This document shows positions 1 through 64,000 of a stretch of DNA of 64,000 nt, piece by piece (within the stretch, counting starts at the first letter, position 1; every line of letters starts with the position of its first letter). Made by a program: the position numbers and the translations under genes. This DNA comes from an uncultured Methylophaga sp. Its GTDB lineage: Bacteria > Pseudomonadota > Gammaproteobacteria > GCF-002020875. Location of the stretch: positions 1 to 64,000 of the forward strand of contig CALEHW010000024.1 of the NCBI GenBank assembly GCA_937877715.1, given 5' to 3'. The notes beneath the pieces are model-generated. The model worked only from the letters and a program-made list of their open reading frames with translations, was not told the DNA's origin and ran no database searches.

Positions 1-45
1 CTTACAAGGCGAGGGTCGCAGGTTCGATCCCTGCAGCACCCACCA
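1..45 (+). tRNA. tRNA-Val (UAC), 5' part missing
   Basis: The window opens inside the anticodon loop CTTACAA, which gives anticodon TAC (valine). The variable region, the T arm (GGTTCGATCC), the acceptor strand and an encoded CCA end follow. The 5' half lies outside the window. It is 17 bases upstream of tRNA-Asp, so the two are probably processed from one transcript. Confidence 0.9.
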
Positions 46-62
46 AATATTTTAGAAATTGT

Positions 63-139
63 GGAGCGGTAGTTCAGTTGGTTAGAATATCGGCCTGTCA
101 CGCCGAGGGTCGCGGGTTCGAGTCCCGTCCGCTCCGCCA
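63..139 (+). tRNA. tRNA-Asp (GUC)
   Basis: This is a complete 77-base tRNA with an encoded CCA end. The acceptor strands GGAGCGG and CCGCTCC pair, the D loop holds AGTTCAGTTGGTTAGA, the anticodon loop CTGTCAC gives GTC (aspartate), and the T arm is GGTTCGAGTCC. It closely resembles the E. coli tRNA-Asp. The gene lies between tRNA-Val and ppiD, a common gammaproteobacterial arrangement. Confidence 0.97.
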
Positions 140-147
140 TATACCAA

Positions 148-179
148 GGGCGTGCCTGATCTCAGGTACGCCCTTTTTT
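148..179 (+). terminator. Rho-independent terminator after the tRNA pair
   Basis: A GC-rich hairpin (GGGCGTGCCTGA pairing with TCAGGTACGCCC, one mismatch) is followed by six T residues. It begins nine bases after the tRNA-Asp CCA end, so it should end the tRNA transcript before ppiD. Confidence 0.85.
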
Positions 180-218
180 GTTTTATTTTTTGAGTTTTGT
201 TGAGGAAGGAAACAGATC

Positions 219-2156
219 ATGTTGCAGAGTATTCACGATCAGGCACAGAGCTGGATTGCATGGGTTATCGTCGGGTTGCTGATTATTCCATTCGCGCTCT
301 GGGGCATTAACTCCTATTTTGATGGGGGAGCATCTGCCGTAGTGGCAGAGGTCAACGGGACCGAGATTGACCTGCGTGACTACCAACGCTCCCTGCAGCA
401 GCAGCGCCAGAAGATGCGTTCACTGTTGGGCAAAAATTATCGTCCGGAGATGATGGAGAGTCCACAGATGCGGCGTGCAGTACTGGATGCCATGATCGAG
501 AATGATCTTCTGAGTCAGACGGTGGAGAGTGATGGGTTCCGCATCAGTGATGGGCTGCTGTTTAGTCAGATCCAGCAGATCGAGGCATTTCAGCATGACG
601 GAAAATTCAGCCCGACTCTCTATGAGCAGATTCTCTCTGCCCAGGGGATGGATAAGTCATTCTTTGAGGGTGGATTGCGTTCCGATCTGATGCAGTCTCA
701 ACTGCTGACCGGCTTTCGCCACTCCTCTTTTGTGACCGGTCGGGAGCTGCGTGAGGCAGTCCGTCTGCAGCAGCAGAAGCGCTCTCTGCGTATCCTGACC
801 ATCCCTGCAACGCTTGAGCGTCTCGAGAGCCAGCAGGTTGGGGATGAAGAGATTGCGGCCCAGTATGAGCTCAATGCAGCTGCTTACGAGATACCTGAGC
901 AGGTTGGTTTGGAGTATATCGAACTCTCTGTTGCAGAGATTGCAAATGAGATAGAGGTAGATGAGGCAGAGCTAAAGATGCTTTACGCAGAGCGCAAGGA
1001 CGGGATGATTGCTGATGAGGAGCGCGATGCCAACCATATCCTGATTGAACTTGCTGAAGATGCTGATGATAAGGCAACTAATGCTGCAGAAGCACGCATG
1101 AGTGAGGTTATACAGAAACTCTCTGCAGGGGAGGTCTCTTTTGAGGTTTTGGCAGTGCAATACTCTGATGATCCAGGGTCTGCCAATACAGGTGGAGACC
1201 TTGGTTTTTTCCCTAGAGGAATTATGGATCCAGAGTTTGATGAGGTGGCTTTCTCCATGGGTGTTGGAGAGGTCTCTGAGCCGGTCCGTACCCCGTTTGG
1301 TTTGCATCTGATTCGTCTTAATGAGATTCAGGCTGAAGAGATTCGGCCTTATGAAGAGGTTCGTGGTGAGTTGAGTGCAGAGTTGAAACGTAGAGCTGCA
1401 GAGGATCTCTTCTTTGAGTATGCAGAGACCATCGCCAATATTGCCTATGAGAAGCCTGATTCGCTGGATGGTGCAGCACGGGAGGCTGGGCTTGCGGTCA
1501 AGCAGAGTGGTCTGTTCAGCCGCCAGGGGGCAACATCAGGAGTTGCTACCACCCCTGAGGTGGTAAAGGCGGCGTTTTCCGGTATGGTGCTGACAGAAGG
1601 AAAGAATAGTGACCCCATTGAGCTGGCAGAGGACCATATGGTTGTGGTCAGGGTGCGAGCCCATCTTCCGGCTACCAGAAAGCCCTTGGACGAGGTGCGT
1701 CAGCAGGTGGTTGCGGCAATTCTCGAGCAGCGTGCACGGGTGACGGCAAAGAGTAGTGGGGTGGAGTTGCTGGAGAAAGTGCAGGGTGGTGAGCTCAGTG
1801 CAGAGGCAGCGGCAGAGAGGCTTGAGCTACAGTGGGGTGAGATTGAGAAGATTGGCAGATCCAGCCATACAGTAGCACCAGAGGTTGTGGCCAGGGCCTT
1901 CAGGATCAACCACCAGGCAGATGGTAGCGTGCCGGGGCAGACGCGTTATACTGGAACAGAGCTGCGAGGCGGGGATTATGTGCTGATTGAGCTCTCCGCT
2001 GTAGATGATGGTGATCTGAGCTCAATGGATGAGCGGGAGCAGGAGTCACTGCGTCGTGAACTGACCAACCAAAACGTCAAGCGCCACTACCAGAGCTATA
2101 TCGCTAGTCTGCGTGACCAGGCTGAGGTCGTGGTGTTTGAGGATCAGTTAAATTAA
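219..2156 (+). CDS. ppiD: Periplasmic folding chaperone / peptidyl-prolyl isomerase PpiD
   Basis: PpiD is an inner-membrane-anchored periplasmic chaperone that meets proteins leaving the Sec translocon. This 645-residue protein has a short cytoplasmic N-terminus, one membrane segment (about residues 12-30, [19 protein letters not shown]), a SurA-like N-terminal region to about residue 220, and a parvulin domain near residues 265-370 with the typical GGDLGFF and PFGLHLI motifs. A further C-terminal chaperone region follows. The length is close to that of E. coli PpiD (623). The start is supported by the AGGAAGGA site about 8 bases upstream. Its last four bases overlap the end of the convergent fabI gene. 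Confidence 0.95.
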
Positions 2157-2953
2157 TCCTCTTTTCTCACTCCGTGTGTGGCCATTCCGGTGGTGTTGTA
2201 GCCACCATCAACATAGGTTATCTCCCCGGTCACCCCGGAGCTGAGATCAGAGCAGAGAAAAGCACCAACATTGCCAATCTCGTCGATAGTGACATTACGG
2301 CGTAGCGGTGAGTTTTTCTCGGAGTAGTCGAGCAGCAGATTGAAGTCGCCAATTCCTTTGGCGGCCAGGGTCTTGACCGGGCCTGCAGAGAGGCCATTTA
2401 CCCGGATACCATCAGGTCCAAGGTCGGCGGCCATGGCCCGTACAGCAGCCTCCAGGCTCGCCTTGGCCAGCCCCATGACGTTGTAGTGGGGGATTGAGCG
2501 TACTGCACCCAGATAGCTAAGGGTCAACATCGCGCCATTTCGTCCCTCCATCATCGGCAGGGCCTCACGCCCCAGTGCGGCAAAGCTGTAGGAGCTGATA
2601 TCATGGGCAACTTGGGAACCCTCACGAGTTACCGAGTCGATAAAGCGGCCATCAAGTTCACCCTTGGGTGAAAAGGCAACAGAGTGGACCAGGCAGTCGA
2701 GACCGTCCCAGTGAGCAGCCAGAGACTTAAATGTCTCTCTAATCTCATCATCACTGGAGACATCACAGGGGATGGTTATATCACTGCCGAGCTCTGTAGC
2801 AAACTTCTCTGCCCGTCCCTTCAGCTTATCTCCCTGATAGGTGAGCGCAATTTCGGCTCCTTCGCGGTGCATCGCCTTGGCAATGCCCCAGGCAATTGAG
2901 CGGTTGCTGGCAACCCCTACAATCAGTGCCTTTTTCCCCTGCATGAATCCCAT
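2153..2953 (-). CDS. fabI: Enoyl-[acyl-carrier-protein] reductase (NADH) FabI
   Basis: FabI catalyses the last, NADH-dependent reduction in each round of type II fatty acid elongation. The 266-residue protein follows E. coli FabI almost without gaps. It has the cofactor-binding [13 protein letters not shown] near residue 13, HDISSYSF, and the catalytic block [20 protein letters not shown], which supplies both active-site tyrosines and the lysine (equivalent to Tyr146, Tyr156 and Lys163). The [10 protein letters not shown] substrate loop is also present. It is monocistronic on the minus strand and overlaps the ppiD stop by four bases, so the two transcripts converge. Confidence 0.97.
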
Positions 2954-3056
2954 GGTAAATCCTCTTGTGCGCTACCTATTCTGATATTATTCCAATCTTC
3001 TTATAAGAACCATACGGCAGTGAGCTGAATAGTTATGGCAATTTTACACAGAGATA

Positions 3057-5246
3057 GTGAGCAGTAACAAGGTAAAAAAAGGGGGGATTGTTGCGGGGGT
3101 GGTAGCTGCCCTGTTCGTCCATCTGCTCTCTATATCTGCCCACGCCAACTGGAATAGTCCATACCCCAGTGAGGTGGTGGATGAGCAGGTGCTCTACTCA
3201 TCTTTTTCTGGTCGCCCCAAACATCTCGACCCCGCCCGCTCCTACAGCTCAAACGAGTACACCTTTATTGGTCAGATCTATGAGCCTCCACTACAGTATC
3301 ACTACCTGAAGCGCCCCTATAAGCTGGAACCCTTGGTGGCATCTGCAATACCCGAGGCCTACTATATTGACCGTGACGGAGAGAGACTTGCAGATGGTGC
3401 TGCAGTAGAGGATATCGCCTACTCGATATATGAGGTCTCTATCAGGGAAGGGGTCAGGTATCAGCCCCATCCGGCCTTTGCCAGGAATGACTCAGGGGCG
3501 TTGCGTTATGTCGAACTGACAGAGGATGCACTATCCGGGGTCGAAAACCTCTCCGATTTTCCGCATAACAACTCCCGACTGCTGACGGCAGAGGATTACG
3601 TCTACCAGATAAAGCGGTTGGCACATCCCGCACTCCACTCCCCTATATTCGGGTTGATGACCGAACATATTGTGGGGTTGAGTGATCTGCGCGAGGCTCT
3701 CAAGGGGGCGCGAGAGAAGGATTCCTCAGGCTGGCTTGACCTGAGAAAATTCCCCCTGGAGGGGGTTGAGGTGGTGGATGCACACACCTACCGCATCAAG
3801 ATCAAGGGGAAGTACCCACAATTTCTCTACTGGCTGGCTATGCCATTTTTTGCCCCCATGCCATGGGAGGTTGATCAATTTCATGCACAACCATTGCTGC
3901 AGGAGAGAAACATCACACTGGACTGGTATCCGGTTGGTACTGGACCATTTATGCTCACAGTCAACAATCCAAACCGTAAGATGGTGCTGGAGCGCAACCC
4001 AAATTACCATCCCGACTACTACCCTGTTGAGGGCGAGGCTAAGGATCGTCTTAGTGGATTGCTGGATGACGGAGGAGAGCAGATTCCATTTCTGGACAGA
4101 ATTGAGTTCAGCCTGGAGAAAGAGACCATTCCCTACTGGAACAAGTTTCTTCAGGGGTACTACGACTCCTCGGGTATAAGTTCGGACAGTTTTGATCAGG
4201 CTGTACAGTTCTCCTCATCCGGGGAGGCTGAGTTGAGCCGGGAGATGGAGAAACGGGGGATGCGGTTGCAGACATCTGTCTCCACCTCCATCTTCTACAT
4301 GGGGTTCAACATGGCTGATCCGGTAATCGGTGGCAGTAGTGAGAGGGCGAGAAAACTGCGTCAGGCAATCTCCATTGCGGTCGACTATGAGGAGTACATC
4401 TCGATCTTCGCCAATGGGCGTGGCATTCCCGCTCAGGGGCCACTACCGGCCGGAATCTTTGGTCACCAGGATGGGGGGGAGGGGATTAATTCGGTGGTCT
4501 ACCAGTGGCAGGATGGCAGGGCACGACGCAGATCACTGGAGGAGGCAAAGAGACTACTGGCTGAGGCGGGCTATCCGAAGGGGCGTGACCGAGAGAGCGG
4601 GAAACCGTTGACGCTCTACTTTGACGTTACCGCCAGCGGCCCCGATGACAAGGCGCGTATGGGGTGGTACCGCAAGCAGTTTGAAAAGATTGATCTGCAG
4701 CTGGTTATCCGCAATACAGACTACAACCGCTTCCAGGACAAAATGCTAAATGGCAACGCCCAGATCTATCTCTGGGGGTGGAATGCCGACTATCCGGATC
4801 CGGAGAATTTTCTCTTTCTGCTCTATGGCCCCAACGCCAAGATGGGCAAGAATGGGGAGAATGCATCCAACTATGACAGTGCCGATTTCAATCGCCTCTT
4901 TGAGCGCATGAAGAATATGGAGAACAGCCCCGAGCGTCAGCAGGTGATCGAGCAGATGACAGCGCTGCTGCAGGAGGACGCCCCCTGGGTCTGGGGCTTC
5001 CACCCCAAGAACTTCGGCCTCTACCATGCGTGGTATCGCAACACAAAACCCAACCTGATGGCCAACAATACCCTGAAGTATGTACGTCTAAATCCGGTTG
5101 AGCGAGCCAGGCTGCGTGCCGAGTGGAACCGTCCGGTACTCTGGCCCCTCTGGGGTGGGGGGCTATTGCTATTGCTGCTGATTGTCCCCGCCTGGCTCGG
5201 GATTCGTCGCAAGGAGCGTTCCTCCTTGAGGACACAGGAGGGGTAA
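3057..5246 (+). CDS. Peptide ABC transporter solute-binding protein (family 5) with C-terminal membrane anchor
   Basis: This is a family 5 (DppA/OppA/YejA-type) solute-binding protein of 729 residues, the periplasmic capture subunit of the transporter encoded just downstream. A signal peptide (about residues 1-30, ending SAHA) precedes the binding domain, which has family features such as the hinge block GTGPFMLTVNNPNRKMVLERNPNY. The last 35 residues hold a clear membrane segment (about 696-715, WGGGLLLLLLIVPAWLGI) followed by basic residues. This looks like a stop-transfer anchor and is unusual for Gram-negative binding proteins, which are normally soluble. The protein is also longer than YejA (about 600). 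The start is GTG with a weak ribosome site, so it may begin slightly later. Confidence 0.88.
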   Translation: MSSNKVKKGGIVAGVVAALFVHLLSISAHANWNSPYPSEVVDEQVLYSSFSGRPKHLDPARSYSSNEYTFIGQIYEPPLQYHYLKRPYKLEPLVASAIPEAYYIDRDGERLADGAAVEDIAYSIYEVSIREGVRYQPHPAFARNDSGALRYVELTEDALSGVENLSDFPHNNSRLLTAEDYVYQIKRLAHPALHSPIFGLMTEHIVGLSDLREALKGAREKDSSGWLDLRKFPLEGVEVVDAHTYRIKIKGKYPQFLYWLAMPFFAPMPWEVDQFHAQPLLQERNITLDWYPVGTGPFMLTVNNPNRKMVLERNPNYHPDYYPVEGEAKDRLSGLLDDGGEQIPFLDRIEFSLEKETIPYWNKFLQGYYDSSGISSDSFDQAVQFSSSGEAELSREMEKRGMRLQTSVSTSIFYMGFNMADPVIGGSSERARKLRQAISIAVDYEEYISIFANGRGIPAQGPLPAGIFGHQDGGEGINSVVYQWQDGRARRRSLEEAKRLLAEAGYPKGRDRESGKPLTLYFDVTASGPDDKARMGWYRKQFEKIDLQLVIRNTDYNRFQDKMLNGNAQIYLWGWNADYPDPENFLFLLYGPNAKMGKNGENASNYDSADFNRLFERMKNMENSPERQQVIEQMTALLQEDAPWVWGFHPKNFGLYHAWYRNTKPNLMANNTLKYVRLNPVERARLRAEWNRPVLWPLWGGGLLLLLLIVPAWLGIRRKERSSLRTQEG

Positions 5247-5252
5247 CCGCAT

Positions 5253-6230
5253 ATGCTGAACTACATTCTTCGCCGCATCCTCTATGCCTTCCCGATTCTG
5301 GTGGGGGTCAATCTCATCACCTTCTTCCTCTTCTTCGTGGTAAATACCCCGGATGATATGGCGCGGATGCACCTGGGGATGAAGCATGTGACCGAGGAGG
5401 CGATCGAGAACTGGAAACAGGAGCGTGGATATGACCGTCCTCTGCTCTGGAACGAGTCAGCCTCCGGTAGCGAAAAGCTGACCGAGACCCTGATTATCTC
5501 CGAATCTCTAAAGCTCTTCCGTTTTGACTTTGGGGTGGCTGATGATGGGCGTAATATCGGAGGGGATATAAAGCAGCGGATGGGGCCAAGTCTGGCTATA
5601 GCTGTCCCCATATTTCTGATTGGGCTGTTTACCAATATCACCTTTGCGATGCTGATGGTCTTCTTCCGGGCCACCTATCTTGATCTCTCCGGGGTGGTAT
5701 TGACGGTGGTGTTGATGTCGATCTCCGGACTCTTCTACGTCATTGGCGGGCAGTTTGTGGTGGGCAAGCTTATGCATCTGGTACCCATCTCTGGCTATGA
5801 GGGGGGGCTGGGGGCATTCCGTTTCGTGATTCTGCCAGTGGTGATTGGGGTAATCTCGGGGATAGGCTCCGGTACCCGCTGGTATCGCACTATCTTTCTG
5901 GAGGAGATGGGGAAGGACTACGTCCGTACCGCACGGGCCAAGGGGCTCTCTGAATATCGGGTGCTGTTTCACCATGTGCTGAGAAACGCGATGATACCGA
6001 TCCTTACCGGTGCGGTGGTGGTGCTGCCACTGCTCTTTATGGGCAGCCTTATTACCGAGTCGTTCTTCGGCATTCCCGGCCTTGGCAGCTACACCATTGA
6101 GGCGATCAACGCCCAGGATTTTGCCATCGTTCGGGCCATGGTATTTCTCGGTGCGGTGCTCTATATCATCGGTCTGCTACTGACAGACCTCTCCTATACC
6201 CTGGTTGATCCGAGGGTACGACTCTCATGA
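5253..6230 (+). CDS. Peptide ABC transporter permease, OppB/YejB type
   Basis: This is the first membrane subunit of a peptide importer (325 residues). It has the OppB-family N-terminus (LRRILYAFPILVGVNLITFF) and a cytoplasmic EAA coupling loop near residues 217-240 (EEMGKDYVRTARAKGLSEYR). The end, YTLVDPRVR, is typical of the family. An AGGAGG site lies about 10 bases upstream of the ATG. The stop overlaps the start of the next permease (ATGA), so the two are translationally coupled. It pairs with the 6227-7663 permease, the anchored binding protein and the fused ATPase. Confidence 0.93.
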   Translation: MLNYILRRILYAFPILVGVNLITFFLFFVVNTPDDMARMHLGMKHVTEEAIENWKQERGYDRPLLWNESASGSEKLTETLIISESLKLFRFDFGVADDGRNIGGDIKQRMGPSLAIAVPIFLIGLFTNITFAMLMVFFRATYLDLSGVVLTVVLMSISGLFYVIGGQFVVGKLMHLVPISGYEGGLGAFRFVILPVVIGVISGIGSGTRWYRTIFLEEMGKDYVRTARAKGLSEYRVLFHHVLRNAMIPILTGAVVVLPLLFMGSLITESFFGIPGLGSYTIEAINAQDFAIVRAMVFLGAVLYIIGLLLTDLSYTLVDPRVRLS

Positions 6231-7663
6231 GTGAGCTCTACGCCTGGCTTGGCGGCAAACCCCTCTTTCTCTGGACCGATATGTTGATCTGGCTACTGGT
6301 TGCGGTGATTGTCCTCGGGGTCTCATATACACGGCGACGCCCCCATCTGCTGGAGCCGTGGCACCGGGTGGCAAAGAGCCGCCTGGCAATGGGGTCACTG
6401 GTGGTTCTGCTGGTCTATGTGGTTATCGGGCTACTGGACTCACTGCACTACCGCCCGGCACTGGAACAGAGTGACCAGTCCGAAGAGGTACACTATGCAG
6501 TGGAGGCGCTTACGGCGCTGGACTGGATGGTTGGCGGCCTGCGGGAGAGTGGTGAGAAAAGTTATTCAGCACCACTGGCCACCCATCTCTATGTCAGGGA
6601 GATGGTGGGGGAGAGTGGTGGAGAGGTGAGGCGCGATTACCCGAGACTGAAATCCGGGGGTGCCCATCTGCAGAATCCACAGCAGCGTGCTGCTGATCTG
6701 GTTGAGAACAGCATAGTTGGGGGTGCCAAGGGGCTGCTGCTGTGGCTCGGGATTGCCCTGCTATTGGTGCTGCTACTGACACGGAAACGGCAGCAGATAT
6801 CGCCACGACGGTGGGTGGTTGAGGTGGCGCGAGGGGAGACTGCCACCCCATGGCGGACAATTCTGCTGGTCACGGCAGTGGTCTCGCTGCTGCTTATGGC
6901 CGCCATTCAGGTTGGGGTCAAGTACCATATTCTGGGTACTGACAAGGTGGGGCAGGACGTCTTCTATCAAGCGGTCAAGAGTATCCGTACTGGCCTGGTT
7001 ATCGGCACCCTGACCACCCTGATCATGCTCCCCTTTGCAATCCTGCTGGGGATCATGGCCGGTTATTTCCGGGGCTGGATCGATGACATGATTCAGTACA
7101 CCTACACCACCCTTAACTCCATTCCCGGGGTGCTGCTAATTGCGGCAGCAATTCTGATGATTCATGTCTATATCGACACCAATGCTGCACTGTTCGAGAC
7201 CACCGAGGAGCGGGCTGACCTCAGGCTGCTGTTCCTCTGTATCATTCTGGGGGTAACCAGCTGGACCGGACTCTGCCGACTACTACGTGGGGAGACCCTG
7301 AAGCTACGGGAGATGGACTATATAACCGCAGCTCATGCCTTCGGGGTGAAAAATATCAGGATCATAATCCGCCATATTCTCCCAAATGTGATGCATGTGG
7401 TATTGATATCCGTTGTTCTCGATTTCAGTGGCCTGGTTCTGGCCGAGGCGGTGCTCTCATACGTTGGGGTGGGGGTGGATCCGACCATGTACAGCTGGGG
7501 TAACATGATTAATGGCGCTCGTCTGGAGATGGCGCGGGAGCCGGTGGTCTGGTGGACTCTGCTCGCCTCCTTTCTCTTCATGTTTACCATGGTGCTGGCG
7601 GCCAACCTCTTCTCTGATGTAGTGCGCGAGGCTTTTGACCCTAGGGTTCACAAAGGAGAGTGA
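6227..7663 (+). CDS. Peptide ABC transporter permease, OppC/YejE type, with N-terminal extension
   Basis: This is the second permease subunit. At 478 residues it is well beyond the usual 290-350. The C-terminal half is a standard OppC core, with [18 protein letters not shown] near residue 233, an EAA loop ([17 protein letters not shown]) near 362-385, and [16 protein letters not shown]. The first 200 residues add a hydrophobic segment (about 17-35), the usual OppC first segment (about 58-75), a roughly 90-residue soluble loop and another membrane segment (about 168-188). The stop overlaps the ATPase start. What the extra domain does is not evident. It may dock the anchored binding protein. 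Confidence 0.9.
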
Positions 7664-9696
7664 TGTTGGATAAACCCCCACTACTGAAGATATCCAATCT
7701 ACAGACCTGGTTTTCGACCAGGGAGGGGGCTGCACGCGCGGTGGACGGAATCTCGTTGGAGATTATGCAGGGGGAGATCTTCGCCCTGCTGGGAGAGTCC
7801 GGTTGCGGCAAGTCGATTACCGCACTCTCCATCATGCAGTTACTTCCAGAGGTTCCGTTGGCCCGACTGCGTGGCGAGATATTGCTGGACGGGGAGAGTC
7901 TGCTGGATCTGCCAGAGCAGAAGATGCGAGGGGTCCGAGGGGGGCATATTGCGATGATCTTCCAGGAGCCGATGACCTCACTCAACCCAGTGTTGAGTGT
8001 GGGAGATCAGGTGGGGGAGGTGCTACGCCACCACTCGGGGTTACGGGGTGAGGCCCAGCGCAGACGGGTGGTGGAGCTGCTGGATGATGTGGGGCTGCCG
8101 GATCCGGAACAGAAAATTGATACCTATCCACATCAGCTTTCTGGTGGAATGAAGCAGCGGGTGATGATTGCCATCGCCCTGGCAGGAGAGCCCGATCTGT
8201 TGATTGCCGATGAGCCCACTACTGCACTTGATGTCACCATTCAGGCGCAGATTCTCGAACTGTTGCGTCGCCTGCAACGGGAGCGGGGGATGGCTATTCT
8301 GCTCATCACTCATGATCTTGGGGTGGTTGCAGAGATGGCAGACAGAGTTGCGGTAATGTATGCCGGTCAGCTGATTGAGCAGGCGCCACGCCGCCCCTTC
8401 TTCTCTAGTCCTGGCCACCCCTATACCCGCAGATTGTTTGATGCGATACCAGATGCGGGAAAGCGTCACCAACCGCTCTCCATGCTCCGCGGTGCGGTTC
8501 CGGTGCTGACCCAGGAGTTCCATGGATGTCGCTTCAGAAACCGTTGTGATTATGGCTGGGAGCTCTGTGGTGAGCTCTCTCCCGAGTGGCTCTCGGCACA
8601 GGAGGGTCAGCAGGTTCGTTGTCACCTCTTCAATCCGCAGTTTGCAGAGCGGGGGAGTAGAGTTGCCGAGAGTAGCGGCACCGAGCCAGTTGTAGAGAGG
8701 GGGCAGCAGGAGGGTGATGGTAGTGGCCTGCTACAGGTCAGGGGGCTGAGAGTACACTTCCCTATCAGAAAGGGATTCTTTCACCGTACCGTGGGCTCGG
8801 TACAGGCGGTAGATGGTCTTGATCTGTCGATTGGCAGGGGACGCACAGTGGCTCTGGTGGGGGAGTCAGGTTGTGGCAAGACCACGGTTGGCAAGGCGAT
8901 TATGCGCCTGCTGGAGGCAACAGACGGAACCATCTCCTTTGACGGAGTTAATCTCAGCAAGCTACAGGGTGGTGCCCTGAGGGAGTTGCGTTCCGATTTC
9001 CAGATGATCTTCCAGGATCCCTATGCATCGATGAATCCACGGATGATGGTTGCAGATATTATTGGTGAGGGGATGGATGCACTGTTGGGCCAAGCCCCAT
9101 CTCCTGAGGGCAGAAGGCAGAAAATCGGTGAGCTACTGGAGCAGGTTGGTCTCACCGCAGAGATGGCCTCCCGCTATCCCCATGAATTTTCTGGAGGACA
9201 GAGACAGCGCATTGCCATCGCCCGGGCACTAGCGGTCAATCCTCGCCTGATCATCTGTGATGAGCCGACCAGTGCGCTGGATGTGTCGGTACAGGCACAG
9301 ATTCTCAACCTGCTACGTGGACTGCAGCAGCAACAAAACCTCTCATACCTCTTCATCACCCATAATCTCTCAGTGGTCTCCTGGTTTGCCCAGGAGGTTG
9401 CGGTGATGTATCTCGGTAAGGTCGTTGAATACGGCACGGTGGATGAGGTGATGACGGCCCCTCGACACCCCTATACCCAGGCCCTGCTCTCGGCAGTCCC
9501 CACAATAGATAGAGAGACACAGCGTGAGGTGATTCGACTTGAGGGGGATCAGGGCTCTCCTATCAATCCACCCTCGGGATGCCCATTTCATCCGCGCTGT
9601 CCGCAGGCGATGGAGCGTTGCAGTAGTGAGCTCCCAGATTCACGCCAGATCAGTGAGACGCATAGTGCATCTTGTCTGCTGGTAACTAACGGATAG
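7663..9696 (+). CDS. Fused double ATP-binding subunit of a peptide ABC transporter (YejF type)
   Basis: Two complete ABC ATPases (OppD-like then OppF-like) are fused in one chain of 677 residues. Walker A motifs GESGCGKS and GESGCGKT lie near residues 44 and 400, and signatures LSGGMKQR and FSGGQRQR near 159 and 508. Each half ends in an oligopeptide-transporter C-terminal region with four cysteines, beginning GCRFRNRC and GCPFHPRC, where related Dpp/Opp subunits can hold an iron-sulfur cluster. The ATG at 7663 has AAAGGAG upstream and shares its A with the stop of the preceding gene. A GTG one codon earlier is less likely. The stop codon coincides with the first base of an inverted-repeat element. 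Confidence 0.93.
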
Positions 9697-9812
9697 ACCC
9701 CAAAGTCAGACCATCTCTTTTCAGGGGCGTTGGTAACCATGGATGGTTACCATCGAGCGAACATGGATGTTGCATAGCGTACCCTGAAAAGAGATGGTCT
9801 GACTTTGGGGTC
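9696..9812. repeat. Nested palindromic element (MITE- or REP-like) between convergent genes
   Basis: The two 31-base arms 9696-9726 and 9782-9812 are perfect inverted repeats. They begin GACCCCAAAGTCAGACC and end GGTCTGACTTTGGGGTC. The 55-base centre holds a second hairpin, GGTAACCAT (9732-9740) against ATGGTTACC (9743-9751). There is no coding sequence inside and no evident target duplication. The left arm starts on the last base of the ATPase stop codon. The form suggests a small non-autonomous mobile element or REP unit that could also act as a bidirectional terminator. Confidence 0.75.
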
Positions 9813-9830
9813 GTCTCAGCAGGTGGTCAT

Positions 9831-10487
9831 TTACTCTATGCGAGATCCGGCAACCCCTCCCTTCATCTTCAACATCCCCCTGTATATTGTCGGGAACTCC
9901 TCAACCACAGAGTTCTGTACGCTCTCTCGCTGCAGCAGCTGATCACGCCATGCGCAGACCTTGGGCAGGCCGCTGCAGGTGGTGACGGAGGCCAGTTTTT
10001 CCAGCAGATCGAGGCGCATGAAGAGGGGGGCAAATGCTGCATCCACCAGGGAGAATTGCTCCCCGTTGAAGTAGGGGCTGCTCTCAATAACCTCCTCAAG
10101 TTTCGTGAGACGCTCGGTCATGGTGGCTACAGCCTCATCGAACTCATCATGATCAGATGAGGTGTTGAGGGTGAAGATAACCTCAAGACAGGATGAGGCG
10201 TACTCAATCCAGCCGCGATTCTTTGCCCGCTGTAGTGCATCCTCAGGGTGGAGGCTCCCCTCGGTAGTCTCATCGATAAATTCACTGATTACCGCGGACT
10301 CAAATAGCACCTCACCATCCACCTTCAGTAGTGGAACCTTACCCAGGGGGGAGATCTGCAGAAACCACTCAGGAGGTTCTGCGAGGTCGATATAGGTAAT
10401 GTCATAGGAAACCTGCTTCTCTTTTAGCGCAATTACTGCGCGCTGTACGTAGGGGCAGAGTTTGAAGCTGACTAGTTCGAGATCCAT
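9831..10487 (-). CDS. Glutathione S-transferase family protein
   Basis: This 218-residue protein has the two-domain glutathione transferase layout. A thioredoxin-like N-terminal domain carries C11-P-Y-V-Q-R, which places a cysteine where omega-class enzymes and bacterial thiol transferases have their catalytic residue. The cis-proline loop GKVPLL and the glutathione-contact ESAVI follow. The C-terminal half is helical (residues about 90-210), with the FSLVDAAFAPLF N-capping region. It probably works on glutathione disulfides or conjugates; the substrate cannot be told. It is a single gene, convergent with the transporter operon. Confidence 0.88.
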   Translation of the reverse strand: MDLELVSFKLCPYVQRAVIALKEKQVSYDITYIDLAEPPEWFLQISPLGKVPLLKVDGEVLFESAVISEFIDETTEGSLHPEDALQRAKNRGWIEYASSCLEVIFTLNTSSDHDEFDEAVATMTERLTKLEEVIESSPYFNGEQFSLVDAAFAPLFMRLDLLEKLASVTTCSGLPKVCAWRDQLLQRESVQNSVVEEFPTIYRGMLKMKGGVAGSRIE

Positions 10488-10562
10488 TTTTTGTTATCCT
10501 CTCCTGTTATGAATGGTTGCGTAGATTTCTTTATTCGATTATCGGGGGCAGAGGAATTGTAA

Positions 10563-11267
10563 ATGAGTCAGTTTCGGTTGTCTCTCTCGTTGTTGATTGT
10601 CCCGGTCCTGCTGATTCCTGCCGGGTGTGTGACTGATTCGGTCAAATACAGGGAGATAGAGAGCACAGTCAATGAGTACGATATTCGCATGTTGGCCAAA
10701 TCCGACATGAGCCGGGTTGCTGAGCTTGGGCAGCGTGAGGTGCTCAAATCCCTGCGAAAGATGATGGTCCGGCTCTATGCGGCTAACCCTGAACAGCTCA
10801 GAAGGGCAGAATATCCAACCATTAAATCAAATGTGGAGCGCATTTTCGGGGGACAGATCCGCTGGAACTTTGGGGAGTTCGGTGGGGTGAGTGGGAACAG
10901 CATGCTCCATCTGTCCTTTGATGAGAGTTACAGGGGGGACCGAGTTCTGCTCTTTACCGCAGCCCTGGTCTCCATGACCATGCGCTCCTATAACGGAACC
11001 ACTGAGCTCTATATGCTGGATCAGCTTGATCCGCAGAAAATCCACAACTCTGCTCGCAACTTTGAGGTTGCGCTGAGAATGGTGGAGCAGCTGAGAACAG
11101 ATTCCGGTGAGTACTATCTTAATAGTGGTGATTACCGTATGGCCAGTCTGGTTGGAAGGGCGGTGGCTAACCAGGATTTGATGGCAATCCTGATTGCAGA
11201 CCACACCAACCGCCAGTTGACCGGGATCGTGCAGTCAGTCGCCGCAATGGTTCTGCTGCCGATATAG
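10563..11267 (+). CDS. Predicted lipoprotein of unknown function
   Basis: A 234-residue protein with a lipoprotein signal peptide: hydrophobic LSLLIVPVLLIPAG followed by cysteine at residue 22. The residues after the cysteine (VTDS) give no clear inner-membrane retention signal. The rest is a mixed helical domain with no motif I recognise, ending in a hydrophobic stretch (SVAAMVLLPI). A GAGGAATTG ribosome site lies just upstream of the ATG. It is followed by the sulfur-globule-like gene, which has its own promoter, so the two need not be co-regulated. Confidence 0.8.
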   Translation: MSQFRLSLSLLIVPVLLIPAGCVTDSVKYREIESTVNEYDIRMLAKSDMSRVAELGQREVLKSLRKMMVRLYAANPEQLRRAEYPTIKSNVERIFGGQIRWNFGEFGGVSGNSMLHLSFDESYRGDRVLLFTAALVSMTMRSYNGTTELYMLDQLDPQKIHNSARNFEVALRMVEQLRTDSGEYYLNSGDYRMASLVGRAVANQDLMAILIADHTNRQLTGIVQSVAAMVLLPI

Positions 11268-11355
11268 TTTTTATAACAGCATGAAATGCAAGGATTTATG
11301 GTGGTTTGTGGGTTGAGGTGTCTAGATTGTATGAATAACATTGCCTCGCTTTTGC

Positions 11356-11384
11356 TTGATTAAATCATGGAAAAGCAGTACAAT
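11356..11384 (+). promoter_or_regulatory. Sigma70-type promoter for the 11439 gene
   Basis: TTGATT (11356-11361) and TACAAT (11379-11384) are separated by 17 bases, a near-consensus pair. The start codon is 55 bases further on. Found by eye. Confidence 0.6.
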
Positions 11385-11438
11385 TAAAGCATTTACTGAA
11401 ACGGTTGATTAATTCAACCCTATTTGAGTCAGAACACT

Positions 11439-11999
11439 ATGAATAACCTTGTAAAAATTACCGTTGCCACCACAATCACGGCACTTTCTACCACTGCATC
11501 AGCATTTTGGAACCCAAAAGATTGGGACATGAATGATGGCTGGGGTAACAACAATGGCTCAGACCATATGCTGGCCCCATTTGGCTGGGGCAGCAAGGAT
11601 GGACGTGGCCCCTTTGGCGGCAAGAATGGTTGGGGGGCGATTGACTCTATGGCGGATAGCATGGGAGTGGGAGATGCCATGAGTGATCTCAATACCGACG
11701 TGGAGTGGGATCTGAATGTTGATACCAAGCTTAAGGGCAGAGCTCAGGCTGAGGGTAAGGGGAGTGGTGAGAATAGATCCAAGGCACGTAGCAGAGGTCG
11801 TAGTCGTAGTGACTATCGTCCCAACCGTCCAAACAGAGGCAACTACTACCCTCCGTACTATAACAGTGGCCAGGCTGCACCTTATGGATACGGTCCTGCA
11901 CCGTACGGTTATGGACCATCACCATACGGACCAATGGGACCATCGGGTCAAATGCCATTTGCCCCGGCAATGCCGCCACCTCGTCAATACCGAAGATAA
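11439..11999 (+). CDS. Sulfur-globule-like secreted structural protein
   Basis: The 186-residue protein begins with a cleavable signal peptide (residues 1-22, ending ASA). The mature N-terminus FWNPKDWDMNDGWGNNNG matches the aromatic start typical of Chromatiaceae sulfur globule proteins. An acidic central part (SDLNTDVEWDLNVDTKLKG) leads to an Arg/Ser-rich stretch and a Pro/Gly/Tyr tail with PYGYGP repeats. Such proteins coat periplasmic sulfur globules; here that role is inferred from composition and layout. The ATG at 11439 is preferred over the in-frame TTG at 11424 because it starts the signal peptide directly. A shared bidirectional terminator separates it from a second gene of this kind on the other strand. 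Confidence 0.72.
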   Translation: MNNLVKITVATTITALSTTASAFWNPKDWDMNDGWGNNNGSDHMLAPFGWGSKDGRGPFGGKNGWGAIDSMADSMGVGDAMSDLNTDVEWDLNVDTKLKGRAQAEGKGSGENRSKARSRGRSRSDYRPNRPNRGNYYPPYYNSGQAAPYGYGPAPYGYGPSPYGPMGPSGQMPFAPAMPPPRQYRR

Positions 12000-12014
12000 C
12001 TCTGTTTGAGTAAC

Positions 12015-12042
12015 AAAAAAGCCCTCGGATGAGGGCTTTTTT
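12015..12042. terminator. Bidirectional Rho-independent terminator
   Basis: Six A, GCCCTC, loop GGAT, GAGGGC and six T form a hairpin with a T run in both directions. It serves the plus-strand gene ending at 11999 and the minus-strand gene ending at 12041, whose stop codon overlaps its edge. Confidence 0.9.
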
Positions 12043-12232
12043 ATGGCTGATCTACCGCAGTTTGCTGTTTTTCATACCCCCGTTTCTTGGGGCCATCGGG
12101 ACGGTTTTTATGCTCTGAGCTGAAGCGAAAGCGCCCAGCCAGAACGCACCCCTTCATTCCTGGGTCACATGCTGTCTCCGGAACCTTTTGACAGATCCCG
12201 TTGGCTTCGTGTGGGCAACCCCAACCTCCCAT
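12041..12232 (-). CDS. Small cysteine-rich protein downstream of sulfur-globule-like gene
   Basis: This is a 63-residue protein with no signal peptide. Four cysteines are spread as C-x7-C-x7-C-x6-C over the first 30 residues (GCPHEANGIC, then ETACDPGMKGCVLAGRF), followed by a basic tail. The block CDPGMKGCVLxGRF looks familiar to me from small conserved proteins of sulfur-oxidising gammaproteobacteria, but I cannot name a family. The ATG is only six bases after the stop of the 12239-13069 gene, so the two are very likely co-transcribed. The cysteine spacing suggests a metal or redox site. Function unknown. Confidence 0.65.
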   Translation of the reverse strand: MGGWGCPHEANGICQKVPETACDPGMKGCVLAGRFRFSSEHKNRPDGPKKRGYEKQQTAVDQP

Positions 12233-12238
12233 CGGTTG

Positions 12239-13069
12239 TTACTTCTCGTTAGGGAAGTACTTGCGGTAGCGGGACGGACGCTTGCGGTCACGCATCTTGA
12301 AGTTTTCCGGTAGCAGCCAGCTCTGGTCTCCTACCTGCTCCCCGATCTCGAACGGGCTTGGCATGGAGATATTTGGCAGCTCCCAGCCACCTGGCATTCT
12401 TGGGGCATCCGCAAGGAAGTCCTCTGCCTCATGGAAGGCCTCATCCGGTGGATCAGAGAACTTGCCTGAGTCGCCCCATGGTGCACCTGGCTCCCACGGT
12501 TTGTGGTGCCATGGGTTTCCGGTGCCGGGTACGGGCCAGAAACGCATCGGGCTCATGTCCATGTTCTTGTTGTTGCCCCATGGTGGTTCCATTGTTGGTG
12601 GATTGAAAGATGGGTTGAGGCCAGGAGCGTTATACTGGTTTGGGCCAAAGTTTGGTGGGGCATAACCCATGGGTGGACCATAGGGGTTCATGCCGGGGGC
12701 ACCGTATGGGCTCATGCCCTGTGGAGGCATCATCCCGTAGGGGGCGTATCCAGGACCGGGGCCTGGGCCGTAAGGTGACATGCCACGGGGAGGCATCATT
12801 CCATAGGGGGTGTATCCAGGGCCGCGGGGTGACATGCTACGGGGAGGCATCATTCCATAGGGTATGCCGCGACCACCATATGGCATCATCGGGGGGCGAC
12901 TCTGGGGACGGCTTCTTCTAGCGGGTGCAGCTTGCTGTTGTGGTGCAGCGGTAATTGCCTGCTCTGTTGCATTCACTTCACTGTTTTCTTCGGCAATAAC
13001 CGGCGTTACCATGGCGCTGGCCACAATTGCACTGATAGCCGTGCTCGTAACAAGATTCAATTTTTTCAT
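12239..13069 (-). CDS. Secreted proline/glycine/methionine-rich repeat protein, sulfur-globule-like
   Basis: A 276-residue protein with a signal peptide (residues 1-26, MKKLNLVTSTAISAIVASAM to VIA). The mature part opens with a Gln/Ala/Arg linker. A repeat zone follows, built on PYGMMPPxxMSPxGxG (three copies), then NPYGPPMGYAPP and Trp-rich segments such as EPPWGNNKNMDM. The C-terminal 70 residues are less repetitive and end basic. Composition and neighbourhood suggest an envelope protein of sulfur globules or a related extracytoplasmic scaffold; this is inference. The start at 13069 has AAGAGG upstream and begins the signal peptide. A longer frame from 13153 would add 28 unlikely residues. 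Confidence 0.75.
   Translation of the reverse strand: MKKLNLVTSTAISAIVASAMVTPVIAEENSEVNATEQAITAAPQQQAAPARRSRPQSRPPMMPYGGRGIPYGMMPPRSMSPRGPGYTPYGMMPPRGMSPYGPGPGPGYAPYGMMPPQGMSPYGAPGMNPYGPPMGYAPPNFGPNQYNAPGLNPSFNPPTMEPPWGNNKNMDMSPMRFWPVPGTGNPWHHKPWEPGAPWGDSGKFSDPPDEAFHEAEDFLADAPRMPGGWELPNISMPSPFEIGEQVGDQSWLLPENFKMRDRKRPSRYRKYFPNEK
12700..12870 (-). repeat. In-frame tandem repeats coding PYGMMPPxxMSPxG
   Basis: Three imperfect direct repeats share the DNA core GGAGGCATCAT (plus strand) at about 12723, 12789 and 12843, with periods of 66 and 54 bases, both multiples of three. Length changes here would keep the frame, so copy number can vary without breaking the protein. Confidence 0.75.
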
Positions 13070-13119
13070 GAAAACCTCTTGGGTTTGGAGTTTCAAATAT
13101 ATAGTTGTGATATCCGCCC

Positions 13120-13148
13120 ATGATACCATGAAAACGGGTGAGAAACAA
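13120..13148 (-). promoter_or_regulatory. Sigma70-type promoter for the 12239-13069 gene
   Basis: Read on the minus strand, TTGTTT (13148-13143) and TATCAT (13125-13120) are 17 bases apart. The start codon is about 50 bases downstream. A perfect inverted repeat touches the upstream edge of the -35 hexamer. Confidence 0.6.
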
Positions 13149-13203
13149 TTCAATTGAGCAATTGAATACTATTGATAAAAACATCAATATGGTGCTGGAG
13201 CAC
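13148..13203. repeat. Cluster of three short perfect inverted repeats upstream of the minus-strand promoter
   Basis: ATTCAATTG/CAATTGAAT (13148-13167, 2-base spacer), TATTGAT/ATCAATA (13170-13189, 6-base spacer) and GTGCT/AGCAC (13192-13203, 2-base spacer) follow one another. The first abuts the -35 hexamer and could be an operator. The others lie between it and the gdhA stop and could instead weaken read-through from gdhA. Confidence 0.5.
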
Positions 13204-13230
13204 TATGTTGAGGTGCGGCTATCAACAATC

Positions 13231-14475
13231 TCAGGTTAGGCGCCCACGTATGGCTACTGCATCCGCCACCCTGTTTATTGCCAGCATAAATGCTGCGGTA
13301 CGATAGGAGAGCTCCTCTCTGGAATGGGCAAGTGCAATAACCTCATAGAGTGCGTCGACCAGTTTTTTCTCCAGTTTGTTGTTTACCTCCTCCTCTTCCC
13401 AGTAATGTCGCTGTAGATTCTGTACCCACTCGTAATAGGAGGCAATTACACCGCCTGCGTTGGCGAGGATGTCGGGAATTACCGGGATATTCTTGTTGCG
13501 GAGAATTTCGTCTGCAGTAGGGGTGGTGGGGCCGTTAGCTGCCTCAACTACCATCTTGCATTGCAGGCTGTTGGCATTCATCTTGTGAATAATTCCTCCC
13601 AGTGCGGCGGGGATCAGGAAGTCACAAGGGGTGCAGAGCAGTGTTCCCTGGTCAATGGTTTTAGTCTTGGCAAAGCCGTGGATGGATCCGTTCTCTCTCT
13701 TGTATTCCAAGAGTGATGGTATATCGATTCCTTCCGGATCCAGGATTCCGCCCTCATGGTCACTGACGGCTATCACCCTGCAACCAGCCTGGTGAAGGTT
13801 TTGTGCCGCCCAGCTTCCAACATTGCCAAGGCCTTGGATGACGATTGTGGCATCTTCAAGTGGGATCCCCCGGTATTTGGCAATCTCTCGGAGAATGATA
13901 GAGACCCCATATCCGGTTGCTGCCTCTCTGCCTCTGGAGCCGCCAAGGCTGATCGGTTTGCCTGTAACAATTCCAGGGGTGTAGCCATGGGTCTGGCTGT
14001 ATTCATCCATGAACCAGGCCATGATCTGGGCGTTGGTGTTTACATCGGGGGCTGGAATATCGGTCTGGACACCAATTATCGGGCTGATGGCGCGAACAAA
14101 TTTTCTGGTTAGTTGTTCAAGCTCACGGGATGAGAGCTCTTTGGGGTCTACCTGAATCCCGCCTTTTCCTCCCCCGAATGGGATATCGACCAGCGCGGTC
14201 TTGAAGGTCATTAGGGCGGAGAGAGCGCGAATTTCGTCTATATCAACACGTGGGTGAAAGCGTAGCCCTCCCTTGAATGGGCCGCGGGCATTATTGTGCT
14301 GGATCCTGTAGCCATGGAGCATCATCAGTGAGCCATCATCACGGATTAGCGGAAGTTCCACGCTCAGCTCACGGTCTGGATATTTCAGCAGCTTGGCAAG
14401 ATTCTCCTCCAGTTCCAATTCATGGCTTGCCCGATCGAACTGATCGCAGTAGGCGTTAAAGTTGTTGATCTCCAT
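13231..14475 (-). CDS. gdhA: Glutamate dehydrogenase (Glu/Leu/Phe/Val dehydrogenase family)
   Basis: This 414-residue enzyme interconverts glutamate and 2-oxoglutarate plus ammonia with NAD(P). The N-terminal substrate domain carries the glutamate-binding RGPFKGGLRFHP and the catalytic-lysine block PFGGGKGGIQVDP (lysine near residue 104). The Rossmann domain has GLGNVGSWAA near residue 215. The length and the short N-terminus match the RocG/GudB-type catabolic group more than the 450-residue E. coli GdhA. Cofactor preference cannot be read with confidence. The gene begins 26 bases after nfo on the same strand, so they may share a transcript. Confidence 0.93.
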   Translation of the reverse strand: MEINNFNAYCDQFDRASHELELEENLAKLLKYPDRELSVELPLIRDDGSLMMLHGYRIQHNNARGPFKGGLRFHPRVDIDEIRALSALMTFKTALVDIPFGGGKGGIQVDPKELSSRELEQLTRKFVRAISPIIGVQTDIPAPDVNTNAQIMAWFMDEYSQTHGYTPGIVTGKPISLGGSRGREAATGYGVSIILREIAKYRGIPLEDATIVIQGLGNVGSWAAQNLHQAGCRVIAVSDHEGGILDPEGIDIPSLLEYKRENGSIHGFAKTKTIDQGTLLCTPCDFLIPAALGGIIHKMNANSLQCKMVVEAANGPTTPTADEILRNKNIPVIPDILANAGGVIASYYEWVQNLQRHYWEEEEVNNKLEKKLVDALYEVIALAHSREELSYRTAAFMLAINRVADAVAIRGRLT

Positions 14476-14501
14476 TGAGCTTCTCGTTTGGGTGTCTGTG
14501 G

Positions 14502-15350
14502 TTAATCTGGCCTTATCATGTCATATAGTAGTTCAATTTCCTCTCTCCAGATATCACTATTGATGGTCTCCAGCACCATCGGGATCTCATCAATTCTCTC
14601 ATCGTTCATGATCATCTGGAATGGCCCTGGCCCCATGTTCCCTTTGCCAATACTGTGGTGGCGATCAACTCGGCTGGCAAACTCCGATTTGCAGTCATTG
14701 ATGTGCATACCACGCAGATAGTTGAAGCCAACAATCTCGTCAAACTCATTCATGGTTGCCGTGTAGTTGTCGGCTGTTCGCAGATCATATCCTGCGGCAA
14801 AGGTGTGGCAGGTATCTATGCATACTCCAATCCTGGTTTTGTCCTCAACCCGGTCAATAATATGTGCGAGATGCTCGAATCGGTGCCCCAGGTTGGAGCC
14901 TTGGCCAGCGGTATTTTCAATCACCGCGGTAACCCCGGTGGTTTGGTCCAGCGCCAGGTTAATGGAGTCGGCGATCTGGTCAAGGCACTCCTCCTCGCTA
15001 CTTTTGCGCAGATGGCTACCGGGGTGAAAGTTGAGCAGGGTAAGGCCAAGTTGATGGCAGCGTTCCAACTCATCGATAAACGCATTGAGTGACTTTTCGC
15101 GTGGCTCCGCCTCTGGGTGCCCCAGGTTGATCAGATAACTGTCGTGTGGCAGAACTTGGTCCGAGGTATAACCATACTGTTCCATCGCGGTGTGAAAGCC
15201 ATCGATCTGCTCTGTGGTGAGTGGTTTCGCCCGCCACTGACGCTGATTTTTGGTAAACAGGGCAAAGGCCCTGGCGCCGATATTGTGGGCATTTTCAGGG
15301 GCATTTTGCACTCCTCCGGCGGTACTGACGTGTGCGCCAATCCATTTCAT
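14502..15350 (-). CDS. nfo: Endonuclease IV (AP endonuclease)
   Basis: Endonuclease IV cuts DNA 5' to abasic sites in base excision repair. The 282-residue protein has the family N-terminus [14 protein letters not shown] and the zinc-ligand motifs: [66 protein letters not shown] and a glutamate near the end in MVLETINSD. All metal-binding histidines, aspartates and glutamates expected from the family are visible. The size equals E. coli Nfo (285). It is divergent from queA across about 150 bases. Confidence 0.97.
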
Positions 15351-15501
15351 GACTAAAGATACTCGTGGTTGTGAAGGTAGCTATTCTGCCATGGAATTGG
15401 GTGCGGCACAGCAGCTGGGGAGGTGGTTGAGGTGAGATGCTGGTCTGTACCGGTAAATTGCGAGTGTGATTTTGTCTTCTCTGAGAGTATCCTAGCGCGC
15501 C

Positions 15502-17633
<2,132 letters not shown>

Positions 17634-17763
17634 ATCCATATTGGGAACAAGGAGTTGTGCCATATGCCAATTTTTTAAGCGGGGGTTTGGGCTCAACAGA
17701 TAGCTCGAAATAGGGGAGGGAGTAAGGTACTATTCCCCGCTGTTTAGACAAAGGAGTGTTGCA

Positions 17764-18099
17764 ATGAGTTTTATAGTTTCTGATGCGATGGCGCAGGCGG
17801 CTGGAGCGGGTGCAGAGCAGACACCAGCATGGACCGGTCTTCTACCAATGGTCATTCTTTTTGTGATCTTCTATTTCCTGTTGATTCGTCCTCAACAGAA
17901 GAAGGCCAAGGAGCACCGTACCATGGTAGAGGAGCTTTCCAAGGGAGATGAGGCGGTAACCACCGGCGGAATTCTTGGAAAGATTCGCAAGGTTGGAGAG
18001 AATTTTGTCGATCTTGAGGTGGCTGACGGGGTAACTCTGACTATTCAGAAAGGCCAGATTGGACAGCTGATGCCCAAGGGAACCCTGAAATCAAACTAA
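17764..18099 (+). CDS. yajC: Sec translocon accessory subunit YajC
   Basis: YajC is a small inner-membrane partner of SecDF. The 111-residue protein has one membrane segment (about residues 28-45, MVILFVIFYFLLI) followed by the diagnostic RPQQKKAKEH and the cytoplasmic GDEAVTTGGILGKI motif. AAAGGAG lies 8 bases before the ATG. secD follows after 16 bases. Confidence 0.96.
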   Translation: MSFIVSDAMAQAAGAGAEQTPAWTGLLPMVILFVIFYFLLIRPQQKKAKEHRTMVEELSKGDEAVTTGGILGKIRKVGENFVDLEVADGVTLTIQKGQIGQLMPKGTLKSN

Positions 18100-18115
18100 C
18101 GGATGACCGCCTGTC

Positions 18116-19978
18116 ATGATTAACCAATATCCACTCTGGAAGTATCTGCTGGTTGCACTTATTGTGCTGGTTGCTGCGCTCTATGCACTACCGAACATAT
18201 ACGGTGAGGATCCTGCAGTTCAGATCTCTCTCGCAGAGCGTGGAGAGATGCCCTCGATAACCGGTTCACGGGTTGAGAATCTATTGCAACAGAGGGGAGT
18301 TCCATTCAAATCGGTGGGAGATGAGGGCGGTAAGCTGCTTGCTCGCTTCAACAATACAGAGGATCAACTGGTTGGATTGGAGTGGATTCGTGAAGAGCTG
18401 GGTGATGCCTACATTACCGCACTGAACCTTGCCCAGACCACTCCGTCATGGCTCCGCTCTCTCGGCGGCGAGCCGATGTATCTTGGTCTCGATCTTCGAG
18501 GAGGTGTCCACTTCCTGATGGAGGTTGACATGGATGAGGCGATCATCAAGGCAGAACAGCGTTATGTAAGTGATCTCAGGGTCATCCTGCGCAAGGAGAA
18601 GATCCGCTACAAGAGTATCGGACGTGGTAGTGAGGGTGGTGTTGTCCTGCGCTTTGCCAATAGTGGAGCCAGAGAGGTTGCGGTTGAACGCATCAGTCAG
18701 GAGTATCCGCGGTTAATCGGTGCAGAGCAGGAGGTGGATGGGTTTCCAGCGCTACTGCTGACAATCGGACAGCAGGAGATTGAGGAGACCCGCAAGTTTG
18801 CGCTACAGCAGAATATCACCACTCTGAGAAACCGGGTCAATGAGCTTGGAGTGGCAGAGCCGGTAATCCAGCAGCAGGGCAAGACCAGGATTGTGGTGCA
18901 ACTGCCGGGGGTACAGGATACGGCGCGTGCCAAGGAGATTCTTGGTGCCACCGCAACTCTGGAGTTCCGTTTGGTGGCTGAGGGGCATGACCCCTATGAG
19001 GCGGCCGAACAGGGACGAGTACCAGCCGGTGCACTGTTGTATAAAGAGCGAGACGGAACTCCGGTTCTGTTGAAGCGACGGGTGCTGCTTACCGGTGATT
19101 CTGTGATTGATGCCTCCTCCGGAATTGAGCAGCAGTCTGGAAGTGCAGCGGTATTCATCACCCTGGACGGTAAGGGCGCCCGCAGGATGTCCAATGGTAC
19201 CCGTGACAATATCGGCAAGCGTATGGCTGTGGTCTTTATCGAGACCAAGATGGAGACTCAGCTCAAGGGTGGGGAGCGAGTACGGGTGCGTACCAAGAAG
19301 CAGGAGGTGATCAACGTTGCAGTGATTCGTGATCAGCTCGGCAAGCGTTTTCAGGTGACCGGCCTGGATAGTACTGAGGAGGCACGTGATCTTGCGCTAC
19401 TGCTTCGAGCTGGTGCACTGGCGGTGCCGATGGAGATTGTCGAGGAGCGTACGGTTGGACCTAGTTTGGGACAGGATAATATCGACAAGGGGTTCCTCTC
19501 GGTAATGATTGGCTTTGTTCTGGTGCTGATATTCATGGCTATCTACTACAGGGTATTTGGGTTGGTTGCCAACCTCGCGCTATCACTTAACCTGATTCTT
19601 ATTGTGGCGGTGCTATCACTGATTCAGGCAACCCTGACCCTGCCGGGTATTGCCGGTATTGTGTTGACAGTGGGCATGGCGGTGGATGCCAACGTGTTGG
19701 TCTTTGAACGTATCCGTGAAGAGCTGCGTAACGGCAACTCCCCACAGGCGAGCATCCATGCCGGTTATGACAAGGCATTCTCGACCATCATGGATGCCAA
19801 TGTCACCACCCTGATCGCGGCCATTGTCCTCTTTGCATTCGGCACCGGCCCCATCAAGGGATTCGCAGTTACCCTGTCAATCGGTATCATCACCTCGATG
19901 TTTACCACAATTATGGGGACACGTGCTGTAATCAACCTGATCTATGGTGGTCGCAAGATCAAGAAGTTGTCGATTTGA
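18116..19978 (+). CDS. secD: Protein translocase subunit SecD
   Basis: SecD uses the proton motive force to pull preproteins through SecYEG. The 620-residue protein has an N-terminal membrane segment (about 8-28), a large periplasmic domain with the family motif LGLDLRGGVHFLMEVD (about 122-137), and a C-terminal block of five membrane segments. That block contains the conserved AGALAVPMEIVEERTVGPSLG and the fourth-segment region GMAVDANVLVFERIREE, with the proton-relay aspartate. It shares an operon with yajC upstream and secF downstream, but the gap before secF is unusually long (115 bases). Confidence 0.97.
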   Translation: MINQYPLWKYLLVALIVLVAALYALPNIYGEDPAVQISLAERGEMPSITGSRVENLLQQRGVPFKSVGDEGGKLLARFNNTEDQLVGLEWIREELGDAYITALNLAQTTPSWLRSLGGEPMYLGLDLRGGVHFLMEVDMDEAIIKAEQRYVSDLRVILRKEKIRYKSIGRGSEGGVVLRFANSGAREVAVERISQEYPRLIGAEQEVDGFPALLLTIGQQEIEETRKFALQQNITTLRNRVNELGVAEPVIQQQGKTRIVVQLPGVQDTARAKEILGATATLEFRLVAEGHDPYEAAEQGRVPAGALLYKERDGTPVLLKRRVLLTGDSVIDASSGIEQQSGSAAVFITLDGKGARRMSNGTRDNIGKRMAVVFIETKMETQLKGGERVRVRTKKQEVINVAVIRDQLGKRFQVTGLDSTEEARDLALLLRAGALAVPMEIVEERTVGPSLGQDNIDKGFLSVMIGFVLVLIFMAIYYRVFGLVANLALSLNLILIVAVLSLIQATLTLPGIAGIVLTVGMAVDANVLVFERIREELRNGNSPQASIHAGYDKAFSTIMDANVTTLIAAIVLFAFGTGPIKGFAVTLSIGIITSMFTTIMGTRAVINLIYGGRKIKKLSI

Positions 19979-19993
19979 ATAATATATCCGTCA

Positions 19994-20011
19994 TTCTCAC
20001 GAAGGTGAGAA
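19994..20011. repeat. REP-like hairpin in the secD-secF spacer
   Basis: TTCTCAC and GTGAGAA pair perfectly around a GAAG loop. The preceding CGTCA makes it resemble the common gammaproteobacterial REP pattern CGTCATTCCCGCGAAAGCGGG. It sits in a 115-base gap where related operons have only a few bases. With no T run it does not look like a terminator. Confidence 0.4.
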
Positions 20012-20093
20012 ACGAAGTAACCGGGGCACGAGGCGGATGTATCGTCTCCTGTAGATGTGCAACACCCGGGGCGGTTATCCAGGAGCAATAAAC

Positions 20094-21029
20094 ATGCAGA
20101 TTTTGAAAGAGGGGTTGGGGCTGGATTTTATGGGGAAGCGCAAAGTTGCGACCATCTTCTCCCTTGTGCTGGTCTTGGTCTCACTGACTTCACTTTTTAC
20201 CCAGGAGCTCAACCCGGGTATCGATTTTACCGGTGGCACCCTGATCGAGGTTGGTTACTTACAACCGATTGAGCTTAACCATGTGCGTAGTGCTCTGAAG
20301 GAGGATGGGTATGGTGATGCGATAGTGCAGCACTTTGGTACTGCCCAGGATGTCCTTATCAGATTGGCTCCGCGTGAGGGGGTCAAGGCTGCAGATCTCA
20401 GTAGCCAGGTCTTGGTAACACTCAGAAACACTGGTGATGTCGATATGCGCCGTGTCGAGTTTGTTGGGCCACAGGTAGGAGATGAGCTGACAGAGGATGG
20501 CGGGCTTGCTGTCCTGTTTTCACTCTTTGCCATCCTTATCTATGTGGCACTCCGTTTTGAGTACCGCTTCTCGGTTGGTGCAGTTGCTGCGTTGATTCAT
20601 GATGTTGTTCTGACTTTGGGGCTCTTCTCGTTGTTACAGATTGAGTTTGACCTTCCGGTACTAGCAGCAATTCTTGCGGTTATTGGATATTCGCTAAATG
20701 ACACTATCGTCGTATTCGATCGCATCCGGGAGAACTTCAGAAAGATGCGCAAGGGGACATCGGTAGATGTGATAAACCAGTCACTGAACCAGACCCTATC
20801 CAGAACCCTGATGACATCGATCACAACCCTGATTGTGCTGTTGGCACTATTCTTCCTCGGCGGGGAGATCATCCATGGCTTTGCCCTGGCGCTTATTGTA
20901 GGTGTAGTGGTTGGAACCTACTCCTCAATCTATGTAGCCAGCAACACCATTCTGGCGCTGGGTATCAGCAAGGAGGACCTGATGCCGCCGCAGAAGGAAG
21001 GGGCGGAGCAGCCAGACTCTGTAGTCTGA
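20094..21029 (+). CDS. secF: Protein translocase subunit SecF
   Basis: SecF completes the SecDF complex. The 311-residue protein has six predicted membrane segments, the first at about 17-35, the periplasmic motif NPGIDFTGGTLIEV, and the conserved block ILAVIGYSLNDTIVVFDRIREN. That block carries the aspartate and arginine used in proton-coupled movement. The ATG at 20094 has AGGAGC seven bases upstream; an in-frame upstream extension to 20055 lacks family similarity. It converges with the DUF1841 gene. Confidence 0.96.
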   Translation: MQILKEGLGLDFMGKRKVATIFSLVLVLVSLTSLFTQELNPGIDFTGGTLIEVGYLQPIELNHVRSALKEDGYGDAIVQHFGTAQDVLIRLAPREGVKAADLSSQVLVTLRNTGDVDMRRVEFVGPQVGDELTEDGGLAVLFSLFAILIYVALRFEYRFSVGAVAALIHDVVLTLGLFSLLQIEFDLPVLAAILAVIGYSLNDTIVVFDRIRENFRKMRKGTSVDVINQSLNQTLSRTLMTSITTLIVLLALFFLGGEIIHGFALALIVGVVVGTYSSIYVASNTILALGISKEDLMPPQKEGAEQPDSVV

Positions 21030-21053
21030 GCCATAGAGTTACTCTGATTGCAG

Positions 21054-21488
21054 TTAGTTACGACTTAACTTCACCACACAGCGCAGATAGTTCTGTTCAT
21101 CCGGCGCCTTGCCACCCCGTTGCCCACGCCACAGGGTCTCGCCAAGACACTCCATCATCTGGTGTTCGGTCTCATGTCCGTCACCGATCTGTTTGAACAA
21201 TTTTTTTGTGGCGCTACGGATGCCTGGAGGGCGGTCGGTGGATAGCTGCTCACGAATAGCCAGGTGCATCCCCATATGGAGAAAGGGGTTGCTCTCTCCC
21301 ATCTCCGGAGTCCACTCCCAATCTATACTGTCCTCACCCTGCTCCAGTACCTGGTGATACTCTGGATGTGCCTGAATAATATCGATCAGCTGAGTCTCCA
21401 GCGGTTCCAGCGGAACCCCCTGTTTCTCTTTTTTCCATGCCTCTAGGTAGAAGCGGCGGATCTCCTCACGGTTCTGGGTAAAGATCAT
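21054..21488 (-). CDS. DUF1841 family protein
   Basis: A soluble protein of 144 residues, recognisable as DUF1841 from its N-terminus (MIFTQNREEIRRFYLEAW), the acidic HPEYH region, the block NPFLHMGMHLAIREQL and the C-terminal QMMECLGETLWRGQR. No function is known for the family. The start at 21488 is one base after the nth stop and matches the family N-terminus. Starting at 21578 would add 30 residues that overlap nth. It is the last gene of the rnf-nth operon. Confidence 0.9.
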   Translation of the reverse strand: MIFTQNREEIRRFYLEAWKKEKQGVPLEPLETQLIDIIQAHPEYHQVLEQGEDSIDWEWTPEMGESNPFLHMGMHLAIREQLSTDRPPGIRSATKKLFKQIGDGHETEHQMMECLGETLWRGQRGGKAPDEQNYLRCVVKLSRN

Positions 21489-21489
21489 G

Positions 21490-22122
21490 TTATCTGCTCT
21501 TTTCTCTGTGCTCACATAGATCGATAATACAGCACTCTGCACATTTCGGGTTGCGTGCGGTGCAGGTATAACGTCCATGAAGAATCAGCAGGTGGTGGGC
21601 GTCTTGTTTGAACTGGTCGGGCACATGCTTTAGAAGCCCCTTCTCTACCTCCAGGACATTTTTTCCAGGGGCAATCCGGGTGCGGTTGGAGACCCGAAAG
21701 ATGTGGGTATCGACGGCAATGGTTGGTTGTCCAAATGCGGTATTAAGGATGACATTGGCGGTCTTGCGACCAACTCCAGGCAGTGATTCCAGCGCCTCAC
21801 GCTGCCCCGGAACCTCATCATTGTGTTGCTCATGCACTATTCGGGCACTCTGAAGCAGGTGCCTTGCCTTGCTGTGATAGAGGCCAATACTCTTGATGTA
21901 CTGTTTCAGCCCGTCTTCACCAAGTTGCATGAGTGACTCCGGAGTGTTTGCAACCTTGAACAGCTCTGCTGTTGCCTTGTTGACGCTGATATCGGTTGCC
22001 TGGGCAGAGAGCACAACTGCTACCAGCAATTCGAAATGAGAGTTGTAGTTGAGTTCAGTGGTAGGGGCAGGAATGGCAACGGAGAGCCGCTGAAAGATCT
22101 CCTCTCTGATTGCTCTGTTCAC
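21490..22122 (-). CDS. nth: Endonuclease III (bifunctional DNA glycosylase/AP lyase)
   Basis: Nth removes oxidised pyrimidines and cuts the abasic site. The 210-residue protein matches E. coli Nth (211) from its first residues. It has the helix-hairpin-helix LPGVGRKTANVI with the catalytic lysine, the catalytic aspartate in VDTHIFRV, and the iron-sulfur site C-x6-C-x2-C-x5-C at the C-terminus. I place the start at the GTG at 22122, four bases after the rnfE stop. An ATG at 22215 would add 31 residues overlapping rnfE with no counterpart in the family. The rnf-nth linkage is conserved in gammaproteobacteria. Confidence 0.94.
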   Translation of the reverse strand: MNRAIREEIFQRLSVAIPAPTTELNYNSHFELLVAVVLSAQATDISVNKATAELFKVANTPESLMQLGEDGLKQYIKSIGLYHSKARHLLQSARIVHEQHNDEVPGQREALESLPGVGRKTANVILNTAFGQPTIAVDTHIFRVSNRTRIAPGKNVLEVEKGLLKHVPDQFKQDAHHLLILHGRYTCTARNPKCAECCIIDLCEHREKSR

Positions 22123-22126
22123 AATA

Positions 22127-22852
22127 TCAGGCAGTCTGAGTTGCGGTAGCTGGTTCCTCTTCTGCTCCGATAAGGACTGTCCCCACTCTCTGATCAATTC
22201 TGTTTTTGGCAGCAATAATCAGCCCTAGGCCGATAAATGCCCCAGGCGGCAGAATGGCAAGGAGGAATCCGCGGTAATCCTCGACCAGGGTAATGGTCAT
22301 CCACTCCGCAGCCTGACCAAACATCAGATCGGATTGGGCAAACAGGGTGCCAAAACCGAAGAGCTCACGTATGCCTCCAAGAAACATCAGGATTAGGGTA
22401 AAGCCAATCCCCATCCCTATAGCATCCACCAGTGATGGCAGTAGTGAGTTGCGGCTGGCGAATGACTCTGCGCGACCGATAATGGCGCAGTTGGTGACAA
22501 TCAGGGGGATAAAGATTCCCAGCACCAGGAAGAGCTCATGGAACCAGGCATTCATCGCCAGTTCAATTCCGGTTACGGTACAGGCGATGATCAGTACGAA
22601 GACAGGGATACGGATCTCCTTGGTGATGATATTACGTATGGAGGAAACCATCAGGTTGGAGATGATCAGAGTCAGGGTGGTTGCCAGCCCCAGCCCCAGT
22701 CCGTTTATGGTGGTTGTGGTAACGGCCAGCAGGGGGCAGAGGCCAAGCAGTTGAACCAGTCCGGCATTGTTGCCCCAGAGCCCATCACTGAGGATCTTGC
22801 GGTACTCTATGGTTGGCTGTGGGGTGCCGCTTTTTTTCTGTTCAGCGCTCAT
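22127..22852 (-). CDS. rnfE: Electron transport complex subunit RnfE/RsxE
   Basis: RnfE is a membrane subunit of the ion-translocating ferredoxin:NAD+ oxidoreductase; the paralogous subunits RnfA and RnfE together form its core. The 241-residue protein has about six membrane segments and the family motifs LVQLLGLCPLLAVT and VTNCAIIGRAESFASRN, with a cysteine in each half that corresponds to the iron-sulfur ligands proposed for RnfA/E. It overlaps the end of rnfG by 11 bases. Confidence 0.96.
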   Translation of the reverse strand: MSAEQKKSGTPQPTIEYRKILSDGLWGNNAGLVQLLGLCPLLAVTTTTINGLGLGLATTLTLIISNLMVSSIRNIITKEIRIPVFVLIIACTVTGIELAMNAWFHELFLVLGIFIPLIVTNCAIIGRAESFASRNSLLPSLVDAIGMGIGFTLILMFLGGIRELFGFGTLFAQSDLMFGQAAEWMTITLVEDYRGFLLAILPPGAFIGLGLIIAAKNRIDQRVGTVLIGAEEEPATATQTA

Positions 22853-23522
22853 TTGCGCCCTCCTGTTGCTCTCTCTCTTCTTGTATTAGCATCTCTCTGT
22901 GCTGCTCAAAGTAGAGCAGGCTCTTGTAGACCGCCTTGACGATTGCACGTGGGGTGATGGTTGCGCCGGTAAACTGGTCAAAGATGCCGCCATCTTTTTT
23001 TACCTGCCACTGTTTCTTGCCCATATTGCTGAGCGAGTGGCCAATAAATGAGTGAATCCACTCTGACCTCTTGATTTCGATGAAGTCACCAAGCCCAGGA
23101 GTCTCAGAGTGGTTTAGTACTCGCACCCCGACAAGAGAGCCATCCTGGCGGATAGCGACCAGCAGATTTATGGTGCCATTGTAGCCCTCACTGGTTGTTG
23201 GTGTGAGTAGTACGGTGTGAACCCTCTCCCCGTTTTTGGCAAGGTAGGCTTGGGTAGGGTGGCTGGTACCCAGTAGGTCATCTGCTGGCAGTTCTAGTTG
23301 ATCTTCCAGTAGACTGTTGTCATATTGTGATGTAGGAACCAGTTGTGTCAGTGATTTTAGCAGGGCAAGACGTTCATTCTCGGCTATCTGATCCCGAGTC
23401 CCTTCGTAGGTGACAGCAACCAGTGTGGTGCCAAGGAAGGCAAACAGCGCTAGCATCAGGGCGCCGCGCATGGCAACGCGCACCATCTCCCTAGCCTTAC
23501 CCCTTCTGCTCTGCCCACTCAC
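22842..23522 (-). CDS. rnfG: Electron transport complex subunit RnfG/RsxG
   Basis: RnfG is a membrane-anchored flavoprotein of the Rnf complex. The 226-residue protein has one N-terminal membrane segment (about 17-37) and a periplasmic FMN-binding domain. The covalent FMN site is the threonine of FTGATITPRAIV, matching the S/TGAT flavinylation motif. The motif GLGDFIEIKRSEWI is also present. The start overlaps rnfD by four bases. Confidence 0.95.
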   Translation of the reverse strand: MSGQSRRGKAREMVRVAMRGALMLALFAFLGTTLVAVTYEGTRDQIAENERLALLKSLTQLVPTSQYDNSLLEDQLELPADDLLGTSHPTQAYLAKNGERVHTVLLTPTTSEGYNGTINLLVAIRQDGSLVGVRVLNHSETPGLGDFIEIKRSEWIHSFIGHSLSNMGKKQWQVKKDGGIFDQFTGATITPRAIVKAVYKSLLYFEQHREMLIQEEREQQEGANER

Positions 23523-24532
23523 TCGTTATCTCCCCTCTGTTCTCCATAGATAGCTGGTCGCGTGAAGTGGTCAATAAGTGGGGCAAGCATGTTCATCAGT
23601 AGTACGCTGAAGGCAACTGCGTCAGGATATCCACCCCAGGTTCGGATGATATATACCAGCACACCTATGCCCGCACCAAACCAGATCCTCCCCACCGGGG
23701 TTGTACTGGCGGTGACCGGGTCGGTTGCAATAAAGAACGCCCCCAGCATGATGCCACCACTGAGAAGATGGTAGAGAGGGGTGGTGAAGTTGGCGGGATC
23801 AACGGTGTTGAAGAAGAAGGCTGTCAGGTGGAGTGCAACCAGCATGCTGACCGGTATCTGCCAGGAGATGGTGCCTGTTATCAGCAGCAGCAGACCGCCT
23901 GCAAGGAAGGCAAGATTTACCCACTCCCATCCGGCACCGGCCATGATCCCGACAGGAACCATCTCCTGGCTCTCTCTGATGGTAAATCCCTGGTCCAGTG
24001 CAGTCTTCATTGCATCTAGCGGAGTTGCTCCGGTGAGAGTGTCCAGTGGTTGATGCTCACCTATGCCCAGAATGATCTGTACAGTCTGTGACAACCCCAT
24101 GGTTGCCCCCTCTATCCCCGAAGGTGGTAGCCAGCTGGTCATCTCCAGAGGAAATGAGATAAGGAGAATCACGTAACCTACCATGGCAGGATTGAATGGG
24201 TTCTGCCCCAGTCCACCATATAGCTGCTTCGCCAGGATGATCGCAAACAGCACCCCCATAATGGCCATCCACCAGGGGAGAAGGGGGGGGAGTGCTGCAG
24301 CAAGAAGCAGTGCCGTAAGGATGGAACTAAGATCGCTGATTGTACTGGCAGGGGAGCGGCCCCGGATAAGCAGGATCATCGACTCTGCCAGGATTGCAGC
24401 CGGCACCATGATTGCGGCGTGGACCAAGGCGCCGGGGCCAAAAATCCAGGTCAGTGCAAAAAATCCGGGGAGGAGGGCAAGAATGACCATTCCCATCTCG
24501 CGGGTGGTAGTGCTGCGGTTATGTGGAATCAC
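23519..24532 (-). CDS. rnfD: Electron transport complex subunit RnfD/RsxD
   Basis: RnfD is a multi-spanning membrane subunit with covalently bound FMN. The 337-residue protein has about nine hydrophobic segments, the family block GLGQNPFNPAMVGYV, and a flavinylation-type motif LTGATPLDAMKTAL near residues 161-174. The loop DPVTASTTPVGRIWFGAGIG is also typical. It overlaps rnfC by four bases. Confidence 0.95.
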   Translation of the reverse strand: MIPHNRSTTTREMGMVILALLPGFFALTWIFGPGALVHAAIMVPAAILAESMILLIRGRSPASTISDLSSILTALLLAAALPPLLPWWMAIMGVLFAIILAKQLYGGLGQNPFNPAMVGYVILLISFPLEMTSWLPPSGIEGATMGLSQTVQIILGIGEHQPLDTLTGATPLDAMKTALDQGFTIRESQEMVPVGIMAGAGWEWVNLAFLAGGLLLLITGTISWQIPVSMLVALHLTAFFFNTVDPANFTTPLYHLLSGGIMLGAFFIATDPVTASTTPVGRIWFGAGIGVLVYIIRTWGGYPDAVAFSVLLMNMLAPLIDHFTRPAIYGEQRGDNE

Positions 24533-26100
24533 TCTTCTCTCTGCCTCCGTTTTGCCTTGGCTCGTTCGATGGCTGCACGAATAGCCTCTTTTTTGTCACC
24601 ACCCTTGCTGCCGCTCTGTTTCCCCTTGGCTTTTAGCGCAGCCCGTTTTTTCGCCAACTTTCTCGCCTTCTCTTCCTTTTCGTGGAGTAGTCTGGCATCA
24701 CGAAATTCGTGGCGGTTGCGGGCTCTGTCAGCTTTCTGTTTCTCACTCTGTTGAGTACGCAACACCCCCTTTGCGTGGCGATAGTATTCCACTAGGGGGA
24801 TATGGCTTGGACATACATGGTTACAGCATCCACACTCGATACAGTCAAAAAGATTGAGCTCCTCGGTCTGGTCAAAATCACGTGACTGTGCAGCCCAGTA
24901 GAGTTGCTGGGGGAGTAGCTGCGCCGGGCACACATCGCTACAGGCGGCGCAGCGAATGCAGCTGCGCTGTTGTGGCTTGGGTTGGAGTAATGTGCTCTTC
25001 TCGACAATCAGACAGTTGACGGTCTTTGTGATCGGGCTGCTTGAATCATGGAGAGGAAACCCCATCATCGGCCCGCCAACAGTGATTTGTACATCTTTAT
25101 CAGTGACCCCGCAGAGTTGGAGAATATCATCTACCGCAGTGCCAAGCGGAATCTCATAATTTCCCGCTCTCTCCACCCCGTTACCGGTAACCGTCACAAT
25201 GCGTTGTGTCAGTGGTAGTTCCAGTGCTGCGTGGTAGATAGCGTAGGTGGTTGCAACGTTCTGACAGAGAATAGAGATGTCATAGGAGAGCCCTCCACTC
25301 GGTACCTCCTTTCCGGTGAGGATCTTGATCAACTGCTTCTCTCCACCAGACGGATAGAGAGTGGGCGCAGCAATAACCTCGATATTGGATCTGGAGTCAG
25401 CTGCAGCTGCCTTCATGGCCTGAACTGCCTCCGGTTTGTTGTCCTCGATACCAATCATGATCTCCTCTGGGTGGAGTAGATGATCGATGATCTCGATGCC
25501 CCTGATAATCTCCTCGGGGCGCTCCCTCATCAGGCGGTCATCACAGGTTATGCAAGGCTCACACTCCATACCATTGATGATCAGGGTTTTGATCGGGAGC
25601 TGTTCCCCCTTGCGAATCTTGACAGCGGTGGGGAAACCGGCCCCACCGAGTCCAATGACTCCACCAGTGCGAATATTGGAGACCAGCTCTTCCAGGGATA
25701 ACCCTCCAATAATCTCTTGTAGTCTGCTACTGCTCTCCACCGTAGTGTCATGGTAGTTTGGTGAGGAGGTGAGATCTTTCTCGTTGCGTTGGATGATAAT
25801 GGCAAGAGTATTCATCCCCGAGGGGTGAGGGAACGGCCTCTTTTCAATGGCGCTTACCACCCCGTCACAAGGGGAGTGAACCGGTACACTAATGGGGTTG
25901 AAACACTTGCTCAACCTCTCGCCGCGTTTGACATGGTCGCCAACTGACACAACAGGTCTGTTGGTGCCACCGATTCCCTGGTTAAGGATTACTGTAATCT
26001 TCTCTGGAGGAGAGATGGTGACAATGGAGCTGTCACGAGTTCTCTCCTTTCGTTCCTGAGGGTGGATGCCTCCATGAAAGCGCTGTAGAGGACGGCTCAT
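24529..26100 (-). CDS. rnfC: Electron transport complex subunit RnfC/RsxC
   Basis: RnfC is the peripheral NADH- and FMN-binding subunit. The 523-residue protein has the family N-terminus (FHGGIHP), the nucleotide/FMN region [12 protein letters not shown] with [16 protein letters not shown], and two four-iron ferredoxin motifs ([12 protein letters not shown] and [12 protein letters not shown]). A lysine/arginine/alanine-rich C-terminal tail of about 70 residues follows, as in many gammaproteobacterial RnfC proteins. The ATG at 26100 overlaps the rnfB stop (ATGA) and matches the family start. The frame from 26160 would run inside rnfB. Confidence 0.95.
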
Positions 26101-26657
26101 GCTGGTTGCTCGGCTGCAGCTGATAGCTCGATGCTGTCTGGCGGCTCTGGCCAGATCCATCCCTCAAGCTCGAGTGGGATTGGTTCCATCACGATACAGT
26201 CGACCGGACAGGGCGGCAAGCATAGTTCACAGCCGGTGCACTCTTTGGCAATCACTGTATGCATCTGTTTGGCAGCACCCAGGATGGCATCAACCGGACA
26301 GGCCTGAATGCAGAGGGTGCATCCAATACAGATATTCTCGTCAATCACCGCAATCCCCGGGGCTCTCTGCTCTTGCTCCAGGGCGACAGGGTCACGATCC
26401 AGTAGATCGGCCAAGGCAACCATTACGCTCTCTCCGCCCGGAGGGCAGAGGTTGATCGCGGCACCGTCTCTGGCAATTGCCTCTGCATAGGGTTTGCAGC
26501 CAGGGTAACCACACTGCCCGCACTGGGTCTGCGGTAGCAGTTGATCGATTCTCTCAACGATAGGATCACCCTCGACCCGATAACGGATGGAGGCAAATCC
26601 AAGCAGTGCGCCGAATGCAGATGCCAGAAGGCTGATCGCCAGAATTGCACTTAGCAT
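26097..26657 (-). CDS. rnfB: Electron transport complex subunit RnfB/RsxB
   Basis: RnfB passes electrons between ferredoxin and the membrane subunits. The 186-residue protein has an N-terminal membrane helix (about 4-22), a four-cysteine cluster region beginning [16 protein letters not shown], and two ferredoxin motifs, [16 protein letters not shown] and [16 protein letters not shown]. The short C-terminus and the length fit the gammaproteobacterial form. It lies 12 bases after rnfA. Confidence 0.96.
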
Positions 26658-26669
26658 GGTGATCCCATC

Positions 26670-27251
26670 TTACCCATGAACCAGGCCGGTAAATCCCATG
26701 AAGGCAATCGACAGAAGGCCGGCAGTGATCATCGCAATTGACGCACCACGGAAAGGTTGTGGTATATCGGCTGCCCGGACCCGTTCACGGATGGCGGCGA
26801 AGGCCACCAGTACCAGCGAGAAACCGACTGCAGCCCCAAACCCGAAGGCTGCAGAGTCAATAAAACCGTGCTGCTCCCTAGTGTTAAGCAGCGCAACACC
26901 CAACACCGCACAGTTGGTGGTAATCAGGGGGAGGAAGATACCAAGTACCTGGTAGAGCATGGGACTGGTCTTGTGGACAAACATCTCGGTGAAGTTGACG
27001 ATTGCGGCAATGACCAGAATGAAGGCGATGGTGCGTAGATACTCCAGCCCTAGTGGAGCCAGCAGATACTCATTGACCAGATAGCTGAGTGCAGCAGAGA
27101 GGGTCAGAACAAAAGTGGTGGCAAGCCCCATGCCGATCGCAGTCTCCAGCTTCTTGGAAACCCCCATGAATGGGCAGAGGCCAAGAAATTTGACCAGGAC
27201 AAAATTGTTGACCAGGATTGTGCTGACAAGAATTAGTGCTATTTCAGTCAA
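26670..27251 (-). CDS. rnfA: Electron transport complex subunit RnfA/RsxA
   Basis: First gene of the Rnf operon on this strand (order A, B, C, D, G, E, then nth). The 193-residue protein has six predicted membrane segments and the motifs [17 protein letters not shown] and [15 protein letters not shown], whose cysteines match those of RnfE. In gammaproteobacteria the complex either supplies low-potential electrons, as for nitrogenase, or keeps SoxR reduced. The window does not show which role applies here. The promoter must lie in the 25 bases before it or within or upstream of metG. Confidence 0.96.
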
Positions 27252-27276
27252 ACTGTTTTTCTCTCTCTGCCACTCT

Positions 27277-29364
27277 CTATTTTATTCTCATACCCGGTTT
27301 CGCCCCCTTATCCGGATGGAGAATAAACAGATCTTCTCCTCCCGGGCCGGCAGCCAGTACCATCCCCTCGGAGAGGCCAAAACGCATCTTTCTGGGGGCA
27401 AGGTTAGCTACCATGACAGTCAGCTTTCCCCTCAGATCTTCTGCACTGTAGGCGGACTTGATCCCTGCAAATACATTTTTCTTCTCTCCACCAAGATCCA
27501 GTGTAAGTTGCAGCAGACGATCCGCGCCCTCAACCGGAGCAGCTTTTTCGATTCGGGCCACCCTCAGGTCGAGCTTGGCAAAATCATCAAACTGGATCTC
27601 TTCAGCAATAGGTTCAATCGCCTCGCTAATTGTATTGGAAGAAGATTTCTGTTTTGTTTCAATTGCGGGGGTTATAGTAACTGCCTGCAGTGACTCTTTC
27701 GAATCCTCTACCAGTGCATCTGTATCCTTCTCTTCTACTCGACGAATCAGTGGCTTGAACTTGTTGATGGTGCTCCCCTCAAGTGGTTGCTGCAGCGCAT
27801 CCCAGCTCAGCTCACCTGCATTGAGAAAAGATTCCACCTCCTGTGCCATCTGTGGCAAAACAGGTTTCAGGTATGTCATCAGGGCACGAAACAGGTTGAG
27901 TCCCACACTACAGGCATCCTGTACCTCCTGCTCCTTGTTATCCTCCTTGGCAAGAACCCACGGTTTTTTCTCGTCGATGTAACGGTTGGCTCGATCAGCC
28001 AATGCCATGATCTCGCGAATTGCACGGCCAAAGTCACGCTCCTCATAGTGTTGAGCGATCGACTCTCCCTGAGCCACAAAATCCTGGTAGAGCTCTTTCT
28101 CGCTGCACTCTGCAGATAGTTGCCCATCGAATCGCTTACTGATAAAGCCGGCACAGCGACTAGCAATATTGACAACCTTGCCTACCAGGTCCGAATTTAC
28201 CCTGGCTCGGAAATCATCCAGATTGAGGTCGAGATCTTCAATCCCATGGCCAAGTTTTGCCGCGAAGTAATAACGAAGTGCCTCTGGGTTAAGGTGGTCC
28301 AGCCAGGTGCGTGCCTTGATGAAGGTGCCACGGGATTTGGACATCTTCTCACCATTGACGGTTAGGAAACCGTGGGCATTGATTGCAGTGGGGGTGCGGA
28401 AACCCGCCCCATGCAGCATGGCTGGCCAGAATAGGGCATGGAAGTAGATAATATCCTTGCCGATAAAGTGGTAGAGCTCTGCGTCGCTGTCACTGGACCA
28501 GAAGGTATCAAAATCAATCTCACTCTTGTCACAGAGGTTCTTGAAACTGGCCATGTAGCCGATCGGGGCATCGAGCCATACGTAAAAATATTTATCCTCG
28601 GTGTCGGGGATCCGGAACCCAAAGTAGGGGGCATCTCGGGAGATATCCCACTCCTGGAGCCCTGCACCATCCTCATCTGTCCCCTCTGGCGCAAACCACT
28701 CATTCAATTTGCTCGCGACCTCCTCCTGCAGGTGCCCCTCATGGGTCCACTGTTTCAACATCTCCTCGAATTCTGGCAGCTTGAAGAAGTAATGTTCGGA
28801 CTCTCTGTTGACCGGCTTTGCTCCGGAGACTGCCGAGACGGCGTTTTTTAGCTCAGTCGTGGAGTAGGTGGCGCCACAGGCCTCGCAGTTATCTCCGTAT
28901 TGATCCTCTGCGCCACACTTTGGGCAGCTACCCTTGATGAAGCGGTCGGGCAGAAACATCTCCTTCTCCGGATCGTAGGCCTGCTCTATGGTGCGTGTGG
29001 TGATGTATCCTCGGTCACGTAGCCTGGTGTAGATCTCGGTTGCCAGCTCACGATTCTCCTCGGAGTGGGTGGAGTGGTAGTTATCGAAGTCAATGAAGAA
29101 ATCATTAAAATCTGCTTTGTGCTCCTTGGCAACCTCAGCGATCAGCTCCTCCGGGGTGATCCCCTCATTCTGAGCCCGCAGCATTATAGGGGTTCCATGA
29201 GCATCGTCTGCACAGACATAAAAGCAGCTGTTTCCCTGTAATTTCTGGAAACGTACCCAGATATCGGTCTGAATGTACTCGACCAGATGGCCGATATGGA
29301 TGCTGCCATTTGCGTATGGAAGGGCGCTGGTGACAAGGATATTGCGGGGATTTTCTCTGGGCAT
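27277..29364 (-). CDS. metG: Methionyl-tRNA synthetase
   Basis: MetG charges initiator and elongator tRNA-Met. The 695-residue protein has the HIGH-type motif (SIHIGH, near residue 20), a knob with a four-cysteine zinc site ([18 protein letters not shown]), the KMSKS motif in [11 protein letters not shown], a helical anticodon-binding domain and a C-terminal tRNA-binding dimerisation domain ([15 protein letters not shown] onwards). The length matches E. coli MetG (677). It is divergent from apbC/mrp across about 215 bases, a pairing often seen in proteobacteria. Confidence 0.97.
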
Positions 29365-29579
29365 TGTGTAGGCTATTCTGCTGTTATTCTAGGCTTTGAA
29401 CAAGCGGTGATTCTAACGAATTAGTGGCTAAACTACACAGGGTTTTGGTGATGTTTATTGTAGTGTTTCAAGGGCAACATAATAACCTATAAAAATTATC
29501 AACTATTGGTTCTCTTTGGTCTGGTCGATATGCTAGTATTAGCGAATTCTGTTAAATCCAAATAATCTGGAGTACTACT

Positions 29580-30668
29580 ATGTCAGAACTGACTCGTGAG
29601 GCGATTGAGTCCGCAATTGAGGCCTATATTGATCCCTATCTGGATAGCGATCTGATCTCGGCAAAATCCATCAAGGCGATAGATATTAATGGCGGAGAGG
29701 TTACCGTTGAGATTGAGTTGGGGTTTCCAGCCAAGGGGTATGCCGAGGAGCTGAGCGAGAAGATATCTGCCAAGGTCAATGGGGTCGATGGGGTTACTGA
29801 TTCAACCGTAAATGTGGGGTGGAATATCGTCTCTCATGCGGTACAGAAGGGGGTTCAGGCCGTTAATGGGGTGAAGAACATTATCGCTGTTGCATCAGGT
29901 AAGGGTGGTGTTGGCAAGTCAACAACAGCAGTTAATCTGGCGCTTGCTCTCTCTGCTGAGGGTGCTAATGTGGGAATGCTGGATGCCGATATCTATGGCC
30001 CAAGTCAGCCAAGAATGCTGGGTGCACAGGGTGCCAAGCCGGAGTCTCCAGATGGTAAAAGCCTGAAGCCGATTAACTCATACAATCTTCAGTCCATGTC
30101 TATTGGATACCTCGTGGAGGAGGATACCCCGATGATCTGGCGTGGCCCGATGGTTACCCAGGCACTGGAGCAGCTATTGAAAGAGACCCAGTGGGAGGAC
30201 CTGGACTATCTGGTTATTGACCTGCCACCAGGTACTGGAGATACCCAGTTGACACTGGCACAGAAGATCCCAGTCAGTGGCGCCATAATTGTGACCACAC
30301 CTCAGGACATCGCCCTGCTGGATGCAGTTAAGGGGCTGAAGATGTTTGAGAAGGTTGAGGTTCCAGTGCTTGGTGTTGTGGAGAATATGAGCATCCATAT
30401 CTGCTCTAACTGTGGGCACGAGGAGCATATCTTTGCCGAGGGCGGTGGTCAGCGTATGGCGGACGATTCAAACGTGGACTTCCTTGGAGGGCTGCCACTG
30501 GACAAGAAGATCCGTAGTGATACAGACGAAGGCAAGCCTACAGTAGTTGCTGATCCTGACGGGCAGATTGCAAATATCTACCGTGAGATTGCACGTCGTG
30601 CCTCTGCCAAGCTTGCTCAGCAGAAGGAGGATTTCACCACGAAATTCCCAAATATTGTTATTCAGTAA
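29580..30668 (+). CDS. apbC: Iron-sulfur cluster carrier ATPase ApbC/Mrp
   Basis: ApbC/Mrp is a P-loop ATPase that carries and delivers iron-sulfur clusters. The 362-residue protein has an N-terminal MIP18-like (DUF59) domain (about 5-80), a deviant Walker A (SGKGGVGKST near residue 107), the switch regions DADIYGPSQPRML and DLPPGTGDTQL, and the cluster-binding CxxC in HICSNCGHEEHIF. The 215-base gap before it is AT-rich and offers several possible promoter hexamers, none clearly best. A terminator follows. Confidence 0.96.
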   Translation: MSELTREAIESAIEAYIDPYLDSDLISAKSIKAIDINGGEVTVEIELGFPAKGYAEELSEKISAKVNGVDGVTDSTVNVGWNIVSHAVQKGVQAVNGVKNIIAVASGKGGVGKSTTAVNLALALSAEGANVGMLDADIYGPSQPRMLGAQGAKPESPDGKSLKPINSYNLQSMSIGYLVEEDTPMIWRGPMVTQALEQLLKETQWEDLDYLVIDLPPGTGDTQLTLAQKIPVSGAIIVTTPQDIALLDAVKGLKMFEKVEVPVLGVVENMSIHICSNCGHEEHIFAEGGGQRMADDSNVDFLGGLPLDKKIRSDTDEGKPTVVADPDGQIANIYREIARRASAKLAQQKEDFTTKFPNIVIQ

Positions 30669-30692
30669 CGGATATAAATAAGCTGGATATAG

Positions 30693-30727
30693 CCGCCATG
30701 AGCCCCTTGCGTTCATGGCGGTTTTTT
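30693..30727 (+). terminator. Rho-independent terminator after apbC
   Basis: CCGCCATGA (30693-30701) pairs perfectly with TCATGGCGG (30713-30721), followed by six T residues. It separates apbC from the deaminase gene that starts at 30779. Confidence 0.92.
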
Positions 30728-30778
30728 ATGGTATATACTTCTCTCCGCACAATAGACAGGGAAGTGGAGCAATATTAG

Positions 30779-31237
30779 ATGAGTAGTGGGCTGGAGAAGT
30801 GGGATCGACGTTTTCTGGGGCTGGCTGCCCATGTTGCCGGATGGTCAAAGGATCCCAGTACCCAAGTGGGGGCTGTCATAGCCAATGGCAAAAGGGTTGT
30901 GTCACTGGGTTTCAACGGCTTCCCGCAGGGATTGTCGGATGATCACCGTCTGCATGACCGGGAGACCAAGTACTCACTGGTGCTCCATGCGGAGGAGAAT
31001 GCACTCCTCTTTTCAGGCTCCGACCTGAGTGGCAACACAGTCTATGTCTACCCGCTACCACCGTGCTCTCGCTGTGCCGCCAAAATCATCCAGACAGGGA
31101 TAACCAGGGTTGTCACCACCATTCCCGATGACATGTCCCGCTGGGAGGATAGTGTTGCCCTGACCCGTACCATATTCGAGGAGTCTGGGGTGGAGATGGT
31201 GGAGGTTCCGCTTACCCTGCTTGAAGAGGCTGACTAG
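30779..31237 (+). CDS. Cytidine/deoxycytidylate deaminase family protein (dCMP deaminase type)
   Basis: A zinc-dependent deaminase of 152 residues. The zinc and proton-shuttle motif HAEENALLF (about residue 70) and the PLPPCSRCAAKII motif (about 97-109) are intact. The N-terminal block KWDRRFLGLAAHVAGWSKDPSTQVGAVI and the spacing fit the dCMP deaminase/ComEB group, which makes dUMP for thymidylate synthesis. A broader nucleotide deaminase role cannot be excluded. It converges with the DUF3108 gene. Confidence 0.9.
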   Translation: MSSGLEKWDRRFLGLAAHVAGWSKDPSTQVGAVIANGKRVVSLGFNGFPQGLSDDHRLHDRETKYSLVLHAEENALLFSGSDLSGNTVYVYPLPPCSRCAAKIIQTGITRVVTTIPDDMSRWEDSVALTRTIFEESGVEMVEVPLTLLEEAD

Positions 31238-31255
31238 GAGTATATCCTGGGACAA

Positions 31256-31978
31256 TTACTGTAGGGAGCTGCTTCTGAGCCGCAGGCTAAATAGGGTGCC
31301 ATCCTTCTCCCGGTACTCTATCTGTACAGGCAGGTGGTCGAGATCCGGGGCGCTCCACAGCTCAAAGGTTATCTTCCCCTCTTTTTGTCGGGTAGTGCGG
31401 ATGGCGGAGAACTCTCCTGCCGGTACCGTGACATTCTCGACCTCCCCGGCGGTAAAAACATAGTCAGACCAGTGGCTGCTCTTGGCAACCTTGTATTCGA
31501 GGTTTCTGTTGCCCTGCTCGAGGTCGTGCATAAGGGCAAGTAGAAAGAGGGCCTCATCTACAGTGTTGGGCTGTAACTGATTCAGTTCTCTGCTATCACC
31601 ATTGTCGGTGAGGGTTACGGTTCTCTTCTCCCAGTCAAACTGCCTAGAGCGGTGCTTCTCCCGTTTTCCCGTCCGGTCATATCGATAGTGTAGTGGACGG
31701 ATCTCGCCGTTGTGCCACTCCCAGATCGACTCCTCATTGATGATCTTTTTTACAAAGAGTGCGGCAAGACCTGTCGGTTCGGTATGGATGGTGAGCCTCT
31801 CTCTCTGCTCCGCAGGGATGTGGGTGAGATCATAGGTGGTCTCTCCCAGGACCATCCCTTTGCTGCTCAGGATGTATTCGGCATGAAAGGTCTGTGGAAT
31901 TGCCTGTACCTCACCGTAGAGGATGACGGCGGCAATCAGGATGGTATTAAGAGTAGTTCCCCAGCTCAAGCGGTTCAT
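31256..31978 (-). CDS. DUF3108 domain-containing exported protein
   Basis: A 240-residue exported protein with a signal peptide (residues 1-26, ending EVQA). It has the DUF3108 fold pattern: FHAEYILSSKGMVLGETTYDL, then NEESIWEWHNGEIRPLHYRY and a C-terminal half ending LPVQIEYREKDGT. No function is established. Its start lies inside the end of purN (32-base overlap). The purM-purN-DUF3108 order is conserved in related bacteria. Confidence 0.88.
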   Translation of the reverse strand: MNRLSWGTTLNTILIAAVILYGEVQAIPQTFHAEYILSSKGMVLGETTYDLTHIPAEQRERLTIHTEPTGLAALFVKKIINEESIWEWHNGEIRPLHYRYDRTGKREKHRSRQFDWEKRTVTLTDNGDSRELNQLQPNTVDEALFLLALMHDLEQGNRNLEYKVAKSSHWSDYVFTAGEVENVTVPAGEFSAIRTTRQKEGKITFELWSAPDLDHLPVQIEYREKDGTLFSLRLRSSSLQ

Positions 31979-32606
31979 TCATCGGAGTCTGGTCGAACAG
32001 AAGCGTGTCGTCAACCATCTTGACCCGTCCATCGGCAATTAGACGAATCGCCTCCGGGTAGAGTTTGTGCTCCTCGGTCAGCACGCGGGAGGCAAGAGTG
32101 TCAGCATCATCACCATCCAAAACAGGAACTCGCGCCTGGATCAGTACTGGGCCACCATCCAGCTCCTCGGTAACGTAGTGAACGCTGGCCCCATGTTCTC
32201 GGGCACTAGTATCAAGAGCCTGCTGGTGGGTATCAAGCCCTCTGAAACGGGGTAGTAGAGAGGGGTGAATATTGAGCAGTCTGCCGTGGTAGTGGTGCAC
32301 AAAATCTGCGGAGAGGATGCGCATAAAACCGGCAAGAACGATCAGTTGAGGTTGGTGCTGGTCGATCTCTCGAATCAGCTCGTGATCATAGCTGATGCGA
32401 TCTGGAAATTCGGTGTGGTCAACAACGGTAGTTGGAACTCCCTGTTCCCTGGCAAATTGCAATCCGGCAGCATCGGGGCGGTTGCTGATAACTGCGCGGA
32501 TCTCTATGTTGGGTGGATTTTGCTGCTGTTGCGAATGGATAAGTGCACGCAGATTGCTGCCGCGCCCAGATATCAACACAACCACCGGGAGGGGAGAGCG
32601 TTTCAC
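31947..32606 (-). CDS. purN: Phosphoribosylglycinamide formyltransferase PurN
   Basis: PurN formylates GAR with 10-formyltetrahydrofolate, the third step of purine synthesis. Family motifs are VVVLISGRGSNLRALI near the N-terminus, the HPSLLPRFRGLDTH block with the catalytic region, and EHGASVHYVTEELDGGPVL, which includes the catalytic aspartate. I place the start at the GTG at 32606 (219 residues), 17 bases after purM. The in-frame ATG at 32666 would overlap purM by about 40 bases and add 20 residues the family lacks. The stop overlaps the DUF3108 gene. Confidence 0.93.
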   Translation of the reverse strand: MKRSPLPVVVLISGRGSNLRALIHSQQQQNPPNIEIRAVISNRPDAAGLQFAREQGVPTTVVDHTEFPDRISYDHELIREIDQHQPQLIVLAGFMRILSADFVHHYHGRLLNIHPSLLPRFRGLDTHQQALDTSAREHGASVHYVTEELDGGPVLIQARVPVLDGDDADTLASRVLTEEHKLYPEAIRLIADGRVKMVDDTLLFDQTPMNEPLELGNYS

Positions 32607-32625
32607 CCTGCGGCTCTCAGCAGCA

Positions 32626-33675
32626 TTATCCGTAAAAACGGACGGTTGGCTGTTGATTATCTCCATCAGAGGGGGAGATGGTGCCCAGCTGCCATGCGGA
32701 TTCTCCCTGTTCAGTCAGAATCTCGATGGTACGCTCTGCATCATCAGGAGAGACAACTACAACCATCCCTACCCCACAGTTGAATGTGCGAACCATCTCA
32801 TCCTCCTCAACATTGCCCTGCTGCTGTAGCCAGTTGAAAACGGCTGGCCACTGCCACGATGTCTTGTCGACCAGAGCGGTTGTGGAGTCAGGAAGTACAC
32901 GGGGCAGGTTTTCCGTAAGCCCGCCACCAGTAATATGGGCCAGTGCGTGGATGGGAAGCTGTTTCATCAGCTCCAGGATTGGGCGAACATAGATGCGAGT
33001 TGGTTCCAGCAGTCTCTCACCCAGAGGTTTTCCATCCAGATCGGAATCGAGATCGGCATCGCTGACCTCAATGATCTTGCGAATCAGGGAGTAGCCATTG
33101 GAGTGGGGGCCAGAGGAACGGATCCCGATCAATACATCACCAGCCTCAACTTTGGATCCATCAATAACCTCGCTCTTCTCTACTATGCCGACACTGAATC
33201 CTGCCAGATCATAATCCCCCTCACTGTACATCCCGGGCATCTCTGCAGTCTCACCACCTATCAGGGCAGCGCCAGCCTGCTCGCATCCGGTGGCAATACC
33301 ATCAACCACAGATACGGCCGTCTCGTTATCCAGCTTGCCGGTGGCGTAGTAGTCGAGGAAGAAGAGTGGTTCCGCACCCTGCACGATCAGGTCATTGACG
33401 CACATCGCTACCAGGTCGATACCGATTGTGTTGTGTCTCTCCATCTGCATGGCCAACCGCAGCTTGGTACCAACCCCATCGGTACCGGATACCAGCAGGG
33501 GATTGCTGTAACGGTCCAGTGGAATCTCGAAGAGGGCGCCAAAGCCACCAAGCCCGGACATTACCCCCGGACGGCGAGTACGTGCAGCCAGTGGTTTGAT
33601 CTGTTCAATCAGCTCATTGCCGGCATCAATATCTACGCCTGCATCGCTATAACTTAAAGATTTTTTTGAAGTCAT
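32626..33675 (-). CDS. purM: Phosphoribosylformylglycinamidine cyclo-ligase PurM
   Basis: PurM makes aminoimidazole ribonucleotide in purine synthesis. The 349-residue protein begins [18 protein letters not shown] and carries the ATP- and substrate-binding motifs [45 protein letters not shown] and [16 protein letters not shown]. The length equals E. coli PurM (345). purN follows in the same transcript. The gene is divergent from the phosphatidyltransferase at 33737. Confidence 0.97.
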
Positions 33676-33736
33676 TATGAATCTTGATGGGTCTTTGTGA
33701 GGTCGCTCAATTGAAAACAGGGTATTCTACCGGATT

Positions 33737-34306
33737 ATGGATCGACGCGATATTCCAAATCTCATTACCATGCTGCGGATGCTGCTGGTGGTTCCCATCA
33801 TCTGGCTTCTCCATAATGGGTTTTTTATGGAGTCCCTCTATCTGTTTGCCTTTGCCGGGATGAGTGATGGTCTTGATGGGTTTCTGGCAAAGAGGATGGG
33901 GTGGGAGAGCAGGCTGGGATCAATTCTTGATCCGCTTGCAGACAAGTTGCTGCTGATCTCTACAACCATAATGCTGGCCTGGCTGGGGTTGATTCCGGCC
34001 TGGTTAGTGGTGGTTATTGTGCTACGTGATCTACTGATTGTGGTGGGCGGTACAATCTACCACTACACTGTTGGGCAGTACGATATGTCGCCAAGTATTG
34101 TAAGTAAAATCAACACGTTTATTCAGATAGCTTATGTATTAGGTGTGGTAATGAGTCAGGCGTTCGAGTGGGTTGACGGGGGCTGGATAAGTGAAGAAAC
34201 GATGCTGTTGTCAGCATATGTGGTGTTAACAACAACTGTTATGAGTGGTGCAGATTATGTCTGGACCTGGGGGTGGAGTGCCTACCGGGAGAAGGGGCGT
34301 GGGTGA
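33737..34306 (+). CDS. CDP-alcohol phosphatidyltransferase family protein (PgsA-like)
   Basis: A membrane enzyme of 189 residues that swaps CMP for an alcohol head group in phospholipid synthesis. The family signature D-G-x2-D-G-x-L-A-x9-G-x3-D-x3-D is complete (DGLDGFLAKR, then GSILDPLADK) near residues 44-71. Four to five membrane segments follow. It resembles phosphatidylglycerolphosphate synthase, but copies linked to hda and purM often form a separate subgroup, so the acceptor is uncertain. Its stop overlaps the hda start by eight bases. Confidence 0.88.
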   Translation: MDRRDIPNLITMLRMLLVVPIIWLLHNGFFMESLYLFAFAGMSDGLDGFLAKRMGWESRLGSILDPLADKLLLISTTIMLAWLGLIPAWLVVVIVLRDLLIVVGGTIYHYTVGQYDMSPSIVSKINTFIQIAYVLGVVMSQAFEWVDGGWISEETMLLSAYVVLTTTVMSGADYVWTWGWSAYREKGRG

Positions 34307-34991
34307 GCAGATTCCGCTCTCCCTCTCACTGCAGGAGCGTGCCTCATTCGAAAACTTTCATGGACTCTCCAGACATGCCAATCTGGCTCTACTTGAGGAT
34401 ATAGGTAGTGGCACCGGGCCACATATGATCTATCTCTGGGGGCCGGAGGGGGTGGGTAAGAGCCATCTTCTATATGCAACATGCAATGCACTAGAGGGTA
34501 ATCGGGGGCGTTCCGTTGTGCTTCCGCTGAGAAGATCTCAGAGAAAGAATCCGGAGTTGCTAGAGGGGATGGAGCAGTACGATCTGGTCGCACTGGATGA
34601 TATTGATGCCGTAGCGGGCAGTGCCCTATGGGAAGAGTCACTATTCCATCTATTGAACCGGTTACGGGATCTCGGTAGTCGTGTCGTTATTACGGCACAA
34701 ACCTCACCATCCGGCCTCAATCTTGATCTGCCAGACCTCCGTTCACGTATTGGTGAGGGGGTTGTAGAGCATCTGACCCCGCTTGAGGATCGAGAGAAGT
34801 GGGATGTACTGCAGAAACGATCAGAGGCCAGAGGAATGGTGATGGGTGATGAGGTTGCCAGCTTTCTGATGAGTCGTACGGCCAGAGACTTTCATACCCT
34901 ATTTGCGTTACTGGATCAACTTGATGAACAGACCTTGGTGGCAAAACGCAGACTTACCATACCTTTTGTGAAGGAGTTGCTTTCACTTTGA
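34299..34991 (+). CDS. hda: DnaA regulatory inactivator Hda
   Basis: Hda couples to the sliding clamp and triggers ATP hydrolysis by DnaA after initiation. The 230-residue protein has the N-terminal clamp-binding motif QIPLSLSL (residues 4-11), Walker A GPEGVGKSH near residue 48, Walker B VALDDIDAV, and the C-terminal block LFALLDQLDEQTLVAKRRLTIPFVKELL, which is diagnostic of Hda. The GTG at 34299 has GAGAAGGGG upstream and places the clamp motif at the N-terminus. Earlier in-frame ATGs would lie deep inside the preceding gene. The end overlaps the convergent DUF2069 gene by nine bases. Confidence 0.94.
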   Translation: MGEQIPLSLSLQERASFENFHGLSRHANLALLEDIGSGTGPHMIYLWGPEGVGKSHLLYATCNALEGNRGRSVVLPLRRSQRKNPELLEGMEQYDLVALDDIDAVAGSALWEESLFHLLNRLRDLGSRVVITAQTSPSGLNLDLPDLRSRIGEGVVEHLTPLEDREKWDVLQKRSEARGMVMGDEVASFLMSRTARDFHTLFALLDQLDEQTLVAKRRLTIPFVKELLSL

Positions 34992-35348
34992 CTGCTCTGA
35001 CTTCCCGGCTATTCGTGCATATAGTGCACAGCTGAAGAAGAGGGCAAGACTGAGAAAGATCTCAATTCCTGAATAGATTCTTTCAGGAGGGTTGACCACA
35101 AAATCCCCGATTCCGTGAATAAGATACAGGAGGGCAAGAAATCCGGTCCATGCATGGGTGTAGGCGCGGCCGTGTAGGATTCCCCGTAGTGGAAAGAGTA
35201 GTGGCACAACCATTACTACGAGAGCCATGGCTACAGGGAAGTAGTGAGATGGTCCAAGCCAGACATTCCATAGCAGTAGGTGGGTGATCAGCGCAAAGTG
35301 GCTGGTAAGCGCCATGATTCGGAAAGTTTTTTGTTTCGAATTGGTCAT
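34983..35348 (-). CDS. DUF2069 family membrane protein
   Basis: A small inner-membrane protein of 121 residues with four hydrophobic segments. The N-terminal TSHFALITHLLLWNVWL and the motifs HGRAYTHAWTGFLALLYLIHG and FLSLALFFSCALYAR fit DUF2069. The function is unknown. The gene is convergent with hda and overlaps it by nine bases. Confidence 0.82.
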   Translation of the reverse strand: MTNSKQKTFRIMALTSHFALITHLLLWNVWLGPSHYFPVAMALVVMVVPLLFPLRGILHGRAYTHAWTGFLALLYLIHGIGDFVVNPPERIYSGIEIFLSLALFFSCALYARIAGKSEQSK

Positions 35349-35407
35349 AGTAATAGAGTAAGAAATCGTGGATTATATAGAAATCTCGAATTTCGAAATG
35401 GATCCTT

Positions 35408-35941
35408 ATGAAGTCACTGGAAACCCTGTTTGAAAATTTTCTCTGGAGTAGTCGCCTGGTTGTACTTACTGCTGTGCTTTCCAGTTTGCTGGCCTCACTG
35501 GCAATGTTCTATATGGCGACGGTTGATGCATTTTATATGGTTTCACACCTCTCTCACTATGCTGATTCGGCAATGGATGCTACTGCCAGAACTGCACTAC
35601 ATGCAGAGACGGTAACCCATATTGTGGAGATTGTGGATGGCTATCTACTGGCCACGGTACTGCTGATTTTTGCACTGGGGTTGTATGAGCTATTTATCAG
35701 CGAGATCGATGCAGCTGAGGGGGCGGAGACATCTTCAAGTGTTTTGCTGATCAAGAGTCTGGATGATCTAAAGGCACGGCTGGCTAAGGTTATCTTGATG
35801 ATCCTGATTGTGAAGTTCTTTGAGCATACTGTCTCCATGCATTTCGAGACACCACTGGACCTGCTCTATATGGCTGGTGGTATTGCCCTGATTGGCCTTG
35901 CTCTATATCTCTCACATGCCGGAGACGGGAAGGGTCATTGA
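35408..35941 (+). CDS. YqhA / UPF0114 family membrane protein
   Basis: An integral membrane protein of 177 residues with four predicted segments. It shows the UPF0114 pattern: FENFLWSSRLVVLTAVLSSLLASL at the N-terminus, a central IVEIVDGYLLATVLLIFALGLYELFIS, and LDDLKARLAKVILMILIVKFFEH. No activity has been established for the family. It ends 15 bases from the convergent fumarase gene. Confidence 0.88.
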   Translation: MKSLETLFENFLWSSRLVVLTAVLSSLLASLAMFYMATVDAFYMVSHLSHYADSAMDATARTALHAETVTHIVEIVDGYLLATVLLIFALGLYELFISEIDAAEGAETSSSVLLIKSLDDLKARLAKVILMILIVKFFEHTVSMHFETPLDLLYMAGGIALIGLALYLSHAGDGKGH

Positions 35942-35956
35942 TAGCTGTTACGCTGC

Positions 35957-37477
35957 CTATTTAGAGCGTCCAATCTCCTCAATACGTATCTTCCACTCTG
36001 CAGGACCGCTCTGGTGAACTGACTCACCATTGCTGTCGACTGCCACGGTGACCGGCATATCCTCGACCTCAAACTCGTATATCGCCTCCATTCCCAACTC
36101 CTCAAAGGCCACTACCCGAGACTTTTTGATTGCCTTGGCCACAAGGTAAGCCGCGCCACCAACGGCAATCAGGTAGACAGATCTGTGTTTTTTGATCGAC
36201 TCGATGGTGGCAGGTCCCCGTTCCGCCTTGCCAACCATGCCGATCAGTCCGGTCTTCTCCAGCATCATGTCGGTAAAACGGTCCATTCTGGTTGAGGTGG
36301 TAGGGCCTGCGGGGCCGACTGCCTCATCTCTGACCGGGTCAACCGGGCCCACGTAGTAGATCATCTTGTTGGTCAGATCAACCCCATCAGGAAGCACCTC
36401 ACCAGCTGCAAACAGATCGGCAATACGCTTGTGTGCCGCGTCCCGTCCGGTCAGCAGTTTTCCACTTAGCAGCAGGGTCTCACCCGGTTTCCAACTCTGG
36501 GTCTCCTCTGGGGTCAGGCTGTCCAGATTGACTCTGCGTGCATCAGCATCCGGCTCCCAGATTGTCTCTGGCCACTCGTCTATTGATGGCGGGGTAAGTT
36601 CTGCAGCCCCTGATCCATCCAGGGTGAAGTGGAGATGTCTGGTAGCAGCACAGTTGGGGATAATGGCAACTGGCAGGGAGGCAGCGTGGGTCGGGCACTC
36701 TCTTACCTTTACATCCAGCACAGTGGTCAAGCCCCCAAGCCCCTGGGCACCGATTCCCAGTCCGTTGACTCGATCCATAATATCCAGCCGCAACTTCTCG
36801 GTGGTTGACTCTGCGCCCCGTTCGCGCAGCTGCTGAATATCGATCGGCTCCATCAGTGCCTCCTTGGCCATCAGCATCGCCTTCTCTGCAGTGCCGCCAA
36901 TACCGATTCCGAGCATTCCAGGGGGGCACCAGCCGGCGCCCATTGATGGTATCTGCTCAACCACCCAGTCGGCAACACTGGCACTTGGGTTGAGGTTGGC
37001 AAAACGTGACTTATTCTCCGAGCCGCCACCTTTTGCGGCAACGGTAACCTCGAGCAGATCACCTGGAACCACCTCGGTGTGGAGAATAGCGGGGGTATTA
37101 TCGCCGGTATTCTTGCGCTCCCCTGCAGGGTCTTCAACGATTGATGCACGCAGCCTGTTGCCCGGATCCTGGTAGGCGCGTCTGACCCCCTCATCGGCCA
37201 TCTCCTGTAGTGACATGTCGCTCTCCCACTGAACCCCCATGCCGATCTTGAGAAAGATAACCACAATCCCCGTGTCCTGGCATATGGGTCGTTTGCCCAA
37301 TGCGGACATTCGTGAATTCATCAGGATCTGGGCAATGGCGTCTCTGGCTGCCGGTGACTGCTCTCTCTCCCAGGCATCACCCATTGCCTGAATAAAATCA
37401 GTCGGATGGTAGTAGGATATGTACTGTAGTGCATCGGCAATGCTGGAGATAAAATCTTCTTGTTGGATCGTGCTCAT
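35957..37477 (-). CDS. Fumarate hydratase class I (iron-sulfur type)
   Basis: Interconverts fumarate and malate with a [4Fe-4S] cluster. The 506-residue single chain joins the alpha and beta regions as in E. coli FumA/FumB. Markers are RPICQDTGIVVIFLKIG (cluster cysteine), GAGWCPPGMLGIGIGGTAEKA, CAATRHLHF, GAGPTTSTRMD in the form VGPAGPTTSTRMDRF, and a C-terminal domain with AVGGAAYLVAKAI. The ATG at 37477 matches the family start; 27 upstream in-frame residues from 37558 look random. Such enzymes are oxygen-sensitive. Confidence 0.94.
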   Translation of the reverse strand: MSTIQQEDFISSIADALQYISYYHPTDFIQAMGDAWEREQSPAARDAIAQILMNSRMSALGKRPICQDTGIVVIFLKIGMGVQWESDMSLQEMADEGVRRAYQDPGNRLRASIVEDPAGERKNTGDNTPAILHTEVVPGDLLEVTVAAKGGGSENKSRFANLNPSASVADWVVEQIPSMGAGWCPPGMLGIGIGGTAEKAMLMAKEALMEPIDIQQLRERGAESTTEKLRLDIMDRVNGLGIGAQGLGGLTTVLDVKVRECPTHAASLPVAIIPNCAATRHLHFTLDGSGAAELTPPSIDEWPETIWEPDADARRVNLDSLTPEETQSWKPGETLLLSGKLLTGRDAAHKRIADLFAAGEVLPDGVDLTNKMIYYVGPVDPVRDEAVGPAGPTTSTRMDRFTDMMLEKTGLIGMVGKAERGPATIESIKKHRSVYLIAVGGAAYLVAKAIKKSRVVAFEELGMEAIYEFEVEDMPVTVAVDSNGESVHQSGPAEWKIRIEEIGRSK

Positions 37478-37643
37478 AGCCGTTATCCTAACATTGAATT
37501 TATGGTTCAACCATGGATGAAAAGGGGGAGCTGGGGCATTGGCTCTGGCAGGGGCCAACCTGGGCAGAGGTTGATAAGGTGGTTGGCGAGAATGTAGAGA
37601 TAGAGATTGGTGAGGGGTTTTCTACAGGGTGATAGCGGTTTTG

Positions 37644-40058
37644 TTAATGGCATGCCTTTTTGCTGCCATCTTCATCCTTTCCCCACTCATGGGCGGTGTG
37701 AGCCATCGCATCGAGACGTCGATCAACCATGCCATTGATTGAGTTAGCGGGATAGTTTCCACCGCCATCCCGCTCTCCGGCCGGTACCCCGGTCAGCAGG
37801 GCGATACCCTCATCTATAGTGGCGACAGGGTAGATATTGAATTGGCCCTGCCTGACCGCCTCTACCACCTCCTGCCTGAGCATCAGGTGCTGTACATTGG
37901 AGGCGGGGATCAGGACACCCTGGTCACCACTCAGACCCCGTTCCCTGCAGAGCTCGAAAAACCCCTCAATTTTCTCGTTAACACCACCAATAGACTGGAC
38001 CTCCCCCTTCTGATTAACGGATCCGGTAACCGCCAGAGACTGCCTGATCGGGGCATCAGCCAGTGAGGAGAGTAGTGTATAGAGCTCTGCTGAGGAGGCA
38101 CTGTCACCCTCAATTCCCCCATAACTCTGCTCAAAGACCAGAGAGGCGTGGAGGCTGAGGGGGCGTTCCCTGGCAAAACGCTCCCCAAGAAAACCTGAGA
38201 GTATCAGTACCCCCTTGGAGTGGATTGGGCCACCCATCTCTACCTCACGTTCGATATCGATGATGTCACCACTACCTAGACGTACATTAGCTGTGATTCG
38301 GTTCGCCTGCCCAAACATATTTTGACCCATCTTGGTTACAGAGAGGCCATTGATCTGTCCTGTTTTCTCTCCATCAGTCTCAACAAGAATATTGTTTTTC
38401 AGGATCTCTTCACGCATACGCTGCTCTATGCGGTCTGTACGGAAGCTCTGTTTCTCCAGTGCAACCTCTATATCTTCTGCAGAGACCATCTTTTTTCCGT
38501 TCTCTCGTGCCCAGAAATCGGCCTCTCTCAGGAGATCGGTTAGCTTACGAGTGCGGATGGAGAGCTTGCTGGTCTCACCAGCAAAACGGGAGGCCTGCTC
38601 AATCACACGGGCCACACCATCACTGGTAAAGGGGATCAACCCATTGTGGTTGGTCAGGGTGCTGATAAGGCGGGCATAGAGCCTATTATTCTCGGGTGTT
38701 CGATCCATCTCCTCCTCAAAATCGGCAGAGACCTTGAAGAGCTCGCCAAAATCAGGGTCGTAGTGGTGTAGTAGATAGTAGATCATCCGGTTGCCAAGAA
38801 TGACCACCTTGACATCAAGGGGGATGGGTTCCGGCTCCAGGGATGAGGTGGAGGCGAGGCTCAGCATCTGTTCCAGAGATTCGATGCGAATCTCCTGGGT
38901 CTGCAGGATCCGTTTCAGCCCCTCCCAGGCATAGGGGCGTTGCAGGATTCGGTGTGCGTCGATCAACAGAAAACCACCGTTGGCACGATGTAGTGAACCG
39001 GGCTTGACCATGGTGAAATCTGTGATGAGCGCCCCAAACTGTGCACGATGCTCAACCCGCCCGGTCAGGTTGAGATAGGTTGGGTGGGTCTCATAGATAA
39101 TGGGAGCCTGTTTCTCACCACCATTATCAACCAGGATGTTGATCATGTAGTGACGGAATGGGGAGCTGTCGGCAGTGATGAAGGGGAGTTGTGCGTTCTC
39201 CTCGTCTTCGCGACGGAAGCCCCCCGCGTTGTTAACAAGGTTTTCCTGAACATCATCAAGGTATTTGCATACCTCTGGCTCCGCCTCCCACTTTATGCGC
39301 AGCTCACCAATCTGCCCCTGCACCGCTGCATTGGCGGTATCACGATTAAGCTTTCTTACCTCTTCCTGAGTCTCACGGCGAGTGGCAGGAAGATGCTGCA
39401 CAACCTCGTTAAGCTTCTGCTCCAGGGTCTCGATATGTTCTGAAATTTCCTCTTGTTCATCATCGGAGAGCGCATCATACTCCTCGTTGGATATCGCCTT
39501 ACCCTCACGCATGGGTGCAAGGGTGAAGCCACTAGGTGTATGGATCAGGATGATGTCATGTGACTCCGCATCCTTGCGAACCTTGCTGATCGCCTCCTCA
39601 TTAAGATCCTCAAAGCGCTGCTGTATCTCCTGTGCAGCCTGGTTGTAATTCTCACTCTCAAATGCTGTCGGGATGGCAGACTGCAGATCCTCGATCAGAT
39701 GTTCCATATCCTTCTGCAGATCCGTAGCCTGACCAGCAGGAAGACGCAACACATGTGGCTTGTGTCCATCCTTGAAGTTGTTTATGTAACACCAGTCATC
39801 AGGAGGGGGTAGATTCTCTGCCTGACGCTGAAGGTAGAGCTGAACAACGGTATGTTTGCCAGTTCCTGGAGAGCCCATGGCATAGATATTGTAGCCATCC
39901 TGACGGATCCCCAGCCCAAAGTGGAGTGCCTCAACTGCTCTTGCCTGGCCGAGAATCTGGTTCAGATTTTCTAGTTCGGTTGTGTCACTAAAATCTAGTG
40001 AATCTGGATCGCAACGCTGAAAAAGTTGTTCTGGTTGAAGAGGTTTAATGGCAACCAT
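37644..40058 (-). CDS. Lon-like AAA+ protease (ATP-binding, C-terminal Lon catalytic domain)
   Basis: An 804-residue protease of the LonB/LonC-like group. It lacks the Lon N-terminal substrate domain. Walker A is GSPGTGKHT near residue 63, and a long coiled-coil insertion occupies about 120-270. A sensor region (ANGGFLLIDA, VKVVILGNR) follows. The C-terminal protease domain has the catalytic serine S653 in GDSASSAE and lysine K696 in GGVNEKIEG, spaced 43 residues apart exactly as in Lon. It lies 79 bases downstream of the host-attachment-family gene on the same strand. Confidence 0.92.
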   Translation of the reverse strand: MVAIKPLQPEQLFQRCDPDSLDFSDTTELENLNQILGQARAVEALHFGLGIRQDGYNIYAMGSPGTGKHTVVQLYLQRQAENLPPPDDWCYINNFKDGHKPHVLRLPAGQATDLQKDMEHLIEDLQSAIPTAFESENYNQAAQEIQQRFEDLNEEAISKVRKDAESHDIILIHTPSGFTLAPMREGKAISNEEYDALSDDEQEEISEHIETLEQKLNEVVQHLPATRRETQEEVRKLNRDTANAAVQGQIGELRIKWEAEPEVCKYLDDVQENLVNNAGGFRREDEENAQLPFITADSSPFRHYMINILVDNGGEKQAPIIYETHPTYLNLTGRVEHRAQFGALITDFTMVKPGSLHRANGGFLLIDAHRILQRPYAWEGLKRILQTQEIRIESLEQMLSLASTSSLEPEPIPLDVKVVILGNRMIYYLLHHYDPDFGELFKVSADFEEEMDRTPENNRLYARLISTLTNHNGLIPFTSDGVARVIEQASRFAGETSKLSIRTRKLTDLLREADFWARENGKKMVSAEDIEVALEKQSFRTDRIEQRMREEILKNNILVETDGEKTGQINGLSVTKMGQNMFGQANRITANVRLGSGDIIDIEREVEMGGPIHSKGVLILSGFLGERFARERPLSLHASLVFEQSYGGIEGDSASSAELYTLLSSLADAPIRQSLAVTGSVNQKGEVQSIGGVNEKIEGFFELCRERGLSGDQGVLIPASNVQHLMLRQEVVEAVRQGQFNIYPVATIDEGIALLTGVPAGERDGGGNYPANSINGMVDRRLDAMAHTAHEWGKDEDGSKKACH

Positions 40059-40137
40059 CTCTGTAGTCTTTCAGCCCCTCTCAAATACTTCTGGTTTGCG
40101 GGATAAGTCCGGCACTGGCAAGATGGTCATGGATATC

Positions 40138-40551
40138 CTATACAGAGAGTTTAATCAGATCCTTGTGCAGCTCCTCTATATCCATATCCGGATGTTTGGA
40201 TGCCTGTTTACGCAGGTGAGGTATCATTTGTGCGCCAGCTACCAGAACAATCTTCATCTTATCTGGATACTGTTTGATTGCGTGAAAGATCTCCACAGCA
40301 AATCGTCTTGTTATCTCCTCCTCATGTTTGCAGCGGTGGTCATCATAACCGTGCGCGTATGAGCCACTTCGGTTTCTTCCGCTCTTGTTGTTATCCCACA
40401 GCTTCTTCCCCTCAAGCTGACCCTCTGGGTTGATCAGATCATCAAGCTCATCAAGTTTTGGCCCAGGCTCTATTTCAGGCAGCTCCGGCCGTTTCAGGGT
40501 GAAGATGCGTGCATGTGCACAGTTCGCAACGATTACCAGGATATTTGTCAT
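40138..40551 (-). CDS. Host attachment family protein (PF10116 type)
   Basis: A 137-residue protein similar to the family named after an Agrobacterium plant-attachment protein. It begins with a beta-strand ILVIVANCAHARIF, has a variable loop with the HGYDDHRCKHEEEITRRFAVEIF helix, and ends IVLVAGAQMIPHLRK. The fold resembles release-factor-type domains; its biochemical role is unclear, and the name should not be read as proof of host contact. The second of two ATGs (40551) is preferred because AAGGAG lies about 8 bases before it. The first at 40557 is too close. Confidence 0.85.
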   Translation of the reverse strand: MTNILVIVANCAHARIFTLKRPELPEIEPGPKLDELDDLINPEGQLEGKKLWDNNKSGRNRSGSYAHGYDDHRCKHEEEITRRFAVEIFHAIKQYPDKMKIVLVAGAQMIPHLRKQASKHPDMDIEELHKDLIKLSV

Positions 40552-40696
40552 CACCATCTCTCCTTTTCATGAGGACCACTGTAACCAGGGGCAGACACCA
40601 CTAGATTACCCTATTCTCCAAAATGAGCAAGAAGCTGTGATTCCGATAGATTGAATTCATGGTATGGTCTTGGTAGATAGTAGAGAGGGTGGTTCA

Positions 40697-42097
40697 GTGG
40701 ATATTACTTTTTATGGTGCTGTAGAAGAGGTGACGGGTTCCTGTTATCTGATCAGGAACCAGGGCTACCATGTGCTGCTGGAGTGTGGATTGTTTCAGGG
40801 GATGCCAAAAACCGAGACACGCAACAGCGCCCCCTTCCCCTTTGAGCCCAACTCAATTGATGCAGTTATTCTGAGTCACGCTCATATTGACCACAGCGGG
40901 CGCCTCCCACTGCTGGTGAAGTCTGGTTACTCAGGGCCAATCTATACCCAGAAGGCAACACGGGATCTCTGTAATGTCATGTTGGCAGATTCTGCTTTTC
41001 TCAATGAGAAAGAGGCAGAGTGGGGGAACCGTAAACACGAGCGCAAGGGGCTGCCTCTGATCGAGCCACTCTACAACATGGAGGATGTAAGGCGCACCAT
41101 CACCCAGTTCAAGGGGCTGGACTATCATGAAGCACACGAGGTGGTCCCCGGGGTAAAGTTTATACTGCACGATGCGGGGCATATTCTGGGGGCATCAATT
41201 GTCGAGCTTCTGTTAAGTGAGGGAGGTATCGAGCGCAGATTGATATTTAGTGGTGACCTTGGGCAGAGGGGAGTGCCCATATTGCGTAACCCCGAGGTGG
41301 TCAGGGATGCAGATATTGTATTGATGGAGAGCACCTATGGCGACCGACTCCACCGCTCATGGAAGGAGACCCTGAAAGAGTTCAGGGATATTCTGCTGTC
41401 GGCAAAATACAGAAGGGGCAACATTCTTATTCCTGCATTTACCGTAGGAAGGACGCAGGAGATTCTCTATCTGTTCAGCAAATATTATCGTGAGTGGGGG
41501 CTGGATCGATGGCAGATTTTTCTGGATAGCCCGATGGCAATTGACTCCACAGAGATCTACTCGGCATATAGCGAGCTGTATGACCGGGAGGCGAGGGAGA
41601 TCAGTTCCGAGAGGGGGAATTTTTTCCACCTTCCGAATTTTCACCTTAGCAGAACCACAGAAGACTCCATGAAGCTGAATCAAATACGTTCTGGTGCCAT
41701 CATTATTGCTGGTAGTGGAATGTGCACAGGGGGCCGCATCAAGCACCACCTTAAACACAATCTATGGCGTCGGGACTGTCACCTTATTATCTCCGGGTTT
41801 CAGGCACAGGGGACAGTCGGGCGCTCCATTGTGGATGGGGCAAGGTTTATTCGACTATGGGGAGAGACCATAAAGGTGGTCGCCACAGTACACACTATTG
41901 GGGGGCTCTCAGCCCACGCAGACCAGCAGGGACTGTTAGCCTGGTACAGGCAGATTAATGGAACCCCACCAGTCGTCCTAGTCCATGGTGAGCCCGGGGC
42001 GCAGGGTGAGCTGAGACACCATCTGGAGAGCGAGATGGAGGCCAAGGTGGTGATTGCCAAGCCTGAAATGAGACTGGATCTATTGTCTCTATCTTGA
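40697..42097 (+). CDS. MBL-fold metallo-hydrolase with beta-CASP and RNA-specificity domains
   Basis: A protein of 466 residues in the beta-CASP group, whose members are mostly RNA endo- or exonucleases of the CPSF73/RNase J type. The metal site SHAHIDHSG is near residue 61, a further histidine lies in LHDAGHILGAS, and the aspartate is in FSGDLG. The beta-CASP region carries IPAFTVGRTQEIL, and the C-terminal RNA-specificity part has SGMCTGGRIKHHL and IGGLSAHADQQ. I prefer the GTG at 40697 (AGAGAGGG upstream) because the beta-lactamase strand starts there. An ATG at 40664 is an alternative. Confidence 0.9.
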   Translation: MDITFYGAVEEVTGSCYLIRNQGYHVLLECGLFQGMPKTETRNSAPFPFEPNSIDAVILSHAHIDHSGRLPLLVKSGYSGPIYTQKATRDLCNVMLADSAFLNEKEAEWGNRKHERKGLPLIEPLYNMEDVRRTITQFKGLDYHEAHEVVPGVKFILHDAGHILGASIVELLLSEGGIERRLIFSGDLGQRGVPILRNPEVVRDADIVLMESTYGDRLHRSWKETLKEFRDILLSAKYRRGNILIPAFTVGRTQEILYLFSKYYREWGLDRWQIFLDSPMAIDSTEIYSAYSELYDREAREISSERGNFFHLPNFHLSRTTEDSMKLNQIRSGAIIIAGSGMCTGGRIKHHLKHNLWRRDCHLIISGFQAQGTVGRSIVDGARFIRLWGETIKVVATVHTIGGLSAHADQQGLLAWYRQINGTPPVVLVHGEPGAQGELRHHLESEMEAKVVIAKPEMRLDLLSLS

Positions 42098-42107
42098 TCA
42101 GGGTGCC

Positions 42108-42320
42108 ATGAGGGCATCTGCAAGGGCGATCCTGTGGATATCCATCAGTGCTATTCTAACAGCCATCACACTTGTATTTCTGAGGCTGGTTAGGGTTGAT
42201 TACAGAGATCAGCCATTAAGAGACCTTGGTTATCTTGAAGTATTGCAGTCGATGTTCTCAGATGAGCATTTTCCAAACAGTGATTATGAAAAAATCAACA
42301 AAATGTTCACGGACCAATAA
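42108..42320 (+). CDS. Small predicted single-span membrane protein
   Basis: A 70-residue frame with an N-terminal membrane segment (about 7-26, AILWISISAILTAITLVFL) and a charged C-terminal half rich in Asp, Glu, Tyr and Lys. It begins 10 bases after the metallo-hydrolase stop with CAGGG upstream. No family recognised. Its position between the metallo-hydrolase and the P-type ATPase and its clear membrane/soluble split support a real gene, but chance is possible. Confidence 0.45.
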   Translation: MRASARAILWISISAILTAITLVFLRLVRVDYRDQPLRDLGYLEVLQSMFSDEHFPNSDYEKINKMFTDQ

Positions 42321-42443
42321 ATAGTAGTAGTGTCATCATCTCTTTTCTCGCTCATTTAAGTGGAGAATAGCCGAAAATAATCATTGGATATTTGTGATAG
42401 GTCTATTGTAATAGAGCAAAATCATATCAACAAAGGTATCAAT

Positions 42444-45290
42444 ATGAATGACGATTTTACATGGAGATTTGATGTTTCGGTCATCGAATGGTTGCTTCTT
42501 CTTGCTATATTAGTCCTTCTGTCCGTAGTGGCTGCTGTGATTACACGTCAATCACTCAGAGCATTCAGAAAAGTAAATGCTCATGCAGGTGAACCGGTTT
42601 TCGCATCAGAAAACTGGCATACTGAAAGCACAAATATAATCTTCGAATTACTTGAAACGACGCCAAGTGGGCTATCAAGAGAAGAGGCAAATATCCAACT
42701 TGCCAAATATGGCCCGAATCAACTCCCTGAACCAGGGACGCGTAGTCCCCTGGTGCGGTTTTTATACCAGTTCCACAATGTATTGATCTATGTGTTGATA
42801 GTAGCAAGTGCTATCACGGCCATGCTGGAGCATTGGGTGGATGCCAGTGTGATCCTTGGTGTGGTGCTTATCAATGCCGTGATCGGATTCGTGCAGGAGG
42901 GCAAGGCCGAGAATGCATTAAGAGCGATACGCCAGATGCTTTCTCCAAATGCAATGGTTATGCGTAATGGCCGACAAATAACAATACCGGCTGAAGAATT
43001 AGTGCCTGGCGATATCGTCTTGTTGCAATCAGGCGATAAGGTGCCAGCAGACCTGCGCTTGTTTCGAGTCAAAGGGCTGCAAGTACAGGAATCGGCACTA
43101 ACAGGTGAATCAGTGGCTGTGGAAAAGATCACTGATCCCGTTGCACAGGAGACAGTGATTGGCGATCGCCGCTGTATGGCCTATTCTGGCACCCTGGTCA
43201 CTCATGGACAGGGTGCTGGTATGGTGGTTGCGACCGGAGCGCAAACCGAGATTGGTCACATTAGTAGACTGGTATCGGAAGTGGAGTCGGTGATGACCCC
43301 TCTGTTACGCCAGATGGCCCAATTTGGCCGTTGGCTCACAGCTACCATTCTAGTGATCGCTGTGGCTATCTTTGTATTCGGTGTATTGCTTCGTGATTAT
43401 GTCATGGCTGAAATGTTTCTTGCCGCAGTAAGTTTGGCGGTTGCTGCAATCCCCGAAGGGCTACCTGCGATCATGACCATTACGCTGGCTATTGGCGTGC
43501 AGCGTATGGCTCGCCAAAATGCCATTATACGCGAACTTCCTGCTGTCGAGACACTAGGGGCGGTAACAGTCATTTGTTCAGATAAAACCGGCACCCTGAC
43601 ACGTAATGAAATGACCGTGCGTGCGATTGCAACCACCAACAATCGATTTGAGCTTGGCGGTACAGGCTACGATCCACACGGTGCGATATCGCTGGCGAAC
43701 AGAGATGTACTTCTGGAAGAACGCTCTCTTCTGCAGGAGGTAGTTCGAGCTGCGGTACTTTGTAATGATGCATCACTGGAACAGAATAATGGTAAATGGT
43801 TAGTTCATGGAGACCCTATGGAGGGTGCGTTGCTGGTGGCAGGTTTAAAAGCGGGGTTGGATATTGAGGTAGAGAGTAAACACTACCCGCGTACCGATCT
43901 CATCCCTTTTGAATCAGAGCACCGCTTTATGGCAACACTCCATCACAGTCACATGGGTGACGCTTTTATCTATCTTAAAGGTGCGCCTGAGTGTGTGTTG
44001 GAAATGTGTACTCATCAGAGAGCTGTTGATGATGATCAGCCTCTGAATAAAAAGCACTGGCTGGCACGTATTGAAGAAATGGCGCAGCAGGGTCAGCGAG
44101 TGCTGGCGATTGCGGTCAAGCCAGTACGAAATGACCAAATGGAGCTCAGCTTCAGTGATGTGGAAAATGATCTAACATTACTGGGCCTGTTTGGCCTGAT
44201 CGACCCCCCTCGCGAGGAGGCCATTGAGGCAGTGGAAAGCTGCGGTATGGCGGGTATCCGTGTGAAGATGATCACAGGTGATCACGCTGCCACCGCCCGT
44301 GCCATCGCCCGACAACTGAAACTCGTTAATGCCGATGATGTGCTCACTGGACAAGCACTGGAAGGAATGAGTGAGAATGAGTTGCGGCAACGCGTGCAGG
44401 ATGTTGATGTGTATGCGCGTGTCAATCCTGAACATAAGCTTCTTTTAGTAAAATTATTGCAGGAACAAGGGTTGATTGTGGCAATGACGGGTGATGGCGT
44501 AAATGATGCGCCGGCCTTGAAACGTGCCAACGTAGGTATCGCCATGGGCCACAATGGCACAGAAGCAGCCAAGGAAGCGGCTGAAATGGTCCTGGCCGAT
44601 GATAATTTCGCCTCAATTACCCATGCCGTGGAAGAGGGGCGCACCGTATATGACAACCTTAAAAAGGCCATCCTTTTTATTCTGCCAACTAATGGTGGCG
44701 AGGCACTGATCATCCTTGCCGCTATCTTGTTTGGTTTTCATCAACTACCCTTGACACCGGCACAAATTCTCTGGGTGAATATGGTGACGGCAGTTACTTT
44801 GGCTCTGTCGCTGGCATTTGAACCACCCGAGCAGAATGTCATGCGGCGACCTCCCCGCGATGCCCATGAACCTATGCTGACCCCACATCTTATTTGGCGC
44901 ATTGCCTTTGTTTCCGTCATTCTCATGAGTGGAACATTCGGGCTTTTTCTTTGGGAGAGGGAACAAGGTGTAAGTATCGAGCATGCACAAACTGTTGCTG
45001 TTAATACGCTGGTTATGTTCGAGATATTTTATTTATTTAATTCGCGTTATATCACGGCCCCGGTATTTAACTGGGCAGGGTTAACAGGTAACCGTTATGT
45101 GTTGATGGCTGTTGGAGTTCTTGTCATCTTTCAATTGGGTTTTACTTACCTTGCACCGATGCAATCCTTATTTGGAACGACTGCAATTGATTTCAATATA
45201 TGGTTACGCATACTGCTAGTCTCCTCCACTGTATTATTTTTGGTTGAGATGGAAAAACACTTTGTGCGGTATCTGGAACGAAACAGATAG
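42444..45290 (+). CDS. Cation-transporting P-type ATPase (P2A, PacL/calcium-pump type)
   Basis: An ion pump of 948 residues. It has the actuator motif TGES, the phosphorylation site DKTGTLT (Asp380), the KGAPE nucleotide-binding motif, [11 protein letters not shown] and ten hydrophobic segments in the core. The M4 sequence IPEGLPA with later NGGEA and MVTAVTLAL fits the P2 family that carries Ca2+, Mn2+ or Na+/K+. An extra N-terminal membrane segment (about residues 13-33) precedes the usual cation ATPase N-terminal domain. The ATG at 42444 has AAAGG upstream; an upstream ATG at 42384 is less likely. Confidence 0.92.
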
Positions 45291-45374
45291 GAATTAAATT
45301 GGCGATATTCCTTCTATCGAACTGGAAAAGGAGTATTCTCAATAACCGGAAGAGTCAGCTATGGTGGCTTGACT

Positions 45375-45399
45375 CAAACCAAACCAAACCAAACCAAAC
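45375..45399. repeat. Pentanucleotide tandem repeat (CAAAC)5
   Basis: Five perfect copies of CAAAC lie 29 bases before the GTG at 45428. They fall inside the open frame if translation begins at the TTG at 45299. Because the unit is not a multiple of three, gain or loss of a copy would shift that frame. If the GTG is used, it would only change leader length. Confidence 0.9.
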
Positions 45400-45427
45400 G
45401 GTTTCCGACAAACCCGGGGGGATTCAC

Positions 45428-46765
45428 GTGAAAAGATCTGATGCTACGCTGCCCACATTAGATGCAGAAAAGCGGGCTAATAGATATAGCTGGATATTTG
45501 CGGGGGTATGGACCGTTGTGATCGCCATGCTGTTGTACTGGAATATTCAAATGATCCGGGAGCATACCCGGAATCTTGCTATCAACAAAGCCCGTGCAAA
45601 TTTCAATAAGGATCAGGCTTTTCGTTTTTGGGCATCAAAACATGGTGGGGTCTATGTGCCGGCTACTGAGCACACTCCTCCCAGCCCCTACCTTGAACAT
45701 ATTCCAGACCGTGATATTGAGACCCCTTCCGGGAAGCAGCTCACACTGATGAATCCCGCATACATGATTCGTCAGCTCAATGAAGATTTTGGTGAGCTGT
45801 TTGGTGTACATGGGCATATCACCAGCCTCCTGTTGCATCGGCCAGAGAATATGCCGGATGAGTGGGAGCGTGCCGCCCTGTTGCAGTTTGAGCAAGGCAT
45901 AAAGGAAATCAGTGAGTTCACTACCCTCGACGGCCAACCATATTTACGTTTAATGCAGCCGATGTATACAAGTGAGGGGTGTCTGAAGTGTCATAGCTAT
46001 CAAGGATACAAGATTGGTGATGTGCGTGGTGGCGTGAGTGTTTCGGTACCAATACAGAACTATCTTAATGAAGAGCGGCGGCAGACTCAGGTGAATATAC
46101 GTTCCTTTGGTGTAGTTTGGCTGCTGGGATTGCTGGGGCTGTACGGTGGCAGCAGGCGTTTGCGAGCAAGTGAGCTGAAGCGAGAAAAAATATTGGTGCA
46201 AACTATTGAGATGATCATTGCAACAGTTGAAAAACGAGATCCTTATACTGCAGGTCATCAGTTTAAGGTGGCTGCCTTGGTAGAATCTATTGCACATGAT
46301 ATGAGGTTGCCTGCACAACAGATCGAAGGGCTACGTTTCGGTGCCACTATTCATGATATTGGCAAGATATTTGTTCCATCATTAATTCTTAACCAGACTG
46401 GAAAGCTGACAGAGGCTGAATTCCAGAAAATCAAGATTCACCCAAAATCGGGTTATGATGTTGTTAACAAGATGGATTTTCCGTGGCCAGCGGCACAAAT
46501 GATCTACCAGCATCATGAAAGGCTGGACGGCTCTGGTTATCCATGTGGCATTAAGGGGGATGAAATTCTGCTGGAGGCCAAAATTCTGGCAGTTGCCGAT
46601 GTGATTGATGCAATGATATCAGATCGTCCATACAGAAAAGGGTTGACAGTGGAGGATGTGCTGCAGGAAATCACACAAGGAAGAGGCAAGCTCTATGATG
46701 AGGTAGTGGTTGATGCTGCTGTTAGGCTTATTAAATTGGGACTCCTTGATCGATACTTCGACTAA
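45428..46765 (+). CDS. Haem-type (Tll0287-like/DUF3365) sensor HD-GYP c-di-GMP phosphodiesterase
   Basis: A membrane signalling protein of 445 residues. A first membrane segment (about 20-40) is followed by a periplasmic DUF3365/Tll0287-type domain with a c-type haem motif C-x2-C-H (Cys185, in EGCLKCHSYQG). A second segment (about 227-245) leads to an HD-GYP domain with the metal dyad in IHDIGKIFVPS (about 308-313) and GSGYP near 368. It probably degrades c-di-GMP in response to redox state or a gas. The GTG at 45428 follows a GGGGG site. A TTG at 45299 with AGGA upstream, eight bases after the ATPase stop, would add 43 residues that include the CAAAC tract. Confidence 0.88.
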   Translation: MKRSDATLPTLDAEKRANRYSWIFAGVWTVVIAMLLYWNIQMIREHTRNLAINKARANFNKDQAFRFWASKHGGVYVPATEHTPPSPYLEHIPDRDIETPSGKQLTLMNPAYMIRQLNEDFGELFGVHGHITSLLLHRPENMPDEWERAALLQFEQGIKEISEFTTLDGQPYLRLMQPMYTSEGCLKCHSYQGYKIGDVRGGVSVSVPIQNYLNEERRQTQVNIRSFGVVWLLGLLGLYGGSRRLRASELKREKILVQTIEMIIATVEKRDPYTAGHQFKVAALVESIAHDMRLPAQQIEGLRFGATIHDIGKIFVPSLILNQTGKLTEAEFQKIKIHPKSGYDVVNKMDFPWPAAQMIYQHHERLDGSGYPCGIKGDEILLEAKILAVADVIDAMISDRPYRKGLTVEDVLQEITQGRGKLYDEVVVDAAVRLIKLGLLDRYFD

Positions 46766-46795
46766 TTGATCAGCTCTTAATGTTTCGCCAATCTG

Positions 46796-46825
46796 TTGAT
46801 GTTGGTCTATAGTCCAAGGTATAGA
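46796..46825 (+). promoter_or_regulatory. Possible sigma70-type promoter for the binding protein and GGDEF/HD-GYP pair
   Basis: TTGATG (46796-46801) and TATAGA (46820-46825) are 18 bases apart, 34 bases before the start at 46860. A moderate match found by eye. Confidence 0.35.
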
Positions 46826-46859
46826 TTGCATTTATGGAACGGCAGATAGGAGAAACTGA

Positions 46860-47864
46860 ATGTTTAGAAATGGATTGATATTGAGCTTTGTGCTTATCCT
46901 CGCAGTAGCGGTTATTTTTTGGCCAGTGTTTGATAAACAGGAATCTGAGCCTGTTTATACTGTAACACCGGTCATAATTGGAGCAGAAACCAGTCTGCTT
47001 ACGACACCGATATGGGTCGCAGAGGAGAAGGGATACTTTCTTGAAGAGGGTGTAGAGGCAATCATCAAGCCTTTTGACTCTGGAAAAGCCTCTTTTGAGG
47101 CGATGCTAAAAGGAGAGGTTGACCTCTCAACTGTTGCGCCTACCCCTATTATGTTCAATAGCTTCAGGCGTGATGATTTCTCGATTATTGCCTCCTTTGT
47201 ATACTCCCATGATGATGTAAAAGTAATCGCTCGCAAGGATAGTGGAATTAAAACAGCCAATGATTTGAGGGGTAAGCGTATTGGCATTAGATTTGGAACC
47301 ACAGGCCAGTTTTTCCTGGCTGCCTATCTTGATTATAACGGTATTGGGGCAGAGCAGATCGAGGCAGTGGATATTGCACCCTACAAGCTTCCCAAGGCAT
47401 TGGAGGTCGGCCAGGTGGATGCAATTATTGTCTGGGAGCCTCATGCCAGAAATGCACAAATACTGCTAGGACAGCAGGCAGTTCGTCTGCCCAGTTCACA
47501 GATCTACAAGGAATATTTTAATTTAATGGCAGGCAGGATGTTCACGCAAAATAATTCCGAGCTCTTGGAGCGGATATTGCGCGCTATACACAAGGCGAGC
47601 ATCTATGCGAAGAATAATCCATTGGAGGCGCAAGCCATCATTACAGAGAAACTTGGATTGCCCCCTAATCTGGCAACCAGTTTATGGGATGAATTTTATT
47701 TTGGCCTCTCTATGGATCAATCTCTTCTACTGGTACTGAAGAGTGAGGCTCGTTGGGCCATGGAGAGTGGGCTGGTGGAGAGTAGCAAGATTCCTGACTA
47801 CCATAATTACTTTTACCATGATGCCATTAAGGTGGTTGCTCCACATAATTTAAACATCTTTTAA
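46860..47864 (+). CDS. Membrane-tethered solute-binding protein, NMT1/SsuA type
   Basis: A periplasmic binding protein of 334 residues resembling those for nitrate, taurine, sulfonates and thiamine precursors (NMT1/SsuA). Markers are TTPIWVAEEKGYFLEEGVEAIIKPF, GEVDLSTVAPTP, ANDLRGKRIGIRFGTTGQFFL and VGQVDAIIVWEPHA. The N-terminal hydrophobic segment (about 5-23) has no cleavage site or lipobox I can see and may act as an anchor. No permease or ATPase of this family is in the window. The next gene, a GGDEF/HD-GYP sensor, begins 13 bases later. AGGAGAAA precedes the ATG. Confidence 0.87.
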   Translation: MFRNGLILSFVLILAVAVIFWPVFDKQESEPVYTVTPVIIGAETSLLTTPIWVAEEKGYFLEEGVEAIIKPFDSGKASFEAMLKGEVDLSTVAPTPIMFNSFRRDDFSIIASFVYSHDDVKVIARKDSGIKTANDLRGKRIGIRFGTTGQFFLAAYLDYNGIGAEQIEAVDIAPYKLPKALEVGQVDAIIVWEPHARNAQILLGQQAVRLPSSQIYKEYFNLMAGRMFTQNNSELLERILRAIHKASIYAKNNPLEAQAIITEKLGLPPNLATSLWDEFYFGLSMDQSLLLVLKSEARWAMESGLVESSKIPDYHNYFYHDAIKVVAPHNLNIF

Positions 47865-47877
47865 TAGTAATCTGGCC

Positions 47878-50271
47878 ATGCAATCCTCCCCCCCCCCCTC
47901 ATCACACATTCTGGATGGTGATATGGAGAAGAGGATCCATGCAATGGGATTGATGGTGCAGAGGGTAAGTTACAGGAAAGTATCCCTGATTGTCGGCCTG
48001 CTATTATTGTTGGTTGCTGTTGTTGGGCAATTTACTGTCACATTGATCATGAGGTATGAGGCTGGTGAATTGAGGGAAAAGCTTAACGGTACAGTAGATG
48101 TCTCCATCAATGGCTTGATCAACTGGGCTCATCATCAAAAACATGTTATCGAAATGGCGGCAGATCATCCAAAGGTTGTTGGTTTTGTTGAGAAACACAT
48201 TGCAGATCATCACGGTTCTTCCAAGCCGCAACCACATGATGGCCACTATGATGATTCCCGATCCATAATTAAATTGCTTGAGTCTTTGATTCATGAGGAG
48301 GGGTACATTGGGTTTTCGATATTCACCCCGGATATGAGACGTATTCTGGATTACAGGGAAGGCACCACATACAAAGTGTTGCCAGCCTATTCTCATCCAT
48401 ATGCCAAACGTGCCCTTTCCGGTGAGACATTTATCTCACCCCCGACACTCTTTGATACCAGAGATAGATATTGGCCAATGTATTTGCCGAAAAATATTCC
48501 ATCCCTGTTCACCCTGTCACCCATCAAGGATAGTGAGGGAAAGGTCATTGCTGCCATATCCTTTCATCTCTCCCCCTATAAAGGTTGGACATCTGTAGTC
48601 TCCTCAGCAAGATATGGCAGCTCTGCTAAGATATATCTGGTTGATCGCAATGGGGCAATGATCAGTGAGAGTCGTTTTCTGGACGATCTGAAAGGATTGG
48701 GGTTGGTCTTGGAAGGGAGAAACAGTGCCATAGGAATTACTGTTAAACCCCCTCCGGTGGCTGATGGTCATGCACCATCATTGACTGTTGCGGCCCGTAG
48801 TCTCTCTCAAAACATGCGTGGTCACAGCGTTCTTTCCCCATACCCGGACTATAGAGGGGTTTCTGTGGTTGGTTCATGGCGCTGGATAGAGGAGCTTGGG
48901 GTTGGTGTTATCTCTGAGCTTGACTATAAGGATGGTTTTAGTTGGGTTCTACGAATACAGAAAATTTATTGGTCAACAGTAATTGTCACAGCTCTTCTGG
49001 TGCTGTTGTTTATTAGTTATTTCTACGTCACCACTCAATTTTTAGAAAAGGGAGTGCAGCATGAACGACTACGTCGTCTCAAGGCTGAGCAGGATTGGGA
49101 GATTGCTCGTCATGATTCAACACATGACCTATTGACAGCGCTTCCCAATCGAATCTTATTTGTGGAGATTGGCAGACAGATTCTTAAACGTGCATCCAGG
49201 GCTGGTTATCCTGCCTGTCTGCTGTTTATGGATCTGGATAGATTCAAGTTGGTTAATGATGTTTATGGACATATTGTGGGGGACAGAGTCCTTAAAGAAG
49301 CTGCTCACAGGATGGGTCGAGAGGTACGCGAATCTGATGTTCTCTGTCGGTGGGGTGGGGATGAGTTCCTGATGCTTCTTGAGAATTGCGGACCAAACAA
49401 AAAGGTATCCGAGTTGGCTAACAAAATCATCTCCTCAGTCTCGGCCCCGTACTATATTAATGAATTGGAGCTTGAGATTGGCCTCACTATAGGTATCGGC
49501 TGTTTTCCAGTGGATGGACATTGGGTAAATGATTTGATCCGACATGCTGATGTTGCAATGTACAACGCCAAGAAACAATATAGAGGCACCCATAATTTCT
49601 TCAATAAAGAGATGCTTGTAGAAAATAAAGCATCACTGGAAACCGAGAAATCCCTGCTGTTTCGCCATGCAATGACAGAGGCAGAAAAACAGAGAAATGA
49701 TCTTTTGCTCCAGGTTATTGAATCACTAAGTCTCGCTATTGACCAACGTGACTCGTATACCGCTAACCACCAGAAGAGAGTTTCGGATGTTGCGGTCAAT
49801 ATTGCCAGTGATCTTGGTCTGTCAGCATCACAGATTGAGGGGGTACGGTTTGGAGGGTTACTCCATGATATTGGCAAGAATGGTATCCCAACAGAGGTTT
49901 TGCACAAGGTCACAGCATTGAGTGAACATGATCTGGCAGTTATGCATGAACACCCCATGTCTGGTTTCAGGATTTTAGAGGGAATTAACTTCCCGTGGCC
50001 AATTGCAGACATAGTGCTGCAACATCAGGAACGGCTGGATGGGTCAGGTTATCCATATGGTCTAAAAGGGGATGAAATTTTGCTAGAGGCGAGAATCCTG
50101 GCGGTAGCTGATACTATTGATGCAATGACATCAGATCGTCCATATCGTCCTGCATTGGAGCTTGAGGTAGCACTGTCTGAACTCAGAGAGAAGCGGGGGA
50201 TATTGTATGATGCCGACGTAGTAGATGCGGCTATAAGAGTATGTGAGAAGATGAATGGTATATCCGCATAA
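47878..50271 (+). CDS. Membrane GGDEF / HD-GYP c-di-GMP signalling protein
   Basis: A 797-residue sensor. A membrane segment (about 33-56) is followed by a periplasmic region of some 300 residues that looks like a double CACHE domain, then a second segment (about 361-383). The GGDEF domain has an intact GGDEF at 493-497 with an inhibitory RxxD site five residues before it. The HD-GYP domain has LHDIGKNGIP (HD near 663) and GSGYP near 721. Synthase and phosphodiesterase motifs are both complete. An eleven-C run lies in codons 4-8. Weak ribosome sites leave later ATGs at 47923, 47944 and 47953 possible as starts. Confidence 0.92.
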   Translation: MQSSPPPSSHILDGDMEKRIHAMGLMVQRVSYRKVSLIVGLLLLLVAVVGQFTVTLIMRYEAGELREKLNGTVDVSINGLINWAHHQKHVIEMAADHPKVVGFVEKHIADHHGSSKPQPHDGHYDDSRSIIKLLESLIHEEGYIGFSIFTPDMRRILDYREGTTYKVLPAYSHPYAKRALSGETFISPPTLFDTRDRYWPMYLPKNIPSLFTLSPIKDSEGKVIAAISFHLSPYKGWTSVVSSARYGSSAKIYLVDRNGAMISESRFLDDLKGLGLVLEGRNSAIGITVKPPPVADGHAPSLTVAARSLSQNMRGHSVLSPYPDYRGVSVVGSWRWIEELGVGVISELDYKDGFSWVLRIQKIYWSTVIVTALLVLLFISYFYVTTQFLEKGVQHERLRRLKAEQDWEIARHDSTHDLLTALPNRILFVEIGRQILKRASRAGYPACLLFMDLDRFKLVNDVYGHIVGDRVLKEAAHRMGREVRESDVLCRWGGDEFLMLLENCGPNKKVSELANKIISSVSAPYYINELELEIGLTIGIGCFPVDGHWVNDLIRHADVAMYNAKKQYRGTHNFFNKEMLVENKASLETEKSLLFRHAMTEAEKQRNDLLLQVIESLSLAIDQRDSYTANHQKRVSDVAVNIASDLGLSASQIEGVRFGGLLHDIGKNGIPTEVLHKVTALSEHDLAVMHEHPMSGFRILEGINFPWPIADIVLQHQERLDGSGYPYGLKGDEILLEARILAVADTIDAMTSDRPYRPALELEVALSELREKRGILYDADVVDAAIRVCEKMNGISA
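47888..47898. repeat. Homopolymeric C tract (C11) in the first codons of the GGDEF/HD-GYP gene
   Basis: Eleven consecutive C residues begin eight bases after the ATG at 47878. Losing one C would lead to a stop at 47951-47953, and gaining one to a stop at 47919-47921. Each stop lies next to an in-frame ATG (47953 and 47923). Confidence 0.9.
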
Positions 50272-50298
50272 TGGAAGTATTAATCGCTCCAAAAGTTA

Positions 50299-50326
50299 TT
50301 GGCAGTTTTGGAATAACTGATATTAC
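50299..50326 (+). promoter_or_regulatory. Possible sigma70-type promoter of the MSHA-like operon
   Basis: TTGGCA (50299-50304) and TATTAC (50321-50326) are 16 bases apart, just before the mshI start at 50339. The stretch also holds short inverted repeats (GTTATT/AATAAC and CCAAAA/TTTTGG). A moderate match, found by eye; the leader would be very short. Confidence 0.35.
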
Positions 50327-50338
50327 AGGCTCTCCTCC

Positions 50339-51259
50339 ATGGCTACGTTGCTAAAACAGTTGCCAGATAATCAGGGTGACACTGGTATAGGACTCTCTTT
50401 TCATGAGGATGGAATCTGTGTTGCCTGTCCACATTCCGTAGAGGGCCCGACAGAGAATGGCCTGCCACTAACGGTAGATTTCTTTCCCGCAAGGGGGGCT
50501 GATGTTCAGGTTCGACTGCTGCAGAAGCTGGCATCAAGGCACTCACTTCGTTCACTGCCTGCGACAATTGTGATGAATCCAGCCAGCTATCGTCTTCTGC
50601 AGGTGCCGATTCCTCAGGTCCAACAGAGTGAGATTGACTCCGCCCTGCGCTGGCAGATAAGGGATCTTGTTGATATGGATGTGGAGGATGCCATCATCCT
50701 ATCCTATCCTATGCCTGGACAGGGGCGCCCATCGTCACCACTACTGTTTGTGGTTGTGGCGGAGAGGAACGCAGTAACGAGGGCTGTGGAGATGGCCAGT
50801 GATGCTGGCATTAAAGTTGTCTCTGTTACTACCGTTGAGCTGGCTCTGCGTACTCTTCTGGGGGTGGTTGAAAAGAGTGAACAGCCATCCCTGCTGCTAG
50901 CCATCTTCCCAGAGAAGACCTTTCTGATCCATGTGGTTAATGGTGAACTTTACCGTACCCGGGAGCTCGATTACGGTGCCGCCCATCTTCCTGGTTCCGG
51001 TGGTGGGGCTGAGGATGGATCCTGGCCGCAGAGATTGGTAACGGAGGTTGGACGCTTCGTACTATTTTGTGGACGCCATTGTGAGCAGGGGAGTGCACAG
51101 CGTCTGCTGGTTCCATCCATAGTAACTAAGCTGCCAGAGCTCTCTGCACAGTTGGCTGAGGAGACGGGTATTGCTGTTGAGCAGTTCTCTCCCTGTCCGG
51201 TTGATCCACACTGTCTCCCGGCACTGGGAGCCGCCTGTAATGGAATGGGGGGTGGTTGA
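50339..51259 (+). CDS. mshI: MSHA biogenesis protein MshI (PilM-like)
   Basis: First gene of the MSHA-like pilus operon. The 306-residue cytoplasmic protein has an actin-like PilM pattern: GIGLSFHEDGICVA, RSLPATIVMNPASYRLLQVPIP, EIDSALRWQIRDLVDMDVEDAIL-type block, and AGIKVVSVTTVELALRTLL. PilM-type proteins bind the N-terminus of the PilN-like partner encoded next, linking the cytoplasmic motor to the alignment complex. The start at 50339 follows CTCCTCC and is not strongly supported by a ribosome site. The stop overlaps the next start (TGATG). Confidence 0.87.
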   Translation: MATLLKQLPDNQGDTGIGLSFHEDGICVACPHSVEGPTENGLPLTVDFFPARGADVQVRLLQKLASRHSLRSLPATIVMNPASYRLLQVPIPQVQQSEIDSALRWQIRDLVDMDVEDAIILSYPMPGQGRPSSPLLFVVVAERNAVTRAVEMASDAGIKVVSVTTVELALRTLLGVVEKSEQPSLLLAIFPEKTFLIHVVNGELYRTRELDYGAAHLPGSGGGAEDGSWPQRLVTEVGRFVLFCGRHCEQGSAQRLLVPSIVTKLPELSAQLAEETGIAVEQFSPCPVDPHCLPALGAACNGMGGG

Positions 51260-51900
51260 TGTCACAGCTGCAGCAGATCAATCTGTTTGATGAGGGGATG
51301 CTACATGGCCGACACTGGCGGCGCTGGAGGGCAGTTCTATTGCTCCTCCTGCTGTTGTTGCTGAGTGAGTTTGGATACCTCGGAATGCTTGTTATGGAGG
51401 AGCAACAACAGGCTCAACATATTGTGGCACTTGAGATCCAGCAGGCAGGGTTATCAGAAAATGAGAAGAGTCTGCAGCAGCAGTTAGTGAAGAGAAGGGG
51501 GAGGGTCTCGGTGATCGAGCAGCGTATCACCGGGCTTGGTAGTGAACAGACACGTTTGCAAAACCTTGTTGCAGTGCTGAGAGATGAGAGCGGTTTTACC
51601 CGTAGTGGATTCTCTTCACTGCTGGAGTCTCTCGCCTACTCCAGTGAAGAGGGTGCCTATCTGACACAGTTTAATCTTCTGCATGGTGGGGAGCAGGTTC
51701 AGCTGAGGGGGTATGCTGTGGAGGCTGATCAACTGACCCGCTATATCAACAGGCTGCTTGGTGCTGATCAGTTTAGAGGGGCTCGTGTTGATAGGCTGCA
51801 GCTGTTGCGTGATGTGGATGGTGAAGGTGGGGGCAATACAGCTAGCTGGTTTGCTTTTGAAGTGGATCTATCACGAGCTACAGATGGAGGTTCACAGTGA
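51259..51900 (+). CDS. MSHA biogenesis PilN-like protein
   Basis: A 213-residue bitopic protein. The short cytoplasmic N-terminus holds QQINLFDE, matching the conserved INLLP-type motif by which PilN binds PilM. A membrane segment (about 26-45, VLLLLLLLLLSEFGYLGMLV) leads to a periplasmic coiled coil rich in Glu and Gln and a ferredoxin-like end. In Shewanella-type loci this position holds MshI2 or MshJ. It overlaps the mshI stop by one base and the next gene by four. Confidence 0.82.
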   Translation: MSQLQQINLFDEGMLHGRHWRRWRAVLLLLLLLLLSEFGYLGMLVMEEQQQAQHIVALEIQQAGLSENEKSLQQQLVKRRGRVSVIEQRITGLGSEQTRLQNLVAVLRDESGFTRSGFSSLLESLAYSSEEGAYLTQFNLLHGGEQVQLRGYAVEADQLTRYINRLLGADQFRGARVDRLQLLRDVDGEGGGNTASWFAFEVDLSRATDGGSQ

Positions 51901-52571
51901 TCAGACTTCGTCGCCTGATACGCCGTTTTGATAGTCTCTCTTGGCAGCAGCACACCATGGTTGTTGTCATCTCTCTCTTGGTGGTTGCCACCCTCTGGTT
52001 TGTGGGTGTAGGGGGGCAGCAGCACGCATTGCAGGAGGCGGAGGAGAGTATTATAGAGATTGAGAAGCAGATAGATGATGGTGAGAAGAGTACCGATGCC
52101 CTGCGCCAGGAATTGGTGAAGATCTCGTCACAGGCATTGCTTGAAAGGGAGGCTACTCTTCAGCGCTCCATTGAGGGGTTGAGGAGTCAACTTGGCAGTC
52201 AGCAGATGTCATTCGGGGGTGGAGGATCACTGGAGGAGGTTCTGAACGGGATGCTGGAGCAGCCACATGGCCTGCATGTGGTAGGAATGTTGAGATTGAA
52301 TGAGGAGGATCTTTCTGAGCAGGAGCGGGAGCGGGTGGAGGAGTTTTCTACACAATCTGTGGTAGTAGCGGGGGTGCAGCTTGATCTGCAGGGAGGCTTC
52401 CGGCGGACGCTGGAGTTCTTCCAGGCAGTGGAATCAATGGAGGAGAATTTCCTCTGGGGCAGTATGCGTTATGTTGTCGCTGAGTATCCCGACGCAAATA
52501 TTCAGCTGCGGCTGTTTGTTGTCTCTGGATCAGGAGGAGCCAACCTCCAGACAGAGGGAGGGATATCCTGA
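51897..52571 (+). CDS. mshJ: MSHA biogenesis PilO-like protein MshJ
   Basis: A 224-residue bitopic protein, the PilO-like partner of the preceding one. Basic N-terminus (RLRRLIRRFDSLSW), membrane segment (about 20-38, TMVVVISLLVVATLWFVGV), then a periplasmic coiled coil (about 40-110) and a globular end with FRRTLEFFQAVESMEENFLW. The block is typical of MshJ, which helps align the inner-membrane platform with the secretin. Starts and stops of neighbours overlap on both sides. Confidence 0.85.
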   Translation: MIRLRRLIRRFDSLSWQQHTMVVVISLLVVATLWFVGVGGQQHALQEAEESIIEIEKQIDDGEKSTDALRQELVKISSQALLEREATLQRSIEGLRSQLGSQQMSFGGGGSLEEVLNGMLEQPHGLHVVGMLRLNEEDLSEQERERVEEFSTQSVVVAGVQLDLQGGFRRTLEFFQAVESMEENFLWGSMRYVVAEYPDANIQLRLFVVSGSGGANLQTEGGIS

Positions 52572-52915
52572 TGCGTAGACTTCACACAATAATAGCAACA
52601 GTGCTGGTGCTCTCTCATTCTGCTGGGGTTATGGCACAACCACTGCCAGATCCCACTCGTCCACCGACACAAGGGGGTAGTAAAGGGGTACACTTAACAG
52701 GCGTAGGTCCTCTAACCTTGAGTTATACATTGACTGGGCGGCGTCCTGCTGTTGCTATCATCAATGGTGAGAAGATCAGGGTGGGCGACACTGTTGGCGA
52801 CTCGATTGTGGTAACAGGGATCTATCCTGGAAGGGTGCTATTGAGAAGAGGTGTGAAGGAGATTGAGCTATCTCTGCTTCCGGCAGATATAAAGAGCAAT
52901 CTGGAGAAGGAGTAA
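52571..52915 (+). CDS. mshK: MSHA biogenesis protein MshK (PilP-like)
   Basis: A 114-residue exported protein. The signal peptide ends near VMA (about residue 22). The mature N-terminus PLPDPTRPP is the family hallmark, and a small beta domain follows (LTLSYTLTGRRPAVAIINGEKIRVGDTVGDSIVVTGIYPGRVLLRR), as in PilP/GspC homology regions that contact the secretin. Ends with a basic and acidic tail. It overlaps mshJ by one base. Confidence 0.87.
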   Translation: MRRLHTIIATVLVLSHSAGVMAQPLPDPTRPPTQGGSKGVHLTGVGPLTLSYTLTGRRPAVAIINGEKIRVGDTVGDSIVVTGIYPGRVLLRRGVKEIELSLLPADIKSNLEKE

Positions 52916-52925
52916 TGGTGAGAAT

Positions 52926-54599
52926 ATGATGATGATTCGTGGAACCATGATGCGCCGTTTTATGGCATCACTTTTTCTACTGTTGCTGCTTCAAGGCTGT
53001 ACTGGCTCCCCGCCGCGTGATCAGTCGGTAATCAATCAGATTGATAATGCGTTGGGTGCAGGTGTGGCAGAGGCGGGCAAGGCCGCAGACAATGTAGTTA
53101 CTTCTGAGGAGCTGCCTGATGCGGTCAATGAGGAGCTATTGCCACCCCTGATTGTTAATGTTCCGGATTCACCCAATGTTACCCTTGAGCCCCGTTTTAA
53201 TGTGGTTGTGCGTGACCTTGCAGCAGAGGAGTTCTTCCTTGGTCTCTTTGAGGGTACCTCCTATTCGGTGGTGCTGGCGCCAGGTGTAGAGGGAACCATT
53301 ACACTCTCTCTGCGGTCGGCCACTGTGCCAGAGGTGCTACAGACGGTTCGTGATGTATATGGCTATGATTATCAGCCTGTGCCCGGCGGCTATATGATTC
53401 TACCTTCGGCAATTCGGACTCAGATCTTCCAGATTAACTATCTCAATATAAACCGTGATGGCTCCTCCAGAACCACGATCAGCTTTGGACAGCTGTCTGA
53501 TAGTGAAGGTGGGAGTGAGCTCTCCGGTAGTGATGTGTCAACAACAACCAAGGCGGATTTCTGGAGTGAACTGCAGACCACGCTGGTCAGTATTGTGGGG
53601 AGCGAGGATGGGCGCAAGGTGGTGATCAGTCCGCAGACCGGCGTGATTGCAGTTCATGCACTCCCTGTTGAGCTTCGTTCAGCGGGAAATTTTCTTGAGA
53701 CCCTGCAGGATAACCTGCGCAGACAGGTACTGTTGGAGGCAAAGATTCTGGAGGTAGAGCTGAAGGATGGCTATCAGTCCGGAGTCAACTGGGCAGCACT
53801 GTTTGAGCCAGGTTCTGGTAAGTCGGTAGTTGCGGGGCAGACTGGAAGGAGTGGTGGGGTGTTTGACTCTGCAACCGGGGTAGTTGACTCCAACAGTCCA
53901 GGAACAGGCAAGTTCAGTCAGGTAGAGCTGGATCCCGCTGCCTTTGGGGGGATATTCAGTCTTGCGCTCAATCTTAATGATTTTACTGCACTAATCGAGT
54001 TGCTGGAAACACAGGGTGTTGTGCGTGTGCTCTCCAGTCCCCGAATCTCAACTATCAATAACCAGAAGGCGGTAATCAAGGTAGGAACCGATGAGTTCTT
54101 TGTTACAGATGTAGGAACGACCACCACCACTACAAGTACTACACCAATTACTGAACAGGATGTAGAGCTAACCCCATTCTTCTCGGGAATTGCTCTGGAT
54201 GTAACCCCACAAATCAGTAGAGAGGGTGAGGTGGTGCTCCATGTCCATCCATCAGTGGTTGAGGTGTCTGATGGCACAAAGAATCTTACTGGCTCTCTGG
54301 CTAATGTGCCACTGGCTAAGAGTAGTGTACGTGAATCCGATAGCATAGTGATTGCCCAGAATGGTCAGATAGTGGTGATTGGTGGGCTGATGAAGAGCAC
54401 CCAGAGAGAGAATGATGCGGAAACCCCAGGTTTGAGTGGTCTGCCTCTTGTTGGTGGTCTGTTCCGACATGAGCGCACCTCGGTGAAGAAGCTTGAACTG
54501 GTTATTCTGATTCGCCCGACAGTGGTGGTCGGGCAGGAGCAGTGGCGTTCTGAGTTAGAGCAGACTGCCAGGCGTTTCCGTAGATTGAATGTGAATTAG
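52926..54599 (+). CDS. mshL: MSHA secretin MshL
   Basis: The outer-membrane channel of the pilus, 557 residues. A lipoprotein signal peptide (LFLLLLLQG before Cys25) suggests it reaches the outer membrane as a lipoprotein. A secretin/TonB short domain lies near 90-150 and a secretin N-domain near 160-260. The C-terminal secretin domain contains the VRVLSSPRISTINNQKAVIKVG motif and the final PLLGGLF-type block as LPLVGGLFRHERTSVKKLELVILIRP. Several adjacent ATGs make the exact start uncertain; all keep the lipobox. Confidence 0.93.
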   Translation: MMMIRGTMMRRFMASLFLLLLLQGCTGSPPRDQSVINQIDNALGAGVAEAGKAADNVVTSEELPDAVNEELLPPLIVNVPDSPNVTLEPRFNVVVRDLAAEEFFLGLFEGTSYSVVLAPGVEGTITLSLRSATVPEVLQTVRDVYGYDYQPVPGGYMILPSAIRTQIFQINYLNINRDGSSRTTISFGQLSDSEGGSELSGSDVSTTTKADFWSELQTTLVSIVGSEDGRKVVISPQTGVIAVHALPVELRSAGNFLETLQDNLRRQVLLEAKILEVELKDGYQSGVNWAALFEPGSGKSVVAGQTGRSGGVFDSATGVVDSNSPGTGKFSQVELDPAAFGGIFSLALNLNDFTALIELLETQGVVRVLSSPRISTINNQKAVIKVGTDEFFVTDVGTTTTTTSTTPITEQDVELTPFFSGIALDVTPQISREGEVVLHVHPSVVEVSDGTKNLTGSLANVPLAKSSVRESDSIVIAQNGQIVVIGGLMKSTQRENDAETPGLSGLPLVGGLFRHERTSVKKLELVILIRPTVVVGQEQWRSELEQTARRFRRLNVN

Positions 54600-54621
54600 G
54601 GAGTAAAAAAGGGAGACTATT

Positions 54622-55539
54622 ATGTATCTCGGTCATTTTGGTCTTCATGAGCACCCCTTCGATCTGACGCCGGATACAGACTACTATTACGGTAATCCCT
54701 CCCATCAGGAGGCGATGAACATGATGATGGTTGCGCTACGGGATGATACTGGTTTTATCAAGGTAACTGGTGAGGTGGGAACCGGCAAGACTCTGCTCTG
54801 CCGCAAACTGGTTAATGAGCTGGGTACTGGATTCCATGTTGCCTATCTCCCAAACCCGCCGCTTACTCCGCAGGAGCTCTATCTGGATGTTATTCGTGAT
54901 CTGGGGCTGAAGGAGCCGGTCAGTACCTCATTACATGAGATGCTTAAGCTGATTACCGATAAGCTATTGAGGAGTGCTGTAGAGGGGAATCGTGTGGTAA
55001 TCGTGCTGGACGAGGCGCAGGATATACCAGATGAGACCATGGAGGCGCTACGTCTACTCACCAATCTTGAGACTGAGAAAACCATATTGCTTCATGTGGT
55101 TCTATTTGGCCAGCCTGAGCTGGATAGGCGCCTGGCACAGGAGTCACTGCGTCAACTGCGTCAGCGCATAGTCTTTAGTGACAAGCTGACGCCACTGGAT
55201 CTTGATGCGGTGCATGGTTATCTCCAGCATCGGGCAACTGTTGGTGGTTATGGTGGTAATGGTGATTTCCCCCTCTTTTCCGCTCAGGCAGTTCGTCTGC
55301 TATACAAGAGGAGTGGCGGTATCCCCCGGCTGATCAATATTCTTGCACACAAGGCGTTGATGCTGGCTTATGGCAAGGGGAGTGAGCGGGTGAAGTGGTC
55401 TCATGTCCGTGGCGCCATCCTTGATACTGAGGGTGTATCAGGCAGGTTTGCCTTTGGATGGCCCGTGTTCTCACTGGGTATATTGTCGCTGCTCTCTGTT
55501 GTGATCATTGCACTGTTGAGAAGTGGAGGGGGTGGATGA
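54622..55539 (+). CDS. mshM: MSHA biogenesis AAA+ ATPase MshM (ExeA-like)
   Basis: A 305-residue ATPase of the ExeA/MshM family. It begins with the diagnostic YLGHFGLHEHPFDLTPDTDYYY, has Walker A GEVGTGKTLL near residue 50, Walker B VVIVLDEAQDI near 131, and the arginine-containing sensor block RLINILAHKALMLAYG. A C-terminal membrane segment (about 279-299) tethers it to the inner membrane. ExeA-like proteins help place the secretin in the envelope. The stop overlaps mshN (ATGA). Confidence 0.92.
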   Translation: MYLGHFGLHEHPFDLTPDTDYYYGNPSHQEAMNMMMVALRDDTGFIKVTGEVGTGKTLLCRKLVNELGTGFHVAYLPNPPLTPQELYLDVIRDLGLKEPVSTSLHEMLKLITDKLLRSAVEGNRVVIVLDEAQDIPDETMEALRLLTNLETEKTILLHVVLFGQPELDRRLAQESLRQLRQRIVFSDKLTPLDLDAVHGYLQHRATVGGYGGNGDFPLFSAQAVRLLYKRSGGIPRLINILAHKALMLAYGKGSERVKWSHVRGAILDTEGVSGRFAFGWPVFSLGILSLLSVVIIALLRSGGGG

Positions 55540-56627
55540 GCGTAATCAACTCCATGTTGCGTGATCTTGAGCAGAGAAAGGGGCGGGAGGGTTCAGCCCC
55601 AATAGAGCCGAGTGAGGATTTGATCAGGGGTGTTGTGGTGCCTAAGGGAAGATGGGGAGATTCCAGGAGAGCTATTTTTAGGGGTACGGCTGTTGTTGTG
55701 GTGCTCGTTGCGCTCTGGATATTAGTACCCCGTATGGTTGATATGCCGTTGGATAGTGGAATCATTGAACAGATGGCTCCTCCTGCCCAGGTTGTGGACA
55801 GGCCCTCCGTTGACCAGAGTGCAGTTGATAAGGAGGATAGTGCTCTTGCAGAGACTGAGGTTGCGGAGCCTGCGACTGAAACCGTAGAACTTCACCCCTT
55901 GTCTGATTCGGTGGGGGCTATTTCTGGGCAGGCTGTGGTTTTGATGCATGACCTGCTCCCAATCAAGGTGGCTGTTGGAGAGAGACAATCTGCCTCAACA
56001 CCACAACCCCCAGCTGTGCAGAAGGTTGAGGTGATGCCAACCTCCGATGAATTGGCAGAGCAGGCTTATGCGGAGGCAGTTCGTGCGTTGAGAGATGGCA
56101 ATAAGGTTGCAGCAGAGGAGGCTCTGACTAATGCGCTGGATCTTGCATCAGATCATCGAGGGGCGCTGGAGGCGCTATCAGCTCTATTGATATCATTAGG
56201 GCGCTATGATGAGGCTAGGCCAATGGTCGATTATGGTCTGGCTACACTGCCCAATAATGCCCTGTTGTTACAGCTGAGAGCACGGTTGTTGATGCATGAT
56301 GGCAAGATAGATGATGCAATACAGATGCTTGAGGGGAACCTTCCGGCAGTGGGTGTCTCACCGGAATCTCATGCTTTACTCGCTGCAATGTACCAGAAGC
56401 AGAAGCAGTATCAGAGATCAGCACAACTGTATGGACAACTACTGCGGGTTTATCCATCAAATGGTGTGTGGGAGATGGGGCTTGGGATTGCTCTTGAATC
56501 AATGGGGAAGCGAGAGGAAGCGCTCTCTCACTATAAGAAGGCGATAAAAAGTGGTCGGCTGAAGGCAGCTGCACTCTCTTTTGTTAGGGATAAGTTGCAA
56601 GGTGTTCAGGGTGGAGGCGTACCATAG
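55536..56627 (+). CDS. mshN: MSHA biogenesis protein MshN (TPR)
   Basis: A 363-residue protein starting MSVINSMLRDLEQRKG, the recognisable MshN N-terminus. One membrane segment (about 47-66) is followed by a Pro/Glu/Val-rich spacer to about residue 165. The C-terminal half holds about five TPR-like repeats (ALRDGNKVAAEEALTNALDLAS, LPNNALLLQLRARLLMHDGKIDDAI and later). The start at 55536 overlaps the mshM stop. An in-frame start at 55458 lies inside mshM and lacks family similarity. Confidence 0.88.
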   Translation: MSVINSMLRDLEQRKGREGSAPIEPSEDLIRGVVVPKGRWGDSRRAIFRGTAVVVVLVALWILVPRMVDMPLDSGIIEQMAPPAQVVDRPSVDQSAVDKEDSALAETEVAEPATETVELHPLSDSVGAISGQAVVLMHDLLPIKVAVGERQSASTPQPPAVQKVEVMPTSDELAEQAYAEAVRALRDGNKVAAEEALTNALDLASDHRGALEALSALLISLGRYDEARPMVDYGLATLPNNALLLQLRARLLMHDGKIDDAIQMLEGNLPAVGVSPESHALLAAMYQKQKQYQRSAQLYGQLLRVYPSNGVWEMGLGIALESMGKREEALSHYKKAIKSGRLKAAALSFVRDKLQGVQGGGVP

Positions 56628-56648
56628 CCACTGAAACAGAGGGACTAT

Positions 56649-58388
56649 ATGACCAATAATGAGACTAAACGGTTAGGTGAGCATCTGGTTGAGGCGGGTG
56701 CACTTACCCAGCAGCAGGTGGATGAGGCCCTGGCTGAGCAGAGCCGATCAAGTGGCCGCCTTGGTGAGGTAATCATCAGGATGGGAATGCTGGATGAGGA
56801 GTCATTCGTTAGCTCTCTGTCCCGGCAGATAGAGATGCCACTGGTAGATCTGAAGCATGCTGTTCTGGAACCTGAGACAGTCAGGTTGATACCGGAGGCC
56901 TATGCCCGCGCCTATAGTGCACTTGCGATAGAGCGAGCGGGTGACCATATTGTGGTGGGGATGGATGATCCCACAGATATCAACTCACTTGATGCTCTCT
57001 CCAAGGTGGTGCCTCTGCCGATTCAGCCAGTCTTGGTGCGTCCATCAGATCTTGGACGACTTCATGATCTCTTCTATCGACGTGAGGCAGAGATTGCAGA
57101 TATTGCCAGTAGTGTTGATGCCTATACCCACAAGCCGCTAGAGGAGGCAAAGACAGAACAGCGTGGGCCATTGACCATGGTCGATGCCCCCGCCGCACAG
57201 ATGGTGGAGCTGCTATTTGAGAACGCTGTAAGAATGGGTGCATCAGATATCCATATTGAACCAGATGAGGAGGTTCTACGGATTCGCACACGCGTTGATG
57301 GCATACTCCATGAGCAGATTTTAGGGCAGAAGGATGTGGCAACAGTACTGGCCTCTCGTCTCAAGACCATGGCTGGACTTGATATATCTGAGAAGAGATT
57401 GCCGCAGGATGGCCATTTTGATCTCCAGGTCATGGATAAGCGGATAGATGTGCGTCTCTCAACTATGCCGGTTCAGTATGGCGAATCTGTGGTGATGCGT
57501 CTGCTGGATCAGAGTAGTGGTGTGTTTGCTCTGGATCGGCTGGGGATGGCTGCCGATATGCTGGAACGTTTCCGCCACCAGATCAGTCGACCACACGGGA
57601 TGATTCTGGTAACTGGGCCAACCGGTAGCGGAAAGACGACAACGCTCTATTCTGCACTAGGTGAACGCAATAACCCGGAAGAGAAGATAATTACTGTTGA
57701 GGACCCGGTAGAGTACAAGTTGCCACGTATCAGTCAGGTGCAGGTCAATCCAAAAATTGGACTCAGCTTCAACAGGGTTCTGCGATCTGCATTGAGGCAG
57801 GACCCCGATGTCATCCTGATCGGAGAGATTCGTGATGGTGATAGCATGCAGATTGGACTGCGGGCAGCAATGACTGGGCATCTGGTGCTATCGACACTCC
57901 ATACCAATGATGCAATTAGTACCGTATCACGATTGGTTGATCTGGGTGGAGAGGGGTATCTGCTAGCCTCAACGCTCAGAACTGTGGTTTCGCAACGGCT
58001 GGTTCGCCGCCTATGCAATAGGTGCAAGCAGGAGGCAGCGCTTGCGCCGCATGAACAGGAGTGGGTCCACGCTGTACTTGGAGAGGAGCCAAGCGGCAGG
58101 AAGTTTATGCGTGGTACAGGCTGTTCTCAGTGTGAACAGACCGGTTATCGGGGGCGGGTCGGGGTGTTTGAGATGATCATGATTGATGATGAACTCAAGA
58201 ATGACCTGAACCATGGAGATATGCAGAGTTTTGAATCCCATGCACGTGCCCAGAAGGGGTATCGTGGCCTGATAAGGAGGGCAATGGATTATGCGCTCTC
58301 GGGGGTGACCAGTGTTGAGGAGGTGATGCGGGTAACTGATGATCTGGACCTGCCGCAACCTCAGCAGAGTGATGGGGATGCCAGTTGA
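56649..58388 (+). CDS. mshE: MSHA pilus extension ATPase MshE
   Basis: A GspE/PilB-type motor of 579 residues. The N-terminus carries two full MshEN c-di-GMP-binding motifs, R8-L9-G10 to Q31 and R37-L38-G39 to Q60, each 24 residues with a 5-residue spacer, as defined for Vibrio MshE. The ATPase part has Walker A GPTGSGKTTTLY near 322, Asp and His boxes (ITVEDPVEYKLPRISQVQV, HLVLSTLHTNDAI) and a four-cysteine zinc site (CNRCKQEA and CSQCEQTGYRGR). Pilus extension is therefore likely stimulated by c-di-GMP. Confidence 0.95.
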   Translation: MTNNETKRLGEHLVEAGALTQQQVDEALAEQSRSSGRLGEVIIRMGMLDEESFVSSLSRQIEMPLVDLKHAVLEPETVRLIPEAYARAYSALAIERAGDHIVVGMDDPTDINSLDALSKVVPLPIQPVLVRPSDLGRLHDLFYRREAEIADIASSVDAYTHKPLEEAKTEQRGPLTMVDAPAAQMVELLFENAVRMGASDIHIEPDEEVLRIRTRVDGILHEQILGQKDVATVLASRLKTMAGLDISEKRLPQDGHFDLQVMDKRIDVRLSTMPVQYGESVVMRLLDQSSGVFALDRLGMAADMLERFRHQISRPHGMILVTGPTGSGKTTTLYSALGERNNPEEKIITVEDPVEYKLPRISQVQVNPKIGLSFNRVLRSALRQDPDVILIGEIRDGDSMQIGLRAAMTGHLVLSTLHTNDAISTVSRLVDLGGEGYLLASTLRTVVSQRLVRRLCNRCKQEAALAPHEQEWVHAVLGEEPSGRKFMRGTGCSQCEQTGYRGRVGVFEMIMIDDELKNDLNHGDMQSFESHARAQKGYRGLIRRAMDYALSGVTSVEEVMRVTDDLDLPQPQQSDGDAS

Positions 58389-59614
58389 TGAATAACACCA
58401 TAGCCAGCTACCACTATCGGGGGCGGCATGGTGATGGACGCCTTGAGGATGGCACAATGAGTGCGGATTCCCCTCATACTGTTGCAGATCATCTCTACGC
58501 AAGGGGTATTATCCCAATTGAGATTGTCCGTATTAGAGAGAGGGCAGTGCTGGATTTATGGTTTGCTCAGGGAGTGCACGTAGGGTCACAGGAACTTGCC
58601 CTTTTCTGTCGTCAGCTCTATACGATGCTACAGGCAGGGGTTCCGATTCATGTTGCACTGCGTGAGATCTCAACTACCATGCACCATAAGGGGCTGGCAC
58701 AACGACTCAAGAATATAATAGAGATGATTGAGAATGGTGCCAGACTCTCTGACTCCCTTAGTAAACACCCAACTGTATTCTCTCCGCTCTTTGTAAATAT
58801 TGTTCGTGCAGGAGAGAGTACAGGCAAGCTGGATGATATCTTTCTCAATCTTTCGGAACATCTTGAAAAAGAGCATCTACTTCGTGAGAAGCTGACTTCA
58901 GCCCTGCGCTACCCGCTGATCCTGATTACCATGGCTATCACAGCGATCATAATCATTACAATTTTTGTCGTTCCGGTATTTGCAGGGATGATTGAGTCTG
59001 CAGGAGGAGAGATGCCACTACCTACCCGCATTCTGATGGCGATCTCATACTTTTTTCAGAACCATCTGCTGATGACTGGTGTAATTACGGGGTCACTGTT
59101 TGGGCTCTACCGCTTTCACCGTTCCACTGTTGCCGGAAGACTGTTCTGGGATGGTTTGTTATTAAAGATTCCGGGATTTGGTGTGCTTGCACAGATGGGT
59201 TTTTTGGGTCGCTTTGCCCGTTCATTTGCACTGGTTTCAGATGCGGGAATTCCAGTTATGCAGGGGCTGTCCCTGGCGGCAGGTACCGTTGAGAACAGTT
59301 ATGTCAGATCAAAAATCAATCAGCTGGGTGAACGGGTTTCCGAGGGTGAATCATTTATTCAGAGCGCAAAGAAGGTTGGTATCTTTACCCCGATGATGCT
59401 GCAGATGTTGCAGGTGGGAGAGGAGACCGGTGAGTTGGATGAACTGCTGGGCCATGTAGCTGACCACTATGAGCGGGAGCTCAACCATGCGTTGAAAAAT
59501 ATCAATGCGCTGATTGAGCCGCTGATGCTGATCCTGATTGGTGGTCTGGTGCTGGTTCTTGGGCTGGGTGTCTTTCTCCCCTATCTGGAGACGCTAAAAT
59601 CTGCGCTCCTCTGA
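58388..59614 (+). CDS. mshG: MSHA inner-membrane platform protein MshG (GspF/PilC family)
   Basis: A platform protein of 409 residues that couples the MshE motor to pilin insertion. It shows the GspF duplication: LALFCRQLYTMLQAGVPIHVALREI in the first half, FLGRFARSFALVSDAGIPVMQGL in the second, each followed by membrane segments (about 180-200, 220-240 and 375-400). The terminal GLVLVLGLGVFLPYLET is typical. It starts on the last base of the mshE stop codon. Confidence 0.93.
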   Translation: MNNTIASYHYRGRHGDGRLEDGTMSADSPHTVADHLYARGIIPIEIVRIRERAVLDLWFAQGVHVGSQELALFCRQLYTMLQAGVPIHVALREISTTMHHKGLAQRLKNIIEMIENGARLSDSLSKHPTVFSPLFVNIVRAGESTGKLDDIFLNLSEHLEKEHLLREKLTSALRYPLILITMAITAIIIITIFVVPVFAGMIESAGGEMPLPTRILMAISYFFQNHLLMTGVITGSLFGLYRFHRSTVAGRLFWDGLLLKIPGFGVLAQMGFLGRFARSFALVSDAGIPVMQGLSLAAGTVENSYVRSKINQLGERVSEGESFIQSAKKVGIFTPMMLQMLQVGEETGELDELLGHVADHYERELNHALKNINALIEPLMLILIGGLVLVLGLGVFLPYLETLKSALL

Positions 59615-59652
59615 AATAGCACAAACAACTACTCTATCGTCTCAATAACCAT

Positions 59653-61701
59653 ATGATTTCAGCTATGACAACGCATCGCCTGCCAACTGTGTTAGTTGTT
59701 GCAGCAATGGGTGCCAGTGTCTTTTTTCAGGGGCAGCCCAATATGTGGGTGCTGTCGCTAACCATCTTTCTGCTCTCGCTTTGGCTGGTGCATAGCCTCT
59801 GGGCTGCCTATGGCAGTCGTCAGCCAATACTGAAGGGGCCACTCCCCTGGTTGGTGATCGGCTGGTGGGGGTGGGCCGGACTGAGTTGGTTCTGGAGTCT
59901 GTCGCCAGCCATGACCGCTATCTACTTCTGGTGGATTGCCGGGATGCCACTGGCCTATCTTGCGTTCACACTCAGGCCGCTTAGTGAGGAGCAGTGGAGG
60001 GGTGTCCTTGCAGGGCTGAGAATAATCGGGCTGTTGCTGGTGGGGTATGCGCTACTGCTATGGGTGCGTGATGGAGATCGATCATTTCAGGCCACCTTCC
60101 TCAACCACAATAACCTGGCGGCACTGCTGAATCTGCTGCTGTTTCCGGTTGCCGCGGAGTTTCTCCACTCTGAAACCAGAGGGCAACAACAGCTGCTTAA
60201 GGGGGCGCTGATTTTTATCCTTGCACTGGGGGTGGCACTGACGCTGGGGCGTGGTGCCGGGCTTGCCCTGTTGGGTGGAGTAGTAGTTCTTCTATGGACA
60301 TTCCACAAGGCAATTTCGCGCCAGAAAATGGTGGTTTTGGTGTTGCTGATTGCTGCCGCATTTCTGGTCTCCCATATGGTCCACTATGGGGTGGGAGGGG
60401 TAATCAGCAGGTTCGCCACACTCGCCCCGGATAGTATCTACCACTCGGGAGTTCCCCGCTATATCATCTGGGAGGCCACCTGGCTGATGGGGAGTGAGTA
60501 CCCATGGCTTGGCAGTGGTCTGGGAACCTTTGCTCAGCAGTTTCCTCAGTACCAGCATCCAGAGGATGGAATGCGCTACTTTGCACACAATGACTATCTC
60601 CAGAGCTGGCAGGAGACAGGGATTCCAGGCCTCTTGTTGCTCCTGTCGATCGTTGGCTGGACAGCACTCAGGTGGTTTCGTGTTGTCAGTGATAAAACCA
60701 TCCCCCAAGAGAGTCGTCTGGAGTTGAGTGGGATCGCGATTGGACTGGGTGCCGTCTTCCTCCATACGGCCCTTACCTTCAATCTCTATATCCCCTCCAT
60801 ACTGATTGTTTGTGGCCTCTATCTGGCACGGATGGAGCAGTTGGCTCCAAACCTGCCGTCAACCACTCGATTTAATGCCAGGAACTATCTGCGTCCCTCT
60901 ATATTTGGACTGATTTTGGCTGCCATGCTGATTCTGCCAGCTCTCTTTCTTGCCAAGGTTTCACTTTCGGATTGGGAGGAGCAGCAGGCACTAAATGCAC
61001 TAAAGGCAGGGGAGTGGCTGGAGGCCGACCAGTACTATGCTGATTCCACCAACATCTGGCCAGGCTATGAGTTAAGGCTGATTCAGCGCGCAAAGATTCG
61101 CCGTCTGATGATCCATAAACTACGTCGCAATGCATCTCTGCAGCTACAGAACAGCTCTGACTATGATCAATTCAGCAGTTTTCGTATCTCCGGCACTACC
61201 CTTGACCTTGAGGGTGGGGATGATCCTATTCTTCCAACCCCCTATAGCCCGCTGGATCAGCCGGGCCACCCCTTTTTGCAGCAGCAGCTCTTCGATGAGG
61301 CAATCGGGCTACTGACCCATCCTCGGGTGGAGCGCTCCCTTCTGGGGGACGGCTGGATGGAGCGAGCGAGACTTTACAGCGAGTTGCCGGATCTGGTTGG
61401 TGGAGATGCTGACCTGTTGGCAAAAGAGGCTTTTGAGAAGGCGCTGGCCCGCTGGCCAAACCATCTTCCATCAAGGGAGCGCTATATCCGTTATCTGATG
61501 CGCAAGGGTGATCCGGTCACTGCATGGGGGATCCTGAAGGGGGGATGGGAGAACCCCCATTATTCGAGTATATATCGACAGGATACCGTCGAGACACTGG
61601 CTTCACTAGCTGATGTTCTGCAGAAAAAGTTTGGTATTGGTGCGGGAGGAGATCCGGAGGAGGATGCAACCCTCTTTCTCTCCGCAAATGGATTTATTTG
61701 A
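59653..61701 (+). CDS. O-antigen ligase / pilin O-oligosaccharyltransferase-like membrane protein with TPR-like tail
   Basis: A 682-residue membrane protein of the Wzy_C/WaaL/PglL superfamily. About twelve hydrophobic segments occupy residues 1-440. The large periplasmic loop has the expected GVPRYIIWEATWLMGSEYPWLGSGLGTF and YFAHNDYLQSWQETGIPGLL. The 230-residue C-terminal soluble region is helical and TPR-like. It sits directly upstream of the major pilin-like gene and within the pilus locus, which favours a pilin O-glycosylation enzyme (PglL/TfpO-like) over an O-antigen ligase; this is inference. A second in-frame ATG at 59665 is possible. Confidence 0.82.
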   Translation: MISAMTTHRLPTVLVVAAMGASVFFQGQPNMWVLSLTIFLLSLWLVHSLWAAYGSRQPILKGPLPWLVIGWWGWAGLSWFWSLSPAMTAIYFWWIAGMPLAYLAFTLRPLSEEQWRGVLAGLRIIGLLLVGYALLLWVRDGDRSFQATFLNHNNLAALLNLLLFPVAAEFLHSETRGQQQLLKGALIFILALGVALTLGRGAGLALLGGVVVLLWTFHKAISRQKMVVLVLLIAAAFLVSHMVHYGVGGVISRFATLAPDSIYHSGVPRYIIWEATWLMGSEYPWLGSGLGTFAQQFPQYQHPEDGMRYFAHNDYLQSWQETGIPGLLLLLSIVGWTALRWFRVVSDKTIPQESRLELSGIAIGLGAVFLHTALTFNLYIPSILIVCGLYLARMEQLAPNLPSTTRFNARNYLRPSIFGLILAAMLILPALFLAKVSLSDWEEQQALNALKAGEWLEADQYYADSTNIWPGYELRLIQRAKIRRLMIHKLRRNASLQLQNSSDYDQFSSFRISGTTLDLEGGDDPILPTPYSPLDQPGHPFLQQQLFDEAIGLLTHPRVERSLLGDGWMERARLYSELPDLVGGDADLLAKEAFEKALARWPNHLPSRERYIRYLMRKGDPVTAWGILKGGWENPHYSSIYRQDTVETLASLADVLQKKFGIGAGGDPEEDATLFLSANGFI

Positions 61702-61739
61702 TTTATGTTAATGGCTGGCAATTAATATTGCACAATAAC

Positions 61740-61769
61740 TTGACACCTATAACTTTTTGTATGTTAATA
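61740..61769 (+). promoter_or_regulatory. Sigma70-type promoter of the pilin gene
   Basis: A consensus TTGACA (61740-61745) is followed after 18 bases by TTAATA (61764-61769). The start codon is 37 bases further on. The arms GCAAT and ATTGC (61718-61731) just upstream could be an operator. A separate promoter for the major pilin would allow higher expression than the rest of the operon. Confidence 0.6.
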
Positions 61770-61806
61770 AGTAAAAATTAGTCATTCATCATCTTAGGGA
61801 TTACTT

Positions 61807-62223
61807 ATGAAAATACTGCATACTAGAAAAGGTATTAAAGCTTTCACCCTGATGGAGGTTGTTATTGTCTTTATCTTGTTAGGAATTCTGGCAGTTGCTG
61901 TAATCCCAACATTCACAGAGATGGATGATGTTGGATACCAGACAGTTCAGGAGGGGACGTTGGGAGCTCTGAGAACTGCCTGGACAGTTGCATATGCTGA
62001 TAGTGGCAATGAAGCCCCTACACTAGATGAGGTGGCTGCATTGGTGACAGGAGTTGATACAAGTGCAACTGTATGTGATTGCACTGATACTGATACTCAG
62101 ATAACTTGTGCGGAAGTTTATCAGGCTGATGCCACTACAACCAAAGCAGAATTTGGAGTAAGTGGTTATGCGTGTGAATCAACTGTAGCAACCCCAAATC
62201 TTATCGTTATTATTGATGGGTAA
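61807..62223 (+). CDS. mshA: MSHA-type major pilin-like prepilin with Ala at the -1 cleavage position
   Basis: A 138-residue prepilin: 14-residue basic leader, then FTLMEVVIVFILLGILAVAVIP with the required Glu at +5. The residue before the cleavage site is alanine (IKA/FTLMEVV) instead of the usual glycine. The C-terminal domain is short, Thr/Ala/Asp-rich, and has four cysteines (CDC, C in TCAEV, C in YACES) that may form disulfides. Its own promoter and position after the ligase-like gene suggest the major pilin. A TTAGGGA ribosome site precedes the ATG. Confidence 0.82.
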   Translation: MKILHTRKGIKAFTLMEVVIVFILLGILAVAVIPTFTEMDDVGYQTVQEGTLGALRTAWTVAYADSGNEAPTLDEVAALVTGVDTSATVCDCTDTDTQITCAEVYQADATTTKAEFGVSGYACESTVATPNLIVIIDG

Positions 62224-62265
62224 TCTTAATATATGCGGTTCTTTTTGCATGAATGCTAACTGTTG

Positions 62266-62772
62266 GTGACATTCAGAAAGAATAATTTAAAGCTTGTTAA
62301 GCATAAACTCTTTTTTGTGACAAGTTGTAGGGGGTTTACGCTATTTGAGGTTGTTCTGGTTCTTGTATTGATTGGGATTATCTCTGTCGCTGTAATTCCA
62401 TCTTGGAACAGTGCCCAAGTCAACCTCAACCGCCAATCCGACCTCCTTGCCCGTAACCTGCGCCATGCGCAGGCAGTGGCGATCCACCGTGCGACACCGC
62501 TGACCATTGATCTCTCGGCCGCCGCTTACAGTGTAAAGGATGGTGTGTCAGTTATTACCGATCCGGCAACCGGGGATCCATTTACCGTCACCCTGGAGAA
62601 TGGGGTTACCTTCTCCTCCTTTACCGATTTCGATCTCGATAGCCTGGGGCGCCCATCGAATGGGGTCTCGCTGCTCTCTACCGATACCACTCAGACAATG
62701 AACGGTGGCAGCCGGTCCAGGGTGATTACCATTACACCGGTGACCGGATCGGTCTCTGTTGCGGAGGGGTAG
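62266..62772 (+). CDS. mshC: Minor pilin, GspH/FimT type (MshC-like)
   Basis: A 168-residue prepilin with cleavage motif RG/FTLFEVVLVLVLIGIISVAVIP (Glu at +5). It has the GspH/FimT pattern in the next segment, SDLLARNLRHAQAVAIHRATPLTI, and a beta-rich C-terminal domain. The start is uncertain: GTG at 62266 or TTG at 62263 gives a long leader. A GTG at 62317 would give a 6-residue leader like those of pseudopilins, but without a clear ribosome site. It follows the pilin by 42 bases. Confidence 0.82.
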   Translation: MTFRKNNLKLVKHKLFFVTSCRGFTLFEVVLVLVLIGIISVAVIPSWNSAQVNLNRQSDLLARNLRHAQAVAIHRATPLTIDLSAAAYSVKDGVSVITDPATGDPFTVTLENGVTFSSFTDFDLDSLGRPSNGVSLLSTDTTQTMNGGSRSRVITITPVTGSVSVAEG

Positions 62773-62775
62773 AGG

Positions 62776-63159
62776 ATGAAGATTCCACGCGGCTTTACCC
62801 TGATGGAGCTGGTGGTTGTCCTTCTCTTTAGCAGTATATTGGTGGCAGGAATGGTTCACCTATTTAGTGAGGCAATCGATAGCCTTGATGATAGTGAGAC
62901 CAAGGTGGTTGCAATACAGCTGGCACAGGAGCGGATGGAGCAGGTGGTTGCGGAGCGCCGTGCTGATGGTTACGACACCTTCTTCACAACAGGGGATACG
63001 GTTACCTTTGATTCTGTCAACTATGTCAGAACCGTCTCATCAAGCGCCTACAGTGGTGCTGCCTGTCCATCCGGTATGAGCTGCAAGGAGGTTCAGGTAA
63101 CTGTAGCCGTTGGTGGCACCACCAGGGCGGAATCGACCATGCTGCTGGTGGACTACTGA
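62776..63159 (+). CDS. mshD: Minor pilin (MshD-like)
   Basis: A 127-residue prepilin with a 6-residue leader and the cleavage motif RG/FTLMELVVVLLFSSILVAG. The following helix (SLDDSETKVVAIQLAQERMEQVVAERR) and the C-terminal QVTVAVGG region are typical of GspI/MshD-type minor pilins. Two cysteines (AACPSGMSC) are near residue 100. It starts three bases after mshC and overlaps the next gene by one base. Confidence 0.82.
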   Translation: MKIPRGFTLMELVVVLLFSSILVAGMVHLFSEAIDSLDDSETKVVAIQLAQERMEQVVAERRADGYDTFFTTGDTVTFDSVNYVRTVSSSAYSGAACPSGMSCKEVQVTVAVGGTTRAESTMLLVDY

Positions 63160-63698
63160 TGCAGAAGCGGTTAACTCAACAAGGTTTCACACTCTTTGAG
63201 GTGATTCTGGTTCTTGTCCTGATGGGGATCTTTGTCTCTATTGCCGGATCTATGATTCTTCACGCATTCAAGACCAACCAGGATGTACGCAATGCATGGG
63301 ATACACTCGGCAAACTGCGCTACACCAGTGAACGTCTGGCAAGGGAGGTTCGGGAGGTACGGCGTGATCCCGCTGACCTGACTGCCTACGATATCACTAC
63401 CTGGACGGCATCCACCCTTACCTTTGACCGCTATGATGGCACTGCAGTTACTATTGACTACACCGATGCAGATGACAAGGTCGAGATTACCTACCCCTCT
63501 GTAACAGGAACTGCCCAGCTGCTCTCTGATCAGGTGACCTCGTTTACTCTCAGCTATCTCCAGTCCAACCGCTCTGATGCAGCGACCAGCACCTCGGATA
63601 TGGCCTATGTGGTGGTAGAGATGACCCTGACGGATGATGGAGTCAATTATCAGGATCAGGTTGGGGTTAATCTCCGTAACCGAATGGGATGGTACTGA
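63159..63698 (+). CDS. mshO: Minor pilin (MshO-like, GspJ type)
   Basis: A 179-residue prepilin, leader MQKRLTQQG then FTLFEVILVLVLMGIFVSIAG. The next helix (DTLGKLRYTSERLAREVREVRRDPADL) and the beta-rich end match MshO/GspJ-type minor pilins, which cap the pilus tip complex. The stop overlaps the start of the following gene (TGATG). Confidence 0.82.
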   Translation: MQKRLTQQGFTLFEVILVLVLMGIFVSIAGSMILHAFKTNQDVRNAWDTLGKLRYTSERLAREVREVRRDPADLTAYDITTWTASTLTFDRYDGTAVTIDYTDADDKVEITYPSVTGTAQLLSDQVTSFTLSYLQSNRSDAATSTSDMAYVVVEMTLTDDGVNYQDQVGVNLRNRMGWY

Positions 63699-64000
63699 TG
63701 AGAACATCACCCATAAGACAACAGAGGGGGATTGCCACCCTGATGGGCGCCGCCTTCATGATGGTGGTGGTGTTGGCTGTTCTGGTGAACCTGCTACAGA
63801 TGACTGGCTCCGATATTATGGATACGGCCGAGCATGAGGATGGGGCCGATGCGTTTTTTCTGGCAGAGAGTGCAATCGAGCAGGCGGCAGCATCATGGGA
63901 CAGTGGAACGGCCTGTGTTGATCTTGATGGTGGTGTGGATACCTCATTCAGTGAGGGTACTTTCTCAATTGACACTGCTGTGCTGCAAACAGATGGACAG
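63698..64000 (+). CDS. mshP: MshP/PilX-like minor pilus protein, cut by window edge
   Basis: The open frame runs from ATG 63698 to the edge (101 codons, no stop). It begins RQQRGIATLMGAAFMMVVVLAVLVNLLQ, a pilin-like membrane segment preceded by G-I rather than G-F and with no Glu at +5, as in PilX/MshP/GspK-like proteins. FFLAESAIEQAAA follows, a hallmark of that group. mshQ would be expected outside the window. Confidence 0.8.
   Translation, partial: MRTSPIRQQRGIATLMGAAFMMVVVLAVLVNLLQMTGSDIMDTAEHEDGADAFFLAESAIEQAAASWDSGTACVDLDGGVDTSFSEGTFSIDTAVLQTDGQ

Follow-up and report, generated by a model that had tools for sequence, protein, structure and literature searches.

Known leader repeats and known stochastic control of c-di-GMP genes

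By analogy of position, the closest precedent for the repeat described here is found in Moraxella catarrhalis, where uspA1 carries a G9/G10 tract and uspA2 an (AGAT)n array between promoter and start (PMC4679880). In the available part of that source, the uspA1 repeat lies ~30 nt 5' of the start and repeat number tracks expression level. The same source describes intergenic TAACTGA direct repeats, also short and just 5' of start codons, in marine Beggiatoaceae. Length changes in intergenic homopolymer tracts of Pseudomonas aeruginosa are proposed to alter downstream expression, and the accessible text of this work speculates that such changes and c-di-GMP enzymes work jointly (PMC8115180). A further paper (PMC6324874), in its available portion, treats such repeats in general terms only.

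Stochastic control 5' of c-di-GMP phosphodiesterase genes is itself described. In Clostridioides difficile, pdcB and pdcC are preceded by invertible promoters that turn over by site-specific recombination (PMC11868660, PMC9286219), and a 2025 review, as far as its accessible text goes, presents phase variation of c-di-GMP phosphodiesterases through the C. difficile invertible promoters and the fimbrial operon of Escherichia coli (PMC11868660). A search by title of the phase-variation and contingency-locus literature, mostly confined to papers outside subscription, returned no microsatellite-controlled c-di-GMP gene.

The repeat and its locus

The window (the whole 64-kb stretch of DNA that was analysed) contains a (CAAAC)5 array between a transporter gene and a gene for an HD-GYP protein, with further c-di-GMP genes downstream:

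42384-45290, + strand: cation-transporting P-type ATPase, upstream of the HD-GYP gene
45291-45427, + strand: intergenic leader from the ATPase stop to GTG 45428; the unlikely alternative is 43 additional codons starting at TTG 45299
45375-45399, + strand: (CAAAC)5 microsatellite, probably within the untranslated leader
45416-45421, + strand: G6 run, probable Shine-Dalgarno sequence for GTG 45428 from predicted duplex energy and position
45428-46765, + strand: Tll0287-like (CLKCH) HD-GYP protein, 445 aa, with HDIGK and GSGYP
46860-47864, + strand: NMT1/THI5-like substrate-binding protein, between the HD-GYP and GGDEF-HD-GYP genes
47878-50271, + strand: GGDEF-HD-GYP protein with GGDEF, HDIGK and GSGYP, the genome's only GGDEF match
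47888-47898, + strand: C11 run; with ATG 47878 as start it falls in codons 4-7, with ATG 47923 it belongs to the leader
56649-58388, + strand: MshE-like pilus ATPase, the genome's only MshEN match

The first-pass annotation had called the gene downstream of the array a haem-type HD-GYP gene, and domain searches bear this out. Its product has a Tll0287-like sensor domain (PF11845) with CLKCH, followed by an HD-GYP domain (PF13487) with HDIGK and GSGYP, so that the CxxCH, HD and GYP motifs are all present. By sequence it is a putative c-di-GMP-degrading HD-GYP phosphodiesterase.

The five perfect CAAAC copies that the annotation placed between TTG 45299 and GTG 45428 are all there, filling the 25 bp of 45375-45399 with 100% matches. 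With up to three mismatches allowed the array is still the sole match within the window, and at the same tolerance none of 100 dinucleotide-preserving shuffles contains one. Both strands of the 1,888,536-base assembly (74 contigs) lack a second (CAAAC)4, and the next-best match to the leader element elsewhere in the genome has an E value of 0.478. A repeat survey covered 708,731 bases of the same genome, made up of the window and 40 stretches on a non-random set of contigs, several in both batches having been picked for C-run or protein matches. Two five-base repeats in it reach 15 bp or more, (CAAAC)5 at 25 bp and ATCCT x 3.4 at 17 bp; none does in five sequences of the same length simulated with a second-order Markov model. 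The array is a genuine sequence feature, beyond chance, and as a long perfect short-unit repeat near a gene start it shows one of the features looked for in slipped-strand phase-variable genes. The ATCCT repeat lies at 50696-50712, inside an ORF (50339-51259) 5' of a PilN-like gene.

Thirty related loci were scanned for simple repeats from 300 bases 5' of the open frame (in L180 the scan ended early, at a stop), and the sole repeat above thresholds is a 14-base GCTG run in L106. No close orthologue of the HD-GYP gene is present in five same-genus genomes, where the best match (52%, in G005) covers the sensor part only. The upstream ATPase has a best match of 41% in four same-genus genomes, and no relative was found among viral contigs.

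Choice of start codon

Is the repeat translated? The ATPase stop ends at 45290 and TTG 45299 sits eight bases further, at the head of an open frame; both this gap and the AGGA that had been noted upstream of the TTG are correct on the sequence. GTG 45428 lies 28 bases beyond the 3' end of the array. Starts were compared across 39 sensor-domain relatives, in a numbering where TTG 45299 is 1 and GTG 45428 is 44; 31 aligned N-terminally, and eight that match only further downstream (L034-L038, L040, L110, L111) were left out. Among the 31, which are not 31 independent lines (several share one genome) and whose aligned start positions shift slightly, by a few residues, with the choice of anchor, 28 have an in-frame start codon at the equivalents of positions 38-59, the exceptions being L106, L108 and L189, and five have a start at position 20 or earlier, that is, near the TTG (L102, L181, L184, L188, L197).

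Predicted Shine-Dalgarno duplex energies point the same way, at -9.4 kcal/mol for GTG 45428 versus -4.2 kcal/mol for TTG 45299, the anti-Shine-Dalgarno sequence being assumed to be E. coli-like. The 43 codons from TTG to GTG score -0.17. This puts them in the bottom 3% of a set of 200 real N-termini, and 31% of shadow frames reach the same score or a better one; by this measure the stretch is non-coding-like in its codons. The first 43 codons 3' of GTG 45428 also score low (-0.04), which weakens the codon argument against the TTG. Together, the starts of related loci, the duplex energies and codon usage favour GTG 45428 over TTG 45299, and the array most likely sits in an untranslated leader and not inside the reading frame.

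What copy number could change

With fair confidence we therefore take GTG 45428 as the start of the Tll0287-HD-GYP gene and (CAAAC)5 as a microsatellite in its untranslated leader, not as a frame switch; any effect would most likely be one of graded tuning, and neutrality is about as likely as tuning by leader length. Slipped-strand mispairing would alter the number of CAAAC copies, and each change would make a C/A-rich, mostly unpaired stretch longer or shorter. Its 3' end lies 16 bases from the G6 ribosome site, and its length as an open landing stretch could then tune translation by degrees, which would be the likeliest active route. The annotation's point that with a GTG start leader length varies with copy number is right, and only this length would change. 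In predicted folds most of the repeat stays open, with a mean pairing of 0.26 at five copies, and predicted pairing of the G6 site stays at 0.53-0.63 across 2 to 10 copies; since this is near-constant, structure predicts no tuning. An effect of copy number on expression is thus possible, not predicted, and a copy change would probably adjust the output of the HD-GYP gene slightly, if at all, without switching it on or off.

The main alternative is a translational frame switch, in which translation would begin at TTG 45299 and each single-copy change would toggle the protein off or on. Its arithmetic holds, as the annotation had claimed: the TTG frame is in register with the HD-GYP gene at 2, 5 or 8 copies, so the present five are in register, and loss or gain of one copy breaks the frame, with 45-aa products at both 4 and 6 copies. 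The AGGA before the TTG and the open frame also fit. Against this, a start near the TTG occurs in just 5 of the 31 related loci, the TTG ribosome site is the weaker one and the codons that follow it are non-coding-like; moreover, the strong downstream GTG would presumably bypass such a switch, and we consider the frame-switch reading unlikely. The same TTG could instead open a leader ORF coupled to the gene, whose ribosomes would traverse the repeat and let copy number set three expression levels. At 3, 6 or 9 copies the stop of the TTG frame is offset by 1 nt from the GTG and overlaps it as GTGA, which would permit reinitiation; at 1, 4 or 7 copies it falls 11 nt into the gene, and five copies fuse the two frames. 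Every register from 1 to 9 copies therefore passes the GTG, then either continues in frame or meets a stop at 1 or 11 nt beyond. Such coupling requires initiation at the weak TTG and shows no conservation, and arithmetic drawn from one sequence can be accidental, which leaves it very improbable.

A role in promoter spacing, with the repeat as the spacer between promoter boxes, an arrangement seen in other phase-variable promoters, would place the effect at transcription. A TTGACT hexamer (5/6) stands immediately 5' of the array, and a FliA-like site overlaps the array's end, matching 9 of 12 positions of the FliA consensus. Yet for 1 to 6 copies no -10 box above 3/6 lies 15-19 bases from TTGACT, and 46 other FliA-like sites in the window are at least as good, so that neither the spacing nor the FliA-like site does better than chance. 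No promoter or terminator pattern was found in the leader; the three promoter-like sites in 45100-47000 all lie outside it, versus 3.8 expected. Of the readings weighed here this one seems the least probable. As for RNA elements, a search for riboswitches and other Rfam families gave two matches in 44900-45900, both at chance level and neither in the leader, and the RNA fold is not unusual (z-score -0.49).

A second repeat nearby

The annotation also held that different unstable repeats at two neighbouring c-di-GMP genes were unlikely to be chance. In all likelihood the second repeat it had in mind is C11 at 47888-47898. It belongs to the GGDEF-HD-GYP gene, which lies two genes downstream of the Tll0287-HD-GYP gene and encodes the same HDIGK and GSGYP motifs together with GGDEF. 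With ATG 47878 as start, 8, 11 or 14 C are in frame and 9, 10, 12 or 13 C are out of frame. The ribosome-site energy is -9.8 for ATG 47923 versus -1.5 for ATG 47878 (again with an E. coli-like anti-Shine-Dalgarno sequence assumed), and because ATG 47923 has the stronger site and the C11 run ends 24 bases before it, this run too may lie in a leader, a layout similar to that of (CAAAC)5. Of 19 loci related to the GGDEF-HD-GYP gene, eight could be aligned usefully at the N-terminus, and their starts are too scattered to favour either ATG.

Away from contig ends the survey holds four long repeats. Two are (CAAAC)5 and C11; of the others, a G12 run lies in an ORF that has no Pfam match and (TTCTGG)6.2 in a TonB-like ORF. 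Random placement of four repeats brings two of them within 2,513 bases of each other in 4% of trials, and a given repeat has such a neighbour in 2%; the resulting P of ~0.04 is post hoc, the set of four having been chosen by the analyst after seeing the data. The two close repeats stand as observed, while the argument that they are no coincidence carries modest weight, their proximity being suggestive only of a non-random arrangement. It gains some interest because no c-di-GMP enzyme was detected in the genome besides the products of these two genes.

A general enrichment of C/G runs of at least 9 bases is not clear, with 25 in five simulated 709-kb copies versus 11 in the sample, a count that excludes three long contig-end G runs and comes from contigs several of which were chosen for such runs. 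Those three runs (36, 18 and 53 bases; L099 1-55 and L139 12366-12418) are probably sequencing artefacts. The G12 run (L084 6525-6536; G000:C24:110525-110536) lies in a 441-aa ORF and makes it a candidate frame-switch gene, and the TTCTGG x 6.2 repeat (L086 7522-7558, in G000:C42) has a six-base unit and is frame-neutral.

A compact c-di-GMP gene set beside a pilus cluster

Searched with family models up to E 10, the whole genome shows one GGDEF domain, that of the 47878-50271 gene, and no EAL or PilZ domain. A protein search, run in place of a family model, found HD-GYP in two genes alone, Tll0287-HD-GYP and GGDEF-HD-GYP. Assembly completeness is given as 99.81%, which makes such absences meaningful, though not proof. 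At E up to 0.001 the genome has a single MshEN domain (PF05157), carried by the pilus ATPase (56649-58388), so that the c-di-GMP genes detected all lie within 13 kb (45428-58388), beside a pilus cluster. Around the ATPase are genes for a secretin, an AAA ATPase, a GspF-like protein and a PilN-like protein, the last slightly under the Pfam cut-off, and we infer that the cluster is MSHA-like.

The MshEN domain has two 24-residue motifs, at residues 8 and 37 and five residues apart. Compared with the patterns in the available text of PMC5013675, neither is a strict match and both are relaxed matches: the strict motif RLGxx(L/V/I)(L/V/I)xxG(L/V/I)(L/V/I)xxxxLxxxLxxQ is broken at hydrophobic places by A and V in motif I and by M and F in motif II. 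One of these places corresponds to a Leu that the same text names as a guanine contact. As both motifs depart from the strict pattern, c-di-GMP binding is uncertain, and the ATPase is a possible c-di-GMP receptor.

The c-di-GMP genes between 45428 and 58388, for Tll0287-HD-GYP, GGDEF-HD-GYP and the MshEN-domain ATPase, possibly form a self-contained signalling module. A bolder reading, which we regard as rather doubtful, is that the c-di-GMP network of this small genome has been reduced to one module in which leader microsatellites put both enzymes under slipped-strand control. If so, a heritable lottery of repeat number, and not promoter inversion, would set the c-di-GMP level and pilus-mediated attachment. 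Should copy number vary, repeat-driven diversification of c-di-GMP would be directly readable here, given so few c-di-GMP genes. The compact module of c-di-GMP and pilus genes is a more solid point than the well-placed leader repeat.

Comparison with known systems

How does this locus stand beside the described ones? Its pilus part resembles the Vibrio cholerae MSHA pilus, which c-di-GMP controls via MshE (PMC7096442, PMC5013675, as far as their available text describes it). An MshEN ATPase is common to both; here it lies beside the c-di-GMP enzymes, its motifs fit the relaxed pattern only, and searches of the genome found no further c-di-GMP enzyme or MshEN ATPase. With C. difficile pdcB and pdcC the locus would share stochastic control 5' of phosphodiesterase genes, which is demonstrated there for invertible promoters whereas microsatellite control is putative and just proposed here. 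The selected P. aeruginosa tracts are enriched before envelope-biogenesis genes, and the accessible part of PMC8115180 names none before a c-di-GMP gene. The Beggiatoaceae repeats, as that source's available text has it, are numerous in each genome and overlap with the place where the ribosome site is expected, whereas (CAAAC)5 occurs once, 5' of a separate site. The Moraxella repeats occupy the type of place proposed here for (CAAAC)5; they precede genes for pathogen surface proteins whose repeat number and expression have been studied, while the gene here encodes a putative c-di-GMP enzyme and its leader has no recognisable promoter.
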